From Microbacterium maritypicum MF109 (lineage in GTDB: Bacteria; Actinomycetota; Actinomycetes; Actinomycetales; Microbacteriaceae), in contig NZ_ATAO01000124.1 of assembly GCF_000455825.1 (NCBI RefSeq), positions 1 through 64,000 on the forward strand: a stretch of 64,000 nt of DNA. Reading direction: 5' to 3'. This document shows positions 1 through 64,000 of the stretch, piece after piece. Made by a program: the position numbers and the translations under genes. Positions within the stretch are counted from its first letter, which is position 1. Each line of letters opens with the position of its first letter. Below the pieces are notes generated by a model that saw only the letters and a list, made by a program, of their open reading frames with translations, was not told the origin of the DNA and made no database searches.

Positions 1-41
1 GGCGGGGGGGGGGGGGAGAGAGAGTGGGCGGAGCGTGGGGG
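1..41. other. G-homopolymer and GA-repeat sequence at the left edge
   Basis: An uninterrupted run of 13 G at 4-16 is followed by an AG dinucleotide repeat and G-rich sequence that ends just before the stop codon of the first leftward gene. No gene or hairpin is visible. It may be a genuine low-complexity intergenic stretch or an assembly or sequencing artefact at a contig boundary. Confidence 0.5.
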
Positions 42-683
42 TCAGTAGCCGACGGTGAAACGCTCGCGGTGGTGGTTGCCCTGCTCGATCTCGTCGACCA
101 CGGCGACGGCGAAATCGGCCCCGGAGATGTACGACTTGCCTTCGGCATCGCGGACGATCACATCGCCCCCGTCGCGATAGCGGCCGGTACGCTCGCCCTC
201 CGCCCAAGGACCGAACACCTCAGCCGGATGGATGAAGAACCAGTCCAGTCCCGCGTCGGTCGCCTCGAGGAGCGCGAGCGAGTCGATCCCGACCTGCGCC
301 TCGTGCTTGTACTCCTCGGGGAAGTCCTGATCGAACAGACGCGGGCCTCCGGGCGCCACCAGGCTTCCTCCGGCACCGCCGACCACGCCGAGACGGGTCG
401 CCGTACCGGCGATCTGCTCGACGACGTTCGACAGCGCCTCGAGCGCACGGTCTTCCATGTCGCCGCGTGGAGAGAGCGCCGACACCACGGCATCCGCACC
501 GACGAACGCGTCCGCGAGGGGCGCCAGGTCGAGCGCGGAGCCCTGCAGGTAGGCGGCTCCGGCCACCGGATCGGTCGGTTCCGAACGCGAGATCGCGATG
601 ACGGCGTGGCCACGACTCACCGCCTCCGTGACGATGTGGCGACCGGCGTACCCGGTCCCTCCGATCACGATGATGCGAGCCAT
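42..683 (-). CDS. NAD(P)H-binding oxidoreductase (NmrA/SDR-like)
   Basis: This 213-residue protein is probably a cytosolic NAD(P)-dependent reductase or epimerase-like enzyme of unknown substrate. It opens with the Rossmann dinucleotide-binding motif GGTGYAG (residues 8-14). An acidic-residue segment and a DAVVSAL strand follow, as in the atypical SDR and NmrA families. The classical YxxxK pair is not evident, so catalysis cannot be assumed. The ATG is preceded by a GGGAAGG ribosome binding site. The gene is codirectional with rlmB, 21 bases downstream of it, and may be cotranscribed. Confidence 0.8.
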   Translation of the reverse strand: MARIIVIGGTGYAGRHIVTEAVSRGHAVIAISRSEPTDPVAGAAYLQGSALDLAPLADAFVGADAVVSALSPRGDMEDRALEALSNVVEQIAGTATRLGVVGGAGGSLVAPGGPRLFDQDFPEEYKHEAQVGIDSLALLEATDAGLDWFFIHPAEVFGPWAEGERTGRYRDGGDVIVRDAEGKSYISGADFAVAVVDEIEQGNHHRERFTVGY

Positions 684-704
684 GGTCAGCCTTCCCTCGG
701 ACGT

Positions 705-1718
705 CTAGTTCTTCTTCGCGGCGCGGAGCGACGCGACCTGGTACAGGGCGACGGATGTCGCGATACCGGCGTTCAGCGACTCGGTGGCCGCGGAGATCGG
801 AATCGAGACGATCTGGTCACAGGTCTCGGACACCAGGCGCGACAGTCCCTTGCCCTCCGAGCCGACCACGATCACGACGGGACGATCGGCGAGCTGCAGC
901 TCGGGGAGCGACACGTCGCCGTCACCGTCGAGACCGAGCACGAACACGCCCTGCTTCTTGAACTCCTTGAGCTGCGTGGTGAGGTTGGTCGCCAGCGCCA
1001 CGGGGGTTCGGGCGACGGCTCCGGCGCTGGTCTTCCAAGCCGCCGAGTTGACGCCGGCCGAGCGACGCTGGGGAAGGATGACGCCCTGCCCGCCGAACGC
1101 CGCGGTGGAACGGATGATGGCGCCCAGGTTGCGGGGGTCGGTGATGCCGTCGAGGGCGACGAACAGGGGGACCTCTCCGCGGTCGATGACCTGCTCGAGC
1201 AGATCCTGCGGGTGCGCGTACTCGTACGGCGGCACCTTGATCGCGACACCCTGGTGCACGCCGTCGAACCCGGCCATACGGTCGAGCTCCGGACGCGTGA
1301 CCTCCATCACGGGGATGCCCCGATGCGTGGCGATCGAGAGCATCTCCTTCACGCGGTCGTCCATCTCGACGCGCTGCGCGATGTAGAACGCCGTCGCCGG
1401 AATCTTCGCCCGCAGTGCCTCGAGGACCGAGTTGCGACCCGTGACATTCTCGGTGTCGTCGCCCGCCTTGGCCTTCGGCGCACGGTTCCCCCCGCCACCG
1501 GAGCCCGGCCGACTGCCGCCGGGGCGTCCCTTGCCGCCCGTGGCGGCCGCGTAGCGCTCGGCTGCGGCCTTGCGCTTGCCCGCCGGGTGCCAGGCGCGGT
1601 CCTCTGCCTTCGGCGTCGGTCCCCGCCCCTCGAGCGCCTTGCGCCCGAGTCCGCCGGTGCCCTTGGTCGGGCCCTTCTTGTTTCCCTTGCTCGCGCCGGG
1701 GCGCCCTGGCTTAGCCAT
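705..1718 (-). CDS. rlmB: 23S rRNA (guanosine-2'-O-)-methyltransferase RlmB (SpoU family)
   Basis: A 337-residue SPOUT methyltransferase that methylates the ribose of G2251 of 23S rRNA with SAM. The first ~95 residues are a basic, Gly/Lys/Pro-rich, probably disordered extension common in actinobacterial members. They are followed by the substrate-binding domain (starting near [11 protein letters not shown]) and the knotted catalytic domain with [12 protein letters not shown] and [12 protein letters not shown]. An earlier in-frame start exists, but the ATG at 1718 begins the conserved MAKPGRPG sequence. It overlaps the cysS stop by 8 bases, so translation is probably coupled. The carD-ispDF-cysS-rlmB order is conserved in actinobacteria. 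Confidence 0.93.
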
Positions 1719-3111
1719 CGATACTCCAATGAGTTCCGGCCGGAGTGTCCTCCAGCGTGATTCCTGCGGCGGCGATCGCATCTCGGATGCGATCCGCCGC
1801 CGCCCAGTCCTTGTCAGCGCGTGCCTGAGCGCGCTGGGTGATCATCGTCTGGACGAGGGCGTCCAGAGCGGATTGCGAGGCGTCGGCCTTCGCCCCGGTT
1901 GTCCGTGTGAGGCCGAGGACGGAAGTCATCGCCAGCACGGCACGCAGCGCGTCGAGCGCGGCGGTGTCCTCCCCCGCGTCCAGCGCTGCGTTTCCCGCAC
2001 GCACCGTCTCGTGCAGCACCGCGAGCGCCTGGGGCACGCCGAGGTCATCATCCATCGCCTCTGCGAACGCGGCGGGGAGGCTCTGCGACAGGAGGAACCC
2101 GATGCCCCCTCCGGCAACACGTGCGGCACGTTGCTGGAACGTGCCGATCCGGTTGAGAGCCGCCTCGGCCTCGGCCCACGACGAGTCGCCGAGGTCGAGG
2201 CTCGACCGGTAGTGGGCGGCGGCGAGTGCGTACCGCACCACCAGTGGATCGTGCGCGGCCAGCACATCGGCCGCCAACGTGAAGTTCCCCAACGACTTCG
2301 ACATCTTCTGGCCGTCGACGGTCACGAGCCCGTTGTGCACCCAGTAGCGCGCGAAGCCGTCACCTGCTGCCGTCGACTGCGCGAGCTCGTTCTCGTGGTG
2401 CGGGAAGCGCAGGTCGAGCCCTCCCCCATGGATGTCGAACTCGGCGCCGAGATAGCGCTTCGACATCGCGGAGCATTCGATGTGCCATCCGGGCCGCCCG
2501 GATCCCCACGGCGACGCCCAGGTCGCATCGGCCGGCTCTTCGGGCTTGCTGCCCTTCCAGAGCGCGAAGTCCTGCGGGTTGCGCTTGCCCCGAGGGTCCG
2601 CATCCTCTGCGGCCTCCATGGCGTCGAGGGACTGATGGGTGAGCGATCCGTACTCCGCCCAGGAGCGCACGTCGAAGTACACGTCGCCGGAGCTGTCGGG
2701 CGCCGGGTAGGCGTGGCCGCGTTCGATCAGCACCGCGATGAGTTCCTGCATCTGCGGCACGGACGCCGTGGCCCGAGGCTCGTAGGTCGGCGGCAGGATG
2801 CCGACACCCGCATACGCCGCGGTGAACTCCTGCTCCATCCGGTACGCCAATGCCCACCACGGCTCGGAGTCCGTCGCGTTGGCGAGCACCTTGTCGTCGA
2901 TGTCGGTGACGTTGCGCACGAACGTGACCCGACCGTGGCGGTACTCCAGCCAGCGGCGCAGCAGATCGAAGCTCAGAGCGGCCCGGACGTGCCCGATGTG
3001 GGGCCCCGACTGCACCGTGGGTCCACACACGTACATCGTGATGTTCTCGGGATCGAGAGGCACGAAGTCGCGCAGCTGCTGCGCGCGGGTGTCGTAGAGG
3101 CGGACTGTCAC
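1711..3111 (-). CDS. cysS: Cysteinyl-tRNA synthetase
   Basis: A 466-residue class I aminoacyl-tRNA synthetase charging tRNA-Cys. The zinc-site segment [11 protein letters not shown] is followed by the HIGH motif as PHIGH, the second zinc ligands lie around WHIECSAM, and KMSKS is present as [10 protein letters not shown]. The length is typical. Translation starts at GTG 3111. A TAGGCT -10-like hexamer (3118-3123) sits exactly six bases upstream and there is no Shine-Dalgarno, so the mRNA may be leaderless. IspDF lies upstream and rlmB overlaps downstream. Confidence 0.97.
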
Positions 3112-3214
3112 CGCTCAAGCCTACTCGGCGACCGCTGAGCGCCAGCCCCCGCAGCGTTATTCGCCGTCCGATATGACGTTCGGCGACCGACCGGGAGGCC
3201 TCCTCCCCTGATCG

Positions 3215-4411
3215 TCAGCCTTCTCTGGGACCGGTGGGGATCACCGACGCGATGGCCGTCACCGCGATGCCCTCGCCCCGCCCGGGGAATCCGAGCCCGT
3301 CCGTCGTCGTCGCGGTCACCGTCACCGGGGCGCCGAGGACAGCGGACAGAACGCCCTCGGCCTCTGCCCGTCGAGGGCTGAAACGCGGCCGATTGCCCTG
3401 GAACTGCACCGAGACGTTGCCGATGTCGAATCCGGCTCCAGCGAGGAGCTCGCGGGTGCGGGCGAGGAAGACGTCGGCGTGCGCGCCGGCGTACTCGGGG
3501 TGCGAGGTGCCGAAGTGCTCCCCGATGTCGCCGAGACCCGCGGCCCCGAGGAGCGCGTCGACCATCGCGTGAGCGACGGCGTCTCCGTCCGAATGACCGG
3601 ACAGCGGCTGCTCCCCCTCCCATTCGAGCCCGGCGAGCCACAGGTTCCCTTCGCCGCCGAAAGCGTGGACATCCGTCCCGATGCCCACGCGGGGGATGCC
3701 GGATGCTGCGGCTCTCGTGCCGAGCAGATGCCGGGCACGCTCGAGGTCGGCCGGCGTGGTGATCTTGAAAGCCCGCTCGGAGCCCCCGATGTAGCGCACG
3801 GGATGACCCGCCGCAGCGAACAGCGCCGCATCGTCGGTGTACTCGGTGCCACCGTCGCGTGCCGCGGCGTACGCGGACTCGAGCAGCGTCCTCGGGAACC
3901 CCTGCGGCGTCTGCGCCGCGGCGAGTTCGGAACGGTCGACGGCGGCGACGACGACACCGTCCACGACCTTCTTGAGGGTGTCGACGACGGGCAGCGCCGG
4001 GATCACGCCGACATCTGCCGTCACCGACGCGGCGACCGCATCGATCTGCGTCGGAGGGGTGAGAGCGCGCGCCGCATCGTGCACCAGCACCGTCTCGACG
4101 TCACCCCAGAGCGCGGCGAGACCCGCCGCGACCGACTGCTGTCTGGTCGCACCGCCCACGACCACACGCCCGAGGTCGGCCCGTTCGCCGGCGGCCTCTC
4201 GAAGCTCTGTCTCGGCGTCGCCCTCCCACCCTTCCGGGGCGACCACGATGACCTGGGCCGGGGCCGCGGCGAAGACGCCGTCGAGCGCATGGCGAAGGAT
4301 GGGACGGGCATCGATACCGACGAAGGCCTTCGGGGCGCGTGCGCCCAGACGCGTGCCTGAGCCGGCGGCGACGACGATGATCGCGGTACGCGGGACGGGG
4401 AGGATGGTCAC
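3215..4411 (-). CDS. ispDF: Bifunctional IspD-IspF (MEP pathway cytidylyltransferase and cyclodiphosphate synthase)
   Basis: A fusion enzyme of 398 residues in the non-mevalonate isoprenoid pathway. Residues ~1-230 are IspD, with the nucleotide-binding loop AAGSGTRLG and following K, forming CDP-methylerythritol. Residues ~240-398 are IspF, with the metal site DVHAF and SGHSDGDAVAHA, forming the 2,4-cyclodiphosphate. The two activities are non-consecutive steps (IspE acts between them). The start is GTG 4411, with a TAACGT -10-like hexamer six bases upstream and no ribosome binding site, suggesting leaderless translation. carD lies upstream behind a terminator. Confidence 0.95.
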   Translation of the reverse strand: MTILPVPRTAIIVVAAGSGTRLGARAPKAFVGIDARPILRHALDGVFAAAPAQVIVVAPEGWEGDAETELREAAGERADLGRVVVGGATRQQSVAAGLAALWGDVETVLVHDAARALTPPTQIDAVAASVTADVGVIPALPVVDTLKKVVDGVVVAAVDRSELAAAQTPQGFPRTLLESAYAAARDGGTEYTDDAALFAAAGHPVRYIGGSERAFKITTPADLERARHLLGTRAAASGIPRVGIGTDVHAFGGEGNLWLAGLEWEGEQPLSGHSDGDAVAHAMVDALLGAAGLGDIGEHFGTSHPEYAGAHADVFLARTRELLAGAGFDIGNVSVQFQGNRPRFSPRRAEAEGVLSAVLGAPVTVTATTTDGLGFPGRGEGIAVTAIASVIPTGPREG

Positions 4412-4432
4412 AGCATCACGTTACCGGCGAAG

Positions 4433-4472
4433 ACGACGAAAGGCGGATGCCGAAGCACCCGCCTTTCGTCGT
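4433..4472 (-). terminator. Hairpin terminator between carD and ispDF
   Basis: A perfect 14-bp inverted repeat (4433-4446 with 4459-4472, 12-base loop) lies just after the carD stop on the leftward strand and before the ispDF start. It should end the carD transcript, in line with ispDF having its own promoter-like hexamer. No long T run follows, as is usual in high-GC actinobacteria. Confidence 0.7.
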
Positions 4473-4480
4473 GGAACAGC

Positions 4481-4963
4481 TCAGGACGCGAGGACCTCGT
4501 CGAGCAGTGCGCCCGCCTTGTCCTCGTCGGTCTTCTCGGCGAGCGCCAGCTCGGAGATGAGGATCTGACGAGCCTTCGCCAGCATCCGCTTCTCACCCGC
4601 GGAGAGTCCGCGGTCCTGGTCACGACGCCACAGGTCGCGAACGACTTCGCTCACCTTGATCACATCGCCGGAGGCGAGCTTCTCGAGGTTCGCCTTGTAC
4701 CGACGCGACCAGTTCGTGGGCTCTTCTGTGAAGGGTGCTCGCAGCACCTCGAAAACATGATCGAGGCCTTCCTTGCCGATGACGTCACGAACGCCGACCA
4801 GGTCGACATTCTCCGCGGGGACCTCAATGATGAGATCGCCCTGGGTGACGTTGAGCTTCAGGTATTTCTTCGCCTCACCCTTGATGATGCGCTCTTTGAC
4901 CTCGATGATGGTCGCAGCGCCATGGTGGGGATAGACGACGGTCTCGCCAACCTCAAAAAGCAT
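4481..4963 (-). CDS. carD: CarD-family RNA polymerase-binding transcription regulator
   Basis: A 160-residue CarD/CdnL protein that binds the RNA polymerase beta subunit and stabilises open promoter complexes, notably at rRNA promoters. The N-terminal Tudor-like RNAP-interacting domain starts [17 protein letters not shown]. The C-terminal half is the basic helical DNA-binding domain ([13 protein letters not shown] region). The ATG at 4963 is chosen because family members begin there and AAAGGA precedes it; the upstream in-frame start adds 15 unrelated residues. The gene is monocistronic, bounded by a hairpin. Confidence 0.95.
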
Positions 4964-5100
4964 AAAAACGTGTCCTTTCGGCAACCTCAAGGATACCACA
5001 GGGGTCATGCGCTAAGGTTCGCGCCTCCGGTGCCGCAGGAGCCCTCACGACTTACGCATAGAATGGATGCGGATATCCCCGCCGGACCTCAGGAGGACCC

Positions 5101-5634
5101 GTGAAATCGCGCCTTGTTGCGTCTGCAGCCCTCAGCGCCCTCGTTCTGCTCGGTGCGACCGGGTGCACGTTCATCACCCCGCAGTCCACCAAGACCGAGT
5201 ACGCCGCGTCCGACGGAGTGAACGTGTCCGACGCCGACGGCCCGATCGACGTGCGCAACGCCCTCGTGGTTGCCACCGAAGACGGGTCGACCGGAAACTT
5301 CGTCGCCGCCATCGTGAACCCCTCCGAGGAGAAGGCGACCCTGACGATCACCGTCGAGGGCCTGGATCCGCTCGTCGTCACCGTCCCCGCAGGGGGCACG
5401 GTGAGCCTGGGCGCGGATGAGGAGCCGCTGCGCATCGTCGGCCTCGACACCAAGCCCGGCGCCACGGTGGAGATGCACTTCCAGTCCGGAGACTCCACCG
5501 GCGTCAAGACCGAGGTGCCCGTACTCGACGGCACTCTCCCGTACTACGCAGACCTGGTCCCCTCCGAGAAGGAGTCGACCCCTCGCCCGACACCCCTGCC
5601 GACCGACACGGCAGCTCCGGCGCCCGCGAACTGA
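5101..5634 (+). CDS. Putative secreted lipoprotein of unknown function
   Basis: A 177-residue protein starting at GTG, with AGGAGG spaced correctly upstream. It has a lipoprotein signal (hydrophobic residues 5-20, lipobox GATGC, Cys22) and so should be anchored on the outer face of the membrane. The mature part looks like one beta-rich domain resembling a short copper-chaperone or Ig-like fold (my inference), then a Pro/Thr-rich tail. The gene is divergent from carD over 137 bases and convergent with regX3 across a strong hairpin. Similar proteins are common beside regX3 in Microbacteriaceae, but the function is not known to me. Confidence 0.8.
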   Translation: MKSRLVASAALSALVLLGATGCTFITPQSTKTEYAASDGVNVSDADGPIDVRNALVVATEDGSTGNFVAAIVNPSEEKATLTITVEGLDPLVVTVPAGGTVSLGADEEPLRIVGLDTKPGATVEMHFQSGDSTGVKTEVPVLDGTLPYYADLVPSEKESTPRPTPLPTDTAAPAPAN

Positions 5635-5648
5635 CGCGTCACCGCATC

Positions 5649-5689
5649 GAGAAGAGGCCGGCACCCCCGCAGGGTGCCGGCCTCTTCTC
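5649..5689. terminator. Bidirectional hairpin terminator (lipoprotein gene / regX3)
   Basis: A perfect 18-bp inverted repeat (5649-5666 with 5672-5689) with a 5-base loop lies between two convergent genes. It ends the rightward lipoprotein transcript and the leftward senX3-regX3 transcript. Confidence 0.88.
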
Positions 5690-5704
5690 CGTTCCGCCTG
5701 AGGA

Positions 5705-6388
5705 TCAGCCTTCGAAGCGATACCCCAGACCTCGCACGGTGACGAGCATGACCGGCTCGCTCGGGTTCTCCTCGATGCGCGAGCGGATGCGCTTGATGTG
5801 CACGTCGAGGGTCTTGGTGTCGCCGAAGTAGTCACTCCCCCAGACCCGGTCGATGAGCTGTCCGCGGGTCAGGACGCGTCCGGAGTTGCGCATCAGGACC
5901 TCGAGCAGCTCGAACTCCTTCAGCGGCATGTTGATCTGCGCGCCGGCGACGGAGACGGTGTGCCGGTCGATGTCGAGCGAGACCCGCCCGCCGTCGAGCA
6001 CGCGCTCGTCGAGCTCACCCTCGGCCTGCACGACCCGACGCAGCACGGCACGCATGCGTGCGAGCAGCTCGCGGGACGAGTAGGGCTTCGTGATGTAGTC
6101 GTCGGCGCCGAGCTCGAGGCCCACGACGATGTCCACCTCGGAGTCCTTCGCTGTGAGCATGATGATGGGCACGGCCGAGGTGGACCGGATCTGTCGGCAC
6201 ACCTCGGTGCCCGGCATCCCCGGAAGCATGAGGTCGAGCAGCACGATGTCGGCACCGCGCTCCCGGAAAGCCGCGAGAGCGCCGGGGCCGTCCTCGGCGA
6301 TCTCCACCTCGTAACCCTCACGCCGGAGCAGGTACGCGAGCGGGTCGGCGAGGTCGGGCTCGTCTTCGACGAGAAGGATTCGGGTCAT
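5705..6388 (-). CDS. regX3: Two-component response regulator RegX3 (OmpR/PhoB family)
   Basis: A 227-residue regulator: receiver domain (~1-120) with acidic pocket residues VEDEPD, phosphoacceptor Asp52 and Lys101, then a winged-helix DNA-binding domain (~130-227). It should activate phosphate-starvation genes after phosphorylation by SenX3. The ATG at 6388 overlaps the senX3 stop as ATGA, so the two are translationally coupled. Linkage with senX3, phoU and gpmA matches the mycobacterial senX3-regX3 locus. Likely targets in this window are the phoU, ppk and pstS promoters. Confidence 0.95.
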   Translation of the reverse strand: MTRILLVEDEPDLADPLAYLLRREGYEVEIAEDGPGALAAFRERGADIVLLDLMLPGMPGTEVCRQIRSTSAVPIIMLTAKDSEVDIVVGLELGADDYITKPYSSRELLARMRAVLRRVVQAEGELDERVLDGGRVSLDIDRHTVSVAGAQINMPLKEFELLEVLMRNSGRVLTRGQLIDRVWGSDYFGDTKTLDVHIKRIRSRIEENPSEPVMLVTVRGLGYRFEG

Positions 6389-7608
6389 GCTCTCTCTCCG
6401 TTTCGAACGCGCGCGGACGACGCGGCCTTGGCCGCCTTGCGCGCACGCTTCTTCTTGCTCTTCTTGCCCGCGTCGAGGTTGTCGGGGGCCTCGATCCGGG
6501 GAAGACGGATCGTGAACGTGGAGCCCCGGCCCGGACGGGACCACAGCCGCACCTCTCCGCCGTGCCGCTGCGTCGCGTGCTTGACGATGGAGAGCCCGAG
6601 ACCGGTACCCCCGGTGCGCCGGGAGCGGGCTTCATCCGCACGGTAGAACCGTTCGAAGATGCGCTCGCGATCGGCTTCGGCGATACCGATGCCCTGGTCG
6701 GACACGGCGATCTCGACCACGCCCGCCTCCGCCCGCACGCCGACTCCGACGCGGGAGCCGCGGGGCGAGTACACGATCGCGTTGGCGATCAGGTTGCCGA
6801 CCGCCTCGATCAGGATCTGCGCGTCGCCGCGCACGAACACGCCGCGGTCCCCGCCTCTGGCGAGCTCGACGCCGGCGGAATCCGCCTGCACGACATGGGC
6901 CTCGATCGAGGAGGCGATCACCTCGTCGATCGCGACGGGACCGACCTTCGTCAGGCCGTCCTCGGCCTGCAGCCGGGACAGGCTCATGATGCGCCCGGTG
7001 AGCTGCCCGAGTCTTCCGGCCTCGGCGGAGATGCGTGCGGCGAAGATGCGCACCTGCGCGGGATCGTCGGCCGCCGACTCGATGGCCTCGGCGAGAAGGC
7101 TCACGGCGCCCACGGGGGTCTTCAGCTCGTGACTGGTGTTCGCCACGAAGTCGCGGCGCATCTGGTCGAGTCGTTCCTGCTCGGTGACGTCGCGGATGAT
7201 CAGCAGCACCAGGCGGGTGCCGATCACGCTGGCACGGGCCGAGACCAGACGGGGGTCGAGACTCAGTCCCCCACGTGTGATGCGCATCGACTCGGTGACG
7301 GAGCCGCCCGCTTCCCGGACGCCGCGCACCAGTTGGCGGAGCTCCGGGTGGTCGAGCGTCGAGCCGACCTCGATGCCGAAACGCGTCGCGGCCTGCGAGG
7401 AAGCCAGCACGAGGCCGGAGGTGTCGACGATCGCCGCGGCATCGTCCATGCTGTGCAGGACGTCGGTGATGCCGGCCGGGATCGCCAGCGACGTCTCCTC
7501 CTGCACCCGCGCCCGTGCACGGTATGCCCACACCACGAGGAGGGAGAGGCCGACGCCGATCACCAGCCCGATGGCGAGCGAAGACAGCGCGAGCTGCGGC
7601 AAGGTCAT
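6385..7608 (-). CDS. senX3: Phosphate-sensing histidine kinase SenX3
   Basis: A 407-residue membrane sensor kinase. One clear N-terminal membrane segment (~6-29) is followed by a PAS-like domain (~45-145), a HisKA domain with His160 in NTSHELKTP, and an ATPase domain with N box (GNLIANAIVYS), G1 (SDQGIGI), F box (ERFYRAD) and G2 (GGTGLGLS). A Lys/Arg-rich tail follows (~380-400). Only one membrane segment is apparent, whereas the mycobacterial protein is described with two. The start ATG 7608 has a TACGCT hexamer six bases upstream and no Shine-Dalgarno; frame open further upstream is antisense to phoU. Confidence 0.95.
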   Translation of the reverse strand: MTLPQLALSSLAIGLVIGVGLSLLVVWAYRARARVQEETSLAIPAGITDVLHSMDDAAAIVDTSGLVLASSQAATRFGIEVGSTLDHPELRQLVRGVREAGGSVTESMRITRGGLSLDPRLVSARASVIGTRLVLLIIRDVTEQERLDQMRRDFVANTSHELKTPVGAVSLLAEAIESAADDPAQVRIFAARISAEAGRLGQLTGRIMSLSRLQAEDGLTKVGPVAIDEVIASSIEAHVVQADSAGVELARGGDRGVFVRGDAQILIEAVGNLIANAIVYSPRGSRVGVGVRAEAGVVEIAVSDQGIGIAEADRERIFERFYRADEARSRRTGGTGLGLSIVKHATQRHGGEVRLWSRPGRGSTFTIRLPRIEAPDNLDAGKKSKKKRARKAAKAASSARVRNGERA

Positions 7609-7680
7609 GACACAAGCGTAGAGTGCGTTCACCGTCCGTCCGGCGGGTTTCCGCGCCCTGGCGGGAACAGGAGAAGTACT

Positions 7681-7724
7681 ATTCACGTGCTGGGCACCGT
7701 TCGTTAACCTTCGAAGCAGACAAT
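7681..7724 (+). promoter_or_regulatory. Candidate PHO box and -10 upstream of phoU
   Basis: In the senX3-phoU divergent region, a TTCACGTGC element (from 7682) and a TCGTTAACC element (7701-7709) precede a GACAAT -10-like hexamer (7719-7724). The GTTAACC unit and the 5-6 base gap to the -10 match the pstS promoter. RegX3 could bind here and control phoU and possibly senX3-regX3. Confidence 0.5.
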
Positions 7725-7824
7725 CGCTTCGGGCTTGTGCGGGAGCACAGACCTGCTCTCGTGCGGACGACCCGCCGTCTCGCGCTGACACAGCCGAGAT
7801 CCGAATGAAAGGTTGCGCCCCAAC

Positions 7825-8535
7825 ATGCGCGAAGTCTTCCACCAGTCCCTCGAGGACCTTCAGAATCGTCTCGTCGAGATCGCCGACCTCGTCACGGTCT
7901 CGATCGACAAGGCCACCAGGGCGTTCGCGACGAGCGACGTGGCCCTGGCCGAGGAGGTCATCGCCGACGACGCGAAGATCGACGAGCTGGCCGTCGCCCT
8001 CGACGAGCAGGCCATCGAGATCCTCGCCCGCCAGCAGCCGGTCGCCCGCGACCTGCGCATCGTGGTCACGGCTCTGCGCGTGAGCGCCTCGCTCGAGCGC
8101 ATGGGCGACATGTCGGAGCACATCGCCCAGCTCGCCCGTCTCCGCTTCCCCGAGCGCGCCATCCCGAAGGGCCTCAAGGGCACCTTCGTGAAGATGGGCG
8201 AGCTCGACGTCGAGGTCGCCCGCACGCTCTCCGAGCTGCTGCGCACCCAGGACCTGCGCTTCGCCGACGCCATCCGCAACGCGGACGACGACGTCGACGA
8301 GCTGCACGCCACCGTCTTCGAGAAGGTTCTCAGCGACAACTGGAAGGGCGAGGCCACGGCGACCGTCGATGCCACGCTCGCCAGCCGCTACCACGAGCGC
8401 TTCGCGGACCACGCGGTGGCCGTCGCGAAGAAGGTCGTCTACCTCGCCACGGGCGATTGGGCCGTCGAGGAGGAGGACATCCCCCTCGCCGTCGAGCAGC
8501 AGGAGCTGGGCCAGCAGGAGTTCGGCCACGCCTGA
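7825..8535 (+). CDS. phoU: Phosphate signalling regulator PhoU
   Basis: A 236-residue all-helical PhoU with two repeated three-helix domains and acidic metal-binding patches (SLERMGDMSEHI in the first half, ERFADHAVAVAKK in the second). It links the PstSCAB transporter to SenX3 and dampens RegX3 signalling when phosphate is plentiful. The ATG at 7825 begins the conserved MREVFHQSLEDL; a TTG four codons earlier is too close to the GAAAGG site. The gene is divergent from senX3-regX3 and sits 11 kb from pstSCAB. Confidence 0.95.
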   Translation: MREVFHQSLEDLQNRLVEIADLVTVSIDKATRAFATSDVALAEEVIADDAKIDELAVALDEQAIEILARQQPVARDLRIVVTALRVSASLERMGDMSEHIAQLARLRFPERAIPKGLKGTFVKMGELDVEVARTLSELLRTQDLRFADAIRNADDDVDELHATVFEKVLSDNWKGEATATVDATLASRYHERFADHAVAVAKKVVYLATGDWAVEEEDIPLAVEQQELGQQEFGHA

Positions 8536-8549
8536 CCCGCACATCGAGA

Positions 8550-8593
8550 AACGCCGAAGCCCCCGATGCGTGCGCATCGGGGGCTTCGGCGTT
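8550..8593. terminator. Bidirectional hairpin terminator (phoU / gpmA)
   Basis: A near-perfect palindrome (8550-8570 with 8573-8593, 21 bases per arm) lies between the convergent phoU and gpmA genes, with a short T-rich flank on the leftward side. It should terminate both transcripts. Confidence 0.85.
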
Positions 8594-8607
8594 CCGAGCG
8601 GAAGCTC

Positions 8608-9357
8608 TTACTTCTTGCCCTGCGCCGCGACGGCGGCGGCGCCGGCGGCGGCGGCCTCGGGGTCGAGGTAACGGCCGGGTCCGGTGGGGACGTTGTTCTC
8701 GTCCAGCTCGTAGACCAGCGGGATGCCGGTCGGGATGTTCAGCTCGGCGATGTCGTCGTCGCTGATGCCCTCGAGGTGCTTCACGAGACCACGCAGCGAG
8801 TTGCCGTGCGCTGTGACGAGCACGGTCTTGCCGGCTTCGAGGTCGGGGACGATCGCGCTCTCCCAGTACGGCAGCAGACGGTCGATGACGAGCTTGAGCG
8901 ACTCGGTGCGCGGCACTTCGCCATCGATCCCCGCGTAGCGGACGTCGTTCACCTGGCTGAACTCGCTCTCGTCGTCGAGCACGGGCGGCGGCACGTCGAA
9001 CGAGCGGCGCCACAGCTGGAACTGCTCGGGACCGAACTCCTCGAGCGTCTGCGCCTTGTCCTTGCCCTGGAGCGCACCGTAGTGGCGCTCGTTGAGGCGC
9101 CACGAGCGGGTCACCGGGATCCACAGCCGGTCGGCGGCATCGAGCGCGATGTTCGCGGTCTGGATGGCGCGGCTCAGCAGCGAGGTGTGCAGTACGTCGG
9201 GGAGGATGCCGGACTCGGCCAGCAGCTCACCACCGCGGCGGGCCTCCTTCTCGCCCTGCGCGTTGAGGCGGACGTCCACCCAACCGGTGAACAGGTTCAG
9301 TTCGTTCCACTCGCTCCGGCCGTGGCGGAGCAGGATGAGGGTGCGCGTCGCAGTCAT
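8608..9357 (-). CDS. gpmA: 2,3-bisphosphoglycerate-dependent phosphoglycerate mutase
   Basis: A 249-residue cytosolic glycolytic and gluconeogenic enzyme interconverting 3- and 2-phosphoglycerate. The catalytic phosphohistidine motif [10 protein letters not shown] (His12) is present, with the partner segment [10 protein letters not shown] and the second histidine in [10 protein letters not shown]. The start ATG 9357 has a TAAACT hexamer six bases upstream and no ribosome binding site, consistent with a leaderless mRNA. Its place beside phoU/senX3-regX3 is conserved in actinobacteria. Confidence 0.96.
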
Positions 9358-9416
9358 GCCGTCAGTTTATCCGCCCGGGGCACGGCACCCGATTCGGATG
9401 CTGGGAGGATGGAGAC

Positions 9417-10244
9417 ATGGCGTCATCTCCCCTCGGTCGGCCGACCCGCGGCACCACGGGGACCAACCGACTGCGACGCAACGATCGCTGGATCGCGGCG
9501 AGCGCCGCGTTGCGGCGGGCATCCGATCCGCTGGTCGTCGACCTCGGCTACGGCGCCAGCGGCGTCACCGCCTTCGAGCTCGCGACCCGCCTGGTCCGGG
9601 CGCGCGACGACGTCGAGGTGCGCGGCCTGGAGATCGACCCCGCGCGCGTCGCGACCGCCGACTCCCAGCTCGCCGAGGTGCGTGCGGGGCGAACGCCGTT
9701 CGCTCCCGATCTGCCCGTCTCCTTCGCGCGCGGCGGCTTCGAGGTTCCGCTCCCCGAGGGACGCACGGCCGCGGTGATCCGCGCCATGAACGTGCTGCGG
9801 CAGTACGACGAGCAGGACGTCGCGGATGCCTGGTCCCTGATGGCTTCCCGCCTGGCCCCTGGCGGCCTGCTGTTCGAGGGGACCTGTGACGAGATCGGCC
9901 GGGTGTCGAGCTGGATCGACGTGGATGCGCACGCTGCGCCGCTGCGCTTCACGATCTCCCTGCGTCTCGCCGATCTGGAGCGCCCGAGCATCGTCGCCGA
10001 GCGTCTGCCGAAGGCGCTGATCCACCGCAACGTCCCGGGCGAGCGCATCCATTCCCTGCTCGTCGATCTCGATCGGGAGTGGGACCGCGCGGCTCCGCTT
10101 TCGACGTTCGGCGCCACGCAGCGCTTCCTCGCCGCCGTGGGCGCACTCCGGGACCAGGGATGGCCGGTGCTCGGCGGACGCACTCGGTGGCGCCTGGGCG
10201 AGCTCACACTGCCCTGGTCCGCGGTCGCCCCGCTCCCCGCCTGA
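9417..10244 (+). CDS. Class I SAM-dependent methyltransferase of unknown substrate
   Basis: This 275-residue protein has a degenerate class I methyltransferase core. Motif I is VVDLGYGASGVTA near residues 40-52, an acidic EID follows strand 2, and AVIRAMNVLRQY marks the motif IV region. The C-terminal third (~160-275) is a family-specific segment. The substrate cannot be told from sequence. The gene is divergent from gpmA and ends two bases before the stop of the convergent ygfZ gene, so the 3' ends are packed without a visible terminator. Confidence 0.8.
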   Translation: MASSPLGRPTRGTTGTNRLRRNDRWIAASAALRRASDPLVVDLGYGASGVTAFELATRLVRARDDVEVRGLEIDPARVATADSQLAEVRAGRTPFAPDLPVSFARGGFEVPLPEGRTAAVIRAMNVLRQYDEQDVADAWSLMASRLAPGGLLFEGTCDEIGRVSSWIDVDAHAAPLRFTISLRLADLERPSIVAERLPKALIHRNVPGERIHSLLVDLDREWDRAAPLSTFGATQRFLAAVGALRDQGWPVLGGRTRWRLGELTLPWSAVAPLPA

Positions 10245-10246
10245 GT

Positions 10247-11383
10247 TCAGCTTCCGGCGCCGGAGACGGAATCGCGCGGGTCCGGTGCCGTGGGTCGGCG
10301 AGACAGACGGGTGAGGCGCGGGATATCTGCGGTGGCCCCCGCGTCAGCCGGCACGATCACCTGCTGCGAGGCGGCGATGTCGATGCCGTCCGCACGCACC
10401 ACCAGATCCCCGACCGGCGCGCGCCGCGACAGGATCGCGAGAGCGATGGGACCGTCTTCGTGGTGACGCGCGACCGAGGTCAGGTGCCCGACCTCGTCGT
10501 CGCCGGCGTACACCGGCGCGCCCGGCTCGGGAAGCACCGCATCGCTGCCATCGAGGTGGAGGGCGGCCAGACGGCGGGGCGGGTGACCGAGATTGTGCAC
10601 CTTCGCGACCGTCTCCTGTCCGCGGTAGCAGCCCTTGTTCAGGTGCACCGCGCTGCGGATCCAGTCGGACTCGTGCGGCAGCGAACGCTCGTCGACCTCT
10701 GTCGTCCAGCGCGGGCGCCAGGCAGCCACGCGCAGTGCCTCGGCGGCGAGGAGACCGGCGAGCGCCTCCCGATCGAGGGACGCGGCGAGGGCCTCAGCCC
10801 CGTCCGCGGACAGGATCGCCACCCGCCACGCATAGTCGGCCGCCGGATGCTCGATGACCTCGGAGTACTGGTGTCCGCCGACGCTGATCCGCTGCCACGG
10901 GTCGGCCCAGACGAGAGCGATGCCGTGCGGCGAGGCTGCGGCGGCGGTGGCCGCCGCAGCGACGACACCGCCGTCGATGAACCCGACCGGCACGAGGTCG
11001 GCGCGGATGTCGACGGTGGCCTGGGTGCGGAACTTCATGCGCGTCAGCCAGCCGGCGAGCGCCTCGGCGTCTCCCGCATCCGCGATGAGCCATGTGGATG
11101 CACCGTCGTCGATGACGCCGGCCGCGTGTTCCACCCGGCCCTGCGGGTCGAGAACCAGAAGCTCGGTGCTTTCTCCGGGGGCGAGCCGTCCGACGGCCTG
11201 CGAGGTGATCGAATCGAGCCAGCTCAGCCGTTCGGGACCCGCGACCTCGATCACGGTGCGGTCGCCGAGGGGCGCGAGGGCCGCGCCGTCGGCGAGACGC
11301 CGCTGCTCACGGAACGCATCGCCGAAGTGCGCGATCAGATCGCCGTCGGCGACGGCACCGTCGATCCCGCCGAAGACGGACAT
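10247..11383 (-). CDS. ygfZ: Folate-binding protein YgfZ/GcvT-like (Fe-S cluster maintenance)
   Basis: A 378-residue member of the YgfZ family, which uses tetrahydrofolate and supports assembly or repair of Fe-S enzymes. The diagnostic signature KGCYRGQE is present in the C-terminal half, preceded by a GcvT-like aminomethyltransferase fold (SWLDSITSQAVGRLAPG near residue 60). The ATG at 11383 lies one base from the upstream gene's stop, so the two are almost certainly coupled. Pairing with the nitrobindin-like gene is common in actinobacteria. Confidence 0.92.
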   Translation of the reverse strand: MSVFGGIDGAVADGDLIAHFGDAFREQRRLADGAALAPLGDRTVIEVAGPERLSWLDSITSQAVGRLAPGESTELLVLDPQGRVEHAAGVIDDGASTWLIADAGDAEALAGWLTRMKFRTQATVDIRADLVPVGFIDGGVVAAAATAAAASPHGIALVWADPWQRISVGGHQYSEVIEHPAADYAWRVAILSADGAEALAASLDREALAGLLAAEALRVAAWRPRWTTEVDERSLPHESDWIRSAVHLNKGCYRGQETVAKVHNLGHPPRRLAALHLDGSDAVLPEPGAPVYAGDDEVGHLTSVARHHEDGPIALAILSRRAPVGDLVVRADGIDIAASQQVIVPADAGATADIPRLTRLSRRPTAPDPRDSVSGAGS

Positions 11384-11384
11384 C

Positions 11385-11987
11385 TCAGACCTTGGCCAGT
11401 CGAGCCGACGCATGGGAGCGCAGCGGGGTGCCGAGGGCGGCGATGTCCCAGGCCCACAGCAGGTGACCGTCGACGAGGCCGTACATGCGCGAAGACGCCG
11501 TGTGCACCTTCGCACCGGCACTGCGCACGACGGCGTCCGAGCCGATGTCGATGCGCGGACCGTTGATCTCGCCGATGTACAGCTCGAGGGCGCCGTCGGC
11601 GTGCGCGAGCGAGACCTCGATGGGGAATCCGCCGCTCGGCGCGCGCAGCTCCTCCACGTCGTCGACCGTGCGTGCGACGGCGGGCGCGGTCGGAGGCAGC
11701 AGCGCGGGACCGGGATCCGCGGCCGTGGCCGGGCGCGCCAGACGCCAGAAGCCTGTCTCGGCCAGCAACGCCGCCGCGGGGGTGCCCTCTTCCGTGAGGA
11801 AGGTGGCCGTGCCGGAGTAGTTCAGGAACGGACCCCCGTCATGGCTGAAGCTGACCCGGTGCGTGAACTCGCCCTGCAGGCGATCTTCGCCCACCGGGTA
11901 GTCGATGACACCTGTTCCCTCCCAGACGCCGATCAGCCACGCGAACGGGACGAGATCGGCCGGAAGGTCGACGGGCAGTTCGAGCAT
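11385..11987 (-). CDS. FABP/nitrobindin-like heme-binding beta-barrel protein (DUF1794)
   Basis: A 200-residue protein of the bacterial nitrobindin (THAP4-like, DUF1794) group. Its early GVWEGTG segment is the family GxWxGxG signature, and strand-rich sequence runs to the C-terminus. Characterised members bind ferric heme and nitric oxide or help detoxify peroxynitrite. Heme binding here is inferred from the family; I cannot place the axial histidine with certainty. It lies between a 37-residue membrane microprotein gene and ygfZ on the same strand. Confidence 0.88.
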   Translation of the reverse strand: MLELPVDLPADLVPFAWLIGVWEGTGVIDYPVGEDRLQGEFTHRVSFSHDGGPFLNYSGTATFLTEEGTPAAALLAETGFWRLARPATAADPGPALLPPTAPAVARTVDDVEELRAPSGGFPIEVSLAHADGALELYIGEINGPRIDIGSDAVVRSAGAKVHTASSRMYGLVDGHLLWAWDIAALGTPLRSHASARLAKV

Positions 11988-11994
11988 CGTCGCG

Positions 11995-12108
11995 TCAGCG
12001 CTGGCCGCGGAAGAGGTTGCGCAGCACCACTGCCGAGACGAAGACGATAGCGAGGCTCGCGAGGCCCAGCAGGCCGATGAAGAAGATTTCGAGCGCCATG
12101 AGGTCCAT
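11995..12108 (-). CDS. 37-residue single-pass membrane microprotein
   Basis: A short gene encoding 37 residues, starting at ATG 12108 with a GGTGGAG ribosome binding site. Residues ~6-29 are a continuous hydrophobic helix (LEIFFIGLLGLASLAIVF), and the C-terminus is short and basic (RNLFRGQR), predicting an inside C-terminus. It ends seven bases before the nitrobindin-like gene, so they are probably cotranscribed. The function is unknown. Too small for default gene-finder cut-offs, but the ribosome binding site, hydrophobic core and operon placement argue it is real. Confidence 0.65.
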   Translation of the reverse strand: MDLMALEIFFIGLLGLASLAIVFVSAVVLRNLFRGQR

Positions 12109-12137
12109 GTGCTCCACCTTACCGCGCCGCGCCGGTG

Positions 12138-12428
12138 TCAGGACGGGATCAGTGCCGCGAGACCGAATCCGACCGAGATGATGCCCATCAGCAGCAGACC
12201 GCCGATCACGCTCCCCGCCACCCGGAAGATGAAACCCTGCGTACGCCCGTACCAGAGCTGCACGGCGAAGGACAGGAGCACGACGCCGCCGAACCCGACC
12301 AGCAGCCAGGACACGCGCCATTCCTCCGGCACGAAGATGCCGATGGCGACGGTGGCGAGGAACGCGGTGGCCCAGACGACGAGCACACCGACGAACGCGT
12401 TGCGCGGTGCGAGTGCGGGATCCGTCAT
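12138..12428 (-). CDS. Small three-helix membrane protein of unknown function
   Basis: A 96-residue integral membrane protein with three predicted helices (about 11-33, 38-60 and 68-93) and little soluble sequence. The ATG at 12428 (MTDPALAPRNAF) is favoured over an upstream start because the extra 11 residues overlap the glnR promoter region. It is divergent from glnR and heads a leftward group of membrane microprotein, nitrobindin-like protein and YgfZ. I do not recognise a family. Confidence 0.75.
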   Translation of the reverse strand: MTDPALAPRNAFVGVLVVWATAFLATVAIGIFVPEEWRVSWLLVGFGGVVLLSFAVQLWYGRTQGFIFRVAGSVIGGLLLMGIISVGFGLAALIPS

Positions 12429-12499
12429 GTCTCCATTGTTGCGCATCGCTCCCGGTATCATGGCGGCACGACGTCGATCCGCGTCTGTGAGGAGTGCGC

Positions 12500-13183
12500 G
12501 TGGCCCAGGTGCTGGTTCTGACCAACGCTCCGCTCTCCGAGCAGGTGCTCCCCGCGCTCGAGCTGCTGAGCCACCGCGCGCGCCAGATACCCGCAGAGCC
12601 CTCGCAACTGGTCAACGCCCCCGAGTACGACGTCGTGATCGTCGATGGCCGTCACGACCTGGTCGCCGCGAAGTCGCTGTGCCGCCTGCTGCGAACCGCC
12701 GGGCAGGATGCGCCGCTGCTCCTCGTCGTCACGGAAGGCGGGATGAGCGCGCTGTCGGGAGACTGGGGCATCGACGATGTCCTGCTCTCCACGGCGGGGC
12801 CCGCGGAGATCGACGCCCGACTCCGTCTCGCCCTCGCCCGACGCGACGAGGTCGCCGAGCCCGCGCGCGTGCAGGCATCCGGCGTCACGATCGATGAGCA
12901 GTCCTACTCCGCCAAACTGCGCGGCAGGCCTCTGGATCTCACCTACAAGGAGTTCCAGCTTCTGCACTTCCTGGCGACGCACCCCGCTCGCGTGTTCACC
13001 CGCGAGCAGTTGCTCAGCGAGGTCTGGGGGTACGACTATTTCGGGGGCACCCGCACGGTCGACGTGCATGTGCGACGGCTCAGGGCGAAGCTCGGCGACC
13101 AGGAGCAGATCATCGGCACCGTGCGCAACGTCGGCTACCGCTTCAACGTCAACGAGGATGAGGGCCTCGCCAGCGCGGGCTGA
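12500..13183 (+). CDS. glnR: GlnR, orphan OmpR-type nitrogen regulator
   Basis: A 227-residue regulator closely resembling actinobacterial GlnR, the global nitrogen-assimilation activator. The receiver-like domain (~1-115) keeps an Asp at position 49 ([11 protein letters not shown]) but lacks the N-terminal acidic pair (LVLTNAP instead of VEDE). It is therefore an atypical receiver unlikely to be controlled by ordinary phosphorylation. The winged-helix domain follows, with [10 protein letters not shown] and [16 protein letters not shown]. No kinase gene is adjacent. GTG 12500 is chosen because GAGGAG lies five bases upstream. Ppk follows after about 50 bases. Confidence 0.93.
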
Positions 13184-13194
13184 CGATCGACTCC

Positions 13195-13228
13195 GTTCAC
13201 ACGGGCGTCACCTCTCGGTGCTTAGATG
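13195..13228 (+). promoter_or_regulatory. Candidate PHO box upstream of ppk
   Basis: Two adjacent 11-base units, GTTCACACGGG (13195-13205) and CGTCACCTCTC (13206-13216), resemble the actinobacterial PHO-box direct repeat. A TTAGAT/TAGATG -10-like segment starts 5-6 bases later (13222-13228). The spacing matches the pstS promoter. It would allow RegX3 activation of ppk independently of glnR. Confidence 0.4.
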
Positions 13229-13234
13229 TACCCC

Positions 13235-15400
13235 ATGATCGATCCCGCACTCGCCGACGCCGGGCTGGGTGACGCCGAAGACGACGACTTCGACGCCATC
13301 GAGTCCTACGACTCCCAGCTCCCGGACCACCGCTACCTGGATCGCGAGCTCAGCTGGCTCGCCTTCAACCAGCGCGTGCTCGAGCTCGCCGAGGATCCCT
13401 CGCTTCCCGAACTCGAACGTGCCAACTTCCTGGCGATCTTCGCGAGCAACCTCGACGAGTTCTTCATGGTGCGCGTCGCGGGCCTCAAGCGCCGCATCAT
13501 GACCGGCCTCGCGGTGCCCACGAACATCGGCCGCTCCCCCGTCGACGCGCTCGCCGACATCTCGCGCGAGGCGCATGCCCTGCAGCTGCGGCACGCGGAT
13601 GCCTGGACCTCGCTCGTGCGTCCGGCTCTGGCCGAATCCGGCGTGGAGATCACCGAGTGGTCCGAGCTCACGGACGGCGAGCGCTCGGCGCTGTCGGAGT
13701 ACTTCGGAGCCCAGGTCTTCCCTGTGCTGATGCCGCTCGCCGTGGATCCGGCGCATCCGTTCCCCTACATCTCGGGGCTGTCGCTGAACCTCGCGATCCG
13801 CATCCGCAACGCCCGCACCGGACGGCAGGAGTTCGCTCGGCTCAAGGTGCCGCCCATGCTCCCGCGCTTCGTCGAGGTTCCGGGAGGCGGCGAGATCAAG
13901 CGCTTCCTGCGCTTGGAGGAGCTCATCGCCAATCATCTGGGCGATCTGTTCCCCGGCATGGAGGTGCTCGACCACCACGCGTTCCGTCTGACGCGCAACG
14001 AGGACGTGGAGATCGAGGAGGACGAGAGCGAGAACCTCATCCAGGCACTCGAGGCCGAGCTGCTGCGTCGACGTTTCGGTCCGCCGATCCGTCTCGAGAT
14101 CACCGACGACATGGATGATGTCACGATGGACCTGCTGGTCCGCGAACTCGACATCACCGACCTCGAGGTCTACCGGCTTCCCGGGCCGCTCGACCTGCGC
14201 GGTCTGTTCGACCTGTCCCGCATCGATCGCCCCGACCTGCGGTATCCGCCGCACCTGCCGACCACCGCCGTGGCCTTCCAGCCCGCGGGATCGAGCAACC
14301 GGGCGGACATCTTCAAGGCGATCCGCAAGTCGGACGTGCTGGTGCACCACCCGTACGAGTCGTTCACCACGAGCGTGCAGGCGTTCCTCGAGCAGGCGGC
14401 CCGTGACCCGCACGTGCTCGCCATCAAGCAGACCCTCTACCGCACCTCCGGCGACAGCCCCATCGTGCAGGCGCTCATCGACGCGGCGGAGGCGGGCAAG
14501 CAGGTGCTGGCCCTCGTCGAGGTGAAGGCCCGCTTCGACGAGGCGAACAACATCGTCTGGGCGCGCAAGCTCGAGAAGGCCGGCGTGCACGTGGTCTACG
14601 GCCTCGTCGGGCTCAAGACCCACTGCAAACTCGCGCTCGTCATCCGCGAGGAAGACGGCAAGCTGCAGCACTACTCCCATGTCGGCACCGGAAACTACAA
14701 CCCGAAGACCAGCCGTATCTACGAGGACTTCGGGTTGTTCACCGCCGACGCGCAGGTCGGCAAGGACCTGACACGACTCTTCAACGAGCTCAGCGGCTAC
14801 GCGATCGAGAAGAAGTTCAAGCGCCTCCTGGTCGCCCCCCTGCACCTGCGCAAGGGCCTGGTCCGCCAGATCGATGCCGAGCTGAAGAACGCCGAGGCGG
14901 GAATTCCCGCGCACATCCGCATCAAGGTGAACTCGATGGTGGACGAGGAGATCATCGACGCGCTCTACCGTGCGAGCGCGGCGGGTGTGAAGGTCGACGT
15001 CTGGGTGCGCGGTATCTGCAGTCTCCGCACCGACCTCGACGGGATCAGCGACAACATCACGGTGCGCAGCATCCTCGGTCGATACCTGGAGCACTCGCGC
15101 ATCTTCGCCTTCGAGAACGGCGGCGATCCTCAGGTGTACATCGGCAGTGCCGACATGATGCACCGCAACCTCGACCGCCGGGTGGAGGCCCTGGTGCGCG
15201 TCACCGACCCCGCCCACCTCAAAGAGCTCGGAACGTTCTTCGACCTGGCGATGGATGCCGGCACGACCTCGTGGCATCTCGGTGCAGGAGGGGTCTGGGA
15301 GCGCCACGCCGTCGACGCGGAGGGCAAGCCCCTGATCGACCTGCAGGACAAGACCATGGGGTTGATCCAGCGGCGTCGTCGCGCGCGGGCGGTCCGATGA
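13235..15400 (+). CDS. ppk: Polyphosphate kinase 1
   Basis: A PPK1 of 721 residues, reversibly polymerising the ATP gamma phosphate into polyphosphate. It has the N domain with [18 protein letters not shown], the head domain, and two PLD-like catalytic domains with the autophosphorylated histidine in [10 protein letters not shown] and the [17 protein letters not shown] segment. ATG 13235 is preferred; an in-frame ATG three codons earlier is the alternative. A candidate PHO box lies just upstream. The stop overlaps the mutT1 start as ATGA. Placement next to pstSCAB fits phosphate storage. Confidence 0.95.
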
Positions 15401-16386
15401 ACACGCGGCAGCTACAGCTCCCGGTCGGCACCACGACGAACTCGAAGTGGACGGACAAGGCCGTGTACGCGGCGGGAGCCGTGGTGTGGCGCCTCGTCGA
15501 GGGCAAGCTGCGCATCCTGCTGATCCACCGCACCAAGTACCGCGACATCACGCTTCCCAAGGGCAAGGTCGATCCTGGGGAGATGCTCGCCGAGACAGCC
15601 GTGCGCGAGGTGCAGGAGGAGACCGGCATCCGGGTCTCGCTCGGAGTCTCGGTCGGTGTGAGCCGATATCACCTGGCGTCGCAGAAGCAGAAGGTCGTGC
15701 ACTACTGGGCCGCAGAGGCGACCGACGCCGCGATCCGGGAGTCGACGTTCGTTCCCAACCGGGAGATCGCTGCGCTCGAGTGGGTGAGCGTGAAGAAGGC
15801 GAGAGCGCGCCTGAGCTACCCCGTCGACCTCGAGATCCTCGACTTCTTCTCCAACCTCGTCGACGACGGTGTGCTGCGCACCTTCCCGGTGATCGCCCTG
15901 CGGCATGCGAAGGCGACGCCCCGCTCGGAGTGGGACGGGTCGGATGCCTCACGGCCACTCACCGACCGCGGACGGAAGCAGGCGAAGTCGATCGTGGGAC
16001 CGCTGCGCGCTTTCGGCGTGCGCAGGATCGTGACGAGCGACGCGGTGCGGTGCGTGGAGACGATCACTCCTCTCGCTCGCGCACTCGATCGCAAGCCCGT
16101 GAAGACGGAGAAGATCAGCCAGGACGCTTGGGAGGACGGCGAGTCCGATCTGCGCGCGGTCATCGGTCGCCGCATCCGCGCCGGCAAGCCTGCAGTGCTG
16201 TGCAGCCACGGGCCGGTGCTTCCGGGCCTGCTCTCCGAGATCGCCCTGGCCACAGGCACCATCCAGGGGTCGTATCTCAGCAGTGCCGCAGACCTCGAGC
16301 CGGCCGCGTTCTCGGTCGTGCATCTGTCGGCCACGAACCCCGGATCCGGGATCATCGCGATCGAGACGCACATCCCCAAGGTCTGA
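15397..16386 (+). CDS. mutT1: MutT1-like Nudix hydrolase with C-terminal histidine phosphatase domain
   Basis: A 329-residue two-domain sanitising enzyme. Residues ~20-150 are a Nudix domain with the box [18 protein letters not shown]. Residues ~165-329 are a histidine-phosphatase domain opening with ALRHAKA and containing [10 protein letters not shown]. In mycobacterial MutT1 this architecture hydrolyses 8-oxo-(d)GTP and also diadenosine polyphosphates. It is translationally coupled to ppk (ATGA overlap); the pairing is common in actinobacteria. Confidence 0.93.
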
Positions 16387-16430
16387 CGTCCCCTGATTTC
16401 TCGCGGGAGCACCCCAGAGAGTCGCCCGTC

Positions 16431-16485
16431 GTTCACCTGCCGTTCACCTGCTCGGGAGAGTCTCGTTAACCGTCGCCCATAGCGT
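16431..16485 (+). promoter_or_regulatory. PHO box and -10 of the pstSCAB promoter
   Basis: Two perfect tandem units, GTTCACCTGCC (16431-16441) and GTTCACCTGCT (16442-16452), match the actinobacterial PHO-box direct-repeat unit. A further in-phase unit, CGTTAACCGTC, lies at 16464-16474, and a TAGCGT -10-like hexamer at 16480-16485. This is the expected binding site for phosphorylated RegX3 driving pstS under phosphate limitation. Confidence 0.75.
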
Positions 16486-16536
16486 CACTGTGTGCCCTGC
16501 ACCGGGCCCCACCCATTCCAGATCGAAGGATCCACA

Positions 16537-17643
16537 GTGAAGATCTCCCGAATCGCACGAATCGGCGCCATCGGCGCCGTCGCCGCCCTCGCACTCGCCG
16601 GCTGTGCCGCGAACGAAGCAGGCACCGGTTCCACCGACGAGCCCACCTCCAGCACCGCCGCCGTCAGCGGTTCCCTGGTCGGCGCGGGCGCCTCCTCGCA
16701 GCAGGTCGCCATCCAGGCATGGACCGCCGAGTTCCAGAAGACCAACCCCGACGCCCAGGTCGAGTACGACCCGCAGGGCTCGGGCGGTGGCCGCGAGTCC
16801 TTCCAGCAGGGCGCGGTCAACTTCGCCGGCTCGGACCGCGCGTTCAAGACCGACGAGATCTCGGCCGGCGGCTTCGGCGCGTGCGTCGACGGCTCCGACC
16901 TCATCGAGATCCCCGCATACATCTCGCCGATCGCCATCGTCTTCTCGCTCGACGGCGTGGACGAGCTGAACCTCGACCCCGAGACCATCGCGTCGATCTT
17001 CGCCGGCAAGATCACCAACTGGAACGACCCGGCGATCGCCAAGGACAACCCCGACGCCAAGCTCCCCGATCTCGCCATCACGCCCGTCCACCGCTCCGAC
17101 AAGTCGGGCACCACGGGCAACTTCACCGACTACCTGGCGCAGACCGCCGGCGACGTGTGGACCGCGGGCAGCGTCGAGGAGTGGCCGGCCGACCTCGCCG
17201 GAGAGTCCGCCGAGAAGACCTCGGGCGTCGCCAACGCCGTCAAGGGTGGACAGGGCCTCATCGGCTACATCGACTCCTCGCAGGCCGCCGACTTCGCGTC
17301 GGTCAACGTCAAGGTCGGCGACAAGTTCGTGCCGCACTCGGCCGAAGGTGCCGCCGCCACGCTCGACGCCTCGAAGATCGAGGAAGGCCGCACCGACGGC
17401 GACCTCGCCTTCGCGATCGACCGCACCACCACCGCCGACGGCGCGTACCCCGTGCTCCTCGTCAGCTACCTCATCGGCTGCGCCGAGTACGAGGACGAGA
17501 ACGTCGCCGCGCTGACCAAGGCGTTCTTCACCACCGCGATCAGCGCCGAGGGCCAGGACGCCGCCGCGACCAACGCCGGCAGCGCCCCGATCTCGGACGA
17601 CCTGCGCACGCAGGCTCAGGCTGCGATCGACCTCATCAAGTGA
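16537..17643 (+). CDS. pstS: Phosphate ABC transporter substrate-binding lipoprotein PstS
   Basis: A 368-residue high-affinity phosphate-binding protein. It starts at GTG 16537 with a GAAGGA ribosome binding site and carries a lipoprotein signal ending in LAGC (Cys23). The periplasmic-binding-protein fold has the phosphate-contacting segments GAGASSQQ, GSDRAF and HRSDKSGTTGNF. It is the first gene of pstSCAB, downstream of a PHO box. A perfect hairpin immediately after its stop probably favours PstS over the membrane components. Confidence 0.96.
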   Translation: MKISRIARIGAIGAVAALALAGCAANEAGTGSTDEPTSSTAAVSGSLVGAGASSQQVAIQAWTAEFQKTNPDAQVEYDPQGSGGGRESFQQGAVNFAGSDRAFKTDEISAGGFGACVDGSDLIEIPAYISPIAIVFSLDGVDELNLDPETIASIFAGKITNWNDPAIAKDNPDAKLPDLAITPVHRSDKSGTTGNFTDYLAQTAGDVWTAGSVEEWPADLAGESAEKTSGVANAVKGGQGLIGYIDSSQAADFASVNVKVGDKFVPHSAEGAAATLDASKIEEGRTDGDLAFAIDRTTTADGAYPVLLVSYLIGCAEYEDENVAALTKAFFTTAISAEGQDAAATNAGSAPISDDLRTQAQAAIDLIK

Positions 17644-17649
17644 GCCAGT

Positions 17650-17689
17650 GACGGTCTCCGGGATGCCGCGCGGCATCCCGGAGACCGTC
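17650..17689 (+). terminator. pstS-pstC intercistronic hairpin (partial terminator or mRNA stabiliser)
   Basis: A perfect 20-bp palindrome (17650-17669 with 17670-17689) starts six bases after the pstS stop, 46 bases before pstC. There is no T run, so it more likely attenuates read-through or protects the pstS 3' end than fully terminates. Confidence 0.75.
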
Positions 17690-17735
17690 TGCTCGCGTCA
17701 GACACCCGATCTCCACTGAGCAGGAAGCAGCTCCC

Positions 17736-18686
17736 ATGACAGCCACGACCTCGCCGGCGTCGACGCGCATCGTCGCGAAGAAGCGCGCCGGTGACCTCTG
17801 GTTCTCCGGAACGGCGGTCGCCGCCGGATCCATGATCATGATCACGCTGGCCGCGGTCGCGATCTTCCTCATCGTGCAGTCCATTCCGGCCTTCACCGCG
17901 ACAGCCGAGGATGCCTCGCTCCTCAAGACGAACTTCTGGGACTACGTCGGCCCACTCCTGTTCGGCACGGTCTGGGCCGCCTTCCTGGCCCTCCTGCTCG
18001 CCGTGCCGCTCTCGCTCGGCGTCGCCCTGTTCATCACGCACTACGCACCGCGGCGGCTCGCTCAGGGCCTGGGCTACGTGGTCGACCTGCTGGCCGCCGT
18101 CCCCTCGGTCGTGTTCGGCCTCTGGGGAATCCTCGTCCTGGCTCCCGCTGTGCAGCCCATCTACGTCTGGCTGAACACGAACGCCTCCTGGATCCCGTTC
18201 TTCGACGGCGTCGTCTCCCCCACCGGACGAACGATCCTGACCGCCGCGATGGTGCTCGCCGTCATGGTCGTCCCGATCATCACGGCCATCTGCCGCGAGA
18301 TCTTCCTGCAGACCCCTCGCCTTCACGAGGAGGCCGCCCTCGCCCTCGGCGCCACCCGCTGGGAGATGGTGCGGATGGCCGTTCTTCCCTTCGGCCGTTC
18401 CGGCATCGTCTCCGCCTCCATGCTCGGCCTCGGCCGTGCGCTCGGCGAGACCATGGCCGTCGCGATGGTGCTCTCGGTGAGCAAGGCCGTCACCTTCGAA
18501 CTGCTCACCTCCACGAACCCCTCCACGATCGCAGCGAACATCGCGCTGACGTTCCCCGAGGCGTACCAGGTCAACATCAACATCCTCATCGCGACCGGTC
18601 TGATCCTGTTCGTCGTGACGTTCGCGGTGAACGCTCTCGCACGCTGGTTCGTGAACCGCCGCAAGGAATTCTCGGGAGCGAACTGA
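17736..18686 (+). CDS. pstC: Phosphate ABC transporter permease PstC
   Basis: A 316-residue inner-membrane permease with about six helices. The EAA-type cytoplasmic loop that docks PstB reads EEAALALGATRWEMVRMAVLPFGRSG. It forms the translocation channel with PstA. The ATG follows an AGGAAG ribosome binding site. It is the second gene of pstSCAB and ends one base before pstA. Confidence 0.96.
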   Translation: MTATTSPASTRIVAKKRAGDLWFSGTAVAAGSMIMITLAAVAIFLIVQSIPAFTATAEDASLLKTNFWDYVGPLLFGTVWAAFLALLLAVPLSLGVALFITHYAPRRLAQGLGYVVDLLAAVPSVVFGLWGILVLAPAVQPIYVWLNTNASWIPFFDGVVSPTGRTILTAAMVLAVMVVPIITAICREIFLQTPRLHEEAALALGATRWEMVRMAVLPFGRSGIVSASMLGLGRALGETMAVAMVLSVSKAVTFELLTSTNPSTIAANIALTFPEAYQVNINILIATGLILFVVTFAVNALARWFVNRRKEFSGAN

Positions 18687-18687
18687 C

Positions 18688-19791
18688 ATGACCGTTACCG
18701 CCCCTGAATCGTCTCGCACGGCGAGCGCGGCCCCCACCCAGCTGTCGCTCAGCTCGGGACACCTCCCCCGCTGGTCGCCGTGGGCGCTCCTCGCCCTCTC
18801 CCTCCTCATCGGCTTCACGCCCTTCGCTCTCGAGGCCCTCGCCAGCGGATCCGACCTCAACATCGCCGGCTCCGTCGTTCTCGGCGCGGTCATCTACCTG
18901 GTGCTCATCTACGTGATGTCGCGCATCATCGAAGGCTCCAGGAAGGCGCTGGACCGCCTGATCACCGGAATCGTGACCTCGGCGTTCGCCATCGCGATGG
19001 TGCCGCTGGTGTCCGTCGCGATCACCGTGGTCGCCAACGGCGTCGCCCGTTTCGACGGACTGTTCTTCTCGTCATCGATGCGGGGAGTGCTCGGTGAAGG
19101 CGGCGGCGCCCTGCACGCCGTCATCGGCACGCTCCTGGTCACCCTCGCCGCCGCGATCATCTCGATCCCGATCGGTCTGATGACGGCCGTCTACCTCGTC
19201 GAGTACGGCAAGGGCGGCCGGATGGCCCGCACCATCACCTTCCTCGTCGATGTCATGACGGGAATCCCGTCGATCGTCGCCGGCCTGTTCGCCTACGCCG
19301 TGTTCGCGCTGATCTTCGGACCCGGCGTGCGCATGGGCATCGCGGGCTCGGTCGCCCTGGCCGTGCTCATGATCCCTGTGGTCGTGCGCTCCACCGAGGA
19401 GATGCTGCGACTGGTGCCGAACGAGCTGCGCGAAGCGTCGTACGCGCTCGGGGTGCCGAAATGGCTCACGATCGTCAAGGTGGTCCTCCCGACCTCGATC
19501 GCCGGCATCACCACGGGTGTCATGCTCGCCATCTCGCGCGTGATCGGCGAGACCGCGCCCCTGCTGCTGACGGCCGGCTTCACCGACGCGATGAACTACA
19601 ACCTGTTCAGCGGACGCATGCAGACGCTCCCGGTTTTCACGTACTCGCAGTACGCGTACCAGGGCATCCCCGCTGAGGCATACGTGGAGCGGGCCTGGGC
19701 CGCTGCCCTGACGCTCATCATCATCGTCATGCTGCTCAACCTGATCGCGCGCCTCGTCGCGAAGATCTTCGCACCCAAGACCGGCCGCTGA
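18688..19791 (+). CDS. pstA: Phosphate ABC transporter permease PstA
   Basis: A 367-residue permease, PstC's partner. Two or three extra N-terminal helices (~30-110) precede the standard six-helix core, making it longer than typical enterobacterial PstA, as in many actinobacteria. The PstB-docking loop reads [22 protein letters not shown]. It starts one base after pstC. Confidence 0.95.
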
Positions 19792-19819
19792 GCCTCGACC
19801 CGACAAGCAAGGAACTGCA

Positions 19820-20599
<780 letters not shown>

Positions 20600-20664
20600 G
20601 CGCTGGATCCCTGCTGCTGCACCCCTGCTGCTTCTTCGCCAAAACCCAGATCACTTGAGTCGCC

Positions 20665-20693
20665 GACGGCGTGTCACCTGTTGACACGCCGTC
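20665..20693 (+). terminator. Hairpin downstream of pstB
   Basis: A perfect 12-bp inverted repeat (20665-20676 with 20682-20693, loop CCTGT) lies 66 bases after pstB. It is the best candidate for the end of the pstSCAB transcript. Confidence 0.6.
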
Positions 20694-20845
20694 CGGTCGT
20701 TCGTGCGGTGCGTTCCGGCGAAGCGCTGCGACCTCGCCAGGGCGTCTATGCGCTCCCCGACACCGCGGAGGCCTGGGTGCATGCGGCCTCTCACGGAGGC
20801 ACGATCCGATGTGCGCGAGCCGCAGCGGAGCATGGGCTCGAGGCG
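20681..20845 (+). pseudogene. Relic of an AbiEi-antitoxin-like / DUF559-type protein N-terminus
   Basis: About 55 codons in one frame encode residues ending VVRAVRSGEALRPRQGVYAL and then HAASHGGTIRCARAAAEHGL. These closely resemble the N-terminal winged-helix region of AbiEi-like and DUF559 proteins frequent in Microbacteriaceae. There is no ribosome binding site. The similarity stops after the HGL element, after which the frame runs antisense through pabC, so the rest of the gene is gone. It overlaps the pst terminator hairpin and is most likely a decayed fragment. Family assignment is from memory of the motif. Confidence 0.45.
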
Positions 20846-20875
20846 GGCGTGCGTGGGAGGGCGGGTGAGGTGGGA

Positions 20876-21760
20876 TCAGTCGCGCGGCGAGAGCAGGTAG
20901 CGGTTCAGCGCGGCCGTGAGCGTGCGGTCGACCGGAAGGGAGACGCCATCGACGGCGGTGATCGCCGCGGCGAGGCGCACGCTCGACACGAGCCACGCGG
21001 CGTCCGCCTGCGGAAGGTCGGTTGCCGGGATGCGGTCGTACCCGACGTCGAAACCCTGGGCGGCGAGGTGCTCGTACACGCTGAGCTGCGTCGTACCGTG
21101 CAGGATGCCACCCGTCGGAGCCGGCGTCACGAAACGGTCGCCGAAGCGGAGGATCAGGGAAGCCGTCGGAGCCTCCAGCACGAAGCCGTCGCTCGAGAGG
21201 AAGATCGCATCGTCCGCACCACGCCGGTGCGCCTCGCGCAGGGCCGCCATGTTCACGGCGTACGACAGCGTCTTCGCTCCCAGCAGCAGCCACGGAGCCC
21301 GCTCCGCTGCACCCAGGTCGTACCCGCGGTCGAGCGTCACGACGCGCACACCATGCTCTCGCACGGCGGAGAAATCGGAGGCCGGAGCCGCGGTCACCCA
21401 TGCCGTCGGAGTGGGCCCGTGCTCGACTCCGCGGCTGAGGATGAGCTTGATGACGGACTCGCCCGCTCCGAGCTGTGCAGCCGCCTGATCGACCGCCTGC
21501 CGCCATTGCATGAGATTCGGGACCGGAAGGTCGCACAGCCGTGCCGAGTGGGCGAGGCGTTCCAGGTGCGGGACGACCTCCTGCGCGTGCCCGTCGATCA
21601 CGCCGATCGACTCGAACACCCCGTCACCGCGCTGTGTGCTCAGCTCCCCCACACTGAGCGCGGGGGCGGCGGCGTCCACCTGCGTGAAGGTCTCGGAGAA
21701 GTCGCTGCGCTGTTCGTCGGCGGCGACGGGATCGATCATGAGTGCGAAGCGCCCGGTCAT
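20876..21760 (-). CDS. pabC: Aminodeoxychorismate lyase / class IV aminotransferase
   Basis: A 294-residue PLP-dependent class IV aminotransferase fold enzyme. The Schiff-base lysine is Lys163 in LGAKTLSYAVNM, and the phosphate-binding segment GGILHGTT and the N-terminal RGDGVFESI are present. The most likely reaction is release of pyruvate from aminodeoxychorismate to give p-aminobenzoate for folate. A D-amino-acid or branched-chain aminotransferase is the alternative within the family. The ATG has a TAGGCT hexamer six bases upstream, suggesting a leaderless transcript. Confidence 0.85.
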   Translation of the reverse strand: MTGRFALMIDPVAADEQRSDFSETFTQVDAAAPALSVGELSTQRGDGVFESIGVIDGHAQEVVPHLERLAHSARLCDLPVPNLMQWRQAVDQAAAQLGAGESVIKLILSRGVEHGPTPTAWVTAAPASDFSAVREHGVRVVTLDRGYDLGAAERAPWLLLGAKTLSYAVNMAALREAHRRGADDAIFLSSDGFVLEAPTASLILRFGDRFVTPAPTGGILHGTTQLSVYEHLAAQGFDVGYDRIPATDLPQADAAWLVSSVRLAAAITAVDGVSLPVDRTLTAALNRYLLSPRD

Positions 21761-21803
21761 GATCCGAGCCTAGAGGGCGGGAATACCGTCCGCCGCATCG
21801 CGT

Positions 21804-21809
21804 TACAAT
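21804..21809 (+). promoter_or_regulatory. -10 element (TACAAT) for the candidate small RNA
   Basis: TACAAT fits the sigma-70 -10 consensus at 5 of 6 positions and lies 5 bases before the first paired base of the structured RNA. No convincing -35 is visible. Confidence 0.5.
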
Positions 21810-21814
21810 GGAGT

Positions 21815-21898
21815 GGCCGGGCCGCATAACCCCGGGCTCCAATTTTTGCCGCTGCGAGCGGCCTTCCGCCGAGAGGCGTTCTTGCGGCCCGGTCTTTT
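21815..21898 (+). ncRNA. Candidate structured small RNA with intrinsic terminator
   Basis: About 84 bases can fold into a closed multibranch structure. An 11-pair closing stem (21815-21825 with 21884-21894) encloses a single-stranded stretch ending in five T, a hairpin at 21848-21862 (GCCGCT/AGCGGC) and a hairpin with a GAGA tetraloop at 21867-21878. The closing stem is followed directly by TTTTCTT, so its 3' arm can also act as terminator. With the upstream TACAAT this looks like an independent transcript on the strand opposite its neighbours. It is not SRP RNA, tmRNA or a tRNA, and I do not recognise a known family. Confidence 0.5.
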
Positions 21899-21957
21899 CT
21901 TGCCCGGAGCGGTTTCGCTCATCCGGATCGCCTTCCCATCGGGCCACCCGATGCTCG

Positions 21958-22587
21958 TCAGGCGAGCGCATCCATCCGCCACAGCACGGCGGATGCGGCC
22001 AGATCCTGTCCGTAACTGCTCAGTCGCAGCGCTCGCGTGGTCAGTTCGCTGGATCGTGCGGGCTCGGTCGGTTCGTAGTCGTCAGCCGTGTGTGTCGCCC
22101 CGGAGGCCTGCACACGGCAGAAGGCCGCGGCGCGGTCGAGCGCCACGGCGAAGTCGCCACGGAATGCCCCCCGCAGGATCGTGTCGATCAGAGCGACCAG
22201 CTCGTCCGGACTCGCCGGCACCGGCGCACCGGCGATCGCCGCATCCGCCGACGGCAATTCGACGCGCCCGCGGTCGTACAGGAGGGCCGCGGTCTGCGGG
22301 TCGCCGTGGATCGCGAGCTGCAGCACGTAGAGGCGCCACAGGGCGCCGGGGAGAGTCCGTGAGGGTGCTTTCGACCACAGCTCCGCGATCTCGTCGATTC
22401 CGTGTTCGGCGGTGAAGGCGACGAGTCTTTCGGCGCTCGCTCCGCTCTCGTCGGCGCGGACGCGGGTCAGCAGAGCGGATGCCGTGGCATGCGCGATACG
22501 CGTCTCCTCGGCGGGGTCGTGTGCGCCGACGATGTTGTCGAAGGCGCTCGTCGGGCGGCGCACGGGGCGATGATACTGCTCGGGCAT
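21958..22587 (-). CDS. Conserved actinobacterial protein of unknown function
   Basis: A 209-residue, helix-rich, probably cytosolic protein with no signal peptide or membrane segment. The N-terminus is basic (PEQYHRPVRRPTSAFDNIVG) and the rest resembles repeats of amphipathic helices. I recall similar proteins carrying a dubious RNA polymerase beta subunit annotation; nothing in the sequence supports that. ATG 22587 is chosen because a TACCCT -10-like hexamer sits exactly six bases upstream (leaderless pattern). A GTG 11 codons earlier would overlap the rskA gene end. Confidence 0.75.
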   Translation of the reverse strand: MPEQYHRPVRRPTSAFDNIVGAHDPAEETRIAHATASALLTRVRADESGASAERLVAFTAEHGIDEIAELWSKAPSRTLPGALWRLYVLQLAIHGDPQTAALLYDRGRVELPSADAAIAGAPVPASPDELVALIDTILRGAFRGDFAVALDRAAAFCRVQASGATHTADDYEPTEPARSSELTTRALRLSSYGQDLAASAVLWRMDALA

Positions 22588-22616
22588 CCCTCCAGGGTAC
22601 GCGCGATCAGTGCGGC

Positions 22617-23408
22617 TCACGCCGTGGGGATGACGATCACCGGATCGGTCGTCGGCTGGCCCGACGGAGATCCGCCGGCCTGCTCCACGGTCACCGCGAT
22701 CGCGTCACCCGCCTGCATATCACCGGCGAGGAGGGCGGTGGCGTCACCACCGTCGACATCGAACACTCCGGCGGAGACCGGAGCGTCACCGCGCACGAAC
22801 CACAGCTCATACGTCTGGCCTTCACCCGCACTCGGGAGACCATCGGCCACGAGCACGGCCTTGCCGGTGGAAGCCGACCAGTGCGCTGTCGCGCTTCCTC
22901 CGTCGTCGAGCGTCACCGTCGCCTGCTGGGCGTCGTCGGCTGCTTCGATCTCCTGCAGCGCGATGACACTCGCGGGCGGGTTCAGCTGCTGATTGAGGGC
23001 GACCGCGCCGATGCCGACGCCCACCAGCACGGCGAGGCACGCCGCCAGGGCGAAGACGGTGCGGGTCCAGCGACGCTGCTTCTTCGGCTCGGGCTGAGGC
23101 TCGGTGTGGGACACGTCGACGACTGCGGGACGTTCCTCGTGCGATGACGAGACGTCGGTGTCGGTCCGCGATCCACCGTTCTGGGGCATGTCCGCGATCT
23201 GCGCGAGCAGCGCGGATCGGATGTGTGCGGGAGCGGCGACGGGCTCGACAGGGTCTGCGAGCGACGCGGCCGTCGCGATATCCGCATCCACCGTGTCCTC
23301 CCATTCCGGGTGCTCCGCGAGGGCTGAACGGTATCGACGCTCGTCGTCAGCGGAGAGCGAGTGCAGCGCGGCACCTGCCGCGAGTTGCTCGAAGTCCTTC
23401 TCGTTCAT
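22617..23408 (-). CDS. rskA: Anti-sigma-K factor RskA
   Basis: A 263-residue single-pass membrane anti-sigma factor. The cytoplasmic N-terminal part (~1-125) resembles the anti-sigma domain that sequesters SigK, with an early HSLSADDERRY element. One membrane helix (~130-155) is followed by an extracytoplasmic RskA-type domain ending in a beta-rich segment (TYELWFVRGDAPVSAGVF). Release by regulated proteolysis is known for the family. It overlaps the sigK stop as ATGA. Confidence 0.93.
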   Translation of the reverse strand: MNEKDFEQLAAGAALHSLSADDERRYRSALAEHPEWEDTVDADIATAASLADPVEPVAAPAHIRSALLAQIADMPQNGGSRTDTDVSSSHEERPAVVDVSHTEPQPEPKKQRRWTRTVFALAACLAVLVGVGIGAVALNQQLNPPASVIALQEIEAADDAQQATVTLDDGGSATAHWSASTGKAVLVADGLPSAGEGQTYELWFVRGDAPVSAGVFDVDGGDATALLAGDMQAGDAIAVTVEQAGGSPSGQPTTDPVIVIPTA

Positions 23409-24004
23409 GCCGTCACCCCCATCGCCGTACGCAGACGGCTGAGCCCGTCTCGCATCCGTGTCTTGATTGTCCCCAGCGGCGCCCCCACGAGGGCCGCGAT
23501 CTCGTTCTGACTGTAACCGCCGTAATACGCGAGGACGAGTGCTTCGCGCTGAGCTTCCGGAAGCCCCGAAAGCGCCTCGACGACCTTCCCTCCCTCGATC
23601 CCCAATTCGACCTGCTCCGCGACACTGTCGTGCGCGACGCCGATGTCCTTGAATCCTGCTCGTACGTCCCGGTCCGCGCTCGATTGCGATGCCCGCACTC
23701 GGTCGACGGCCCGGCGATGAGCGATCGTCATGACCCACGCTCGTCCCTGACCTCTGTTCGGAGCGAAGCGGGAAGCGGATTGCCAGATCTCGAGAAAAAC
23801 CTCCTGGAGCACCTCTTCGCTCTGCGCGCGATTGATTAGGACGCGGAGGATGAGGCCGAACACGCGGGAGGACAGCGTGTCATAGAGCGTGGCGAAGGCA
23901 GCCTGATCACCGGAGGCGACGCGGACGAGGAGGTCGGCGACAGCATCCTGCGTCGCTCCGTCCTCGGGAACGTCGAACCCATCGATGACCATCCCCATAA
24001 GCAT
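23405..24004 (-). CDS. sigK: ECF RNA polymerase sigma factor SigK
   Basis: A 199-residue group 4 sigma factor. The region 2 part (~28-95) includes the -10-contacting RVLINRAQSEEVLQEVFLEIW. The region 4 helix-turn-helix (~145-195) reads GYSQNEIAALVGAPLGTIKTRM. The pairing with RskA and a divergent fasciclin gene is the SigK regulon arrangement of mycobacteria (mpt70/mpt83). ATG 24004 has GGAGGAG seven bases upstream; later in-frame ATGs are possible. Confidence 0.93.
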   Translation of the reverse strand: MLMGMVIDGFDVPEDGATQDAVADLLVRVASGDQAAFATLYDTLSSRVFGLILRVLINRAQSEEVLQEVFLEIWQSASRFAPNRGQGRAWVMTIAHRRAVDRVRASQSSADRDVRAGFKDIGVAHDSVAEQVELGIEGGKVVEALSGLPEAQREALVLAYYGGYSQNEIAALVGAPLGTIKTRMRDGLSRLRTAMGVTA

Positions 24005-24121
24005 GCCGCATCTCCTCCCCGATCACGTGCAGACGTCACCCGAATGTGAAGGAATCGACCTCGCGAATCGTGCGCTCCGGCGCCGTCGTCGGAGCTGTTT
24101 CCAAGATTTCTGAGATTCTTC

Positions 24122-24148
24122 CCATCCGATCCCGAACGGGCTCCGAAC
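24122..24148 (+). promoter_or_regulatory. SigK-type promoter of the fasciclin gene
   Basis: CCATCC (24122-24127) and CCGAAC (24143-24148), separated by 15 bases, resemble the mycobacterial SigK promoter elements (CCATCC and a CCGAAT-type -10). They lie about 50 bases upstream of the fasciclin start. With sigK-rskA adjacent, SigK control is the natural reading, although the spacer is slightly short. Confidence 0.6.
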
Positions 24149-24200
24149 AGCACTCGACGCCACGGAGAGGCCGTGGCTCAGTTTTCTGAAGGAGCTCGAC

Positions 24201-24860
24201 ATGTTCAGCACCAAGAAGAAGGTCACCGCGGCAATCACCCTCGGCCTGGCGAGCGCGTTCCTGCTCTCCGCCTGTTCCATGGGCAGCGGCAGCACCTCGG
24301 ACTCGTCTTCCGAGCCGAAGGCACCGGAGACGTCGGAGTCGACGCCGATGGAGATGGACCCGGCAGCCAACCTGGTCGGCCCCGGCTGCGCGGCATACGC
24401 CGACGCTGTGCCGGACGGCGCGGGTTCCGTCGAGGGAATGTCGCAGGACCCGGTCGCGGTCGCGGCCTCGAACAACCCGCTGCTGACCACGCTGGTCTCG
24501 GCGGTGAGCGGACAGCTCAACCCCGACGTCGACCTCGTCGACACCCTGAACGGCAGCGAGTTCACGGTCTTCGCACCGGTCGACGACGCGTTCGCGAAGA
24601 TCGACCCGGCCACCATCGAGGCCCTCAAGACCGACAGCGCCACGCTGAGCTCGATCCTGACGTACCACGTGGTTCCCGGCCAGATCGACCCGGCCGACAT
24701 CGACGGCATGCACAAGACCGTGCAGGGCGCCGAGCTCGAGGTCACGGGCAGCGGTGACGACCTGATGGTCAACGACGCCAAGGTGATCTGCGGTGGAGTC
24801 AAGACCGCGAACGCGACCGTGTACCTCATCGACACGGTTCTGATGCCCCCGGCTTCCTGA
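24201..24860 (+). CDS. Fasciclin-domain surface lipoprotein (MPT70/MPT83-like)
   Basis: A 219-residue secreted lipoprotein: signal with lipobox LSAC (Cys25), an acidic Ser-rich linker, then a single FAS1 domain (~75-215) containing [14 protein letters not shown] and [13 protein letters not shown]1 domains mediate adhesion or ligand binding; the mycobacterial counterparts MPT70 and MPT83 are the main SigK-controlled products. AAGGAG precedes the ATG. Divergent from sigK-rskA and followed by strong hairpins. Confidence 0.93.
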
Positions 24861-24870
24861 GCCAGGGATC

Positions 24871-24970
24871 GCCGGGTGGGAGGACGCCCGGCACACGCCC
24901 TCTCGGAAGCAGGGGGAGGATCCCGAGAGGGAAAAGGGGCCGTCGGCGGTGCTGTGTCGCCGACGGCCCC
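24871..24970 (+). terminator. Hairpin cluster ending the fasciclin transcript
   Basis: Three successive hairpins: 24871-24892 (6-bp stem), 24898-24931 (9-bp stem) and 24936-24970 (13-bp stem, 9-base loop). The last is strongest and ends 27 bases before tRNA-Lys, insulating the tRNA from read-through. Confidence 0.8.
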
Positions 24971-24997
24971 TCGTCGTGCACACTAGACTTTGATGAG

Positions 24998-25070
24998 GGG
25001 CCTCTAGCTCAGTTGGCAGAGCATCGGACTTTTAATCCGCGGGTCGTGGGTTCGAGCCCCACGGGGCCCA
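24998..25070 (+). tRNA. tRNA-Lys (anticodon TTT)
   Basis: A 73-base cloverleaf: acceptor GGGCCTC pairs with GGGGCCC, D arm AGCTCAGTTGGCAGAGC, anticodon loop CTTTTAA reading AAA/AAG, T arm with GGTTCGAGCCC (25048 onward), discriminator A. CCA is not encoded. Confidence 0.97.
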
Positions 25071-25096
25071 CCGCAGGTCGCCGCTCGGCGACTGTC

Positions 25097-25552
25097 TCAG
25101 GACTCGCCGCCGGGCGCGCCCGACAACAGCTCCGCTCGGATGTCGGCCACACCGTCCGGCAGCGACTCCCCTTCGAGAGCGAAGACCGGCGCTTCCTGGC
25201 TTCCCCCGATGCCGCACACCGCGACGCTGTCCGCACCGTTGAGCGACTTGGGGATGACCACGAACCAGAGCGACGACGACGCGAGCCATTCGGTGGTCGC
25301 CATGTCTCCGAAATACGTGGCATCCGGTGCGAGAGCTCGGGTCCTCTCGGTGCAGAGATCGACGAGCGCAGTCGTGGTGAACTCCGTTCCCGTCGCCGGC
25401 GGTTCCGTGGTCTCGATCGCCGAGGGGGTCGGGGTGGGCGTGGGTGAAGAGGTCCTCGATGCGGAGGGCGAAGGGCTCGACGCCGGCTCGGGGGCACACC
25501 CCGCGAGCAGGATGAGTACCGGGAGGAGGACGAGTGCAGGACGGACGCGCAT
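25097..25552 (-). CDS. Putative lipoprotein of unknown function
   Basis: A 151-residue protein with a clear lipoprotein signal (lipobox LAGC, Cys19), a Ser/Pro/Thr-rich linker (~22-50) and a small C-terminal domain (~55-151) with two Cys that could form a disulfide. No family recognised. ATG 25552 has a TACGAT hexamer six bases upstream (leaderless pattern); an earlier in-frame start lacks the signal-peptide context. Divergent from the DJ-1/PfpI gene. Confidence 0.75.
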   Translation of the reverse strand: MRVRPALVLLPVLILLAGCAPEPASSPSPSASRTSSPTPTPTPSAIETTEPPATGTEFTTTALVDLCTERTRALAPDATYFGDMATTEWLASSSLWFVVIPKSLNGADSVAVCGIGGSQEAPVFALEGESLPDGVADIRAELLSGAPGGES

Positions 25553-25722
25553 ATCTGGATCGTACTGCCGGGACTCGCGCACCTGTGACGAGCGCTCCGT
25601 GGAAGACCGTTCCCCCTTATCACCGGCTCATCACCTCGGCCACCCCCTTCCCTCCTCCCCCGATCCGGGAGATCGTCGAGTCGTCCCCGAACGGCGGACG
25701 ACTCTCCAGGAAAGGACGGACG

Positions 25723-26268
25723 ATGACTCTCAGCGGCAGCCGCGTGGCATTCCTCGCGACAGACGGATTCGAAGACAGTGAGCTCACGAGTCCCTGGGAT
25801 GCCGTGACGGCAGAAGGCGCGAGCGCGACCTTGATCGCTCCGGACGGCGCTGCCATCACCGGCAAGAACGGCCATGAGCAAGCCGTCGATCTGCGCGCAA
25901 CCGAGACCAGTGCGGACGATTTCGACGCGCTGGTACTCCCCGGCGGCGTCGTCAACGCCGATCACCTGCGCATGGACAAGGCTTCGATCGACCTGGCACG
26001 AGCATTCTTCGAGCAGCACAAGCCGGTAGGCGTGATCTGCCACGGTGCGTGGATCCTGATCGAAGCCGGTGTCGTCGACGGACGCACGCTCACCAGCTAT
26101 CCGAGCCTGACCACCGATCTGCGCAACGCCGGAGCGACGTGGGTGGATGAGGAGGTGGTGGTCGATGAGGGCCTGGTCTCCAGCCGCACTCCCGACGACC
26201 TGCCGGCTTTCAACGCGAAGCTCGTCGAGGAGATCGGCGAAGGGAAGCACGCCGTACAGACCGCCTGA
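25723..26268 (+). CDS. DJ-1/PfpI family protein (intracellular protease/glyoxalase-like)
   Basis: A 181-residue class I glutamine amidotransferase-like protein. The nucleophile elbow is VICHGAW with the reactive Cys, and the N-terminal Glu is in DGFEDSEL. Members are called general stress protein 18, deglycase or PfpI-type protease; the true activity is debated. AGGAAAGGA lies upstream. Convergent with the CGNR gene across 15 bases of CAGGCT repeats. Confidence 0.9.
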   Translation: MTLSGSRVAFLATDGFEDSELTSPWDAVTAEGASATLIAPDGAAITGKNGHEQAVDLRATETSADDFDALVLPGGVVNADHLRMDKASIDLARAFFEQHKPVGVICHGAWILIEAGVVDGRTLTSYPSLTTDLRNAGATWVDEEVVVDEGLVSSRTPDDLPAFNAKLVEEIGEGKHAVQTA

Positions 26269-26283
26269 CGGTCAGGCTCAGGC

Positions 26284-26799
26284 TCAGGCTCGCGCACGGT
26301 GCCGACGCACGGCCGCACGGTTCGCGCAGCGCACGGAGCAGAAGCGCTGGCGGCCGTTGCGGGTCACGTCCGCGACGACGTTCGTGCACGGCGTGGCCTG
26401 GCATCGGCCGAGCCGGCTCATTCCCCGGGTGACCAGGTGCAGCGACGTGCCGAGGCTGATGATCGCCCGGAGCACGTAGGGCAGGGACGGGACGTCGTCG
26501 CGGTAGTGCAGGTGCCACCCCTCGCCGTCGTGGTTCGTCAATCTCGGATAGGCGGCTGCGGCGGCGAGTTGTGCGTTGAGTAGCACCGCCCGCGCGTCGG
26601 GGTCGGGTTGATCCACGATCGCCAGCCAGTCGTCGATGACGGCTCTGACCTTCTCGTGGTCGTCGGCGGCGGGCGGGAACGTCTGCGTCATCCCGAGCTC
26701 CAGGGTGCGCTCCTCGATCCCAGCGCGGGTCTCCGGCCAGTCGTTGGCCAGCGACGCGGCGAGCAGCACCGCGTACTCACCGTAAGGGTTGAGATGCAT
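26284..26799 (-). CDS. CGNR zinc-finger / ABATE domain protein
   Basis: A 171-residue putative transcription regulator. The N-terminal ~120 residues are the ABATE-type alpha/beta domain. The C-terminal ~45 residues form a treble-clef-like zinc finger with CQATPC, FCSVRC and the ANRAAVRRHRAR basic helix, where ANR replaces the usual GNR. It probably binds DNA near its own divergent gene. No effector can be inferred. Confidence 0.85.
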   Translation of the reverse strand: MHLNPYGEYAVLLAASLANDWPETRAGIEERTLELGMTQTFPPAADDHEKVRAVIDDWLAIVDQPDPDARAVLLNAQLAAAAAYPRLTNHDGEGWHLHYRDDVPSLPYVLRAIISLGTSLHLVTRGMSRLGRCQATPCTNVVADVTRNGRQRFCSVRCANRAAVRRHRARA

Positions 26800-26824
26800 A
26801 AGACCATTACATCACGCTGGAAGC

Positions 26825-27049
26825 ATGACCTCGCTGAACACCCTTCCCGTCCCCCGCATCCGCCCCGCCGCCGAGGCGCACGAGCACGCCTGGCTCGTGG
26901 AGTCCCGGCATCCGACGAGCGAGGGCGTCGTGCTCTACGTGCGGTGCACCGCCTGTGACACGCGCCGGGTCGACGTGCAGGCGCATTCGCAGACGCCTCC
27001 GGCAGCGCTGAGCGGCGAACTGGGCGGCGTCACGCCGTCAGTTCGATGA
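26825..27049 (+). CDS. Small protein of unknown function with a Cys pair
   Basis: A 74-residue protein divergent from the CGNR gene by 25 bases. Its centre reads HEHAWLVESRHPTSEG and then VRCTACDTRRVDV, a CxxC pair with nearby His that could bind zinc. The start ATG 26825 has only a weak GGAAG site. The 3' end overlaps the convergent DUF1697 gene by 20 bases. Confidence 0.6.
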   Translation: MTSLNTLPVPRIRPAAEAHEHAWLVESRHPTSEGVVLYVRCTACDTRRVDVQAHSQTPPAALSGELGGVTPSVR

Positions 27050-27563
27050 GCGTGCGCGTCGTCCGCAGGTTACGCGCCGTTCCAGCCACTCCGAGCGCGC
27101 GATCGAGCACCGTCTTGGTGAGCTTCGTGGAGTGCACGCCGCCCGCACCGTAATCGATCCACAGGTCGTCGCCGATCAGCGCGATCCGCTCGGTGTCGCG
27201 GAGACGCTGCTGCAACGCCTCGATCCCGTCGCCCGAGGGCGCACCCTCCAGGAACATCGCGTGCACGGACTTCACGTCGCCTTCGGGAAACGGCTGGGCG
27301 GATTCCGAAGAGACCAGCTGCGCATGAGTGCGGTGGATGACCGGGGTGTCGACGCCGAACTCATCGTGGATGGCCATGCGGACGGCCGCACACGTGGCAG
27401 CCGGATGCTCCGGTGTTTCGCAGATGATGTTGCCGCTCGCGATGTAGGTGGAGACGTCGTTCAGCTCGGTCGCTGCCGTGAGCAGCTCGCGGAGGCGCGC
27501 CATCGGCACCCTGTTGCGGCCGCTGACGTTGACCGCCCGCAGGAGCAGGACGCTGCGGCTCAC
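27030..27563 (-). CDS. DUF1697 family protein
   Basis: A 177-residue DUF1697 protein, recognised from its start SRSVLLLRAVNVSGRNRVPM, the YIASGNI segment, and the C-terminal KLTKTVLDRALGVAGTARNLRTT. The role is unknown. GTG 27563 overlaps the pncA stop as GTGA, so translation is coupled to nicotinamidase. Confidence 0.88.
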   Translation of the reverse strand: MSRSVLLLRAVNVSGRNRVPMARLRELLTAATELNDVSTYIASGNIICETPEHPAATCAAVRMAIHDEFGVDTPVIHRTHAQLVSSESAQPFPEGDVKSVHAMFLEGAPSGDGIEALQQRLRDTERIALIGDDLWIDYGAGGVHSTKLTKTVLDRALGVAGTARNLRTTRTLIELTA

Positions 27564-28141
27564 GCGTCGGCGCTCTCGACCAGCTCCGCCCCCGCGTGGA
27601 CGAGTTCGGCGAGTGCGGCGTCGCTGGTCTCCGCGGCGACACCGGCGACGAGGTCGGTGAGGATGCGGACCCGCACGCCGTGCGCGATGGCGTCGAGGGC
27701 GCTCGCCCTGACGCAGTGATCTGTCGCGAGGCCCACCACGTCCGCGCTGAGCACACCTGCTGCGGTCAGGATGGCACCGACCGTCTCCCCGGCCTCTGTC
27801 TGCCCCTCGAACATCGAATACGCCGGCCTCCCCTGCCCTTTGAGGACGTGGTGCGTCACGGCATCGGTCGCGAGCAGCGGGTCGTACGCCGCCCCCGTGG
27901 TCCCCGCGACGCAATGCACAGGCCAGGAGTCGACGTAGTCGGGGGCGTCGGCGAAGTGTCCGCCGTTGTCGCCGTCGGCATCGTGCCAATCCCTCGAGGC
28001 GATGATCACCGCGTAGTCGCCCGTGTGGGCGGCGAGGAATGCCGTGACGGCTGCGGCCACCGCATCGCCGCCCGCGACGGCGAGGGCGCCGTCTTCGGTG
28101 AAGTCGTTCTGCACATCGACGATGAGAAGCGCTCTGCTCAT
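27560..28141 (-). CDS. pncA: Nicotinamidase (pyrazinamidase)
   Basis: A 193-residue isochorismatase-fold amidohydrolase converting nicotinamide to nicotinate for NAD salvage. The catalytic triad is Asp9 (VDVQNDF), Lys101 (LKGQG) and Cys143 (TDHCV), with metal ligands Asp51, His53 and His62 in the DWHDADGDNGGHF stretch. It is first of a two-gene unit with the DUF1697 gene and lies downstream of the tRNA-Thr terminator. Confidence 0.94.
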   Translation of the reverse strand: MSRALLIVDVQNDFTEDGALAVAGGDAVAAAVTAFLAAHTGDYAVIIASRDWHDADGDNGGHFADAPDYVDSWPVHCVAGTTGAAYDPLLATDAVTHHVLKGQGRPAYSMFEGQTEAGETVGAILTAAGVLSADVVGLATDHCVRASALDAIAHGVRVRILTDLVAGVAAETSDAALAELVHAGAELVESADA

Positions 28142-28170
28142 GCTTCGAGGGTACGCGGTGCGGAACGGGA

Positions 28171-28205
28171 AAGGCCCCGTGATGTTCTTCGCATCACGGG
28201 GCCTT
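28171..28205 (-). terminator. Terminator of tRNA-Thr
   Basis: A perfect 14-bp stem (28171-28184 with 28192-28205, loop of 7) starts four bases past the tRNA-Thr 3' end on the leftward strand, separating it from pncA. Confidence 0.8.
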
Positions 28206-28208
28206 CGG

Positions 28209-28281
28209 AGCCGCTTGTCAGAATCGAACTGACGACCTTTTCATTACGAGTGAAATGCTCTGCCGACTGAGCTAAAGCGGC
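28209..28281 (-). tRNA. tRNA-Thr (anticodon CGT)
   Basis: A 73-base cloverleaf on the leftward strand: acceptor GCCGCTT with AAGCGGC, anticodon loop CTCGTAA reading ACG, T arm with GTTCGATTC, discriminator U. CCA is not encoded. Confidence 0.96.
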
Positions 28282-28351
28282 GTGCGACGCGTGAGCGGCG
28301 CGATCACCGATATTACCCTGTCTCGCGCTCACTCGCGAATCGAGACCGCGA

Positions 28352-29905
28352 TCACTCGCAGCGGAGACCGTCTTCCGGCACGACGTCGTCGAGCAGGAAC
28401 GCCTCGACCGCATCATCGACGCAGGCGTTGCCCTTGTTGTAGCCGGTGTGGCCCTCGCCGACGCGCGTGATGAGGATGCCTTCTTCGAGCTGGTTCGCGA
28501 GCGACTCCGACCACTCGTAGGGGGTGGCCGGGTCGTTCGTGGTGCCGATCACGAGGATCGGACCGGCGCCTTCGGCCTTGATCTCACCCCGCGTGCCCGT
28601 GGGCGGGTAGGGCCAGACCGCGCAGGAGTCGGGGCCCGTCCAGTACGGCGCGATCGTCGGGGCGCCCTCGGCGATCTTCGCGTTCGTCGCCGCTTCCGCG
28701 GCCGGGTCGTCTTCCACCGGGTAGTCCATGCAGTTGTAGGCACGGAACCCCTCGGCGGAGTTGTCGGTGTAGGTGCCGTTCTCTCGGCCGTTGTAGAAGT
28801 CGGCGAGGAACAGTGCCGAGGTCGGGTCGCCCTGAAGAGCCTCGTCGAGCGCCTGCGTGAGGTAGCCCCAGCTGTCCTGCGAGTAGAGCGCGGCGATGAT
28901 GGCCGTCATCAGCGAGTCGGCACCCAGCATGCGGCCGTCTCCGCTTTTCAGAGGCGTGCTGTCGACGCTCGCCAGCAGTGCGCCCAGATCGGCCATCGCC
29001 TCGTCCACGGTGCCGTTGAACGGGCATTCCCCCGAGTCGAGGCAGTCCTGCATGTAGGCGCGCAACGCGGATTCGAATCCGAGCGCCTGGGTCGCCCCGA
29101 CCTCGAGCCCGGGGACGGCCGGATCGATGGCGCCGTCGAGCACCAGGCGGCCTGCCTTCTCGGGGTACAGCTTCGCGTAGGTCGCACCGAGGAACGTGCC
29201 GTACGAGTAGCCGAGGTAGTTCAGCTGCTTGTCGCCCAGCACCGCCCGGATCAGATCCATGTCTCGGGCCGCGTTGACGGTCGTGATGTAGGGCAGGATG
29301 CCGTTGCTGTTCGCATCACACGCCTCGGCGAAGGCCTTGTGGGAGTCGAGCAGCTCGGCCTCCCACTCGGCCGTCCCACGGGCAGCGGAAGGAATGCCGT
29401 AGAGGTAGTCGTCCATCTGCGGGGCGTCGTAGCACTTCACCGCGGTCGAGTCACCGACTCCGCGCGGATCGAAGCCGATCACATCGAAGTTCTCGATGAG
29501 GTCGGCTCCGACCGCGAAGTCGAGGCTGTTGAGGATCAGGTCGACGCCGCTGGCCCCGGGGCCGCCCGGATTCGTCAGCAGCGAACCGACGGGAGTGCCC
29601 TCGGCACGGTGCCGGACCACCGAGAGGGTGATCTCGCCCTTGCCCGGGTCCTCCCAGTCGAGAGGGGCCGTCACGTCGGTGCAGTCGAAGCCGACGCCGC
29701 ACTCGGTCCAGGTGAGATCCTGCGAGTAGAAGGGCAGCAGATCCTCCGCGACGCCCTCGGTGTCGGGTTCGCTGGACGTCGCCGGCCGCGAGGACTGTTC
29801 GGGAATCATCGCGTACAGGCACCCCGAGAGTGCGACGGATGCGGCTGCGAGCCCTGCGATGATCGCGGCGGCTCGACGCCAGCGGGAAGTCGATCGGTTG
29901 TTCAC
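28352..29905 (-). CDS. Exported alpha/beta hydrolase lipoprotein (tripeptidyl aminopeptidase-like)
   Basis: A 517-residue secreted hydrolase similar to Streptomyces SlpD/SlpE and tripeptidyl aminopeptidases. The lipobox is LSGC (Cys29). The mature enzyme has the oxyanion segment NPGGPGASG, nucleophile elbow GYSYGT, and a C-terminal domain with the TAP-like segment ILVIGTTNDPATPYEWSESLAN and late histidine GEGHTGY. The start is GTG 29905, with GGAGG upstream, overlapping the holB stop as GTGA. Confidence 0.9.
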   Translation of the reverse strand: MNNRSTSRWRRAAAIIAGLAAASVALSGCLYAMIPEQSSRPATSSEPDTEGVAEDLLPFYSQDLTWTECGVGFDCTDVTAPLDWEDPGKGEITLSVVRHRAEGTPVGSLLTNPGGPGASGVDLILNSLDFAVGADLIENFDVIGFDPRGVGDSTAVKCYDAPQMDDYLYGIPSAARGTAEWEAELLDSHKAFAEACDANSNGILPYITTVNAARDMDLIRAVLGDKQLNYLGYSYGTFLGATYAKLYPEKAGRLVLDGAIDPAVPGLEVGATQALGFESALRAYMQDCLDSGECPFNGTVDEAMADLGALLASVDSTPLKSGDGRMLGADSLMTAIIAALYSQDSWGYLTQALDEALQGDPTSALFLADFYNGRENGTYTDNSAEGFRAYNCMDYPVEDDPAAEAATNAKIAEGAPTIAPYWTGPDSCAVWPYPPTGTRGEIKAEGAGPILVIGTTNDPATPYEWSESLANQLEEGILITRVGEGHTGYNKGNACVDDAVEAFLLDDVVPEDGLRCE

Positions 29906-31059
29906 GGTTTCCTCCCGCTCGTGATCGTCACGAGCAAGCTTTCCAGGGCGAGCAGAGGAGCGACATTGCGCTCCAACGACTGCCGCGTCTCGGCAAGGTG
30001 GTCAAGTACGACAAGAGTACGGGTCTCGGACCAGGCGGAAGCGAGGTCGGACAGCTCGGTGCGCAACTCGCTGTTGATGAGGTCGTCGCCCTGTCCGAAC
30101 TGCACCATCACGACATCGCGGAACAACGACTGCAGATCGGTGAGAACACGGTCGATCCCGTCGCGGAGACTCCGGGTGGCCCGCTTCTTCTGATCGTCTT
30201 CGAGCGCGGAGAGCTGCGTGCGCAGCGCCGGCGGCACCGCCTGCCCCTCGGCGATGCCGATGGTACGCAGCAGCGAAGCGCGCTCCTGAGCGTCGCGTTC
30301 GGCCGTGAGCGCCTTCGCATCCTCCGTCGCCGCCTGGATGATGCGCCCGGCGACCTCGACGGCATCGCCGACTCCCCTGACGCCGAGGACGGAGCGGAGG
30401 GTCTCGTCTCGCCGACGCCGAGCCGCATCGTCGGTGGCCAGTCGCTGAGCCATGCCGATGTGGCGCTGGGCGTGCCGTGCCGCCTGCTCTGCGACGCCCG
30501 CATCGACGCCCGTGCGAAGACCGATGAGCCGGGCGACATCGGCGACATCGGGTTCCCGCAACCGCAACGACCGCACGCGCGATCGGATCGTGGGGAGCAG
30601 ATCGGCCTCGCTCGGCGCGCACAGGATCCACACCGTCTGTTCCGGCGGCTCTTCGAGCGCCTTCAGGAGCACGTTGGAGGTGCGCTCGACCATGCGGTCG
30701 GCGTCTTCGACCACGATGACCCGATAGCGCCCCGCAGAGGGCGCGAAGTACGAGCGTTCGACCAGACCGCGCGCTTCGGCGATCGTGATGATGACCTTGT
30801 CGGTACGCAGTGCCGTGACGTCGGGGTGAGTACCGGCGAGCACCTGCCGCATCGCATTCTCATCGTCAGGTCGGTCGGCGATCAACGCCGCGGCGAACGC
30901 GTACGCGAGGGTGGAGCGCCCGGACCCCGGCGGGCCCGTGATCAACCAGGCGTGCGAGAGCGCGGACGGATCGGATGCGGCGGCGCGGAGAGTGTCGACG
31001 GCGGCGTCCTGCCCCCACACATCCGCCCAGGGAAAAGGGGCGGGAACGGTCTGGGGCAT
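29902..31059 (-). CDS. holB: DNA polymerase III delta-prime subunit
   Basis: A 385-residue clamp-loader subunit. The N-terminal AAA-like module has a degenerate Walker A, GPPGSGRST, with Arg for the catalytic Lys, as expected for the non-hydrolysing delta-prime subunit. The sensor segment LLKALEEPPEQTVWIL is typical. The ATG has a TAGGCT hexamer six bases upstream, suggesting a leaderless start independent of tmk. dnaX, its partner, is at 55.4 kb. Confidence 0.93.
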   Translation of the reverse strand: MPQTVPAPFPWADVWGQDAAVDTLRAAASDPSALSHAWLITGPPGSGRSTLAYAFAAALIADRPDDENAMRQVLAGTHPDVTALRTDKVIITIAEARGLVERSYFAPSAGRYRVIVVEDADRMVERTSNVLLKALEEPPEQTVWILCAPSEADLLPTIRSRVRSLRLREPDVADVARLIGLRTGVDAGVAEQAARHAQRHIGMAQRLATDDAARRRRDETLRSVLGVRGVGDAVEVAGRIIQAATEDAKALTAERDAQERASLLRTIGIAEGQAVPPALRTQLSALEDDQKKRATRSLRDGIDRVLTDLQSLFRDVVMVQFGQGDDLINSELRTELSDLASAWSETRTLVVLDHLAETRQSLERNVAPLLALESLLVTITSGRKP

Positions 31060-31130
31060 GCACTCAGCCTAATCGCGACCACCGACGCCCACCGCACGAG
31101 ATCGTGGTCGAGCCGACCGGCCAGGTCGGC

Positions 31131-31760
31131 TCAGTCGAGAAGGGCGTCGACTCCCGCACGGATCCGTTCCGCGATGATCTCCGGCGCGGAGGAGGCATCG
31201 ACGACGAGGAACCGCTCCTCTTCTTCCTCTGCGAGTGCGAGGAAGGCGTCGCGCACGCGTTCGTGGAACTCCGCCTTCTCGGCTTCGAGCCGGTCGAAGG
31301 GCTTGTCGGCGGAGTCCAGACGGGTGCGCGCCGCCGCAGGGTCGAGGTCGAGCAGGATCGTGAGGTCCGGAAGCGCGCCTTCCGCCGCCCAGAGCGACAG
31401 GTCTCGGATCTCGGCCGCGTCGAGCACGCGGCCGGCACCCTGATACGCCACGGACGAATCGAGGTAGCGGTCCTGCAGCACGATGTCGCCCCGCTCGAGC
31501 GCTGGTCGCACGACGGTGGCGACATGGTGAGCCCGATCCGCGGCGTACAGCAGTGCCTCCGCTCGGGGCGCGATGTCGCCCCGATGGTGCAGCACGATGT
31601 CTCGGATCAGCTGTCCCACCTCGGAACCCCCGGGTTCACGCGTGCGGACCACCGTGCGTCCGGCGCCTTCGAGCCACTCGGCGAGCAGATTCGACTGCGT
31701 GGTCTTCCCCGAGCCGTCGCCGCCCTCGAACGTGATCCATACCCCGTGCCCTGAGGTCAC
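31131..31760 (-). CDS. tmk: Thymidylate kinase
   Basis: A 209-residue dTMP kinase. The P-loop is EGGDGSGKTTQ, the TMP-binding segment REPGGSEVG and DR motif QDRYLDSSVAYQG are present, and a lid region follows. It makes dTDP for DNA synthesis. GTG 31760 overlaps the topA stop (GTGA), coupling it to topoisomerase I; the topA-tmk-holB order is standard in actinobacteria. Confidence 0.96.
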   Translation of the reverse strand: MTSGHGVWITFEGGDGSGKTTQSNLLAEWLEGAGRTVVRTREPGGSEVGQLIRDIVLHHRGDIAPRAEALLYAADRAHHVATVVRPALERGDIVLQDRYLDSSVAYQGAGRVLDAAEIRDLSLWAAEGALPDLTILLDLDPAAARTRLDSADKPFDRLEAEKAEFHERVRDAFLALAEEEEERFLVVDASSAPEIIAERIRAGVDALLD

Positions 31761-34615
31761 GAGTCCGCCTTCTCCGCCGCCTTCGCTGCCGCATTGGCCG
31801 CACGCGTCGCCGCGGCCTTCTTGGCCGCGGCCGAACGAGCGGCGGACGCGGCAGCGGTGGTCTTCTTCGCTGCCGGCTTCTTCGCAGGGGCCTTCTTGGC
31901 GGCGGTCGTCTTGGCGGCTGGCTTGGCGGCGGTCTTCTTGGCTGCAGGCTTCTTGGCAGCTCCGCGCTTGGGGGCCGGGCCCTTGGCACGCTTGTCGGCG
32001 AGCATCTGGACCGCAACCTCGAAGGTGATGTCGTCGACGGTCTGACCGCGCGGGATCGTCACGTTCGTCTCGCCATCGGTCACATACGCGCCGAAACGGC
32101 CGTCGCGGATGCGGATCGGCTTCCCGCTGACAGGGTCGGCCTCGAATTCGGCGAGCGCGCTGGAGGCCCTGCGGCCTGCGCCGTACTTCGGCTGCGCGTA
32201 GATCTCGAGTGCCTGTTCGAGCGTCACGTCGAAGATCTGCGACTCGGACTCGAGCGAACGCGAGTCGGTGCCCTTCTTCAGGTACGGCCCGAACCTGCCG
32301 TTCTGCGCCGTGATCTCGTCGCCGGATTCCGGGTCGACGCCCACGACGCGGGGAAGGCTGAGCAGCTTCAGCGCGGTGTCGAGATCGATCTCGTCGACCG
32401 ACATCGAGCGGAAGAGCGAGGCGGTGCGGGGCTTCGGGGCAGCCTCTTTCTTCGCACCGCGCTTCGGCTTCGGAGCCTCGACGACCTCGCCCGTGGTCTC
32501 GTCGACCGCCGCGTCTTCCGACACGGGGTCGTTCTCCTGCACGTACGGCCCGAACCGGCCGTCCTTCACCACGATGATCTTGCCGTTCTCGGGGTTCTCC
32601 CCCAGCACGCGGTCGCCGGCGACGGGAGCGTCGATGAGCTCCTGAGCCTTCTCAGCGGTCAGCTCGTCGGGTGCGAGGTCTTCCGGCACGTTGACGATGC
32701 GCGGCTTGGCCTCGGGGTTCGCGGGGTCGGCCACTTCGAGATACGGGCCGTACTTGCCGAAGCGAAGCGTGGCCGTGTCGGTGATGCGCGTGGAGTTCAG
32801 TGCACGAGCGTCGATCTCACCGAGGTTGTCGACGACCTGGCGCAGACCCACGTGGTTGTCGGATCCGAAGTAGAAGGACTTGAGCCACTCGACCCGGTTC
32901 TGCTCGCCGCGGGCGATCGTGTCGAGGTCGTCTTCGAGCGCAGCCGTGAAGTCGTAGTCGACGAGTTCGGCGAAGTGCTCTTCGAGCAGGCGCACGACAC
33001 TGAACGCGAGCCAGGTCGGCACGAGGGCCTGCCCACGTTTGACCGCGTACCCACGATCGAGGATCGTCTCGGGGATCGAGGCGAACGTCGAGGGGCGACC
33101 GATGCCCTTCTCCTCGAGCACCTTCACGAGCGAAGCCTCGGTGTATCGCGGCTTCGGGGTGGTGCGGTGCCCCTTGGCCTCCGCATCCGACACCGCGAGC
33201 TGATCGCCGACCGCGACAGCGGGGAGCGACTGGTTCTCCGCGGCGTCCGCGTCGCCGCGCTTCTCATCGCGACCCTCTTCGTACGCCTCCAGGAAGCCCT
33301 TGAAGGTGTACACGGTCCCGGAGGCCGTGAACTCGGCCTTCTTGCCCGCGGCGTCGACGGCGATCGTGACCGTGGTGGTCTCGTACTTGGCATCGGCCAT
33401 CTGGCTGGCGACGGTGCGCTTCCAGATGAGGTCGTAGAGGCGCTGCTCGTCGCGATCGAGTTCCGACGACAGCGAGGCCGGCGTGCGGAAGTTGTCACCG
33501 GACGGACGGATGGCCTCGTGGGCCTCCTGTGCGTTCTTGCTCTTGGACTTGTACACCCGCGGCTTCAGCGGCACCGCGGCGTCGCCGTAGAGGGCCACCG
33601 CCTGGCTCCGCGCCGCCTGCACCGCCTGGGTGCTCAGCGACGTGGAGTCGGTACGCATATAGGTGATGTAGCCCTTCTCGTACAGGCGCTGGGCGACACC
33701 CATCGCCTGCTTCGCGCCCATCGAGAGCTTGCGCCCGGCTTCCTGCTGCATCGTGGATGTCGTGAAGGGAGCGTAGGGGCTGCGGGTGCCGGGCTTCGCC
33801 TCGACCTTGGTGACGGTGCCGGCGCCCACGGCGTCGACGGCCTTCGCCAGGGCAGACGCTGCGGCCTCATCGAGGATGACGACGGCCTTCTTGAGCTTGC
33901 CGTCGTCATCGAAGTCGCTACCGCGAGCGAGCTGGCCACCGTCGACGCGCACCAGACGGATCTTGAACGAGGTGCCGGTCGCGGCAGCCGCCGCATCGAC
34001 GTCCCAGTACTCGGCGGAGGTGAACGCCATGCGCTCGCGCTCCCGGTCGACGATCAGGCGGGTCGCAGCGGACTGCACGCGTCCGGCCGAGATGCCTGTC
34101 TTCACCTTGTACCAGAGCACGGGCGAGACGTCCCAGCCGTACAGACGGTCGAGGATGCGTCGGGTCTCCTGTGCATCGACGAGGTCGTGGTCGAGTTCGC
34201 GTGTGTTGCCGACTGCGGCCTGGATCGCATCCTTGGTGATCTCGTGGAACACCATCCGCTTCACGGGCACCTTGGGCTTGAGGGTCTCGAGCAGATGCCA
34301 GGCGATCGCCTCGCCCTCGCGGTCCTCATCAGTGGCGAGCAGGAGTTCGTCGGCGCTTTTCAGCGCGCGCTTGAGTTCGGCGACCGTCTTGGTCTTCCGA
34401 TCGGAGACGACGTAGTACGGGTCGAATCCATTGTCGATGTCGATGGAGTACTTCCCGTAGGCCTGCTTGTCCGCAGCCGGGATGTCCTTCTTGTCAGCGA
34501 GGTCGCGGATGTGGCCGACGGAGCTGAGCACCTCGTAGCCGTCGCCGAGGTATCCCTGAATAGACCGCATCTTCGTCGGGGACTCGACGATGACGAGCTT
34601 CTTGCCTTCAGCCAA
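31757..34615 (-). CDS. topA: DNA topoisomerase I (type IA)
   Basis: A 952-residue omega protein relaxing negative supercoils. The N-terminal Toprim domain (LVIVESPTKMRSIQGYLG, later TDEDREGEAIA) is followed by the catalytic core with the active Tyr in GYITYMRTDST. Four TopoI repeat C-terminal domains precede a ~75-residue Lys/Ala-rich tail with repeated PAAKK units. TTG 34615 is the chosen start (LAEGKKLVIVE), with AAAGGA at suitable distance; a GTG-type start 11 codons upstream adds unrelated residues. Confidence 0.95.
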   Translation of the reverse strand: MAEGKKLVIVESPTKMRSIQGYLGDGYEVLSSVGHIRDLADKKDIPAADKQAYGKYSIDIDNGFDPYYVVSDRKTKTVAELKRALKSADELLLATDEDREGEAIAWHLLETLKPKVPVKRMVFHEITKDAIQAAVGNTRELDHDLVDAQETRRILDRLYGWDVSPVLWYKVKTGISAGRVQSAATRLIVDRERERMAFTSAEYWDVDAAAAATGTSFKIRLVRVDGGQLARGSDFDDDGKLKKAVVILDEAAASALAKAVDAVGAGTVTKVEAKPGTRSPYAPFTTSTMQQEAGRKLSMGAKQAMGVAQRLYEKGYITYMRTDSTSLSTQAVQAARSQAVALYGDAAVPLKPRVYKSKSKNAQEAHEAIRPSGDNFRTPASLSSELDRDEQRLYDLIWKRTVASQMADAKYETTTVTIAVDAAGKKAEFTASGTVYTFKGFLEAYEEGRDEKRGDADAAENQSLPAVAVGDQLAVSDAEAKGHRTTPKPRYTEASLVKVLEEKGIGRPSTFASIPETILDRGYAVKRGQALVPTWLAFSVVRLLEEHFAELVDYDFTAALEDDLDTIARGEQNRVEWLKSFYFGSDNHVGLRQVVDNLGEIDARALNSTRITDTATLRFGKYGPYLEVADPANPEAKPRIVNVPEDLAPDELTAEKAQELIDAPVAGDRVLGENPENGKIIVVKDGRFGPYVQENDPVSEDAAVDETTGEVVEAPKPKRGAKKEAAPKPRTASLFRSMSVDEIDLDTALKLLSLPRVVGVDPESGDEITAQNGRFGPYLKKGTDSRSLESESQIFDVTLEQALEIYAQPKYGAGRRASSALAEFEADPVSGKPIRIRDGRFGAYVTDGETNVTIPRGQTVDDITFEVAVQMLADKRAKGPAPKRGAAKKPAAKKTAAKPAAKTTAAKKAPAKKPAAKKTTAAASAARSAAAKKAAATRAANAAAKAAEKADS

Positions 34616-34695
34616 GGGTGCGTCCTTTCTTCGAAGCACACCATACACACCACTGTGCGGGGTCGTTCACAGTGAGCGAGGTCGCGCTGCCGTCG

Positions 34696-35022
34696 CTATC
34701 CCTCGGGTGGCCCGGCACGGGCTCGGGAGACGGCTGCGAGTCCAGCGTACGCCGCCTGCACCTCCACGGTCGCCACGAAGCCCCTGAGGACACAGCCGGT
34801 GAGCACGGCATCCGACGCCCGCGCGACCCTCGCTCCGAGTTCACAGGGCTGCTCGTCGGTCGGCACGGCACCGCTCGCGGCGTCCGCGACGGCGAGCGCC
34901 GCGGCATCAGCGGCACCCGCCGCCCGCTGTGCTGTCACCGCAGCCCCGCCGACAGCGGCGAGGCCGAGGGACAGCGTCGCCGCGACGGCGAGAACTCCCG
35001 CCGCGAGCGCCGAACCTGCCAT
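34696..35022 (-). CDS. TadG-like / Rv3654c-like secretion helper
   Basis: A 108-residue protein with an N-terminal hydrophobic helix (LAAGVLAVAATLSLGLAAVGG) then an Ala-rich stretch typical of TadG-like N-termini (AQRAAGAADAAALAVAD). A two-Cys C-terminal part follows. ATG 35022 overlaps the TadE stop as TGATG with GGGGGA upstream. A TTG eight codons earlier would add a basic RARRGT segment that relatives often have, so the true start is uncertain. Last gene of the Tad locus. Confidence 0.75.
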   Translation of the reverse strand: MAGSALAAGVLAVAATLSLGLAAVGGAAVTAQRAAGAADAAALAVADAASGAVPTDEQPCELGARVARASDAVLTGCVLRGFVATVEVQAAYAGLAAVSRARAGPPEG

Positions 35023-35417
35023 CAGAGTCCCCCGTCGAGCGCGCAACTCCTGGCACGAAGAGGCAGACGGAGCACCGATCCGACGGAAACGTCGAGCGAC
35101 GCGCTGACGCAGACGAGGTCGCCCGAGAGCGAGGATGTCATCCCCGCTCCCGGGACTGCGGACTGCACCACGCGTTTCGCAGTGCCCTGTTCTTCGCCGC
35201 GTCCGAGCAGGCGCGCCGCGTCGGCAGAGGCATCCTGCAGCGCCACCTGGCGGGATGCCGTGCCGAGAGCTCCCGCGCCGAGCAGGAACACCAGCACCAC
35301 CGCGGGAAGAGCGAGGGCCAACTCCGCCGAGACGGATCCGCGGTCGCCCGCGTGTCGCGGCGCCGGCGACACCTCGCCGACGCCACGGGCGTTCCGGGAT
35401 CGTCTCGTGATCTTCAT
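35022..35417 (-). CDS. tadE: TadE family pilus/secretion protein
   Basis: A 131-residue pseudopilin-like protein. The basic N-terminus ends in GDRGSVSAELALALPAVVLVF, the type IV pilin-like TadE segment with conserved Glu32, followed by a small extracellular domain with two Cys. It should be assembled by the TadA/TadBC machine. Its start overlaps the DUF4244 stop as TGATG. Confidence 0.88.
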   Translation of the reverse strand: MKITRRSRNARGVGEVSPAPRHAGDRGSVSAELALALPAVVLVFLLGAGALGTASRQVALQDASADAARLLGRGEEQGTAKRVVQSAVPGAGMTSSLSGDLVCVSASLDVSVGSVLRLPLRARSCALDGGL

Positions 35418-35614
35418 CACGACACCGTCAGCGCCCGGCGCACGAGATCGGTGAGAATGCCACGCACTTCGTCCGATCGCATGATGACGACGAGGAGTCC
35501 TGCGAAAGCCACAGCAGCCATCGTCGTGATCGCGTACTCGGCCGTGGCGGCTCCGGTGTCGTCGCCGAACAACGCCTCGGCGCGCCGTCGATCCAGCAGG
35601 GGAATGTTCTTCAT
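35417..35614 (-). CDS. DUF4244 Flp-pilin-like small protein
   Basis: A 65-residue protein with the DUF4244 signature GDDTGAATAEYAITTMAAVAFAG (read in parts: DDTGAATAEYAI, then a hydrophobic helix). The GAATAEYA segment resembles the prepilin cleavage and Glu+5 region of Flp pilins. It is the likely pilin of this Tad locus. GAAGGAAC precedes ATG 35614. Confidence 0.87.
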   Translation of the reverse strand: MKNIPLLDRRRAEALFGDDTGAATAEYAITTMAAVAFAGLLVVIMRSDEVRGILTDLVRRALTVS

Positions 35615-35670
35615 CTGTTCCTTCTTTCTGTGGGATGCAGGGCATCGGGGCGTACGGGTGTTCGGGAACG

Positions 35671-36567
35671 TCACAGCGGCATCGGCGCGGATACGAGGAC
35701 GCTGAGCAGGAGCGGCGCCACACCGAGAAGGAGGAAAGCCGGCAGCGTGCAGACCCCGAGCGGGAACAACAGGCGTGTCGAGAGCTTCGCGGCACGGAGC
35801 CGCCCCTGCACTCTGGCGGCGTGTCGGTCCTGGGCCGCGGATGCCCTGAGCAGCTCGACTGCCGGCACCCCCGCGGCGCGAGAGAGCTCGAGCACGGAGC
35901 GAACGCGTTCATCGCCGGTCTCCGAGGGGGACGCCTGCGAGACCAGCTGATGCGCACGATCGATCGAGGCCCCGCCCGACAGTGCGACCGCGACGAGCTC
36001 TGCGTGCATCCCGGGGGTGCCGGGCGCCGGTCGTGCCCGCCGCAGCAGGCGCGTCGTCCACAGATGCGCCGCGGCGACGAGGAGCAGGCCGACGGTGACG
36101 CAGGCGGCGCCGAGCACGTTCCCGAAGATCACTCCGATGGTGTCGAACCCGAGTGCGAACCCGAGGAGCACCCCGGCGAACGGCATCCACAGCAGCAGCC
36201 GTGCGGTTCCTGCGGGTTCGGCGAGTGCGATGCGCACATCGTCAGCCGCGGCCTCGGAGTCTCGCAGCGTCTCCGCGATCATGCGGAGAACCTCGGCGAG
36301 CGGCGCCCCCACCGTCGTCGCGATCTCCCAGGCGGCGGCCAGATCGATCCATGCCCCGCCCTCAGCCTCGATGGCCTCGAGAAGCGGCACGCCACGATCG
36401 AGGCGGTCGACGACAGCCCGCGCCTGCGGATCATCGGCCTCGGCCAGGTGGCGCCACGCGATGACCGGCGCAGCCCCCGCCTGCAGCAGCACGGCCAGCG
36501 TCTGCACCGAGGTCGCGGCATCCGTCGCGCCGGCCGACCCTCGTCGCCCCACACGGCCCCACCGCAT
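35671..36567 (-). CDS. Compact TadB-TadC-like type II secretion F family membrane protein
   Basis: A 298-residue inner-membrane platform protein. Two T2SSF-like halves are visible. The first (~15-120) starts with TLAVLLQAGAAPVIAWRHLA. The second (~175-275) has HAELVAVALSGGASIDRAHQLV and ends in the paired helices PLGVCTLPAFLLLG. Mycobacteria have two separate genes for these halves, so this appears to be a fusion. ATG 36567 overlaps the tadA stop (TGATG). Confidence 0.85.
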   Translation of the reverse strand: MRWGRVGRRGSAGATDAATSVQTLAVLLQAGAAPVIAWRHLAEADDPQARAVVDRLDRGVPLLEAIEAEGGAWIDLAAAWEIATTVGAPLAEVLRMIAETLRDSEAAADDVRIALAEPAGTARLLLWMPFAGVLLGFALGFDTIGVIFGNVLGAACVTVGLLLVAAAHLWTTRLLRRARPAPGTPGMHAELVAVALSGGASIDRAHQLVSQASPSETGDERVRSVLELSRAAGVPAVELLRASAAQDRHAARVQGRLRAAKLSTRLLFPLGVCTLPAFLLLGVAPLLLSVLVSAPMPL

Positions 36568-37574
36568 CACCACGGCTGCACTTCCTCGATATCGAGACGA
36601 TCCCCGACGATCACGAGACGCCCCGCCTGCCGGATGCGACGGGTGCCCCCGGGGGCGCGGTCGAGGTGGAGGACGATCGTGAACGCGCTGACCGCCTGCC
36701 GCGCGAGAGCGATCGCGTCCATCCCGGCGAGGGCGCCGAGGGCTTCGAGCCGCGCGGGGACGTCGCGGAGCCCGCTCGCGTGCAGAGTGCCCGCACCCCC
36801 GTCGTGACCGGTGTTGAGGGCGGTGAGCAGCTCCCGGACCTCTTCACCGCGGCACTCCCCGACCACCAGCCGATCGGGACGCATCCGCAACGACTCGCGC
36901 ACCAGTCGCGCCAGAGAGATGCCGCCCGCGCCCTCGAGGTTCGACTGCCGCGCTTCGAGGGCGACGTGATGCGGGTGACGCGGACGCAGCTCGGCGACGT
37001 CTTCGATCGTGACGATGCGCTCCGTCGACGACACCTCCGACAGCAGCGCCGACAGCAGCGTCGTCTTGCCCGTTCCGGTTCCCCCGGTGATGAGGATGTT
37101 CGCCCGCTCGGCCACCAGCCCGAGCAGCCAGGCATGCTGGCGCGCATCGAAGGCACCGAGAGCGGCGAGCGCGTCGAGATCCGCGACACGTACGCGGGGA
37201 ATGCGTATCGAGAGGGCGGTTCCGGTGGTCGATACCGGTGCGAGGACCGCATGAACCCGGACGCCGGAATCGAGACGGACGTCGACGCAGGGCGCCTGGT
37301 CGTCGATATGGCGTCCCCCGAGACCGACCAGTGCGACGGCGAGGTCGCGGACCTCCCGCTCCGAAGCCCTCCACCCCGGTGCGGGCTCTGCTCCACTCCC
37401 GCGGTCGACGAACAGCCCGCTCGCCCCGTTCACGAACACATCGGTGACGGCATCGTCGAGGTGGGTGAGAAGCGGCCCGAACGCCGGATCCAGGCGACGG
37501 GTCTCGGGCGGGGCTTCCCCTTCGGGCGCAGCCGAACGAACTCCCCTGGGCTGGATGACGAAGGAATCAGGCAT
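36567..37574 (-). CDS. tadA: TadA/CpaF-type secretion ATPase
   Basis: A 335-residue VirB11/CpaF-family ATPase. The N-terminal domain has TDVFVNGASGLFVDRG and R-rich IRIPR. The core has Walker A GGTGTGKTT, Asp box IVTIEDVAEL and Walker B LRMRPDRLVVGECRGEE. It powers assembly of the Flp-like pseudopilus. ATG 37574 is seven bases from a TAGCGT hexamer, suggesting leaderless translation. First gene of the five-gene Tad locus upstream of topA. Confidence 0.93.
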   Translation of the reverse strand: MPDSFVIQPRGVRSAAPEGEAPPETRRLDPAFGPLLTHLDDAVTDVFVNGASGLFVDRGSGAEPAPGWRASEREVRDLAVALVGLGGRHIDDQAPCVDVRLDSGVRVHAVLAPVSTTGTALSIRIPRVRVADLDALAALGAFDARQHAWLLGLVAERANILITGGTGTGKTTLLSALLSEVSSTERIVTIEDVAELRPRHPHHVALEARQSNLEGAGGISLARLVRESLRMRPDRLVVGECRGEEVRELLTALNTGHDGGAGTLHASGLRDVPARLEALGALAGMDAIALARQAVSAFTIVLHLDRAPGGTRRIRQAGRLVIVGDRLDIEEVQPW

Positions 37575-37975
37575 GGACGCGACGCTATGCGCGGCCGTCG
37601 TGTGGGAAAGGCGTGAGGCGCGGGTCGGCTCAGCGCCTGTGAATAAGACCACTCATCCGCCCACGGTGCAGGCGACGCCTCCGGCGGAACCCGGCACGGC
37701 AGGGAGCGCTCCCAAAGGAATGGGCGGCATCTCACGGGGGGAATGAGATGCCGCCCACGACGAACCACGATTGGGGGAATCGGGCACGCCAAGGCCGGAA
37801 TGAGAATTCGGCTGTCGTCGAGTGTACGCAAGGCGACCGTCCTGACAAAACCGGCCGCACTACCGACTTTCGGCAGTATGCGACAGGAGGCCGCGGAGAT
37901 AGATTCGCCATGACCTGGTCGCCACCCCCACGACCATGCTCGTAAGACCCGTATGCCGCAAAGGAGCGCCTGCCG
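37575..37975. other. Divergent tadA-acs intergenic region
   Basis: About 400 bases without a convincing gene. It holds the tadA -10-like hexamer (37582-37587), a hairpin at 37721-37757, a small inverted repeat around 37769-37783, a TAGATT -10 candidate for acs (37900-37905) and the acs ribosome binding site AAAGGAG (37960-37966). Short reading frames here have no supporting features. Confidence 0.6.
37721..37757. repeat. 14-bp perfect hairpin in the tadA-acs intergenic region
   Basis: TGGGCGGCATCTCA (37721-37734) is repeated inverted at 37744-37757 with a G-rich 9-base loop. On the leftward strand it is followed by a T-rich stretch, so it resembles a terminator. No upstream leftward gene needs one, which leaves an undetected short transcript or an acs leader structure as options. 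Confidence 0.6.
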
Positions 37976-39943
<1,968 letters not shown>

Positions 39944-39963
39944 AGCCACCCGGACGAGACAGA

Positions 39964-39995
39964 AAACGCGCCTCCCCCGACGGGGAGGCGCGTTT
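39964..39995. terminator. Bidirectional terminator (acs / ridA)
   Basis: A 14-bp perfect stem (39964-39977 with 39982-39995) with a 4-base loop, flanked by A-rich sequence on the left and T-rich on the right, between the convergent acs and RidA-family genes. Confidence 0.88.
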
Positions 39996-40029
39996 CTGGT
40001 TCACCGGCGGCTGGATGCCGCGCCGGGTG

Positions 40030-40488
40030 TCAGGCCAGCAGGAAGGCGACCTCGACCTCGACCGGGCTGCCGAGCGGAAGCTCGGCGACGCCGACGGCCG
40101 CGCGGGCGTGACGCCCGGCATCGCCGAAGATCTCACCGAGTACCTCGCTCGAGCCGTTGATGACGCCGGGCTGACCGGTGAAGCCCTCCGCCGAGGCGAC
40201 GAAGCCGCCGACGCGGAGCACACCGACGATGCGATCGATCCCGCCGGCCGCATCCGCTGCCGCGGCGAGGGCGTTGAGCGCGCAGGTGCGAGCGTAGGAC
40301 TTGGCGTCCTCGGCGGAGACCTCGCCGCCGACCTTGCCGACGGCCGGAAGCGCACCGTCGACGAACGGAAGCTGCCCGGAGGTGTAGACGAGACCGCCGT
40401 GCACGACCGCCGGGACGTAGGCGGCGACCGGGGCAGCGACGGCCGGGAGCTCGATGCCGAGTTCGGCAAGACGGGCGGAGACGCTCAT
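40030..40488 (-). CDS. RidA family protein (YjgF/endoribonuclease L-PSP-like)
   Basis: A 152-residue Rid-superfamily protein, with VYTSGQLPFVDG near the N-terminus and the C-terminal LPLGSPVEVEVAFL strand. Canonical RidA hydrolyses reactive enamine/imine intermediates; the late Arg that defines active RidA is not evident here, so this may be another Rid subgroup. ATG 40488 overlaps the DUF4177-like stop as ATGA. Confidence 0.88.
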   Translation of the reverse strand: MSVSARLAELGIELPAVAAPVAAYVPAVVHGGLVYTSGQLPFVDGALPAVGKVGGEVSAEDAKSYARTCALNALAAAADAAGGIDRIVGVLRVGGFVASAEGFTGQPGVINGSSEVLGEIFGDAGRHARAAVGVAELPLGSPVEVEVAFLLA

Positions 40489-40709
40489 GCCTGGCCTCCC
40501 TCGAACTGACGGGCGGCCTGTTCTGCGGCTGCGAGACCGGCGTTCGTCGACGCGTCCGACGTCACGGGGCGCTTCAAGTAGGCGACGAGCCCGCCCTCGG
40601 GGCCCTGCACGACCTGGACGAGCTCCCAGCCCTGCTTGCCCCAGTTGTTGAGGATGGCTGCGGTGTTGTGGATCAGCAGCGGCGTGGTGAGGTACTCCCA
40701 CGTGGTCAT
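40485..40709 (-). CDS. Small DUF4177-like protein
   Basis: A 74-residue protein with MTTWEYLTTPLLIHN and then LNNWGKQGWELVQVV, the pattern of DUF4177-type proteins. The function is unknown. CAGGAG precedes the ATG. Coupled to the RidA-family gene, as in the equivalent mycobacterial locus. Confidence 0.78.
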   Translation of the reverse strand: MTTWEYLTTPLLIHNTAAILNNWGKQGWELVQVVQGPEGGLVAYLKRPVTSDASTNAGLAAAEQAARQFEGGQA

Positions 40710-40785
40710 GGCACTCCTGTCGATCGGGGCACGACACCCGAAATCCGGGGCGGGCTCGTCAAAGGCGGTATTCAGGGAACTCCCC

Positions 40786-40791
40786 TACGAT
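40786..40791 (+). promoter_or_regulatory. -10 element of the PBP gene (leaderless pattern)
   Basis: TACGAT ends seven bases before ATG 40799 and no ribosome binding site is present, so transcription probably starts at or next to the A of the start codon. Confidence 0.5.
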
Positions 40792-40798
40792 CAAGCGT

Positions 40799-43363
40799 AT
40801 GCCCCAAAAGAATCGCACGGTGAGAGGCGTGCTCGGCGGTCTCGTCGGGCTCGTCGGCCTGAGCGCCGTCGCCGGTCTCCTCGTCACGGCCAGCGTCACT
40901 CCGGTCCTCGCGATGACCGGTCTCGCAGGCACCCAGGCCCTCACGCTCTTCGATCAGCTCCCCGAGAGCCTCGACCCGAGCACGCCGATGGAGCAGTCGA
41001 CCATCTACGCGACCGCCCCCGACGGATCCCAGGTCGAACTCGCGTCGTTCTACGAGCAGAACCGCGTCCCCGTGACGTACGAACAGGTCTCCCCGAACCT
41101 GTACGACGCGATCCTCTCGAGTGAGGACAAGAACTTCTACAGCCACGGCGGCGTCAACATCGGCGCCACGGTGAAGGCTCTGGTGGACAACGTACGCGGC
41201 ACGTCCAGCCGTGGTGCGTCGACCATCAGCCAGCAGTACGTGAAGAACGTCCTCATCCAGAAGTGCGAGCAGGAGGTCGACACCACGTCCGACACCTACT
41301 CTGAGGACCTCCAGCAGTGCTGGAAGGATGCGACCAACGCGACCGGGGCCAAGGGCATCGAGCGCAAGCTGCAGGAGATGCGCTACGCGATCCAGATCGA
41401 GAAGGACTTCTCGAAGAACGACATCCTGCTCGGCTACCTGAACATCGCCAACTTCGGTGGCACTGTGTACGGCATCGAGGCCGCCGCGAACTACTACTTC
41501 TCGACGACCGCGGCGAACCTCACGGTCGCGCAGTCGGCGACTCTCGCGGGCATCGTGCAGAACCCCAACACGTATCGCATCGACAAGGCCGAACAGGGCA
41601 CGACCACCAACGCCGAGGGCGTCGCCCTGAACACTGCGGCAGACGGATACTCGCTCACGAAGGACCGCCGACACTACGTGCTCGGGCGCATGCTCACGGA
41701 CGGCAAGATCACGCAGGCGCAGTACGACGAAGCCGATGCCTCGGAGATCGCCCCCGCGCTGAACCCACCGACGCAGGGATGCGCCTCCGCAGGCACGAGC
41801 GCCTACTTCTGCCAGTACGTGAAGTCGATCGTGCTGAACGACGAGGCCTTCGGCAAGACCCAGCAGGAGCGGACGGATCTGCTCCGCCGCGGTGGCCTCA
41901 AGATCTACACGACGCTGGACTACCGCATCCAGAACCCTGCCGCCGAGAAGATGGCCGAGGTTGTTCCCGCCAACGCCGACAACCAGTACTTCGGGGCGGC
42001 CGGCGTCTCGGTCGAGGTCGGCACCGGCCGAATCCTCTCCATGACGCAGAACACGACCTTCACCGAGACTCCCACCGATGATCAGGCCTACTCCTCCCTG
42101 GTGTTTGCGGGCGATAAGAACCACGGGAACTCGGGTGGCTTCCAGGTCGGCTCGACCTACAAGCTCTTCACGCTGATCGACTGGCTCGAGAAGGGCCACT
42201 CCGTCAACGAGGTTCTCAACGGAAGCGTGCAGACGAACCTGAAGATCCCCGTCTGCGGAGCCAAGCAGAACGCCAACACCAAGGAGATCGGCAACTTCGG
42301 TGGCGGTGGCGGTGGAACCGGATCCGTGCTGAGCTTCACGAAGAACTCGCTCAACAGTGGTTACTTCGCGATGGCGTCGAAGCTCGATATCTGCGACATC
42401 AACAAGGTCGCCGACCGTATGGGTGTCACGCTGGCGAACGGCGACAAGGTCACCGACGAGAACGTGCCCTTCGACGTGCTCGGCCCGAAGAACATCTCCC
42501 CCCTCGCGATGGCGAACGCCTACGCGACCGTCGCGAGCGGTGGGAAGTACTGCACACCGCGCGCGATCGATCGCGTCGTCGGCCCCGACGGTCAGGACCG
42601 CGAACTGCCGGCATCGTCGTGCACCGACGGAGTGATCTCTCCCGAGGTCGCCGCGACGGCCGCCTTCGCGTTGCAGAGCGTCATGGGTGGCGGGGGCACC
42701 GGTTCCCGGGCGAACCCCAACGACGGCACGCCGCTGATCGGCAAGACCGGAACGCACGACACCTGGTCGACGATGATGATCGAGTCCAGCACCAAGGTCG
42801 CCACGGCGGTCTGGGCCGGCCGCTGGCAGGGCCAGGAGAACATCTACCGCAAGAGGGCCAACGGCTGGAACCTCAACGACATGCGTTACCCGGTGGCGCA
42901 GGCCGCGCAGGCCGCAGCGAACGCTGCGTACGGTGGAGACGCCTTCCCGAAGCCCGATGGCAAGCTCACCCGACAGCAGCTGACGACGGTTCCGAGTGTC
43001 GTGGGCAAGTCCGTCGAGGAAGCGACCGCGATCCTGACGGACGCCGGCTTCCAGGTCTCTGTCGGAGGAGCAGTGGACAGCGACCTCGCCGTCGGCCTGG
43101 TCGCCGGCCAGGATCCGACCGGGGAGGCGGCCACTGGCGCGACGGTGACCCTCACGACCAGCAACGGACAGGGCACGACCGTCCCGGCGAATCTCGTCGG
43201 GATGTCGAGAGCCCAAGCCTCTGCCGCGCTCGGTGCCGCAGGATTCACGAATATCGAATTCGACAACTCCTGCAATCCACCGACCTCCGTCGTCGGCGGA
43301 TCCGACCCTGCGCCCGGCACCGCGGCCAGCAAGTCCACCGCCGTGCGTGTGACGTGCCAGTAG
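40799..43363 (+). CDS. Class A penicillin-binding protein with PASTA domains (PonA2-like)
   Basis: An 854-residue bifunctional peptidoglycan synthase. It has an N-terminal membrane anchor (~12-40) and a GT51 glycosyltransferase domain with SEDKNFYSHGGV and RGASTISQQYVKN. The transpeptidase domain has SxxK as STYK, SxN as SLNSGY and KTG as IGKTGTHDTW. Two C-terminal PASTA repeats begin TTVPSVVGKS and TTVPANLVGM. The layout matches mycobacterial PonA2. Translation appears leaderless. The downstream phosphoesterase overlaps by 10 bases. Confidence 0.95.
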   Translation: MPQKNRTVRGVLGGLVGLVGLSAVAGLLVTASVTPVLAMTGLAGTQALTLFDQLPESLDPSTPMEQSTIYATAPDGSQVELASFYEQNRVPVTYEQVSPNLYDAILSSEDKNFYSHGGVNIGATVKALVDNVRGTSSRGASTISQQYVKNVLIQKCEQEVDTTSDTYSEDLQQCWKDATNATGAKGIERKLQEMRYAIQIEKDFSKNDILLGYLNIANFGGTVYGIEAAANYYFSTTAANLTVAQSATLAGIVQNPNTYRIDKAEQGTTTNAEGVALNTAADGYSLTKDRRHYVLGRMLTDGKITQAQYDEADASEIAPALNPPTQGCASAGTSAYFCQYVKSIVLNDEAFGKTQQERTDLLRRGGLKIYTTLDYRIQNPAAEKMAEVVPANADNQYFGAAGVSVEVGTGRILSMTQNTTFTETPTDDQAYSSLVFAGDKNHGNSGGFQVGSTYKLFTLIDWLEKGHSVNEVLNGSVQTNLKIPVCGAKQNANTKEIGNFGGGGGGTGSVLSFTKNSLNSGYFAMASKLDICDINKVADRMGVTLANGDKVTDENVPFDVLGPKNISPLAMANAYATVASGGKYCTPRAIDRVVGPDGQDRELPASSCTDGVISPEVAATAAFALQSVMGGGGTGSRANPNDGTPLIGKTGTHDTWSTMMIESSTKVATAVWAGRWQGQENIYRKRANGWNLNDMRYPVAQAAQAAANAAYGGDAFPKPDGKLTRQQLTTVPSVVGKSVEEATAILTDAGFQVSVGGAVDSDLAVGLVAGQDPTGEAATGATVTLTTSNGQGTTVPANLVGMSRAQASAALGAAGFTNIEFDNSCNPPTSVVGGSDPAPGTAASKSTAVRVTCQ

Positions 43364-44295
43364 CGGCCCGTCGCGGCGCGCACCCGGCCCTCATCGCGCT
43401 CGGCGCGGTGGGGGCCGTGGGTGCCGGCGCCGCCATCTGGGGGATCGGGATCGAGCGGTACCTGTTCACCGTGCGCGAGGCCTCAACAGTGGCTCTCCCG
43501 CCCGGTGCCGCACCGCTGCGTATCCTGCACATCTCCGATGCGCACATGGCGCCGTGGCAGCATCGCAAGCAGGACTGGCTCGCCTCCCTCGCCGAGCTGA
43601 AGCCCGACCTCATCGTGAACACCGGGGACAATCTCGGCCACGAGAACGGACTCGACGGCATCCGGCGCGCTTTCGCTCCGTTCACCGGCATCCCCGGCGT
43701 GTTCGTGCACGGCTCGAACGACGTCGCCGCTCCGTCACCCCGGAATCCCTTCCGCTACTTCCTCGGACCGTCCAAGAAGCACCACAAGCCGGAGCTTCTC
43801 GACACGGACGCGATGGATCGGTACTTCACGGACGAGCTCGGCTGGACCGATCTGAACAACTCGGCCGCACGTCTGAACATCGCCGGCACCGACGTCGACC
43901 TCTTCGGGGTCAACGACGCTCACCGCGATTGGGACCGTCTGGATGAGCTTCCCGATGCCATCGCGGCTCTCGGTGCCCGCGACGCAGCGACGCCCGTCCT
44001 CGGCGTCACGCACGCGCCGTATCAGCGGGTGCTCAACAGCTTCATCGATCTCGGTGCCGATGCGATCCTCGGTGGCCACACGCACGGCGGTCAGGTGTGC
44101 ATTCCCGGGTACGGGGCTCTCGTGGCGAACTGCGACATCCCGCTCAAGCAGGCCAAGGGGCTCAGCACCTGGTCGCACGGCGGCCGCACTGTGCCGCTCA
44201 ACGTCAGCGCGGGGTGTGGACACTCCATCTACGCGCCGGTCCGGTTCGCCTGCCGCCCCGAGGCGACGCTGCTCACTCTGACCGCACAGGTGTGA
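43354..44295 (+). CDS. Membrane-anchored metallophosphoesterase
   Basis: A 313-residue calcineurin-like phosphoesterase (YkuE/UDP-diacylglucosamine hydrolase-like superfamily). One N-terminal membrane helix (~10-30) precedes the metal-binding motifs HISDAHM, NTGDNLG, GSND and GGHTHGGQV. The substrate is unknown. GTG 43354 lies inside the PBP 3' end, so translation is coupled; the PonA2-phosphoesterase pair is conserved in actinobacteria. Confidence 0.9.
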   Translation: MPVAARRGAHPALIALGAVGAVGAGAAIWGIGIERYLFTVREASTVALPPGAAPLRILHISDAHMAPWQHRKQDWLASLAELKPDLIVNTGDNLGHENGLDGIRRAFAPFTGIPGVFVHGSNDVAAPSPRNPFRYFLGPSKKHHKPELLDTDAMDRYFTDELGWTDLNNSAARLNIAGTDVDLFGVNDAHRDWDRLDELPDAIAALGARDAATPVLGVTHAPYQRVLNSFIDLGADAILGGHTHGGQVCIPGYGALVANCDIPLKQAKGLSTWSHGGRTVPLNVSAGCGHSIYAPVRFACRPEATLLTLTAQV

Positions 44296-44350
44296 TCCGG
44301 CCTCGATTCGGCGCAGGGAACATTTCCCTGTAGACTCGGAGGGTTGCAAA

Positions 44351-44428
<78 letters not shown>

Positions 44429-44436
44429 TAACACCG

Positions 44437-44462
44437 GAAGGCCGCCCTCAGGGGCGGCCTTC
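44437..44462 (+). terminator. Terminator of tRNA-Pro
   Basis: An 11-bp stem (44437-44447 with 44452-44462) with a 4-base loop and following T-rich bases begins ten bases after the tRNA. Confidence 0.85.
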
Positions 44463-44494
44463 TCTGTACCGGGACCGTGCACGAAAGGGAACGC

Positions 44495-44971
44495 ATGAAC
44501 TCTCTGCTCCCGCCGCCGCGCCGTTTCACCCGGGCCTGGGCGATCGCCCTCGGTGTCCCCTTCCTGATCGGCCTCGCCGCTCTCACCCTCACGCCGTCGA
44601 AGGTCGAGGAGTCGATGCCGAATCTGCTCGACCTCGTGCTCGCCACAGCTCACCGTCTCGGCTGGGAGTGGCTCGACTTCACCCGGCTCGAGATCATCGC
44701 GAACGTGCTCGTCTTCGTGCCGGTCGGCATCCTCGCCTTCCTACTCCTCCCCCGTCGTATCTGGTTCCTCGCTGTGCTGGTGGGGCCGCTGCTGTCAGCG
44801 ATGATCGAGATCGCCCAACGTGTGGCTCTCCCCCACCGCGCGGCGACCGTGAACGATGTCGTCGCCAACTCGACGGGCGCCATCATCGGCGTCGCCGTCG
44901 CGGTCGCCTTCACCCTGCTGATCGCCCCGAGATCCTCCCAGCGTCCACCTTCTAGGCTGGAGACATCATGA
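44495..44971 (+). CDS. VanZ family membrane protein
   Basis: A 158-residue protein with four membrane helices (about 18-37, 70-90, 95-115 and 130-150) and the VanZ-like NVLVFVPVGILAFLL and MIEIAQ...RAATVNDVVANSTGAIIG segments. VanZ proteins are linked to teicoplanin tolerance, but most, including this type, have no assigned role. AAAGGGA precedes ATG 44495. The end overlaps the HAD gene as ATGA. Confidence 0.88.
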   Translation: MNSLLPPPRRFTRAWAIALGVPFLIGLAALTLTPSKVEESMPNLLDLVLATAHRLGWEWLDFTRLEIIANVLVFVPVGILAFLLLPRRIWFLAVLVGPLLSAMIEIAQRVALPHRAATVNDVVANSTGAIIGVAVAVAFTLLIAPRSSQRPPSRLETS

Positions 44972-45723
44972 CCGCGCCCACACTCGTCGCCTTCGATCTC
45001 GATGACACGCTCGCCCCCTCCAAGGGCCTGATCGACCCGCGGATCGCCGCGCTGCTCCGCACTCTGCTGCGCACCGTCGACGTCGCCATCATCTCCGGAG
45101 GGAACGAGGCGCAGTTCCGCTCGCAGGTGATCGCACAGCTCGGAAACGCTGACCCCTCCGATCTCGCCCGGCTGCACCTCCTGCCCACCTGCGGCACCCG
45201 CTACCTCCGCCACGACGGCACGGACTTCGCCCCGGTCTACGCCCACGATCTCAGCGAGGCCGACAAGCAGGCGGCCCTCACGGCTCTGCGCGAAGAGGCC
45301 GAGCGCCTCGGACTGTGGGAGGCCGAGCCGTGGGGCGACATCCTCGAGGACCGCGGATCGCAGATCACCTTCTCGGCGCTCGGTCAGCGTGCGCCGCGCG
45401 AGGCGAAGCACGACTGGGACCCGACGGGCGCCAAGCGGGCTGCGCTGCGGGATGCGGTCGCCGCACGCCTTCCCGGTCTCGAGGTGCGCTCGGGCGGTTC
45501 GACCTCGATCGACATCACCCAAGCCGGTATCGACAAGGCCTTCGGAATGCGGCAACTCGCCGCGCACACCGGCATCGCCCTCGCCGAGATGCTGTTCTAC
45601 GGCGACCGGCTCGATGAGGGGGGCAACGACTACCCCGTGCTCGCGATCGGTGTTCCCGCCATCGCCGTCGACGGCTGGGAAGACACCGCAGACAAGCTCG
45701 ACGCGCTTCTGCTGACGCTCTGA
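44968..45723 (+). CDS. HAD-IIB family phosphatase (Cof-like)
   Basis: A 251-residue haloacid dehalogenase-type hydrolase. Motif I FDLDDTLAPS, motif II ISGGN, Lys in the IDKAFGM stretch and motif IV GDRLDEGGNDY define a C2-capped HAD-IIB enzyme, probably acting on a sugar phosphate. Phosphomannomutase-like relatives are possible. Coupled to the VanZ gene. Confidence 0.88.
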   Translation: MTAPTLVAFDLDDTLAPSKGLIDPRIAALLRTLLRTVDVAIISGGNEAQFRSQVIAQLGNADPSDLARLHLLPTCGTRYLRHDGTDFAPVYAHDLSEADKQAALTALREEAERLGLWEAEPWGDILEDRGSQITFSALGQRAPREAKHDWDPTGAKRAALRDAVAARLPGLEVRSGGSTSIDITQAGIDKAFGMRQLAAHTGIALAEMLFYGDRLDEGGNDYPVLAIGVPAIAVDGWEDTADKLDALLLTL

Positions 45724-45763
45724 CCTTCGCGGTGTCGCGCTGCGCGACCCTACGCGAGAGTCC

Positions 45764-45769
45764 TAGCAT
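45764..45769 (+). promoter_or_regulatory. -10 element of the DUF1295 gene (leaderless pattern)
   Basis: TAGCAT is followed by six bases and then ATG 45776, with no ribosome binding site. Confidence 0.45.
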
Positions 45770-45775
45770 GGCGTC

Positions 45776-46618
45776 ATGGATGCCCTGCTGATCGTCATCG
45801 TCGTCGCCGCGGCCACCAGCGCCGTCTGCTGGGTGCTCTCCCTGATCACCCGCGACACCTCCTGGGTCGACCGCGCGTGGTCGATCGTGCCGGTGGCCTA
45901 CGTCTGGATCTTCGTCGCCGGCGCTTTCGTGAACGGTGACGGGTCGGCGCGTGTGGTCGTGATGGGTGTGCTCGCCACCGCGTGGGGCGCACGCCTGACC
46001 TTCAACTTCGCCCGCAAGGGTGGCTACACCGGGATGGAGGACTACCGCTGGGCCATCCTGCGTGAGCGGATGCGGCCCTGGCAGTTCCAGATCTTCAACG
46101 CGCTGTTCATCATCTGCTATCAGATGGCGCTGCTCGTGCTCATCACGCTGCCGACGCTGGTCGCCGCACAGCACCCTTCGGCCCTCACCGGGTGGGATGC
46201 GCTGTTCATCGCCGCATTCGTCGCCTTCCTCGTCGGAGAGACGATCGCCGATCAGCAGCAGTGGGTGTTCCATCAGCGGAAGAAGCAGGCGGGTGGCACG
46301 CTCGCACCGGGATTCGCCACGACGGGCCTCTTCCGATACAGCCGGCACCCGAACTTCTTCTTCGAGCAGGCGCAGTGGTGGGCCTTCTACGCGATCGGAG
46401 CGACGGCTGCGGTCACCGGCGGAGCCGGCGTCATCGGCGGGGTGCTGAATCCGACGATCGTCGGTCCGACTCTGCTGACCGTGCTCTTCATCGGCTCGAC
46501 GATCTTCACCGAGTCGATCACCGCGTCGAAGTACCCGGCGTACGCCCAGTACCGCAAGACCACGTCGATGCTGGTGCCGTGGCCCCCACGCACCAGGGCG
46601 GTGGCCACGCAGTCCTGA
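45776..46618 (+). CDS. DUF1295 membrane protein (steroid 5-alpha-reductase-like fold)
   Basis: A 280-residue polytopic protein of DUF1295. It has about six to seven helices, with the conserved loop FRYSRHPNFFFEQAQWWAFY and the C-terminal SKYPAYAQYRKTTSMLVPW that resemble the NADPH-binding region of steroid reductases and isoprenylcysteine methyltransferases. The substrate is unknown; a membrane lipid or quinone is plausible. Convergent with lldD across a hairpin. Confidence 0.88.
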   Translation: MDALLIVIVVAAATSAVCWVLSLITRDTSWVDRAWSIVPVAYVWIFVAGAFVNGDGSARVVVMGVLATAWGARLTFNFARKGGYTGMEDYRWAILRERMRPWQFQIFNALFIICYQMALLVLITLPTLVAAQHPSALTGWDALFIAAFVAFLVGETIADQQQWVFHQRKKQAGGTLAPGFATTGLFRYSRHPNFFFEQAQWWAFYAIGATAAVTGGAGVIGGVLNPTIVGPTLLTVLFIGSTIFTESITASKYPAYAQYRKTTSMLVPWPPRTRAVATQS

Positions 46619-46633
46619 GACGACGTGGCCACC
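46600..46633. terminator. Convergent terminator (DUF1295 gene / lldD)
   Basis: A 10-bp stem, GGTGGCCACG at 46600-46609 with its inverse at 46624-46633, spans the DUF1295 stop codon and serves both converging transcripts. Confidence 0.6.
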
Positions 46634-46660
46634 TCCCGGTCAGATCCGGACGAGCAGGGC

Positions 46661-47920
46661 TCAGTGCACGCGGGCTTCCGCGGCGGCGCTGGCCACGGGA
46701 ACCAAGCGGGTCAACTGGGTCACGTGCGCGGGCTCGAGCTCGGCGAGCGAGGCGACACCCAGCAGGCGCATCGTGCGTTCGATCTCGCTGCGCAGGATCG
46801 CGATCGTGCGGTCGACACCCTGACGTCCGCCCGCCATCAGACCGTAGAGGTACGCCCGTCCGATCAGCGTGAAGTCCGCTCCAAGCGCCACCGCGGCGAC
46901 GATGTCCGCACCGTTCATGATGCCGGTGTCGATCATCACCGTGAAGTCGTCGCCCACGGCCTTGCGCACCTCGGGAAGCAGGTGGAACGGGATCGGTGCA
47001 CGGTCGAGCTGGCGGCCACCGTGGTTCGAGAGGACGATCCCGTCGACTCCGGCATCGCGCAGACGCACCGAGTCCTCGACGTTCTGCACGCCCTTGATCA
47101 CGATCTTGCCTGGCCAGATATCGCGGATGACGGCGAGATCGTCATAGCTGATCGTGGGGTCCATCGCGGCGTCCAGCAGCTCGCCCACGGTCCCTCCGGT
47201 CGTGCTGAGCGAGGCGAACTCGAGCTTCGGGGTGGTGAGGAAGTCATACCACCACCATGGGCGCGGGATCGCGTTGATGATCGTGCCGAGGGTCAGCTGC
47301 GGCGGGATGCTGAACCCGTTGCGCTTATCGCGCAGACGCGCTCCCGCGACCGGGGTGTCCACCGTGAACTGCAGGGTGTCGAACCCCGAGGCGGCGGCGC
47401 GACGGGTGAGCTCGTAGGAGATCTCACGGTCGCGCATGACGTAGAGCTGGAACCAGTTGCGTCCGTGCGGGTTGGCGGCCTTCACGCCCTCGATCGAAGT
47501 GGTGCCGAGGGTCGAGAGCGTGAACGGGATCCCGGCCGCGGCCGCGGCGCCCGCGCCCGCCGTCTCCCCCTCGGTCTGCATCAGACGGGTGAACCCGGTC
47601 GGGGCGATTCCGAACGGCAGAGCGGACGGACCGCCGAGGATCTCGACGCTGGTGTCGACGGTCGGCGCCGGTCGCAGGATCCCGGGGTGGAACTCCACGT
47701 CCTGGAACGCCTGACGTGCGCGCGTGAGCGACAGCTCGCCCTCGGCGGCGCCGTCGGTGTAGTCGAACGCGGCCTTCGGCGTGCGGCGCTTGGCGATCAG
47801 GCGAAGATCATCGATCGTGAGAGCACCCTCCAACCGTCGCTTGCGACCGTCGAGTTCGGGCTTCTTGAACTTCATCAGCTCGAGGAGCTCGACGGGGTTG
47901 GGGAATTGGCGCTGCACCAT
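46661..47920 (-). CDS. lldD: FMN-dependent L-lactate dehydrogenase (quinone)
   Basis: A 419-residue alpha-hydroxy-acid oxidising flavoprotein, probably oxidising L-lactate to pyruvate and feeding menaquinone. The FMN/active-site segments are [30 protein letters not shown] and the catalytic histidine in SNHGGRQLD, followed by [16 protein letters not shown] 47920 ([10 protein letters not shown]) is chosen; the extra upstream residues lie in the lldR-lldD gap. Second gene of lldR-lldD, ten bases after lldR. Confidence 0.92.
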
Positions 47921-47930
47921 GATGTGCCTC

Positions 47931-48653
47931 TCAGATCTGGGGGTGGATCTCACGGGTCAGGCCCGCGGACGTGTAGTAGCCGGTGATGTGCGTGTGGACC
48001 AGGGAACGCGCTGTCTCGACGTCGGCGGCATCGATCGCCGCGACGAGTGCGTGGTGCTCGGCGCGAAGCCGCGTCGCCATCGCCTCCCAGTCGGCGATCG
48101 CGGAGACGCCCGCCTGCACGTAGGACTCGATCGAGGAACGAAGACCCGCCATCATCGCGGCGATGACCGTGTTTCCGCTGGCCTCGGCGAGCGAGAGGTG
48201 CAGCTGCGCGTCGAGGGCGAGGAACTCCGACGGGGCGAGGCCCGGGGCGTCCATCGCGGCGAGCAGTTCATGGGCGCGGTCCGTGTCGCGCTCGGGGGCG
48301 CCTGCCATCGCGGCGACGACCGCGTCTTCGAGCACCAGACGCGTGCGCACGACGTCGTCGAGCGGGAAGCCTTGCGCCGCCACCTGGAGCCGCAGCAGCG
48401 CTGACATGCCACCGGTGGGCGTGGCGATGACGATGGCGCCCGATTGCGGGCCCGAGCCGGTCGCTGTGCGGATGAGCCCCATCACTTCGAGCACCCGGAA
48501 CGCCTCGCGCACGCTCGAGCGTCCGACGCCGAGTTCGGATGCCAGATCACGCTCGGACGGGAGACGATCACCCGGGCCGAGACGGCCGTCGAGGAGGTCG
48601 CGTTCGATGTGCTCGAGCACGAGTCGCCATGCGCGCGCCGGCTGGTCGGTCAT
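47931..48653 (-). CDS. lldR: GntR/FadR-family regulator LldR
   Basis: A 240-residue repressor. The N-terminal winged helix contains [29 protein letters not shown], and the C-terminal FCD domain has metal/ligand histidines in [15 protein letters not shown] and HTHITGYY. Expected to sense L-lactate and control lldD. AGGAGG precedes the ATG. Two palindromic operators flank the -10 of its own promoter, so autorepression of the lldR-lldD operon is likely. Confidence 0.92.
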
Positions 48654-48662
48654 CGAACCTCC

Positions 48663-48677
48663 TGTGGTCTGACCACA
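48663..48677. promoter_or_regulatory. LldR operator 1
   Basis: TGTGGTCTGACCACA is a perfect 15-base palindrome containing the FadR-family core TGGTCTGACCA. It lies ten bases upstream of the lldR start and downstream of the -10, where a bound repressor blocks transcription. Confidence 0.85.
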
Positions 48678-48678
48678 G

Positions 48679-48706
48679 AGTATCGCGTGTGGTCAGACCA
48701 CGCAAA
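48679..48706 (-). promoter_or_regulatory. lldR-lldD promoter (-35/-10)
   Basis: On the leftward strand a GATACT -10 (48679-48684) lies between the two LldR operators. A TTTGCG -35 candidate (48701-48706) is 16 bases upstream and partly overlaps operator 2. Confidence 0.6.
48688..48702. promoter_or_regulatory. LldR operator 2
   Basis: TGTGGTCAGACCACG repeats the operator palindrome with one outer mismatch. Its centre is 25 bp from that of operator 1, just over two helical turns, favouring cooperative binding across the -10. Confidence 0.85.
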
Positions 48707-48866
48707 CAGGCACGCTCGATCCCCGCCCCGCGTGCGCACCTCAGGAAGAAGACGACGACGTGCGTCGCAGACGGCTCACCGCGGCACGGGGCCGACTGTC
48801 TTCCTGGATTGTGCACGGCTGCGCGACGGCAGCGGCCGACGGGCGCCTCGACGGATCGGGCCGGCC

Positions 48867-49520
48867 TCAGCCCAGGCGACCACCGGACTCTTCGAGGTAG
48901 CAGGTACCGCAGAGCGACTCATAGGTGGTCAGCTCCGGCGAGGCCGATCCGGTCGCGCCCTCGTCGATAGCGACCTGGTCGCCGTCGAACACGAACCGTC
49001 CGCCGACGACGCGACCGTTGAACACGGCCTTCCGCCCACAGCGGCAGATGGTCTTGAGTTCCTCCAGCGAGTGCGCGATCGCGAGCAGTCGCGCGGATCC
49101 GGGGAAGGCATGAGTGAGGAAGTCGTTGCGGATGCCGTAGGCGATGACCGGGATTCCGTCGACCACCGCGATGCGGAAGAGATCATCGACCTGGGTCGGC
49201 GTGAGGAACTGCGCCTCGTCGATCAGCAGGCAGGCGACGTCGCTCGGCCCTTCCGGCAGCAGCTCGTCGTCCGACGCATGCTGCATGCGCCCGCGATGTG
49301 CGGCGAAGATCGCACGCGCGTCGTCATCGGGATCGATCAGGAAGTCGACCCGACGGGTGACGCCGAGTCGACTCTCGATCTCGGATGCCCCCTTGGTGTC
49401 GATCGCCGGCTTCGCGAGAAGCACGTGCTGCCCGCGCTCCTCGTAGTTGTAGGCGGCCTGCAGCAGGGCGGTCGACTTTCCGGAGTTCATCGCGCCGTAG
49501 CGGAAGTAGAGCTTCGCCAC
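48867..49520 (-). CDS. tdk: Thymidine kinase
   Basis: A 217-residue type II thymidine kinase in the salvage pathway. P-loop YGAMNSGKST, Walker B LLIDEAQFL, lasso region and the zinc-binding Cys pairs CRCG and CGTC are present. The start is GTG 49520, nine bases after the mqo stop, with a weak GAGG site. The order mqo-tdk suggests cotranscription. Confidence 0.95.
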   Translation of the reverse strand: MAKLYFRYGAMNSGKSTALLQAAYNYEERGQHVLLAKPAIDTKGASEIESRLGVTRRVDFLIDPDDDARAIFAAHRGRMQHASDDELLPEGPSDVACLLIDEAQFLTPTQVDDLFRIAVVDGIPVIAYGIRNDFLTHAFPGSARLLAIAHSLEELKTICRCGRKAVFNGRVVGGRFVFDGDQVAIDEGATGSASPELTTYESLCGTCYLEESGGRLG

Positions 49521-49529
49521 GGTGCGACC

Positions 49530-51002
49530 TCAGACGTTGATGCCGAGTGCGGCTGCGGTCGCTGCGGTCGATTTCTCGGCGAGCTCCGGATTCTCGTTCA
49601 GCTTCTCGCCGAACGTGGGGATCAGCGCGCGCAGCTCGGGCTCCCAACCCGGGTACTCCGCAGGGAAGCACTTCTTGAGCAGATCGAGCATGATCGGCAC
49701 GGCGGTCGAGGCGCCCGGAGAAGCACCGAGCAGACCCGCGATCGACCCGTCGGCCGCCGCGACGACCTCGGTGCCGAACTGCAGGATGCCACCCTTCTTC
49801 GGGTCCTTCTTCATGACCTGGGCGCGCTGGCCGGCGTCGATGAGCGTCCAGTCCTCGTCCTTCGCAGTCGGCATGAACGTACGCAGGCTGTCGACCTTCT
49901 TGGCGTGGTTCTTCAGCAGCTCGCTGATGAGATACGTGATGAGATCGGGGTTCTTCACCGCCACCTGCAGCATCGGCAGCAGGTTGTGCGCGCGCACCTG
50001 CGAGACGATGTCGAGCATCGACCCGTTCTTCAGGAACTTCGGGCTGAAGGTCGCGAACGGCCCGAACATGAGCGAGGCCTCGCCGTCGACGACACGCGTG
50101 TCGAGGTGCGGGACCGACATGGGCGGAGCACCCACCGACGCCTGCGAGTACACCTTCGCCTTGTGCTGGGCGACGATCGTCGGGTTGGTGGTCTTGAGGA
50201 ACTGGCCGCCGATCGGGAAGACGCCGTAGCCCTTGATCTCCGGGATGCCGGAATTCTGCAGCAGCTTGAGAGCCCAGCCGCCGGCCCCGACGAACACGAA
50301 GCGCGCCTTGACCTCGCTCGGGGTGTGACCGATGCTGTTGCGGTACTTGACCAGCCAGGTGCCGTCCTTCTGCTTCTTCAGACTGCGCACCTCGTGGTTG
50401 GTGCGCAGCGTGACGCCGGAGTCGGTCAGATGGTCGAACAGCTGGTGCGTGAGGGCGCCGAAATCGACGTCGGTGCCCGCGGGGACGCGGGTCGCGGCGA
50501 ACGGCTCGCCCTTCACCCGCTGCTGCATGAGGAGCGGCGCCCACTTGTTGATGACGCGGGAATCCTCGCTGTACTCGATGCCCGCGAACAGCGGCTGCTT
50601 CTTGAGTACCTCGTACCGGTTCTTGAGGTACGCGACATCCTTCTCACCGCGCACGAACGTCATGTGCGGCGTCGCGTTGATGAAGGTCGACGGCGCATCG
50701 AGCACGCCCTTCTCCACCAACGACGACCAGAACTGCCGGCTCTGCTGGAACTGCTCGTTGATCGAGACCGCCTTGGCGGGGTCGAGCGGGGCATCACCCT
50801 GCTGCGGCATGTAGTTCAGCTCGCACAGTGCGGCGTGCCCCGTGCCGGCGTTGTTCCACGGGTTCGAGCTCTCCTGAGCCACCTCGGAGAGTCGCTCGAA
50901 GGCGACGATCTTCCACTCCGGCTGCAGCTCGTGCAGGAGAGTACCCAGGGTGGCGCTCATGATGCCACCGCCGATCAGGACGACATCGACGTTTTCAGTC
51001 AC
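49530..51002 (-). CDS. mqo: Malate:quinone oxidoreductase
   Basis: A 490-residue FAD-dependent peripheral membrane enzyme oxidising malate to oxaloacetate with menaquinone, a TCA entry to the respiratory chain. The FAD-binding motif is VVLIGGGIMSATLG, followed by SSNPWNNAGTGHAALCELNY. The start is GTG 51002 with a TAGACT hexamer six bases upstream and no ribosome binding site, so the mRNA is probably leaderless. Confidence 0.96.
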   Translation of the reverse strand: MTENVDVVLIGGGIMSATLGTLLHELQPEWKIVAFERLSEVAQESSNPWNNAGTGHAALCELNYMPQQGDAPLDPAKAVSINEQFQQSRQFWSSLVEKGVLDAPSTFINATPHMTFVRGEKDVAYLKNRYEVLKKQPLFAGIEYSEDSRVINKWAPLLMQQRVKGEPFAATRVPAGTDVDFGALTHQLFDHLTDSGVTLRTNHEVRSLKKQKDGTWLVKYRNSIGHTPSEVKARFVFVGAGGWALKLLQNSGIPEIKGYGVFPIGGQFLKTTNPTIVAQHKAKVYSQASVGAPPMSVPHLDTRVVDGEASLMFGPFATFSPKFLKNGSMLDIVSQVRAHNLLPMLQVAVKNPDLITYLISELLKNHAKKVDSLRTFMPTAKDEDWTLIDAGQRAQVMKKDPKKGGILQFGTEVVAAADGSIAGLLGASPGASTAVPIMLDLLKKCFPAEYPGWEPELRALIPTFGEKLNENPELAEKSTAATAAALGINV

Positions 51003-51085
51003 CGAACCAGTCTAGTTCGCGGGCACGCCACCGCCGACCATGCGGCACGGCCCGGTCAGACCGCTTCCACATCGCGGGGATACCG

Positions 51086-52255
<1,170 letters not shown>

Positions 52256-52336
52256 CTACCGTGGTCTCACGAACTGCCGGCGCTGCGTGCCGAGGGGGCA
52301 CGGAGTCGGCAGGAAAACGGCGATGAACGGCGGAGA

Positions 52337-52849
52337 TCAGCGGCCGGTGCCGGCGTGGACCGTGGCTTCGGCGTCACCGTCGAGTCCGTAGGCGGTGTGC
52401 ACGGTGCGCGCGGCCTCGGTGAGGTCGGTGTCGCGCAGCACGACCGAGATGCGGATCTCCGAGGTCGAGATCATCTCGATGTTGATCCCCCCGGCCGACA
52501 GCGCCTCGAAGAGGGTGGCGGAGACACCCGAGTGCGTGCGCATGCCCGCGCCGACGACCGACAGCTTGCCGATCTGGTCGTCGTGGATCAGGTTCTGGAA
52601 CCCGACCTCGGTCTGCTCCCCGGCGAGGGCCTTGAGGGCGGCCGCCGCATCCGCCTTGGGGACGGTGAAGGAGATATCGGTGCGCCCGGTGGCCGAGACG
52701 TTCTGCACGATCATGTCGACGTTCGCACCCGACTTCGCGACGATCTTGAAGATCTCGGCGGCCTTGCCCGGCACATCGGGCACGCCCGCGACCGTGATCT
52801 TGGCCTGGCTGAAGTCGGTGGCGACGCCGGCGACGATCGGTTCTTCCAT
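52337..52849 (-). CDS. Aspartate kinase beta subunit (internal in-frame start of lysC)
   Basis: An in-frame ATG at 52849 ([13 protein letters not shown]) is preceded by a strong GAGGGAG at 52855-52861 with a five-base spacer. Translation from here gives 170 residues containing only the two ACT domains. It matches the start of the LysC beta subunit known in Corynebacterium, where alpha2beta2 enzyme forms. Seen directly: ribosome binding site, start and frame. Inferred: that the product is made. Confidence 0.72.
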
Positions 52850-53617
52850 GACTGCTCCCTCGGCTTCGCGGGGGTTCTTCATACCCTCGCCCAGAACGTA
52901 TGTGCCCTCGGCCGACGAGAACGTCGACCGAGCGTGAATCAGGACGCCGTGACGGCGTGCGTACTCGACGGCGCGGATGTACAGCACCTTGGCCCCGTTG
53001 GCGGCGAGCTCCAGCATCTCCTCGCTCGAGACATGATCGAGCTTCTGTGCCTTCGGGATCACGCGCGGATCGGCGGTGAAGATGCCGTCGACGTCGCTGT
53101 AGATCTCGCAGACATCGGCGTCGAGCGCGGCGGCGAGGGCGACGGCGGTGGTATCGGACCCGCCGCGACCGAGCGTGGTGATGTCACGGGTGTCGCGGTT
53201 GAAGCCCTGGAACCCGGCGACGATCACGATCGCGCCCTCGTCCAGAGCTTCGCGCAGACGCACGGGCGTGACATCGACGATGCGGGCGGCACCGTGCTGC
53301 GAGTCGGTGATCATGCCCGCCTGGCTGCCCGTGAACGACCGCGCCTCGAAGCCCATGGAGTGGATCGCCATGGCCAGCAGCGCCATCGAGATGCGCTCTC
53401 CGCTGGAGAGGAGCATGTCGAGTTCACGGGGCGCGGGAATCGGTGCGACCTCGTTGGCGAGATCGAGCAGCTCGTCGGTGGTGTCGCCCATGGCGCTCAC
53501 AGCGACGACCACGTCGTGCCCGGCACGACGCGTATCGACGATGCGCTTGGCGACGCGCTTGATGCTCTCTGCGTCGGCGACGGACGAGCCGCCGTACTTC
53601 TGCACGATGAGGGCCAC
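52337..53617 (-). CDS. lysC: Aspartate kinase (alpha subunit)
   Basis: A 426-residue aspartokinase. The kinase domain opens [11 protein letters not shown] and contains [18 protein letters not shown]. Two ACT domains (~265-340 and ~345-420) provide lysine/threonine feedback control. GTG 53617 is chosen since GGGAG is five bases upstream; a GTG two codons earlier is too close. An internal ribosome start makes the beta subunit (170 residues) as in Corynebacterium and Bacillus. asd follows. Confidence 0.95.
52855..52861 (-). promoter_or_regulatory. Internal ribosome binding site for LysC beta
   Basis: GAGGGAG on the leftward strand, five bases upstream of the internal ATG at 52849. It lies within the linker coding region of the alpha subunit. 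Confidence 0.7.
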
Positions 53618-53697
53618 GATCACTCCCTGGGATGACGGGCGGATCCGCCCACGCTCATTCTACGATCGGCGCGTATGCCCCGTTGCGCATGTGTCAG

Positions 53698-53842
53698 GCC
53701 GCGTGCGTCGCGACGCGGTGCGTCGCGGTGCGTCGCGACGCGGTGAGTCGAGTGCGGTGCGTCGAGTGCACGGGATGTCGCCGAGTGCACGGGATGTTCG
53801 CATGAGCAAGCCGTGCACTCGGCGGCAAGCCGTGCACTCGAC
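53698..53842. repeat. Direct and inverted repeat patch upstream of lysC
   Basis: Two 18-base direct copies of GTGCGTCGCGACGCGGTG (53703-53720 and 53728-53745), each containing a 12-base palindrome, adjoin a mirrored array. CGAGTGCACGGGATGT occurs at 53763-53778 and 53782-53797, followed by GCAAGCCGTGCACTCG at 53806-53821 and 53825-53840. The inner CGAGTGCACGG and CCGTGCACTCG are exact reverse complements, so the array can form nested hairpins. It sits between the EamA stop and the lysC start. Confidence 0.8.
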
Positions 53843-53897
53843 GACTCGGAGTGGGAGGTGCGCGGCGCGGCGCACGGCAGGGGGTGCGGGGCGCGGC

Positions 53898-54815
53898 TCA
53901 GAGGGAGGGCGGGAGAGCCTGGGGAGAGACCGGGCGCAGCCGACCACCTGTGGCGGCGAACCAGCACCCCACGATGATCAGCGGGAAGCCCAGCAGCAGG
54001 CCGGGCGTCAACGGCTCGGCGAGGACGAGGGCTCCGAGGACGATCGCGACCACCGGATTCACATAGGTGAACAGTGGCGCGCGCACCGGACCGACTTCGC
54101 GGATGAGCGCGAAGAAGGCCAGGAAGGCCACCGCCGTGCAGATCACGGCGAGCGCGAGCAGCGCGACGATCGACGGCAGAGTGGGCACCTCGTGCTGAGT
54201 GAGCAGCCCGATCGGGAGGTAGAAGATCCCGATCATGAGAAGAGAGAGGGTGATGGTGCCGAGGGACGGCACATCGTTGAGCTTGCGAGCGACGATGAAG
54301 GGCGCGGTCGCATACAGCACCGCGACCAGCAGCACCTCGCCGGCCGCGAGAAGACTGACCTCACCACCGAAGAGCCCGGGGCCCGCGACCACCACCGCGA
54401 CACCGACGAACCCGACGAGCAGACCGATCCCGCGGGCCGGCCGCAGCACGCCGCGGTCGCCACCGCCGAGGGCGATGAGAGCGGCGAACAGCGGCACGGT
54501 CGCCACCAGCAGGCCCGTCATGCCGGAGGGCAGCGTCATCTCGGCGTGCCCGAGCAACAGGAAGGGGCCCGCCATCTCGACGACGCCGAACGCGAGCACC
54601 CACGGCCAGTGCTTCAGAGCGGCACGCAGCGCGCCGCTGCGGAGGGCGAACGGCAGCAGCAGCAGAGCCGCGATGAGCGTGCGCCCCGCCACGATCGCCG
54701 GTGGCGAGAAGGACTCGACCGCGACGCTGATGAACAGATACGGAACTCCCCACAGCAGCGCCATAGCGCCGAAGAGGAGCCAGCCACGACGTGAGAAGCC
54801 CGTGTGGGGGCTCAC
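53898..54815 (-). CDS. EamA/DMT family transporter
   Basis: A 305-residue drug/metabolite transporter with ten predicted helices arranged as two EamA repeats (~12-140 and ~150-290). The second repeat includes [23 protein letters not shown] and [15 protein letters not shown]. The substrate is unknown, perhaps an amino acid or metabolite exporter. GTG 54815 overlaps the recR stop as GTGA. Confidence 0.9.
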
Positions 54816-55405
54816 AGGATGCGCCGGCCTTCGAAGGCGCGACCGAGGGTGACCTCGTCGGCGTACTCGAGGTCGCCGCCGACGGGCAGGCCCGAAGCGA
54901 GACGGGAGACCGTGATCTGCATCGTCGTCAGCAGGCGGCTGAGGTAGCTCGCGGTCGCCTCCCCCTCGAGATTGGGGTTGGTGGCGAGGATGACCTCCTG
55001 CACGGTGCCGTCGGCGAGGCGGGTCATGAGCTGGGCGATGCGCAGGTCGTCCGGTCCGATGCCGGCGATGGGGCTGATCGCTCCGCCGAGGACGTGGTAG
55101 AGGCCCCGGAACTCCCTGGTGCGCTCGATGGCGGCGACGTCTTTGGCGTCTTCGACCACACAGATCAGCGCCTGGCTGCGACGCGGGTCGCGGCAGATGG
55201 CGCAACGCTCCTGCTCGGCGACGTTGCCGCAGATCTCGCAGAACCGCACGCGGAGACGGATCTCACTGAGCAGCTCAGCGAGACGGGCGACGTCGAACGT
55301 CGGCGTCTGCAGGATATGGAACGCGATCCGCTGCGCGGACTTCGGGCCGATGCCGGGGAGCCGACCGAACTCGTCGATCAACTCCTGAACGATGCCGTCG
55401 TACAT
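54812..55405 (-). CDS. recR: Recombination mediator RecR
   Basis: A 197-residue RecF-pathway protein. The N-terminal helix-hairpin-helix is [19 protein letters not shown], the zinc finger is CEICG...CAICR, and a Toprim domain contains [16 protein letters not shown]. It loads RecA at gaps with RecO. Start overlaps the dnaX stop as TGATG; the dnaX-recR pair is highly conserved. Confidence 0.97.
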
Positions 55406-57708
55406 CAGGAGAACCTCGTCGGGGGCTCGTAGGGCTCTTCGCGCAGGAATGTCGCGCCGAGCACCTGGCGGATCACGGCCTCACCGTAGCGCTGCACTCC
55501 TCCGACGGAGGGCGAACGCTCGATGACGACCGGCGGAGTGGCGACGGCCGTGCGCTGCGTCTGCGGCGCCGACCGGTCGGGAGCAGCCCCGCGCGACACG
55601 GACGGGTCGGCCGGCGGCTCGTACGAGGGGTCGTACGGAGGCTCATCGTCGTAGGCCGGAGCCTCGTCGTCGCCGGGCAGCGGCGGTTCGTCGCGATCGA
55701 TGACGCCGTCGGACGGGGGAACCGGTGCCGAGGCCGCTGCCTCGACCTCTTCGGGCTCATCGTCGACGGGGAGCGGAGCGGACGGTATCGGAGCGTCGCG
55801 CACCGACTCCTCGTTCGCGGTCGGAATCGACGCGACGGCCCACTCCGTCACCGACGATGCGGACGCGCCACGGACCTGCGAACGAGGGGAACGCGCTGAC
55901 GCAGGCTCCGATGCGGGAGCGGAATCAGTCGGTGCCGAGGATCCGGACGACGCCGGCTGGCGCGGGGCACCCCCGGTCGGCATCGGGGCGGGGAGGTACT
56001 TCACGCGGACGCCGAGCTCGTTCTCGATCGCGGAACGCAGGTGGTCGGAAGGCCCTGAGCCCGGGGTCGTGCCCTTGAACTTGGCGACATCGTGCTGGCT
56101 GGTGAATCCGAGCGTGAGCACCTCGGTCTCGGTGACGTACGCCAGGGGCTGCACGGCCGTGGCCAGCAGCCAGGACGTGCGGCTGATGCTCTCGAGCCGC
56201 GTCAGCACGGCGGGCCACGCGGCGCGGATGCGCTCGAACGTGACCGGTCCCTGCGATGCCGCAGGAGCCGCGGGTTCCGCAGGAGCCGCGGGTTCCGGTG
56301 CGGCACCGTCGGATACCGCACCGACGCTCTCGCTCGCCGCCTGCTCGACGACCCGAGTCTGGGCAGCCGAAGCAGGAGCGGATTCGACGACGACCGGCTC
56401 CGGCGTCTGCGTGGTAGCGGCCGGGCTGACGGGAGCCGCAGACGCCGCCGGGGCCGCGGGAGCCGATGAACCGGCCGAAGCCCCGATCGTGGATGACGCG
56501 GAAGGCGCCGACGCTGCCGGGGTCGCGACCTGTCGGGCGGGAACCGCGGTACGCTCCCCCGCCGGCGCGGGCGCAGCCACGGCGGCATCCGTCGCTCCCG
56601 CGAGCACCCGTGCGACCATGAGCTCGAGATGCAGGCGCGGAGATGTGGCTCCCGACATGTCGTCGAGTGCCGCACTCACCACGTCGGCCGTGCGCGAGAG
56701 GCGTGCGGAGCCGAATTCTGCGGCCTGGGCGCGCATGCGCTCCAGGTCGTCTTCGGCGATACCGCGCAGGACGGCGGATGCGCCGGCGCCGACCGCCGCG
56801 ATCACGATGAGATCGCGCAGACGCTCGAGCAGATCGTCGACGAAGCGACGGGGGTCCTGCCCGGTCTGCACGACCCGGTCGATCGCGGGGAACGCGGTCG
56901 CCGCGTCGCCCGCGGCGAGCGCGTCGACGATCTCGTCGAGGAGGGCGGCATGCGTGTACCCGAGCAGGGAGACGGCGCGCGCATAGCCGACGGTGACCGT
57001 CTCCGAACCTGCGGGGGCGTCGGAGCCGGCGATCAGCTGGTCGAGCAGCGAGAGCGTGTCACGGGGCGAGCCGCCGCCGGCGCGGACCACGAGCGGGAGG
57101 ACGCCCTGCTCGACGATCACGCCCTCTTCGGCGCACAGCTTGGCGACGTACTCGAGCATCGCGGCCGGCGGGACGAGTCGGAACGGGTAGTGGTGGGTGC
57201 GCGAGCGGATCGTGCCCAGCACCTTCTCGGGCTCGGTGGTCGCGAAGATGAACTTCACGTGCTCCGGCGGCTCTTCGACGAGCTTGAGCAGCGCGTTGAA
57301 GCCCTGGGGCGTCACCATGTGCGCCTCGTCGAGGATGAAGATCTTGTACCGGTCGCGGCTGGGGGCGAATGTCGCCCGCTCGCGCAGGTCGCGCGCGTCG
57401 TCGACGCCGTTGTGGCTCGCCGCGTCGATCTCGACGACATCGAGTGATCCGCCGCCGGCCCGCGACAGCTCCACACAGCTCGGGCAGACGCCGCAGGGCA
57501 CGTCGGTCGGCCCCTCGGCGCAGTTCAGGCACCGCGCCAGGATGCGCGCGGACGTGGTCTTGCCGCACCCGCGGGGGCCGGAGAACAGATAGGCATGGCC
57601 GACCCGGTCACCGCGCAACGCCGTCATGAGCGGATCGGTCACCTGGGACTGCCCGATCATCTCGCCGAACGTCTCGGGTCGGTAGCGGCGGTAGAGGGCT
57701 GTGGTCAC
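55405..57708 (-). CDS. dnaX: DNA polymerase III gamma/tau subunit
   Basis: A 767-residue clamp-loader ATPase. Walker [15 protein letters not shown], zinc Cys cluster CLNC/CGVCPSC, Walker B ILDEAHM and sensor [13 protein letters not shown]. After the ~360-residue AAA and collar part comes a long Ala/Pro/Ser-rich linker, a small domain (~475-580) and an acidic tail. The start is GTG 57708, with TAGGCT six bases upstream and no ribosome binding site (leaderless pattern). Confidence 0.95.
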
Positions 57709-57753
57709 CTCAACAGCCTACGGCGTGCCACCGACCTTCGGCGGGCCCGAGCA

Positions 57754-60258
57754 TCAGTCGATCGTCTCGATCACCGGGATCGTCGTCGTGATCACGGGAA
57801 CGGATGCCGACATGCGCGTGCCGTCCTCGCGTCGAGCGTCGGCGAACTGTCGGAGCGTCGGACGACCGGGGAGCAGGGGACCCTGATCCGCGAGCGGCAC
57901 GACGACCTCGTCGTCGACGGTCGCGATGTACGCGGTCTCTCGCACGCTGAAGGGAACGGGGGGTCCGTTCCTCACCTGCACGCGCAGCTCGGCCGCGGTC
58001 ACCGTCACGTGCAGCGTCGATCCCTGCCACTGCAGCGGGAACGACAGCGACGGCCAGCTCGCCGGAAGCCGCGGGTCGAAGCTCAGTTCGCCGGCATAGT
58101 CGCGCATCCCGCCGAAACCGCACACCAGAGCCGTCCACACCCCGCCGGCGGAAGCGACGTGCACGCCGTCCGCCGCGTTGTGGTGCAGGTCGTGCAGGTC
58201 GACGAACAGCGACTGCTCGAAGTACTTCTGCGCGAGGTCCTGATACCCCACCTCGGCGGCGAGGATCGACTGCACGACGGCCGAGAGAGTCGAGTCGCCG
58301 GTGGTCAGCGGGTCGTAGTAGTCGAAGTCCGCCTTCTTCTCCTCTGGCGTGAAGTGATTGCCCTGCAGGAACAGCGCCAGCACGACGTCGGCCTGCTTGA
58401 GCACCTGGAACCGGTAGATCACGAGGGGGTGGAAGTGCAGCAGGAGCGGACGCTGATCGGCGGGCGTATTGGCGAGGTCCCACACCTCACGCTCGAGGAA
58501 CAGGGAGTCCTGCGGGTGGATGCCGAGGCCCTCGCTGTAGGGGATGTACATGGCCTCTGCGGCGCGATCCCAGGCTTCGGCCTCGCCGGGGCCGAGGCCG
58601 GTGCGGTCGACCAGCTTCACGTAGTCGTCGGGATAGCTCTCCCTGATCTCGCGCACGATCTTGGCCGCGTAGCGGAGGTTGTAGCGCGCCATGACGTTCG
58701 TGTAGAGATTGTCGTTCACGACCGTCGTGTACTCGTCGGGGCCGGTGACGCCGTGGATGTGGAACGTCTCGGTCCCCTCCCCCGGCATGCCTTCGATCAA
58801 CCGGGAGGCACGCCAGAAGCCGAGGGTCGCCCACAACCGGGCGGTCTCGATCGCGATGTCGGCGCCTTCCCGACGCAGGAACTCCTCGTCCCCCGTCGCA
58901 CGCACGTACTTGCCCAGGGCGAAGCTGATGTCGGCGTTGATGTGGTACTGCGCCGTGCCGGCCGCGTAGTAGGCCGAGGCCTCCTCGCCGTTGATCGTGC
59001 GCCAGGGGAAGAGCGCCCCCGCCTCGTTGAGCTGCGCGGCCCGACGACGTGCGGCCGGGAGCATGCGCACGCGGGCGCGCAGTGCGTTGTATGCCCAGCG
59101 TGGCGAGGTGTACGTGAGGAACGGGAGCACGTAGATCTCGGTGTCCCAGAAGTAGTGCCCGCTGTATCCCGAACCGGAGACGCCCTTGGCGGGGACTCCG
59201 GCGCCGTCGGCACGCGCCGAGGCCTGGGCGAGCTGGAACAGGCACCAGCGGGTGGCCTGCTGCAGGTCGTCGCGCCCGCCGATCTGCACGTCGCTGCGCT
59301 CCCAGAACGCGTCGAGCCATTCCCGCTGCCGACGGAACACAGTCTCGACGCCCTCGTCCGCCGCCCGGTCGAGCGAGCGACGGCAGCGGTCGACGAGCTC
59401 GCGCGGGGGTACGCCTCGCGACGTGTGGTAGCTGACGAGCTTGGTCACGGTGATCGGCACGCCGGCCTTCGCCTGCACACGGAACACGTTCTTGGCGATG
59501 TCCGGTTCCACCAGCGTGCGGGCGTTGTACTCGTTCTCGGTCTCGACGACGTGGTCGGCGACCACGGCGACGGTCATGCCCGAATCGGCGACACGATAGG
59601 AGAGCGCGGATCGCAGCCCGTCCTGCCAGTGCTCGGCGGGCTCCAGCACGCGATCGGCGATCTTCTCGGCCTTGCGGGGGTCGAACGCCGCGGCCTTCGT
59701 GCCGATCGGCGTGCCCGCGTAGACGCCGGCGCCGTCCTGCCTGTTGAGCAGCTGGCAGCTGATGGTGACGGGGGCGTCGGCGTTCTCGACCACGACCTCG
59801 AGGCGCAGCACGGCGAGATGACGCTCCTCGAAGCTGACGATGCGCTCGTCGCGCATGCGCACGCGCTTGCCGGACGGGGTCTCCCAGACCACGTGGCGCT
59901 CCAGCACGCCGGTTCGCAGGTCGAGTGTGCGCCGGTACTCGCGCACATCGGCGTCGTCCAGCGAGACCGGCTCATCGTCGACGTACACGCGCATGACCTT
60001 GGCATCCGGCGCGTTGACGATCGTCTGCCCGACCTCTGCGAAGCCGTAGGCCTGCTCGGCGTGACGGATCGGCCAGGTCTCGTGCAGACCGTTGATGAAC
60101 GTGCCGTGCTCCTGCGCGCCGCGACCCTCGATGTGGTTGCCGCGCAGGCCGAGATAGCCGTTGCCGACGGAGAACAGCGTCTCTCCGACGCCCTCCTCCG
60201 AGTAGTGAGTGTCGATCAGACGCCACGGGTCGGCGGGGAAGCGGTCGCGGTCGATCAT
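57754..60258 (-). CDS. Glycoside hydrolase family 65 (disaccharide phosphorylase)
   Basis: An 834-residue GH65 enzyme: N-terminal beta-sandwich (FSVGNGYLGLRGNHIEG), (alpha/alpha)6 catalytic barrel with the general-acid Glu (about 509) in GVTGPDEYTT, and phosphate-site residues downstream. Members phosphorolyse maltose, trehalose, kojibiose or related disaccharides to beta-glucose-1-phosphate. The adjacent overlapping phosphoglucomutase supports phosphorylase rather than hydrolase activity. Which disaccharide is not decidable. ATG 60258 overlaps pgmB as ATGA; longer upstream frame is antisense noise. Confidence 0.93.
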   Translation of the reverse strand: MIDRDRFPADPWRLIDTHYSEEGVGETLFSVGNGYLGLRGNHIEGRGAQEHGTFINGLHETWPIRHAEQAYGFAEVGQTIVNAPDAKVMRVYVDDEPVSLDDADVREYRRTLDLRTGVLERHVVWETPSGKRVRMRDERIVSFEERHLAVLRLEVVVENADAPVTISCQLLNRQDGAGVYAGTPIGTKAAAFDPRKAEKIADRVLEPAEHWQDGLRSALSYRVADSGMTVAVVADHVVETENEYNARTLVEPDIAKNVFRVQAKAGVPITVTKLVSYHTSRGVPPRELVDRCRRSLDRAADEGVETVFRRQREWLDAFWERSDVQIGGRDDLQQATRWCLFQLAQASARADGAGVPAKGVSGSGYSGHYFWDTEIYVLPFLTYTSPRWAYNALRARVRMLPAARRRAAQLNEAGALFPWRTINGEEASAYYAAGTAQYHINADISFALGKYVRATGDEEFLRREGADIAIETARLWATLGFWRASRLIEGMPGEGTETFHIHGVTGPDEYTTVVNDNLYTNVMARYNLRYAAKIVREIRESYPDDYVKLVDRTGLGPGEAEAWDRAAEAMYIPYSEGLGIHPQDSLFLEREVWDLANTPADQRPLLLHFHPLVIYRFQVLKQADVVLALFLQGNHFTPEEKKADFDYYDPLTTGDSTLSAVVQSILAAEVGYQDLAQKYFEQSLFVDLHDLHHNAADGVHVASAGGVWTALVCGFGGMRDYAGELSFDPRLPASWPSLSFPLQWQGSTLHVTVTAAELRVQVRNGPPVPFSVRETAYIATVDDEVVVPLADQGPLLPGRPTLRQFADARREDGTRMSASVPVITTTIPVIETID

Positions 60259-61013
60259 GCGGTCTCCGGGATGTCGGTGCGGGAAGAGGGAAGGAGGACG
60301 GCGAGGTCGTCGACCACGACGGTGGCGCCGGCCGCGCGCAAGGCGTCGGCACCCGTGCCACGGTCGACGCCGACCACGGTTGCGAAGCCGGCCGCCGCAG
60401 CGGAGGCGGCGCCGGACGTGGCGTCCTCCACGGCGACCGCACGGGCGGGGTCGATCCCGAGGGCGACGGCACCGGCGGCGAACATGTCGGCGGCGGGTTT
60501 GGAGGCGAGTCCGTCGCGTTCGGCCACGACGCCGTCGACGACGATCCGGAAGAAGGAGCGCAGGCCCGCGGCCCCCAGGACCTCTTCGGCGTTCTTGGAG
60601 CTCGACACCACGCCGAGCGGGACTCCGGCGGAATGCAGGCTCTCGACGAGTGCGAGCGAGCCGGGATACGGCGCGATCCCCTGGCCGCGCAGCGATGCGG
60701 CGAACGCGGCGTTCTTGCGGTTGCCGATACCGCACACGGTCTCGGCCGAGGGGTCGTCGTCGACGTCGCCCCACGGCAGCTCGACGTTGCGACTGTGCAT
60801 CAGGCTCGCGACGCCGTCGTAGCGCTTCTTGCCGTCGACGTAGTCGTAGTAGTCGGCATCGGTGTACGGCGGAGTGATCCCCCATCGCGCGAACACATCG
60901 TCGAACACGGCCTTCCAGGCGCGCATGTGCACCTCGGCCGTCGGGGTGAGCACGCCGTCGAGGTCGAAGAGCACGCCGTCGGCGTGGAACAGGTCGGGCA
61001 GTGCTTCGGGCAC
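60255..61013 (-). CDS. pgmB: Beta-phosphoglucomutase-like HAD enzyme
   Basis: A 252-residue HAD enzyme. Motif I FDLDGVLTPTAEVH, Lys in GLASKPAADMF, and motif IV VEDATSGAASAAAAG define the beta-PGM subgroup, converting beta-glucose-1-phosphate to glucose-6-phosphate. GTG 61013 is chosen because GGAGG is four bases upstream. Coupled with GH65: together they convert a disaccharide plus phosphate into glycolytic sugar phosphates. Confidence 0.9.
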   Translation of the reverse strand: MPEALPDLFHADGVLFDLDGVLTPTAEVHMRAWKAVFDDVFARWGITPPYTDADYYDYVDGKKRYDGVASLMHSRNVELPWGDVDDDPSAETVCGIGNRKNAAFAASLRGQGIAPYPGSLALVESLHSAGVPLGVVSSSKNAEEVLGAAGLRSFFRIVVDGVVAERDGLASKPAADMFAAGAVALGIDPARAVAVEDATSGAASAAAAGFATVVGVDRGTGADALRAAGATVVVDDLAVLLPSSRTDIPETA

Positions 61014-61125
61014 AGAGCCTCCAGGAGAAGGGCGATCGTCGGGCCGGCACCTCTCCGTGCCACTGTGCAAGCGTAATGCGGTCGCGCACCGCGGGGTAAC
61101 CCCTGCGGGAGGATCGGCGCAGCGA

Positions 61126-62346
61126 TCAGAGCAGCTCCGCCGTCTGTCGCGCGATCTGCAGCTCCTCGTCGGTCGGCACGACGAGGACGGTCACCGGGGA
61201 GGCATCCGTGGAGATCCGGCGGATGCCGCGCTCTCGTGCCGCATTCCTGGCGGGGTCGATCTCCACACCGGCGAAGCCGAGCGTCGCCATCGCGCCGGCG
61301 CGTACCGGCGCGGCGTTCTCGCCCACGCCGGCGGTGAAGGAGATGACGTCCACTCCCCCCAGCTGTGCGATGTAGGCGCCGGCGTAGGCGCGCAGCCGGT
61401 GCACGTACACGTCGAACGCGAGCATCGCCGCGTCCTCCCCCGCCTCGACGCCCGCGAGGATGTCGCGCATGTCGCTGCGCCCGGCGAGACCGGCGAGTCC
61501 GCTGCGGGTGTTCAGCAGAGAATCGAGGTCGTCGATCGACAGCCCGGCGCGGCGCGACAGGTGCACGAGCGCGGCCGGATCGATGTCGCCCGAGCGCGTG
61601 CCCATGACGAGCCCCTCGAGAGGGGTGAGCCCCATCGAGGTCTCCACCGAGCGGCCGCCGTCGATCGCGGTCACCGAGGCCCCGTTGCCGAGGTGGAACA
61701 CCAGCTGCCGGAGATCCCCGAGGTCACGACCGAGGAACGCGGCGGCGGACTCGCTGACGTACTGGTGACTCGTGCCGTGGAAGCCGTAGCGGCGCACCCG
61801 GTGCTCCGCGGCGAGCGCCGCATCGATCGCGTAGGTGTAGGCGGCGGGAGGGAGGGTCTGATGGAAGGCCGTGTCGAACACCGCGACGTGCGGAACGTCG
61901 TCGAACACGGCGCGCGCGGCGAGGATGCCGGCGAGGTTCGCGGGGTTGTGCAACGGTGCGAGCACCGCGAGCTCGTCGATCTGCCGCTCCACGTCGGCAT
62001 CGATCAGAGTAGGGGCGTAGAAGCGGGCGCCGCCGTGGACCACGCGGTGCCCGACAGCGACGGGGCGATGCTCGTCGAGTGAGGGACCGTGCGTGACGAA
62101 CTGCTCGCGCATCACCTCGAAGGCGGCGGCGTGATCGGCGATCGGCCTCTCACTGCGGTAGGTGGCGTCGAGCATGGTCGGCACGGCGTCGCCGTCGACC
62201 GCGGGGCGCACCGTGTGCGCGACCGGGCTGATCTCCTGACCGATGCGCTCGATCAGCCCGCTCGCGAGCAGATTCTCCTGCTCGATGTCGATCAGGCTGT
62301 ACTTCAACGAGGAGGAGCCGCTGTTGATGACCAGGATGGCGCTCAT
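61126..62346 (-). CDS. ackA: Acetate kinase
   Basis: A 406-residue ASKHA-family kinase interconverting acetyl phosphate and acetate with ATP. INSGSSSLKYSL forms the N-terminal phosphate loop, HRVVHGG and GTRSGDIDPA lie in the core. ATG 62346 overlaps the pta stop as ATGA, so pta-ackA is one unit for acetate overflow and reuse. Confidence 0.97.
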   Translation of the reverse strand: MSAILVINSGSSSLKYSLIDIEQENLLASGLIERIGQEISPVAHTVRPAVDGDAVPTMLDATYRSERPIADHAAAFEVMREQFVTHGPSLDEHRPVAVGHRVVHGGARFYAPTLIDADVERQIDELAVLAPLHNPANLAGILAARAVFDDVPHVAVFDTAFHQTLPPAAYTYAIDAALAAEHRVRRYGFHGTSHQYVSESAAAFLGRDLGDLRQLVFHLGNGASVTAIDGGRSVETSMGLTPLEGLVMGTRSGDIDPAALVHLSRRAGLSIDDLDSLLNTRSGLAGLAGRSDMRDILAGVEAGEDAAMLAFDVYVHRLRAYAGAYIAQLGGVDVISFTAGVGENAAPVRAGAMATLGFAGVEIDPARNAARERGIRRISTDASPVTVLVVPTDEELQIARQTAELL

Positions 62347-64000
62347 GCCGCCTCTCCCGCCTGCTCGGCTCCCTGCGCCTGGATCGCCGTGATCGCCACC
62401 GTGTTGACGATGTCGTCGACGAGCGCACCGCGGGAGAGGTCGTTGATCGGCTTGTTGAGCCCCTGCAGCACCGGGCCGATCGCGACGGCGCCGGCTGAGC
62501 GCTGCACGGCCTTGTAGGTGTTGTTGCCGGTGTTCAGGTCGGGGAAGACGAACACGGTCGCCCGTCCGGCCACAGCGGAGCCGGGGAGCTTGGCCTTGGC
62601 CACCGCCGCATCCGCGGCGGCGTCGTACTGGATCGGCCCCTCGACCGGGAGCTCGGGCGCCCGTTCGCGCACGAGGGCGGTGGCGGCGCGCACCTTGTCG
62701 ACGTCCGCACCGGATCCGGACTCCCCCGTCGAGTACGACAGCATCGCCACGCGCGGATCGATGCCGAACTGCCGGGCGGTCGTCGCGGAGGAGATCGCGA
62801 TGTCGGCGAGCTGCTCGCTGGTCGGGTCGGGGATCACGGCGCAGTCGCCGTAGACGAGCACGCGGTCGGCGAGCGCCATCAGGAACACGCTGGAGACCAC
62901 GTTCACCCCCGGCTTGGTCTTGATGATCTCGAACGACGGGCGGATCGTGTGGGCGGTGGTATGCGCGGCGCCCGACACCATGCCGTCGGCGAGGCCGAGG
63001 TGCACCATCATCGTGCCGAAGTACGACACGTCGGTCACCGTGTCCGCCGCCTGGGCGAGCGTGATGCCCTTGTGGGCCCGTAGCCGGGCGTACTCCGCGG
63101 CGAAACGCTCGACCAGCTCGGGATCGGTCGGGCTGAGCACCTGGGCCGCCGTGATGTCGATGCCGAGTTCGACGGCGCGGGCGCGGATGGTTGCCTCGTC
63201 GCCGAGGATCGTCAGGTCGGCGACCTCTCTCGCGAGCAGCGTGGCCGCGGCGTGCAGGATGCGATCGTCGTCCCCCTCCGGCAGCACGATGCGGCGGCGG
63301 TCCCCGCGTGCGCGTTCGATGAGTCCGTACTGGAACATCAGCGGAGTCACCACGTGAGCCTCGGCGAGACCGAGCTGCTCGGTGAGCTCGGCGATGTCGA
63401 CATGCGCCTGGAAGAGGCCGAGCGCACGGTCATAGCGGCTGCGCGAATCGGCGGAGATGCGTCCGCGGGTGCTCATCACGCGCACCGCCGTGTCATAGGT
63501 GCCGAGATCCGTCGTGATGATCGGCACCGACGAGGCGAAGCCGTCGAGCAGTCGCACGATCGGCTCCGGCAGCGGAAACGGCCCGTTCAGGATGATGCCG
63601 GCGATGCGGGGGAAGGTGCCGGACGAATCGGCGAGCAGCGCAGCCAACAGTACCTCGGTGCGGTCGGCGGGGATCACCACGACCGCCTCCTCGGTCAGTC
63701 GGGGCAGCACGTTCACCATCGACATGCCCGCGACGACGATCGTCAGCGCCTCCCTCGTGAGACGATCGTCGTCGCCCTTGAGCAGCGTGCCGTCGACGGC
63801 CGCGAGGATGCCTCGGATCGACGGCGCGACGAGAGCACGGTCCTCGGGGATCGCCCATACCGGCGTGCTCTCCGCGGGGAGCGCGGCATGCACCGCCTCG
63901 ATGATGGCGTCGAGCGCCTCCGGGTCGGCGCGGTTGACCGCGACGGCGAACAGCTCCGCCCGCTCCTCCGTCAACTCGGACAGGGCGAGCGCCGCGATCT
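62343..64000 (-). CDS. pta: Phosphate acetyltransferase (5' end beyond the window)
   Basis: The frame is open to the right edge (at least 552 residues present), so the true start lies outside; an internal TTG at 63974 is not a credible start. The visible part has a DRTGG-type regulatory domain (~residues 190-300 of the visible part) and the C-terminal PTA_PTB catalytic domain with LPEGDDDRI and SYSTGESGSGADVDKV. It makes acetyl phosphate from acetyl-CoA, upstream of and coupled to ackA. Confidence 0.95.
   Translation of the reverse strand, partial: IAALALSELTEERAELFAVAVNRADPEALDAIIEAVHAALPAESTPVWAIPEDRALVAPSIRGILAAVDGTLLKGDDDRLTREALTIVVAGMSMVNVLPRLTEEAVVVIPADRTEVLLAALLADSSGTFPRIAGIILNGPFPLPEPIVRLLDGFASSVPIITTDLGTYDTAVRVMSTRGRISADSRSRYDRALGLFQAHVDIAELTEQLGLAEAHVVTPLMFQYGLIERARGDRRRIVLPEGDDDRILHAAATLLAREVADLTILGDEATIRARAVELGIDITAAQVLSPTDPELVERFAAEYARLRAHKGITLAQAADTVTDVSYFGTMMVHLGLADGMVSGAAHTTAHTIRPSFEIIKTKPGVNVVSSVFLMALADRVLVYGDCAVIPDPTSEQLADIAISSATTARQFGIDPRVAMLSYSTGESGSGADVDKVRAATALVRERAPELPVEGPIQYDAAADAAVAKAKLPGSAVAGRATVFVFPDLNTGNNTYKAVQRSAGAVAIGPVLQGLNKPINDLSRGALVDDIVNTVAITAIQAQGAEQAGEAA

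Follow-up and report, generated by a model that had tools for sequence, protein, structure and literature searches.

A predicted small structured RNA, widespread in actinobacteria, with a covarying closing stem, a near-fixed core and, in several lineages, a SigH/SigR-type promoter

In a 64,000-nucleotide stretch of the Microbacterium maritypicum MF109 genome (contig NZ_ATAO01000124.1, positions 1 to 64,000; here called the window), we found a gene for a structured RNA of about 80 nucleotides at positions 21815 to 21894 of the plus strand, present as a single copy in this genome. Comparison of its relatives indicates that this is almost certainly a free-standing structured RNA transcribed from the plus strand. 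Model-based sequence searches find the RNA family widely in the class and in almost all sampled genomes of the order, and no family in Rfam 15 corresponds to this widespread actinobacterial RNA. As to function, we lean toward a stress-linked, trans-acting RNA of about 80 nucleotides, shared across the class, whose core would form a predicted RNA-protein complex that presents a C-rich strand. The features of the locus are collected in Table 1.

Table 1. Features of the RNA gene and its upstream region in the window
Feature	Position	Strand	Observation
GGGAATA, -35-type element of a SigH/SigR-type promoter	21779-21785	+	GGAA[TC]-N16-19-GTT in 85/90 genus loci; shuffled 0.4%
GTTA, -10-type element of the SigH/SigR-type promoter	21802-21805	+	Near invariant in 90 genus loci
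TACAAT, sigmaA-type -10 (TAnnnT), overlapping GTTA	21804-21809	+	90/90 genus loci; shuffled 6%
P1 5' strand (closing stem)	21815-21826	+	11/11 scored pairs covary
P1b 5' strand (partner 21879-21880)	21828-21829	+	66 and 56 of 70 rows paired
Strand AACCCCGGGCTCCAATTTTT between P1 and P2	21828-21847	+	
C-rich motif CCCCGGGCTCCA (J12)	21830-21841	+	Invariant in 90 genus loci; 13 versions in 70 class-level rows
J12 tail, variable, T-rich in the window	21842-21847	+	63 versions in 70 rows
Hairpin P2, GCCGCU-NNG-AGCGGC	21848-21862	+	12 versions in 70 rows; one covarying pair
Hairpin P3, CGCC-GAGA-GGCG	21867-21878	+	11 versions in 70 rows; pairs kept in 98.9% of cells
P1b 3' strand	21879-21880	+	
P1 3' strand	21883-21894	+	Covariation
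TTTTCTT, possible 3' end	21895-21901	+	T/C-rich in genus columns

The first-pass annotation of this region had described an 11-pair closing stem that encloses two hairpins, one with a GAGA cap, and a pyrimidine-rich single strand. Both hairpins and the pyrimidine-rich strand, AACCCCGGGCTCCAATTTTT, are where it placed them; the closing stem is also present, but we count 12 pairs, including one G-U. The loop of P3 is mostly of the GNRA type across the family. When the sequence was folded alone, its energy was only mildly unusual, with a z-score of -1.79 on the plus strand (9 of 200 shuffles folded equally well) and of -2.11 on the minus strand (5 of 200). The minimum-energy fold of the lone sequence (-42.9) and the fold drawn from comparison (-42.1) differ by 0.8 kcal/mol; the former pairs part of the C-rich strand with P3, and the pairing probability of P3 itself is 0.31. 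Since the energy of the lone sequence is unremarkable, the case for the RNA rests on conservation and covariation.

Genome searches gave a measure of this conservation. Within the genus, a 301-base query matched the RNA place in 145 of 149 genomes, among them all 135 with a completeness of 90% or more and a contamination of 5% or less, with the match often shrinking to about 21816 to 21892 where the flanks have diverged. We aligned 89 of the loci from these 145 genomes, chosen manually among the best-scoring matches listed, together with the window. Across these 90 aligned sequences, the bases of GGGAAT and GTTA, together with P1, CCCCGGGCTCCA, P2, and P3, are near invariant; variation falls in the spacer of the promoter, the J12 tail, and the outer flanks. 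A covariance model (R1) was built from the 67 distinct sequences of the aligned genus loci (alignment A1). It matched 232 of 249 genomes and 82 of 85 genera in the family, 293 of 297 genomes and 93 of 94 genera in the order, and at least 141 of 246 genomes in the class. A broader model (R2) matched at least 22 of 296 genomes in a sample of the phylum, all 22 of them within the class, and at least 29 of 60 genomes of a Mycobacterium-type genus. Searches of more than 40 genomes were strictly filtered, so that the numbers for the class, the phylum, and the Mycobacterium-type genus are minimum values.

The family and order samples together left 21 genomes unmatched, 17 of which are 0.7 to 1.7 Mb in size; the remaining four are 75 to 86% complete (G249, G322, G567, and G588). 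The RNA is absent from every member drawn of four sampled small-genome genera (g11, g14, g82, and g117), and other genomes of 0.9 to 1.8 Mb, including G153 and G163, retain it. A scan of named contigs for the Mycobacterium-like form of the core gave 113 stretches; among the 80 of these that were listed are sequences from Mycobacterium/Mycolicibacterium, Rhodococcus, Nocardia carnea, Modestobacter, and one uncultured member of the Corynebacteriales. Copy number varies as well. One locus (L223:3001-3264, plus strand) carries two tandem copies, each preceded by its own GGAAT...GTTG, up to four copies per genome occur elsewhere (family f15), and in Rhodococcus jostii NBRC 16295 three contigs carry the RNA. 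An IMG/VR contig, which may be host DNA, contains the RNA near its end (L423:12460-12539, plus strand, 96.8 bits).

We measured covariation on two class-level alignments of loci picked by hand among the best-scoring matches listed, using column shuffles and slid pairings as controls. In the alignment fitted to model R1 (A4, 89 rows), 13 of 21 pairs had two-sided changes, with 137 cells compared to 30 after shuffling and at most 23 after sliding, where cells are sequences counted and not independent changes. When 70 of these rows were aligned with MAFFT without reference to structure (A5), 12 of 21 pairs had double changes, in 107 cells compared to 27 in shuffled columns and at most 14 in slid pairings. 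Covariation thus exceeds both kinds of control. The first-pass annotation had named a lack of conservation or covariation as grounds for giving up the RNA; conservation and covariation were both found on testing, and the RNA stands. RNAalifold gave A5 an energy of -68.9, compared to a mean of -38.8 over 60 column-shuffled alignments, and its consensus also draws pairs between the C-rich strand and P3.

The covariation is unevenly placed within the fold. Every scored pair of P1 covaries, P2 has a single covarying pair (C-G to U-A in 14 of 70 rows), and P3 has no double change on A5 and one on A4. A scan of the junction strands, covering about 200 column pairs, led to the selection of one additional short helix, P1b (A21828-U21880 and A21829-U21879), whose pairs occur as A-U, G-C, and U-A. 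Its two positions are paired in 66 and 56 of 70 rows, compared to shuffled means of 47.5 and 45.7, and none of 5,000 shuffles reached values as high. On a recount, 87.1% of P1b cells are paired, compared to 95 to 99% in the other helices. P1b places P3 directly against itself and leaves the C-rich strand and J23 as open junction strands. The two strands of P1 occur in 47 and 46 versions among the 70 sequences, far from the 12, 11, and 13 of P2, P3, and the C-rich motif. On these comparisons, P1 is held by pairing and the core (C-rich motif, P2, and P3) by sequence, as expected of a site that binds protein or RNA. We also considered an alternative pairing that would act as a switch, with the 3' strand of P1 leaving its 5' strand to pair with CCGGGCU; this is possible in the genus, but by eye the Mycobacterium-type 3' strand (of the GGCACCGUC type) does not fit, and the switch was rejected.

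These data also bear on whether the element is a chance GC-rich fold or the stem of a terminator and nothing else. Such a reading could draw on the modest energy z-scores and on the T-rich tract that follows the stem in the genus, and it is refuted by covariation across the class together with the fixed core, which leaves it a negligible probability. The TTTTCTT noted by the first-pass annotation directly after the stem is present, but a T-rich 3' end is a property of the genus and is weak or absent in most of the other loci printed. A consensus scan of positions 21700 to 22000 found no sigma-70 promoter, standard -35 element, or intrinsic terminator.

Both genes that flank the RNA in the window lie on the minus strand, where the RNA would be upstream of pabC, and its stem can fold on either strand. 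We weighed a minus-strand RNA that would act as the pabC leader. Every one of the 39 one-sided changes seen in P1 within the genus leaves a G-U or U-G pair on the plus strand, and across the class there are 94 G-U or U-G cells compared to 24 A-C or C-A cells (in the fold drawn by RNAalifold). The best model score at the same place is 107 bits on the plus strand and 37 bits on the opposite strand, whereas the RNAalifold energies (-68.9 and -68.5) do not discriminate between strands. The G-U asymmetry, the model scores, the position of the promoter, and the absence of pabC nearby in all 83 of the loci outside the genus speak for the plus strand; the first two led us to reject the minus-strand reading, which we regard as very improbable.

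Upstream of the RNA, the genus loci carry two overlapping promoter-like elements. The first-pass annotation had pointed to the TACAAT -10 element, which is there and whose TAnnnT form occurs at every genus locus, but the promoter in the genus is in addition of the SigH/SigR type. In 82 of the 85 genus loci with GGAA[TC]-N16-19-GTT, the GTT lies exactly 14 nucleotides before the stem. The element fits the published SigH/SigR consensus for Mycobacterium tuberculosis, Streptomyces coelicolor, and Corynebacterium glutamicum, GGGAAT(A)-spacer-(C)GTT, with a spacing of 16 for SigR and for M. tuberculosis SigH (PMC3489674); the spacing from GGGAATA to CGTT in the window is 15 nucleotides, one below that value. 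The likeness to promoters of the SigH/SigR regulons lies in this arrangement before the RNA in the genus and in the Mycobacterium-type genus, and the difference is that the genus element overlaps a TAnnnT, with most other sampled loci of the order having TAnnnT only.

The two promoter forms are distributed unequally over the class. The consensus is found at a suitable distance in 85 of 90 genus loci and in 21 of 27 Mycobacterium-type loci, but not throughout the family of RNAs. In the same bacterial family outside the genus, none of five loci has the SigH/SigR-type element and all five have TAnnnT. The other families of the order have the SigH/SigR-type element in 5 of 46 loci, TAnnnT in 36, and neither in 8. 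For the other orders of the class, these numbers are 20, 14, and 4 of 33, and in 5 of the 20 SigH/SigR-type loci the GTT is 26 to 41 nucleotides from the RNA start, compared to the usual 11 to 18. In the Mycobacterium-type set, 2 of 27 loci have TAnnnT and 6 have neither; this set comprises 27 of the 29 matches, since L239 and L258 were dropped as the same genome places as L209 and L211, and L248 was kept although it is the same place as L210. Of 88 A4 loci, 32 have a looser form of the SigH/SigR-type promoter before the RNA, and none has it downstream or in the antisense direction.

SigH and SigR are sigma factors of the thiol-oxidative and heat stress responses. The M. maritypicum genome has a SigH_actino gene above the family cutoff (G000:C184) that is itself preceded by one GGAAT-N18-GTT, the sole match on either strand of a 2.8-kb stretch. 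From the form of the promoter, SigH/SigR-type control of the RNA in the genus seems likely. Among 75 genomes checked, 70 had a SigH_actino match (E value of 0.001) and 59 were above the cutoff. Loss of the RNA together with SigH was considered and rejected, as 18 of the 21 genomes lacking the RNA still have a SigH_actino match; the small genomes G153 and G163 have the RNA and no SigH match. Adjoining the RNA in the window, the region 22617-24860 holds a second ECF sigma factor gene (weak SigH_actino match at 23396-23866) together with what we take to be an RskA-like anti-sigma gene and a fasciclin-domain gene.

The genes around the RNA change from lineage to lineage. Within the fetched stretches (1.5 to 3 kb on each side, less at contig ends, and not implying strict adjacency), pabC accompanies the RNA at 82 of 89 genus loci and at none of 83 others, and a gene for a 220-amino-acid protein does so at 86 of 89 and 47 of 83, respectively. 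The latter gene (21958-22620 on the minus strand of the window) converges with the RNA in 80 of the 86 genus loci; outside the genus it is upstream on the same strand in 44 of 47. Genes nearby encode HelR/HelD-like and HU-like proteins and malic enzyme at the Streptomyces-type locus (L213), and a carboxyltransferase and a WhiB protein at one Mycobacterium-type locus. Several families of the order have genes for a DUF47-like protein and a PitA-type phosphate transporter downstream of the RNA on its strand (for example, L152:1233-2809, minus strand), and pst genes lie near the RNA in the window. Of the two flanking genes noted at the outset, pabC is a neighbor in the genus alone.

Because the neighbors vary between lineages, we conclude from this comparison that the RNA is a gene of its own rather than the leader of one gene. 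A leader or riboswitch-like element that acts in cis on the gene behind it would be consistent with 27 of the 83 non-genus loci, where a clustered family of same-strand reading frames is located within 1.5 kb, often 110 to 780 nucleotides downstream; one such frame is DUF47-like and lies beside a PitA-type transporter gene, and malic enzyme is encoded after the RNA, on its strand, at the Streptomyces-type locus. In contrast, the next gene in the genus is usually convergent (80 of 86), the carboxyltransferase gene at two Mycobacterium-type loci (L209 and L210) is on the other strand about 100 nucleotides away, and the downstream gene changes between lineages while the RNA persists. We consider a leader improbable. 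The covarying closing stem, the near-fixed promoter distance, and the changing neighbors bear out the first-pass proposal of a free-standing plus-strand RNA, put there at about 84 bases, and the minus-strand flanks and the restriction of pabC to the genus agree with its statement that the RNA, lying opposite both flanking genes, is a leader of neither.

The comparison shows a clamp, formed by the variable yet paired P1 and by the inner helix P1b, around the near-fixed core of C-rich strand, P2, and P3. Judging from promoter form, the RNA would be made under SigH/SigR in the genus and in the Mycobacterium-type genus, and from a sigmaA-type promoter in the genus as well and mainly so in the other sampled families of the order. 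In the mechanism that we propose, it would work in trans as an RNA-protein complex in which a conserved protein reads P2 and P3, whose sequence is kept as well as their pairing. The C-rich strand may be offered to the protein itself or to RNA rich in G, for example ribosome-binding sites, and in this way the complex would adjust translation or RNA turnover, doing so under stress in several lineages. We favor protein-mediated action because a near-fixed core sits in a changing clamp, the promoters are of stress type, and no long complement is enriched; the chance that the RNA acts through a dedicated, putative protein partner seems to us about even. The 220-amino-acid neighbor has no support either way as this partner: none of its 54 members has a Pfam match, the window copy has no NCBIfam match, and its predicted model, which is all helical (mean pLDDT of 83.4), matches no PDB fold at an E value of 0.001 (best, 0.49).

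A different way to read the same core is as a classical base-pairing sRNA, in which the C-rich strand alone would pair with G-rich Shine-Dalgarno regions and block translation, with P1, P2, and P3 merely stabilizing the molecule. C-rich seeds are usual in actinobacterial sRNAs, and the C-rich motif of the family to which Microbacterium belongs contains CUCC, which is complementary to GGAG. This part becomes UCCC, CCCC, or UACC elsewhere, and P2 and P3 conserve sequence and not pairing alone, both of which argue against such an sRNA. So does the count of exact 11-base complements of the C-rich strand, which in nine genomes occur at 37 places besides the RNA genes compared to 38 for a reversed control. 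Of the 46 complement places in all, 30 were read, and seven are the RNA gene itself; the one site that recurs, in two congeners (L414 and L421), is inside a reading frame and not at its start. An antisense regulator with one long conserved target was rejected, as the 11-base complement is neither enriched nor recurrent at starts among the 30 of 46 places read. We regard the classical base-pairing sRNA as a minority possibility; pairing of a short seed with G-rich ribosome-binding sites is possible, above all in the family with the CUCC strand. Returning to the protein-mediated reading, its fullest form, a class-wide RNA that builds a dedicated RNA-protein particle through P2, P3, and the C-rich core and makes translation or RNA decay responsive to thiol or heat stress, is put forward tentatively.

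To our knowledge, few sRNAs are shared across actinobacteria. This RNA is near universal in the sampled order, where all but mostly reduced genomes have it, it reaches Streptomyces- and Mycobacterium-type genomes with a core that hardly changes, and its promoter would tie it to the thiol-stress sigma factor in several lineages. The first-pass reader's inability to match it to a known family was borne out by covariance-model searches of the window and of class-level loci. For the window element, no Rfam 15 family scores above its gathering threshold, and at a lax threshold the best match in 21700 to 22000 is isrK, with 11.2 bits against the 50 needed. Ten class-level loci, including Streptomyces- and Mycobacterium-type ones, also have no match in Rfam 15, and L213 has none even at the lax threshold.

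Among known actinobacterial RNAs, 6C RNA (RF01066) is likewise small and similar in length (75 positions), and its C-rich loops recall the C-rich unpaired stretches of the present RNA; it differs in fold, and its model matched neither the window element, the class-level loci tried, nor the M. maritypicum genome. Ms1 and the 6S-like RNAs (scr3559) are structured and widely distributed in actinobacteria, like the present RNA. The 6S-type models in Rfam do not match the window or the ten class-level loci. Ms1 is reported from 824 species in 14 orders and was sought in gaps for RNAs of 200 to 300 nucleotides, in contrast to the 80 or so here (PMC9130861).

The closest candidate is scr2952 of S. 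coelicolor, which was confirmed by experiment (Vockenhuber et al. 2011, as cited in PMC8388888) and which is reported to be in Rfam and to be conserved in over half of the Streptomyces examined (PMC8388888). Its name follows SCO2952, which PMC8655204 identifies as a HelD gene, and our Streptomyces-type copy lies beside a HelR/HelD-like gene and malic enzyme. Judging by position, the Streptomyces-type copy is probably scr2952, yet scr2952 is listed in Rfam according to PMC8388888 and the Streptomyces-type element has no Rfam 15 match. In the open-license literature, we found no description of the RNA as a class-wide family, scr2952 included. Should scr2952 prove to belong here, what is now a single orphan sRNA of Streptomyces would become a general family with a defined fold, and its partner and role would be directly testable in laboratory strains. 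We know of no established Hfq-type network in this class of bacteria, and the RNA-protein particle, if it exists, would be their counterpart of the 6S- or CsrB-type protein-binding RNAs.
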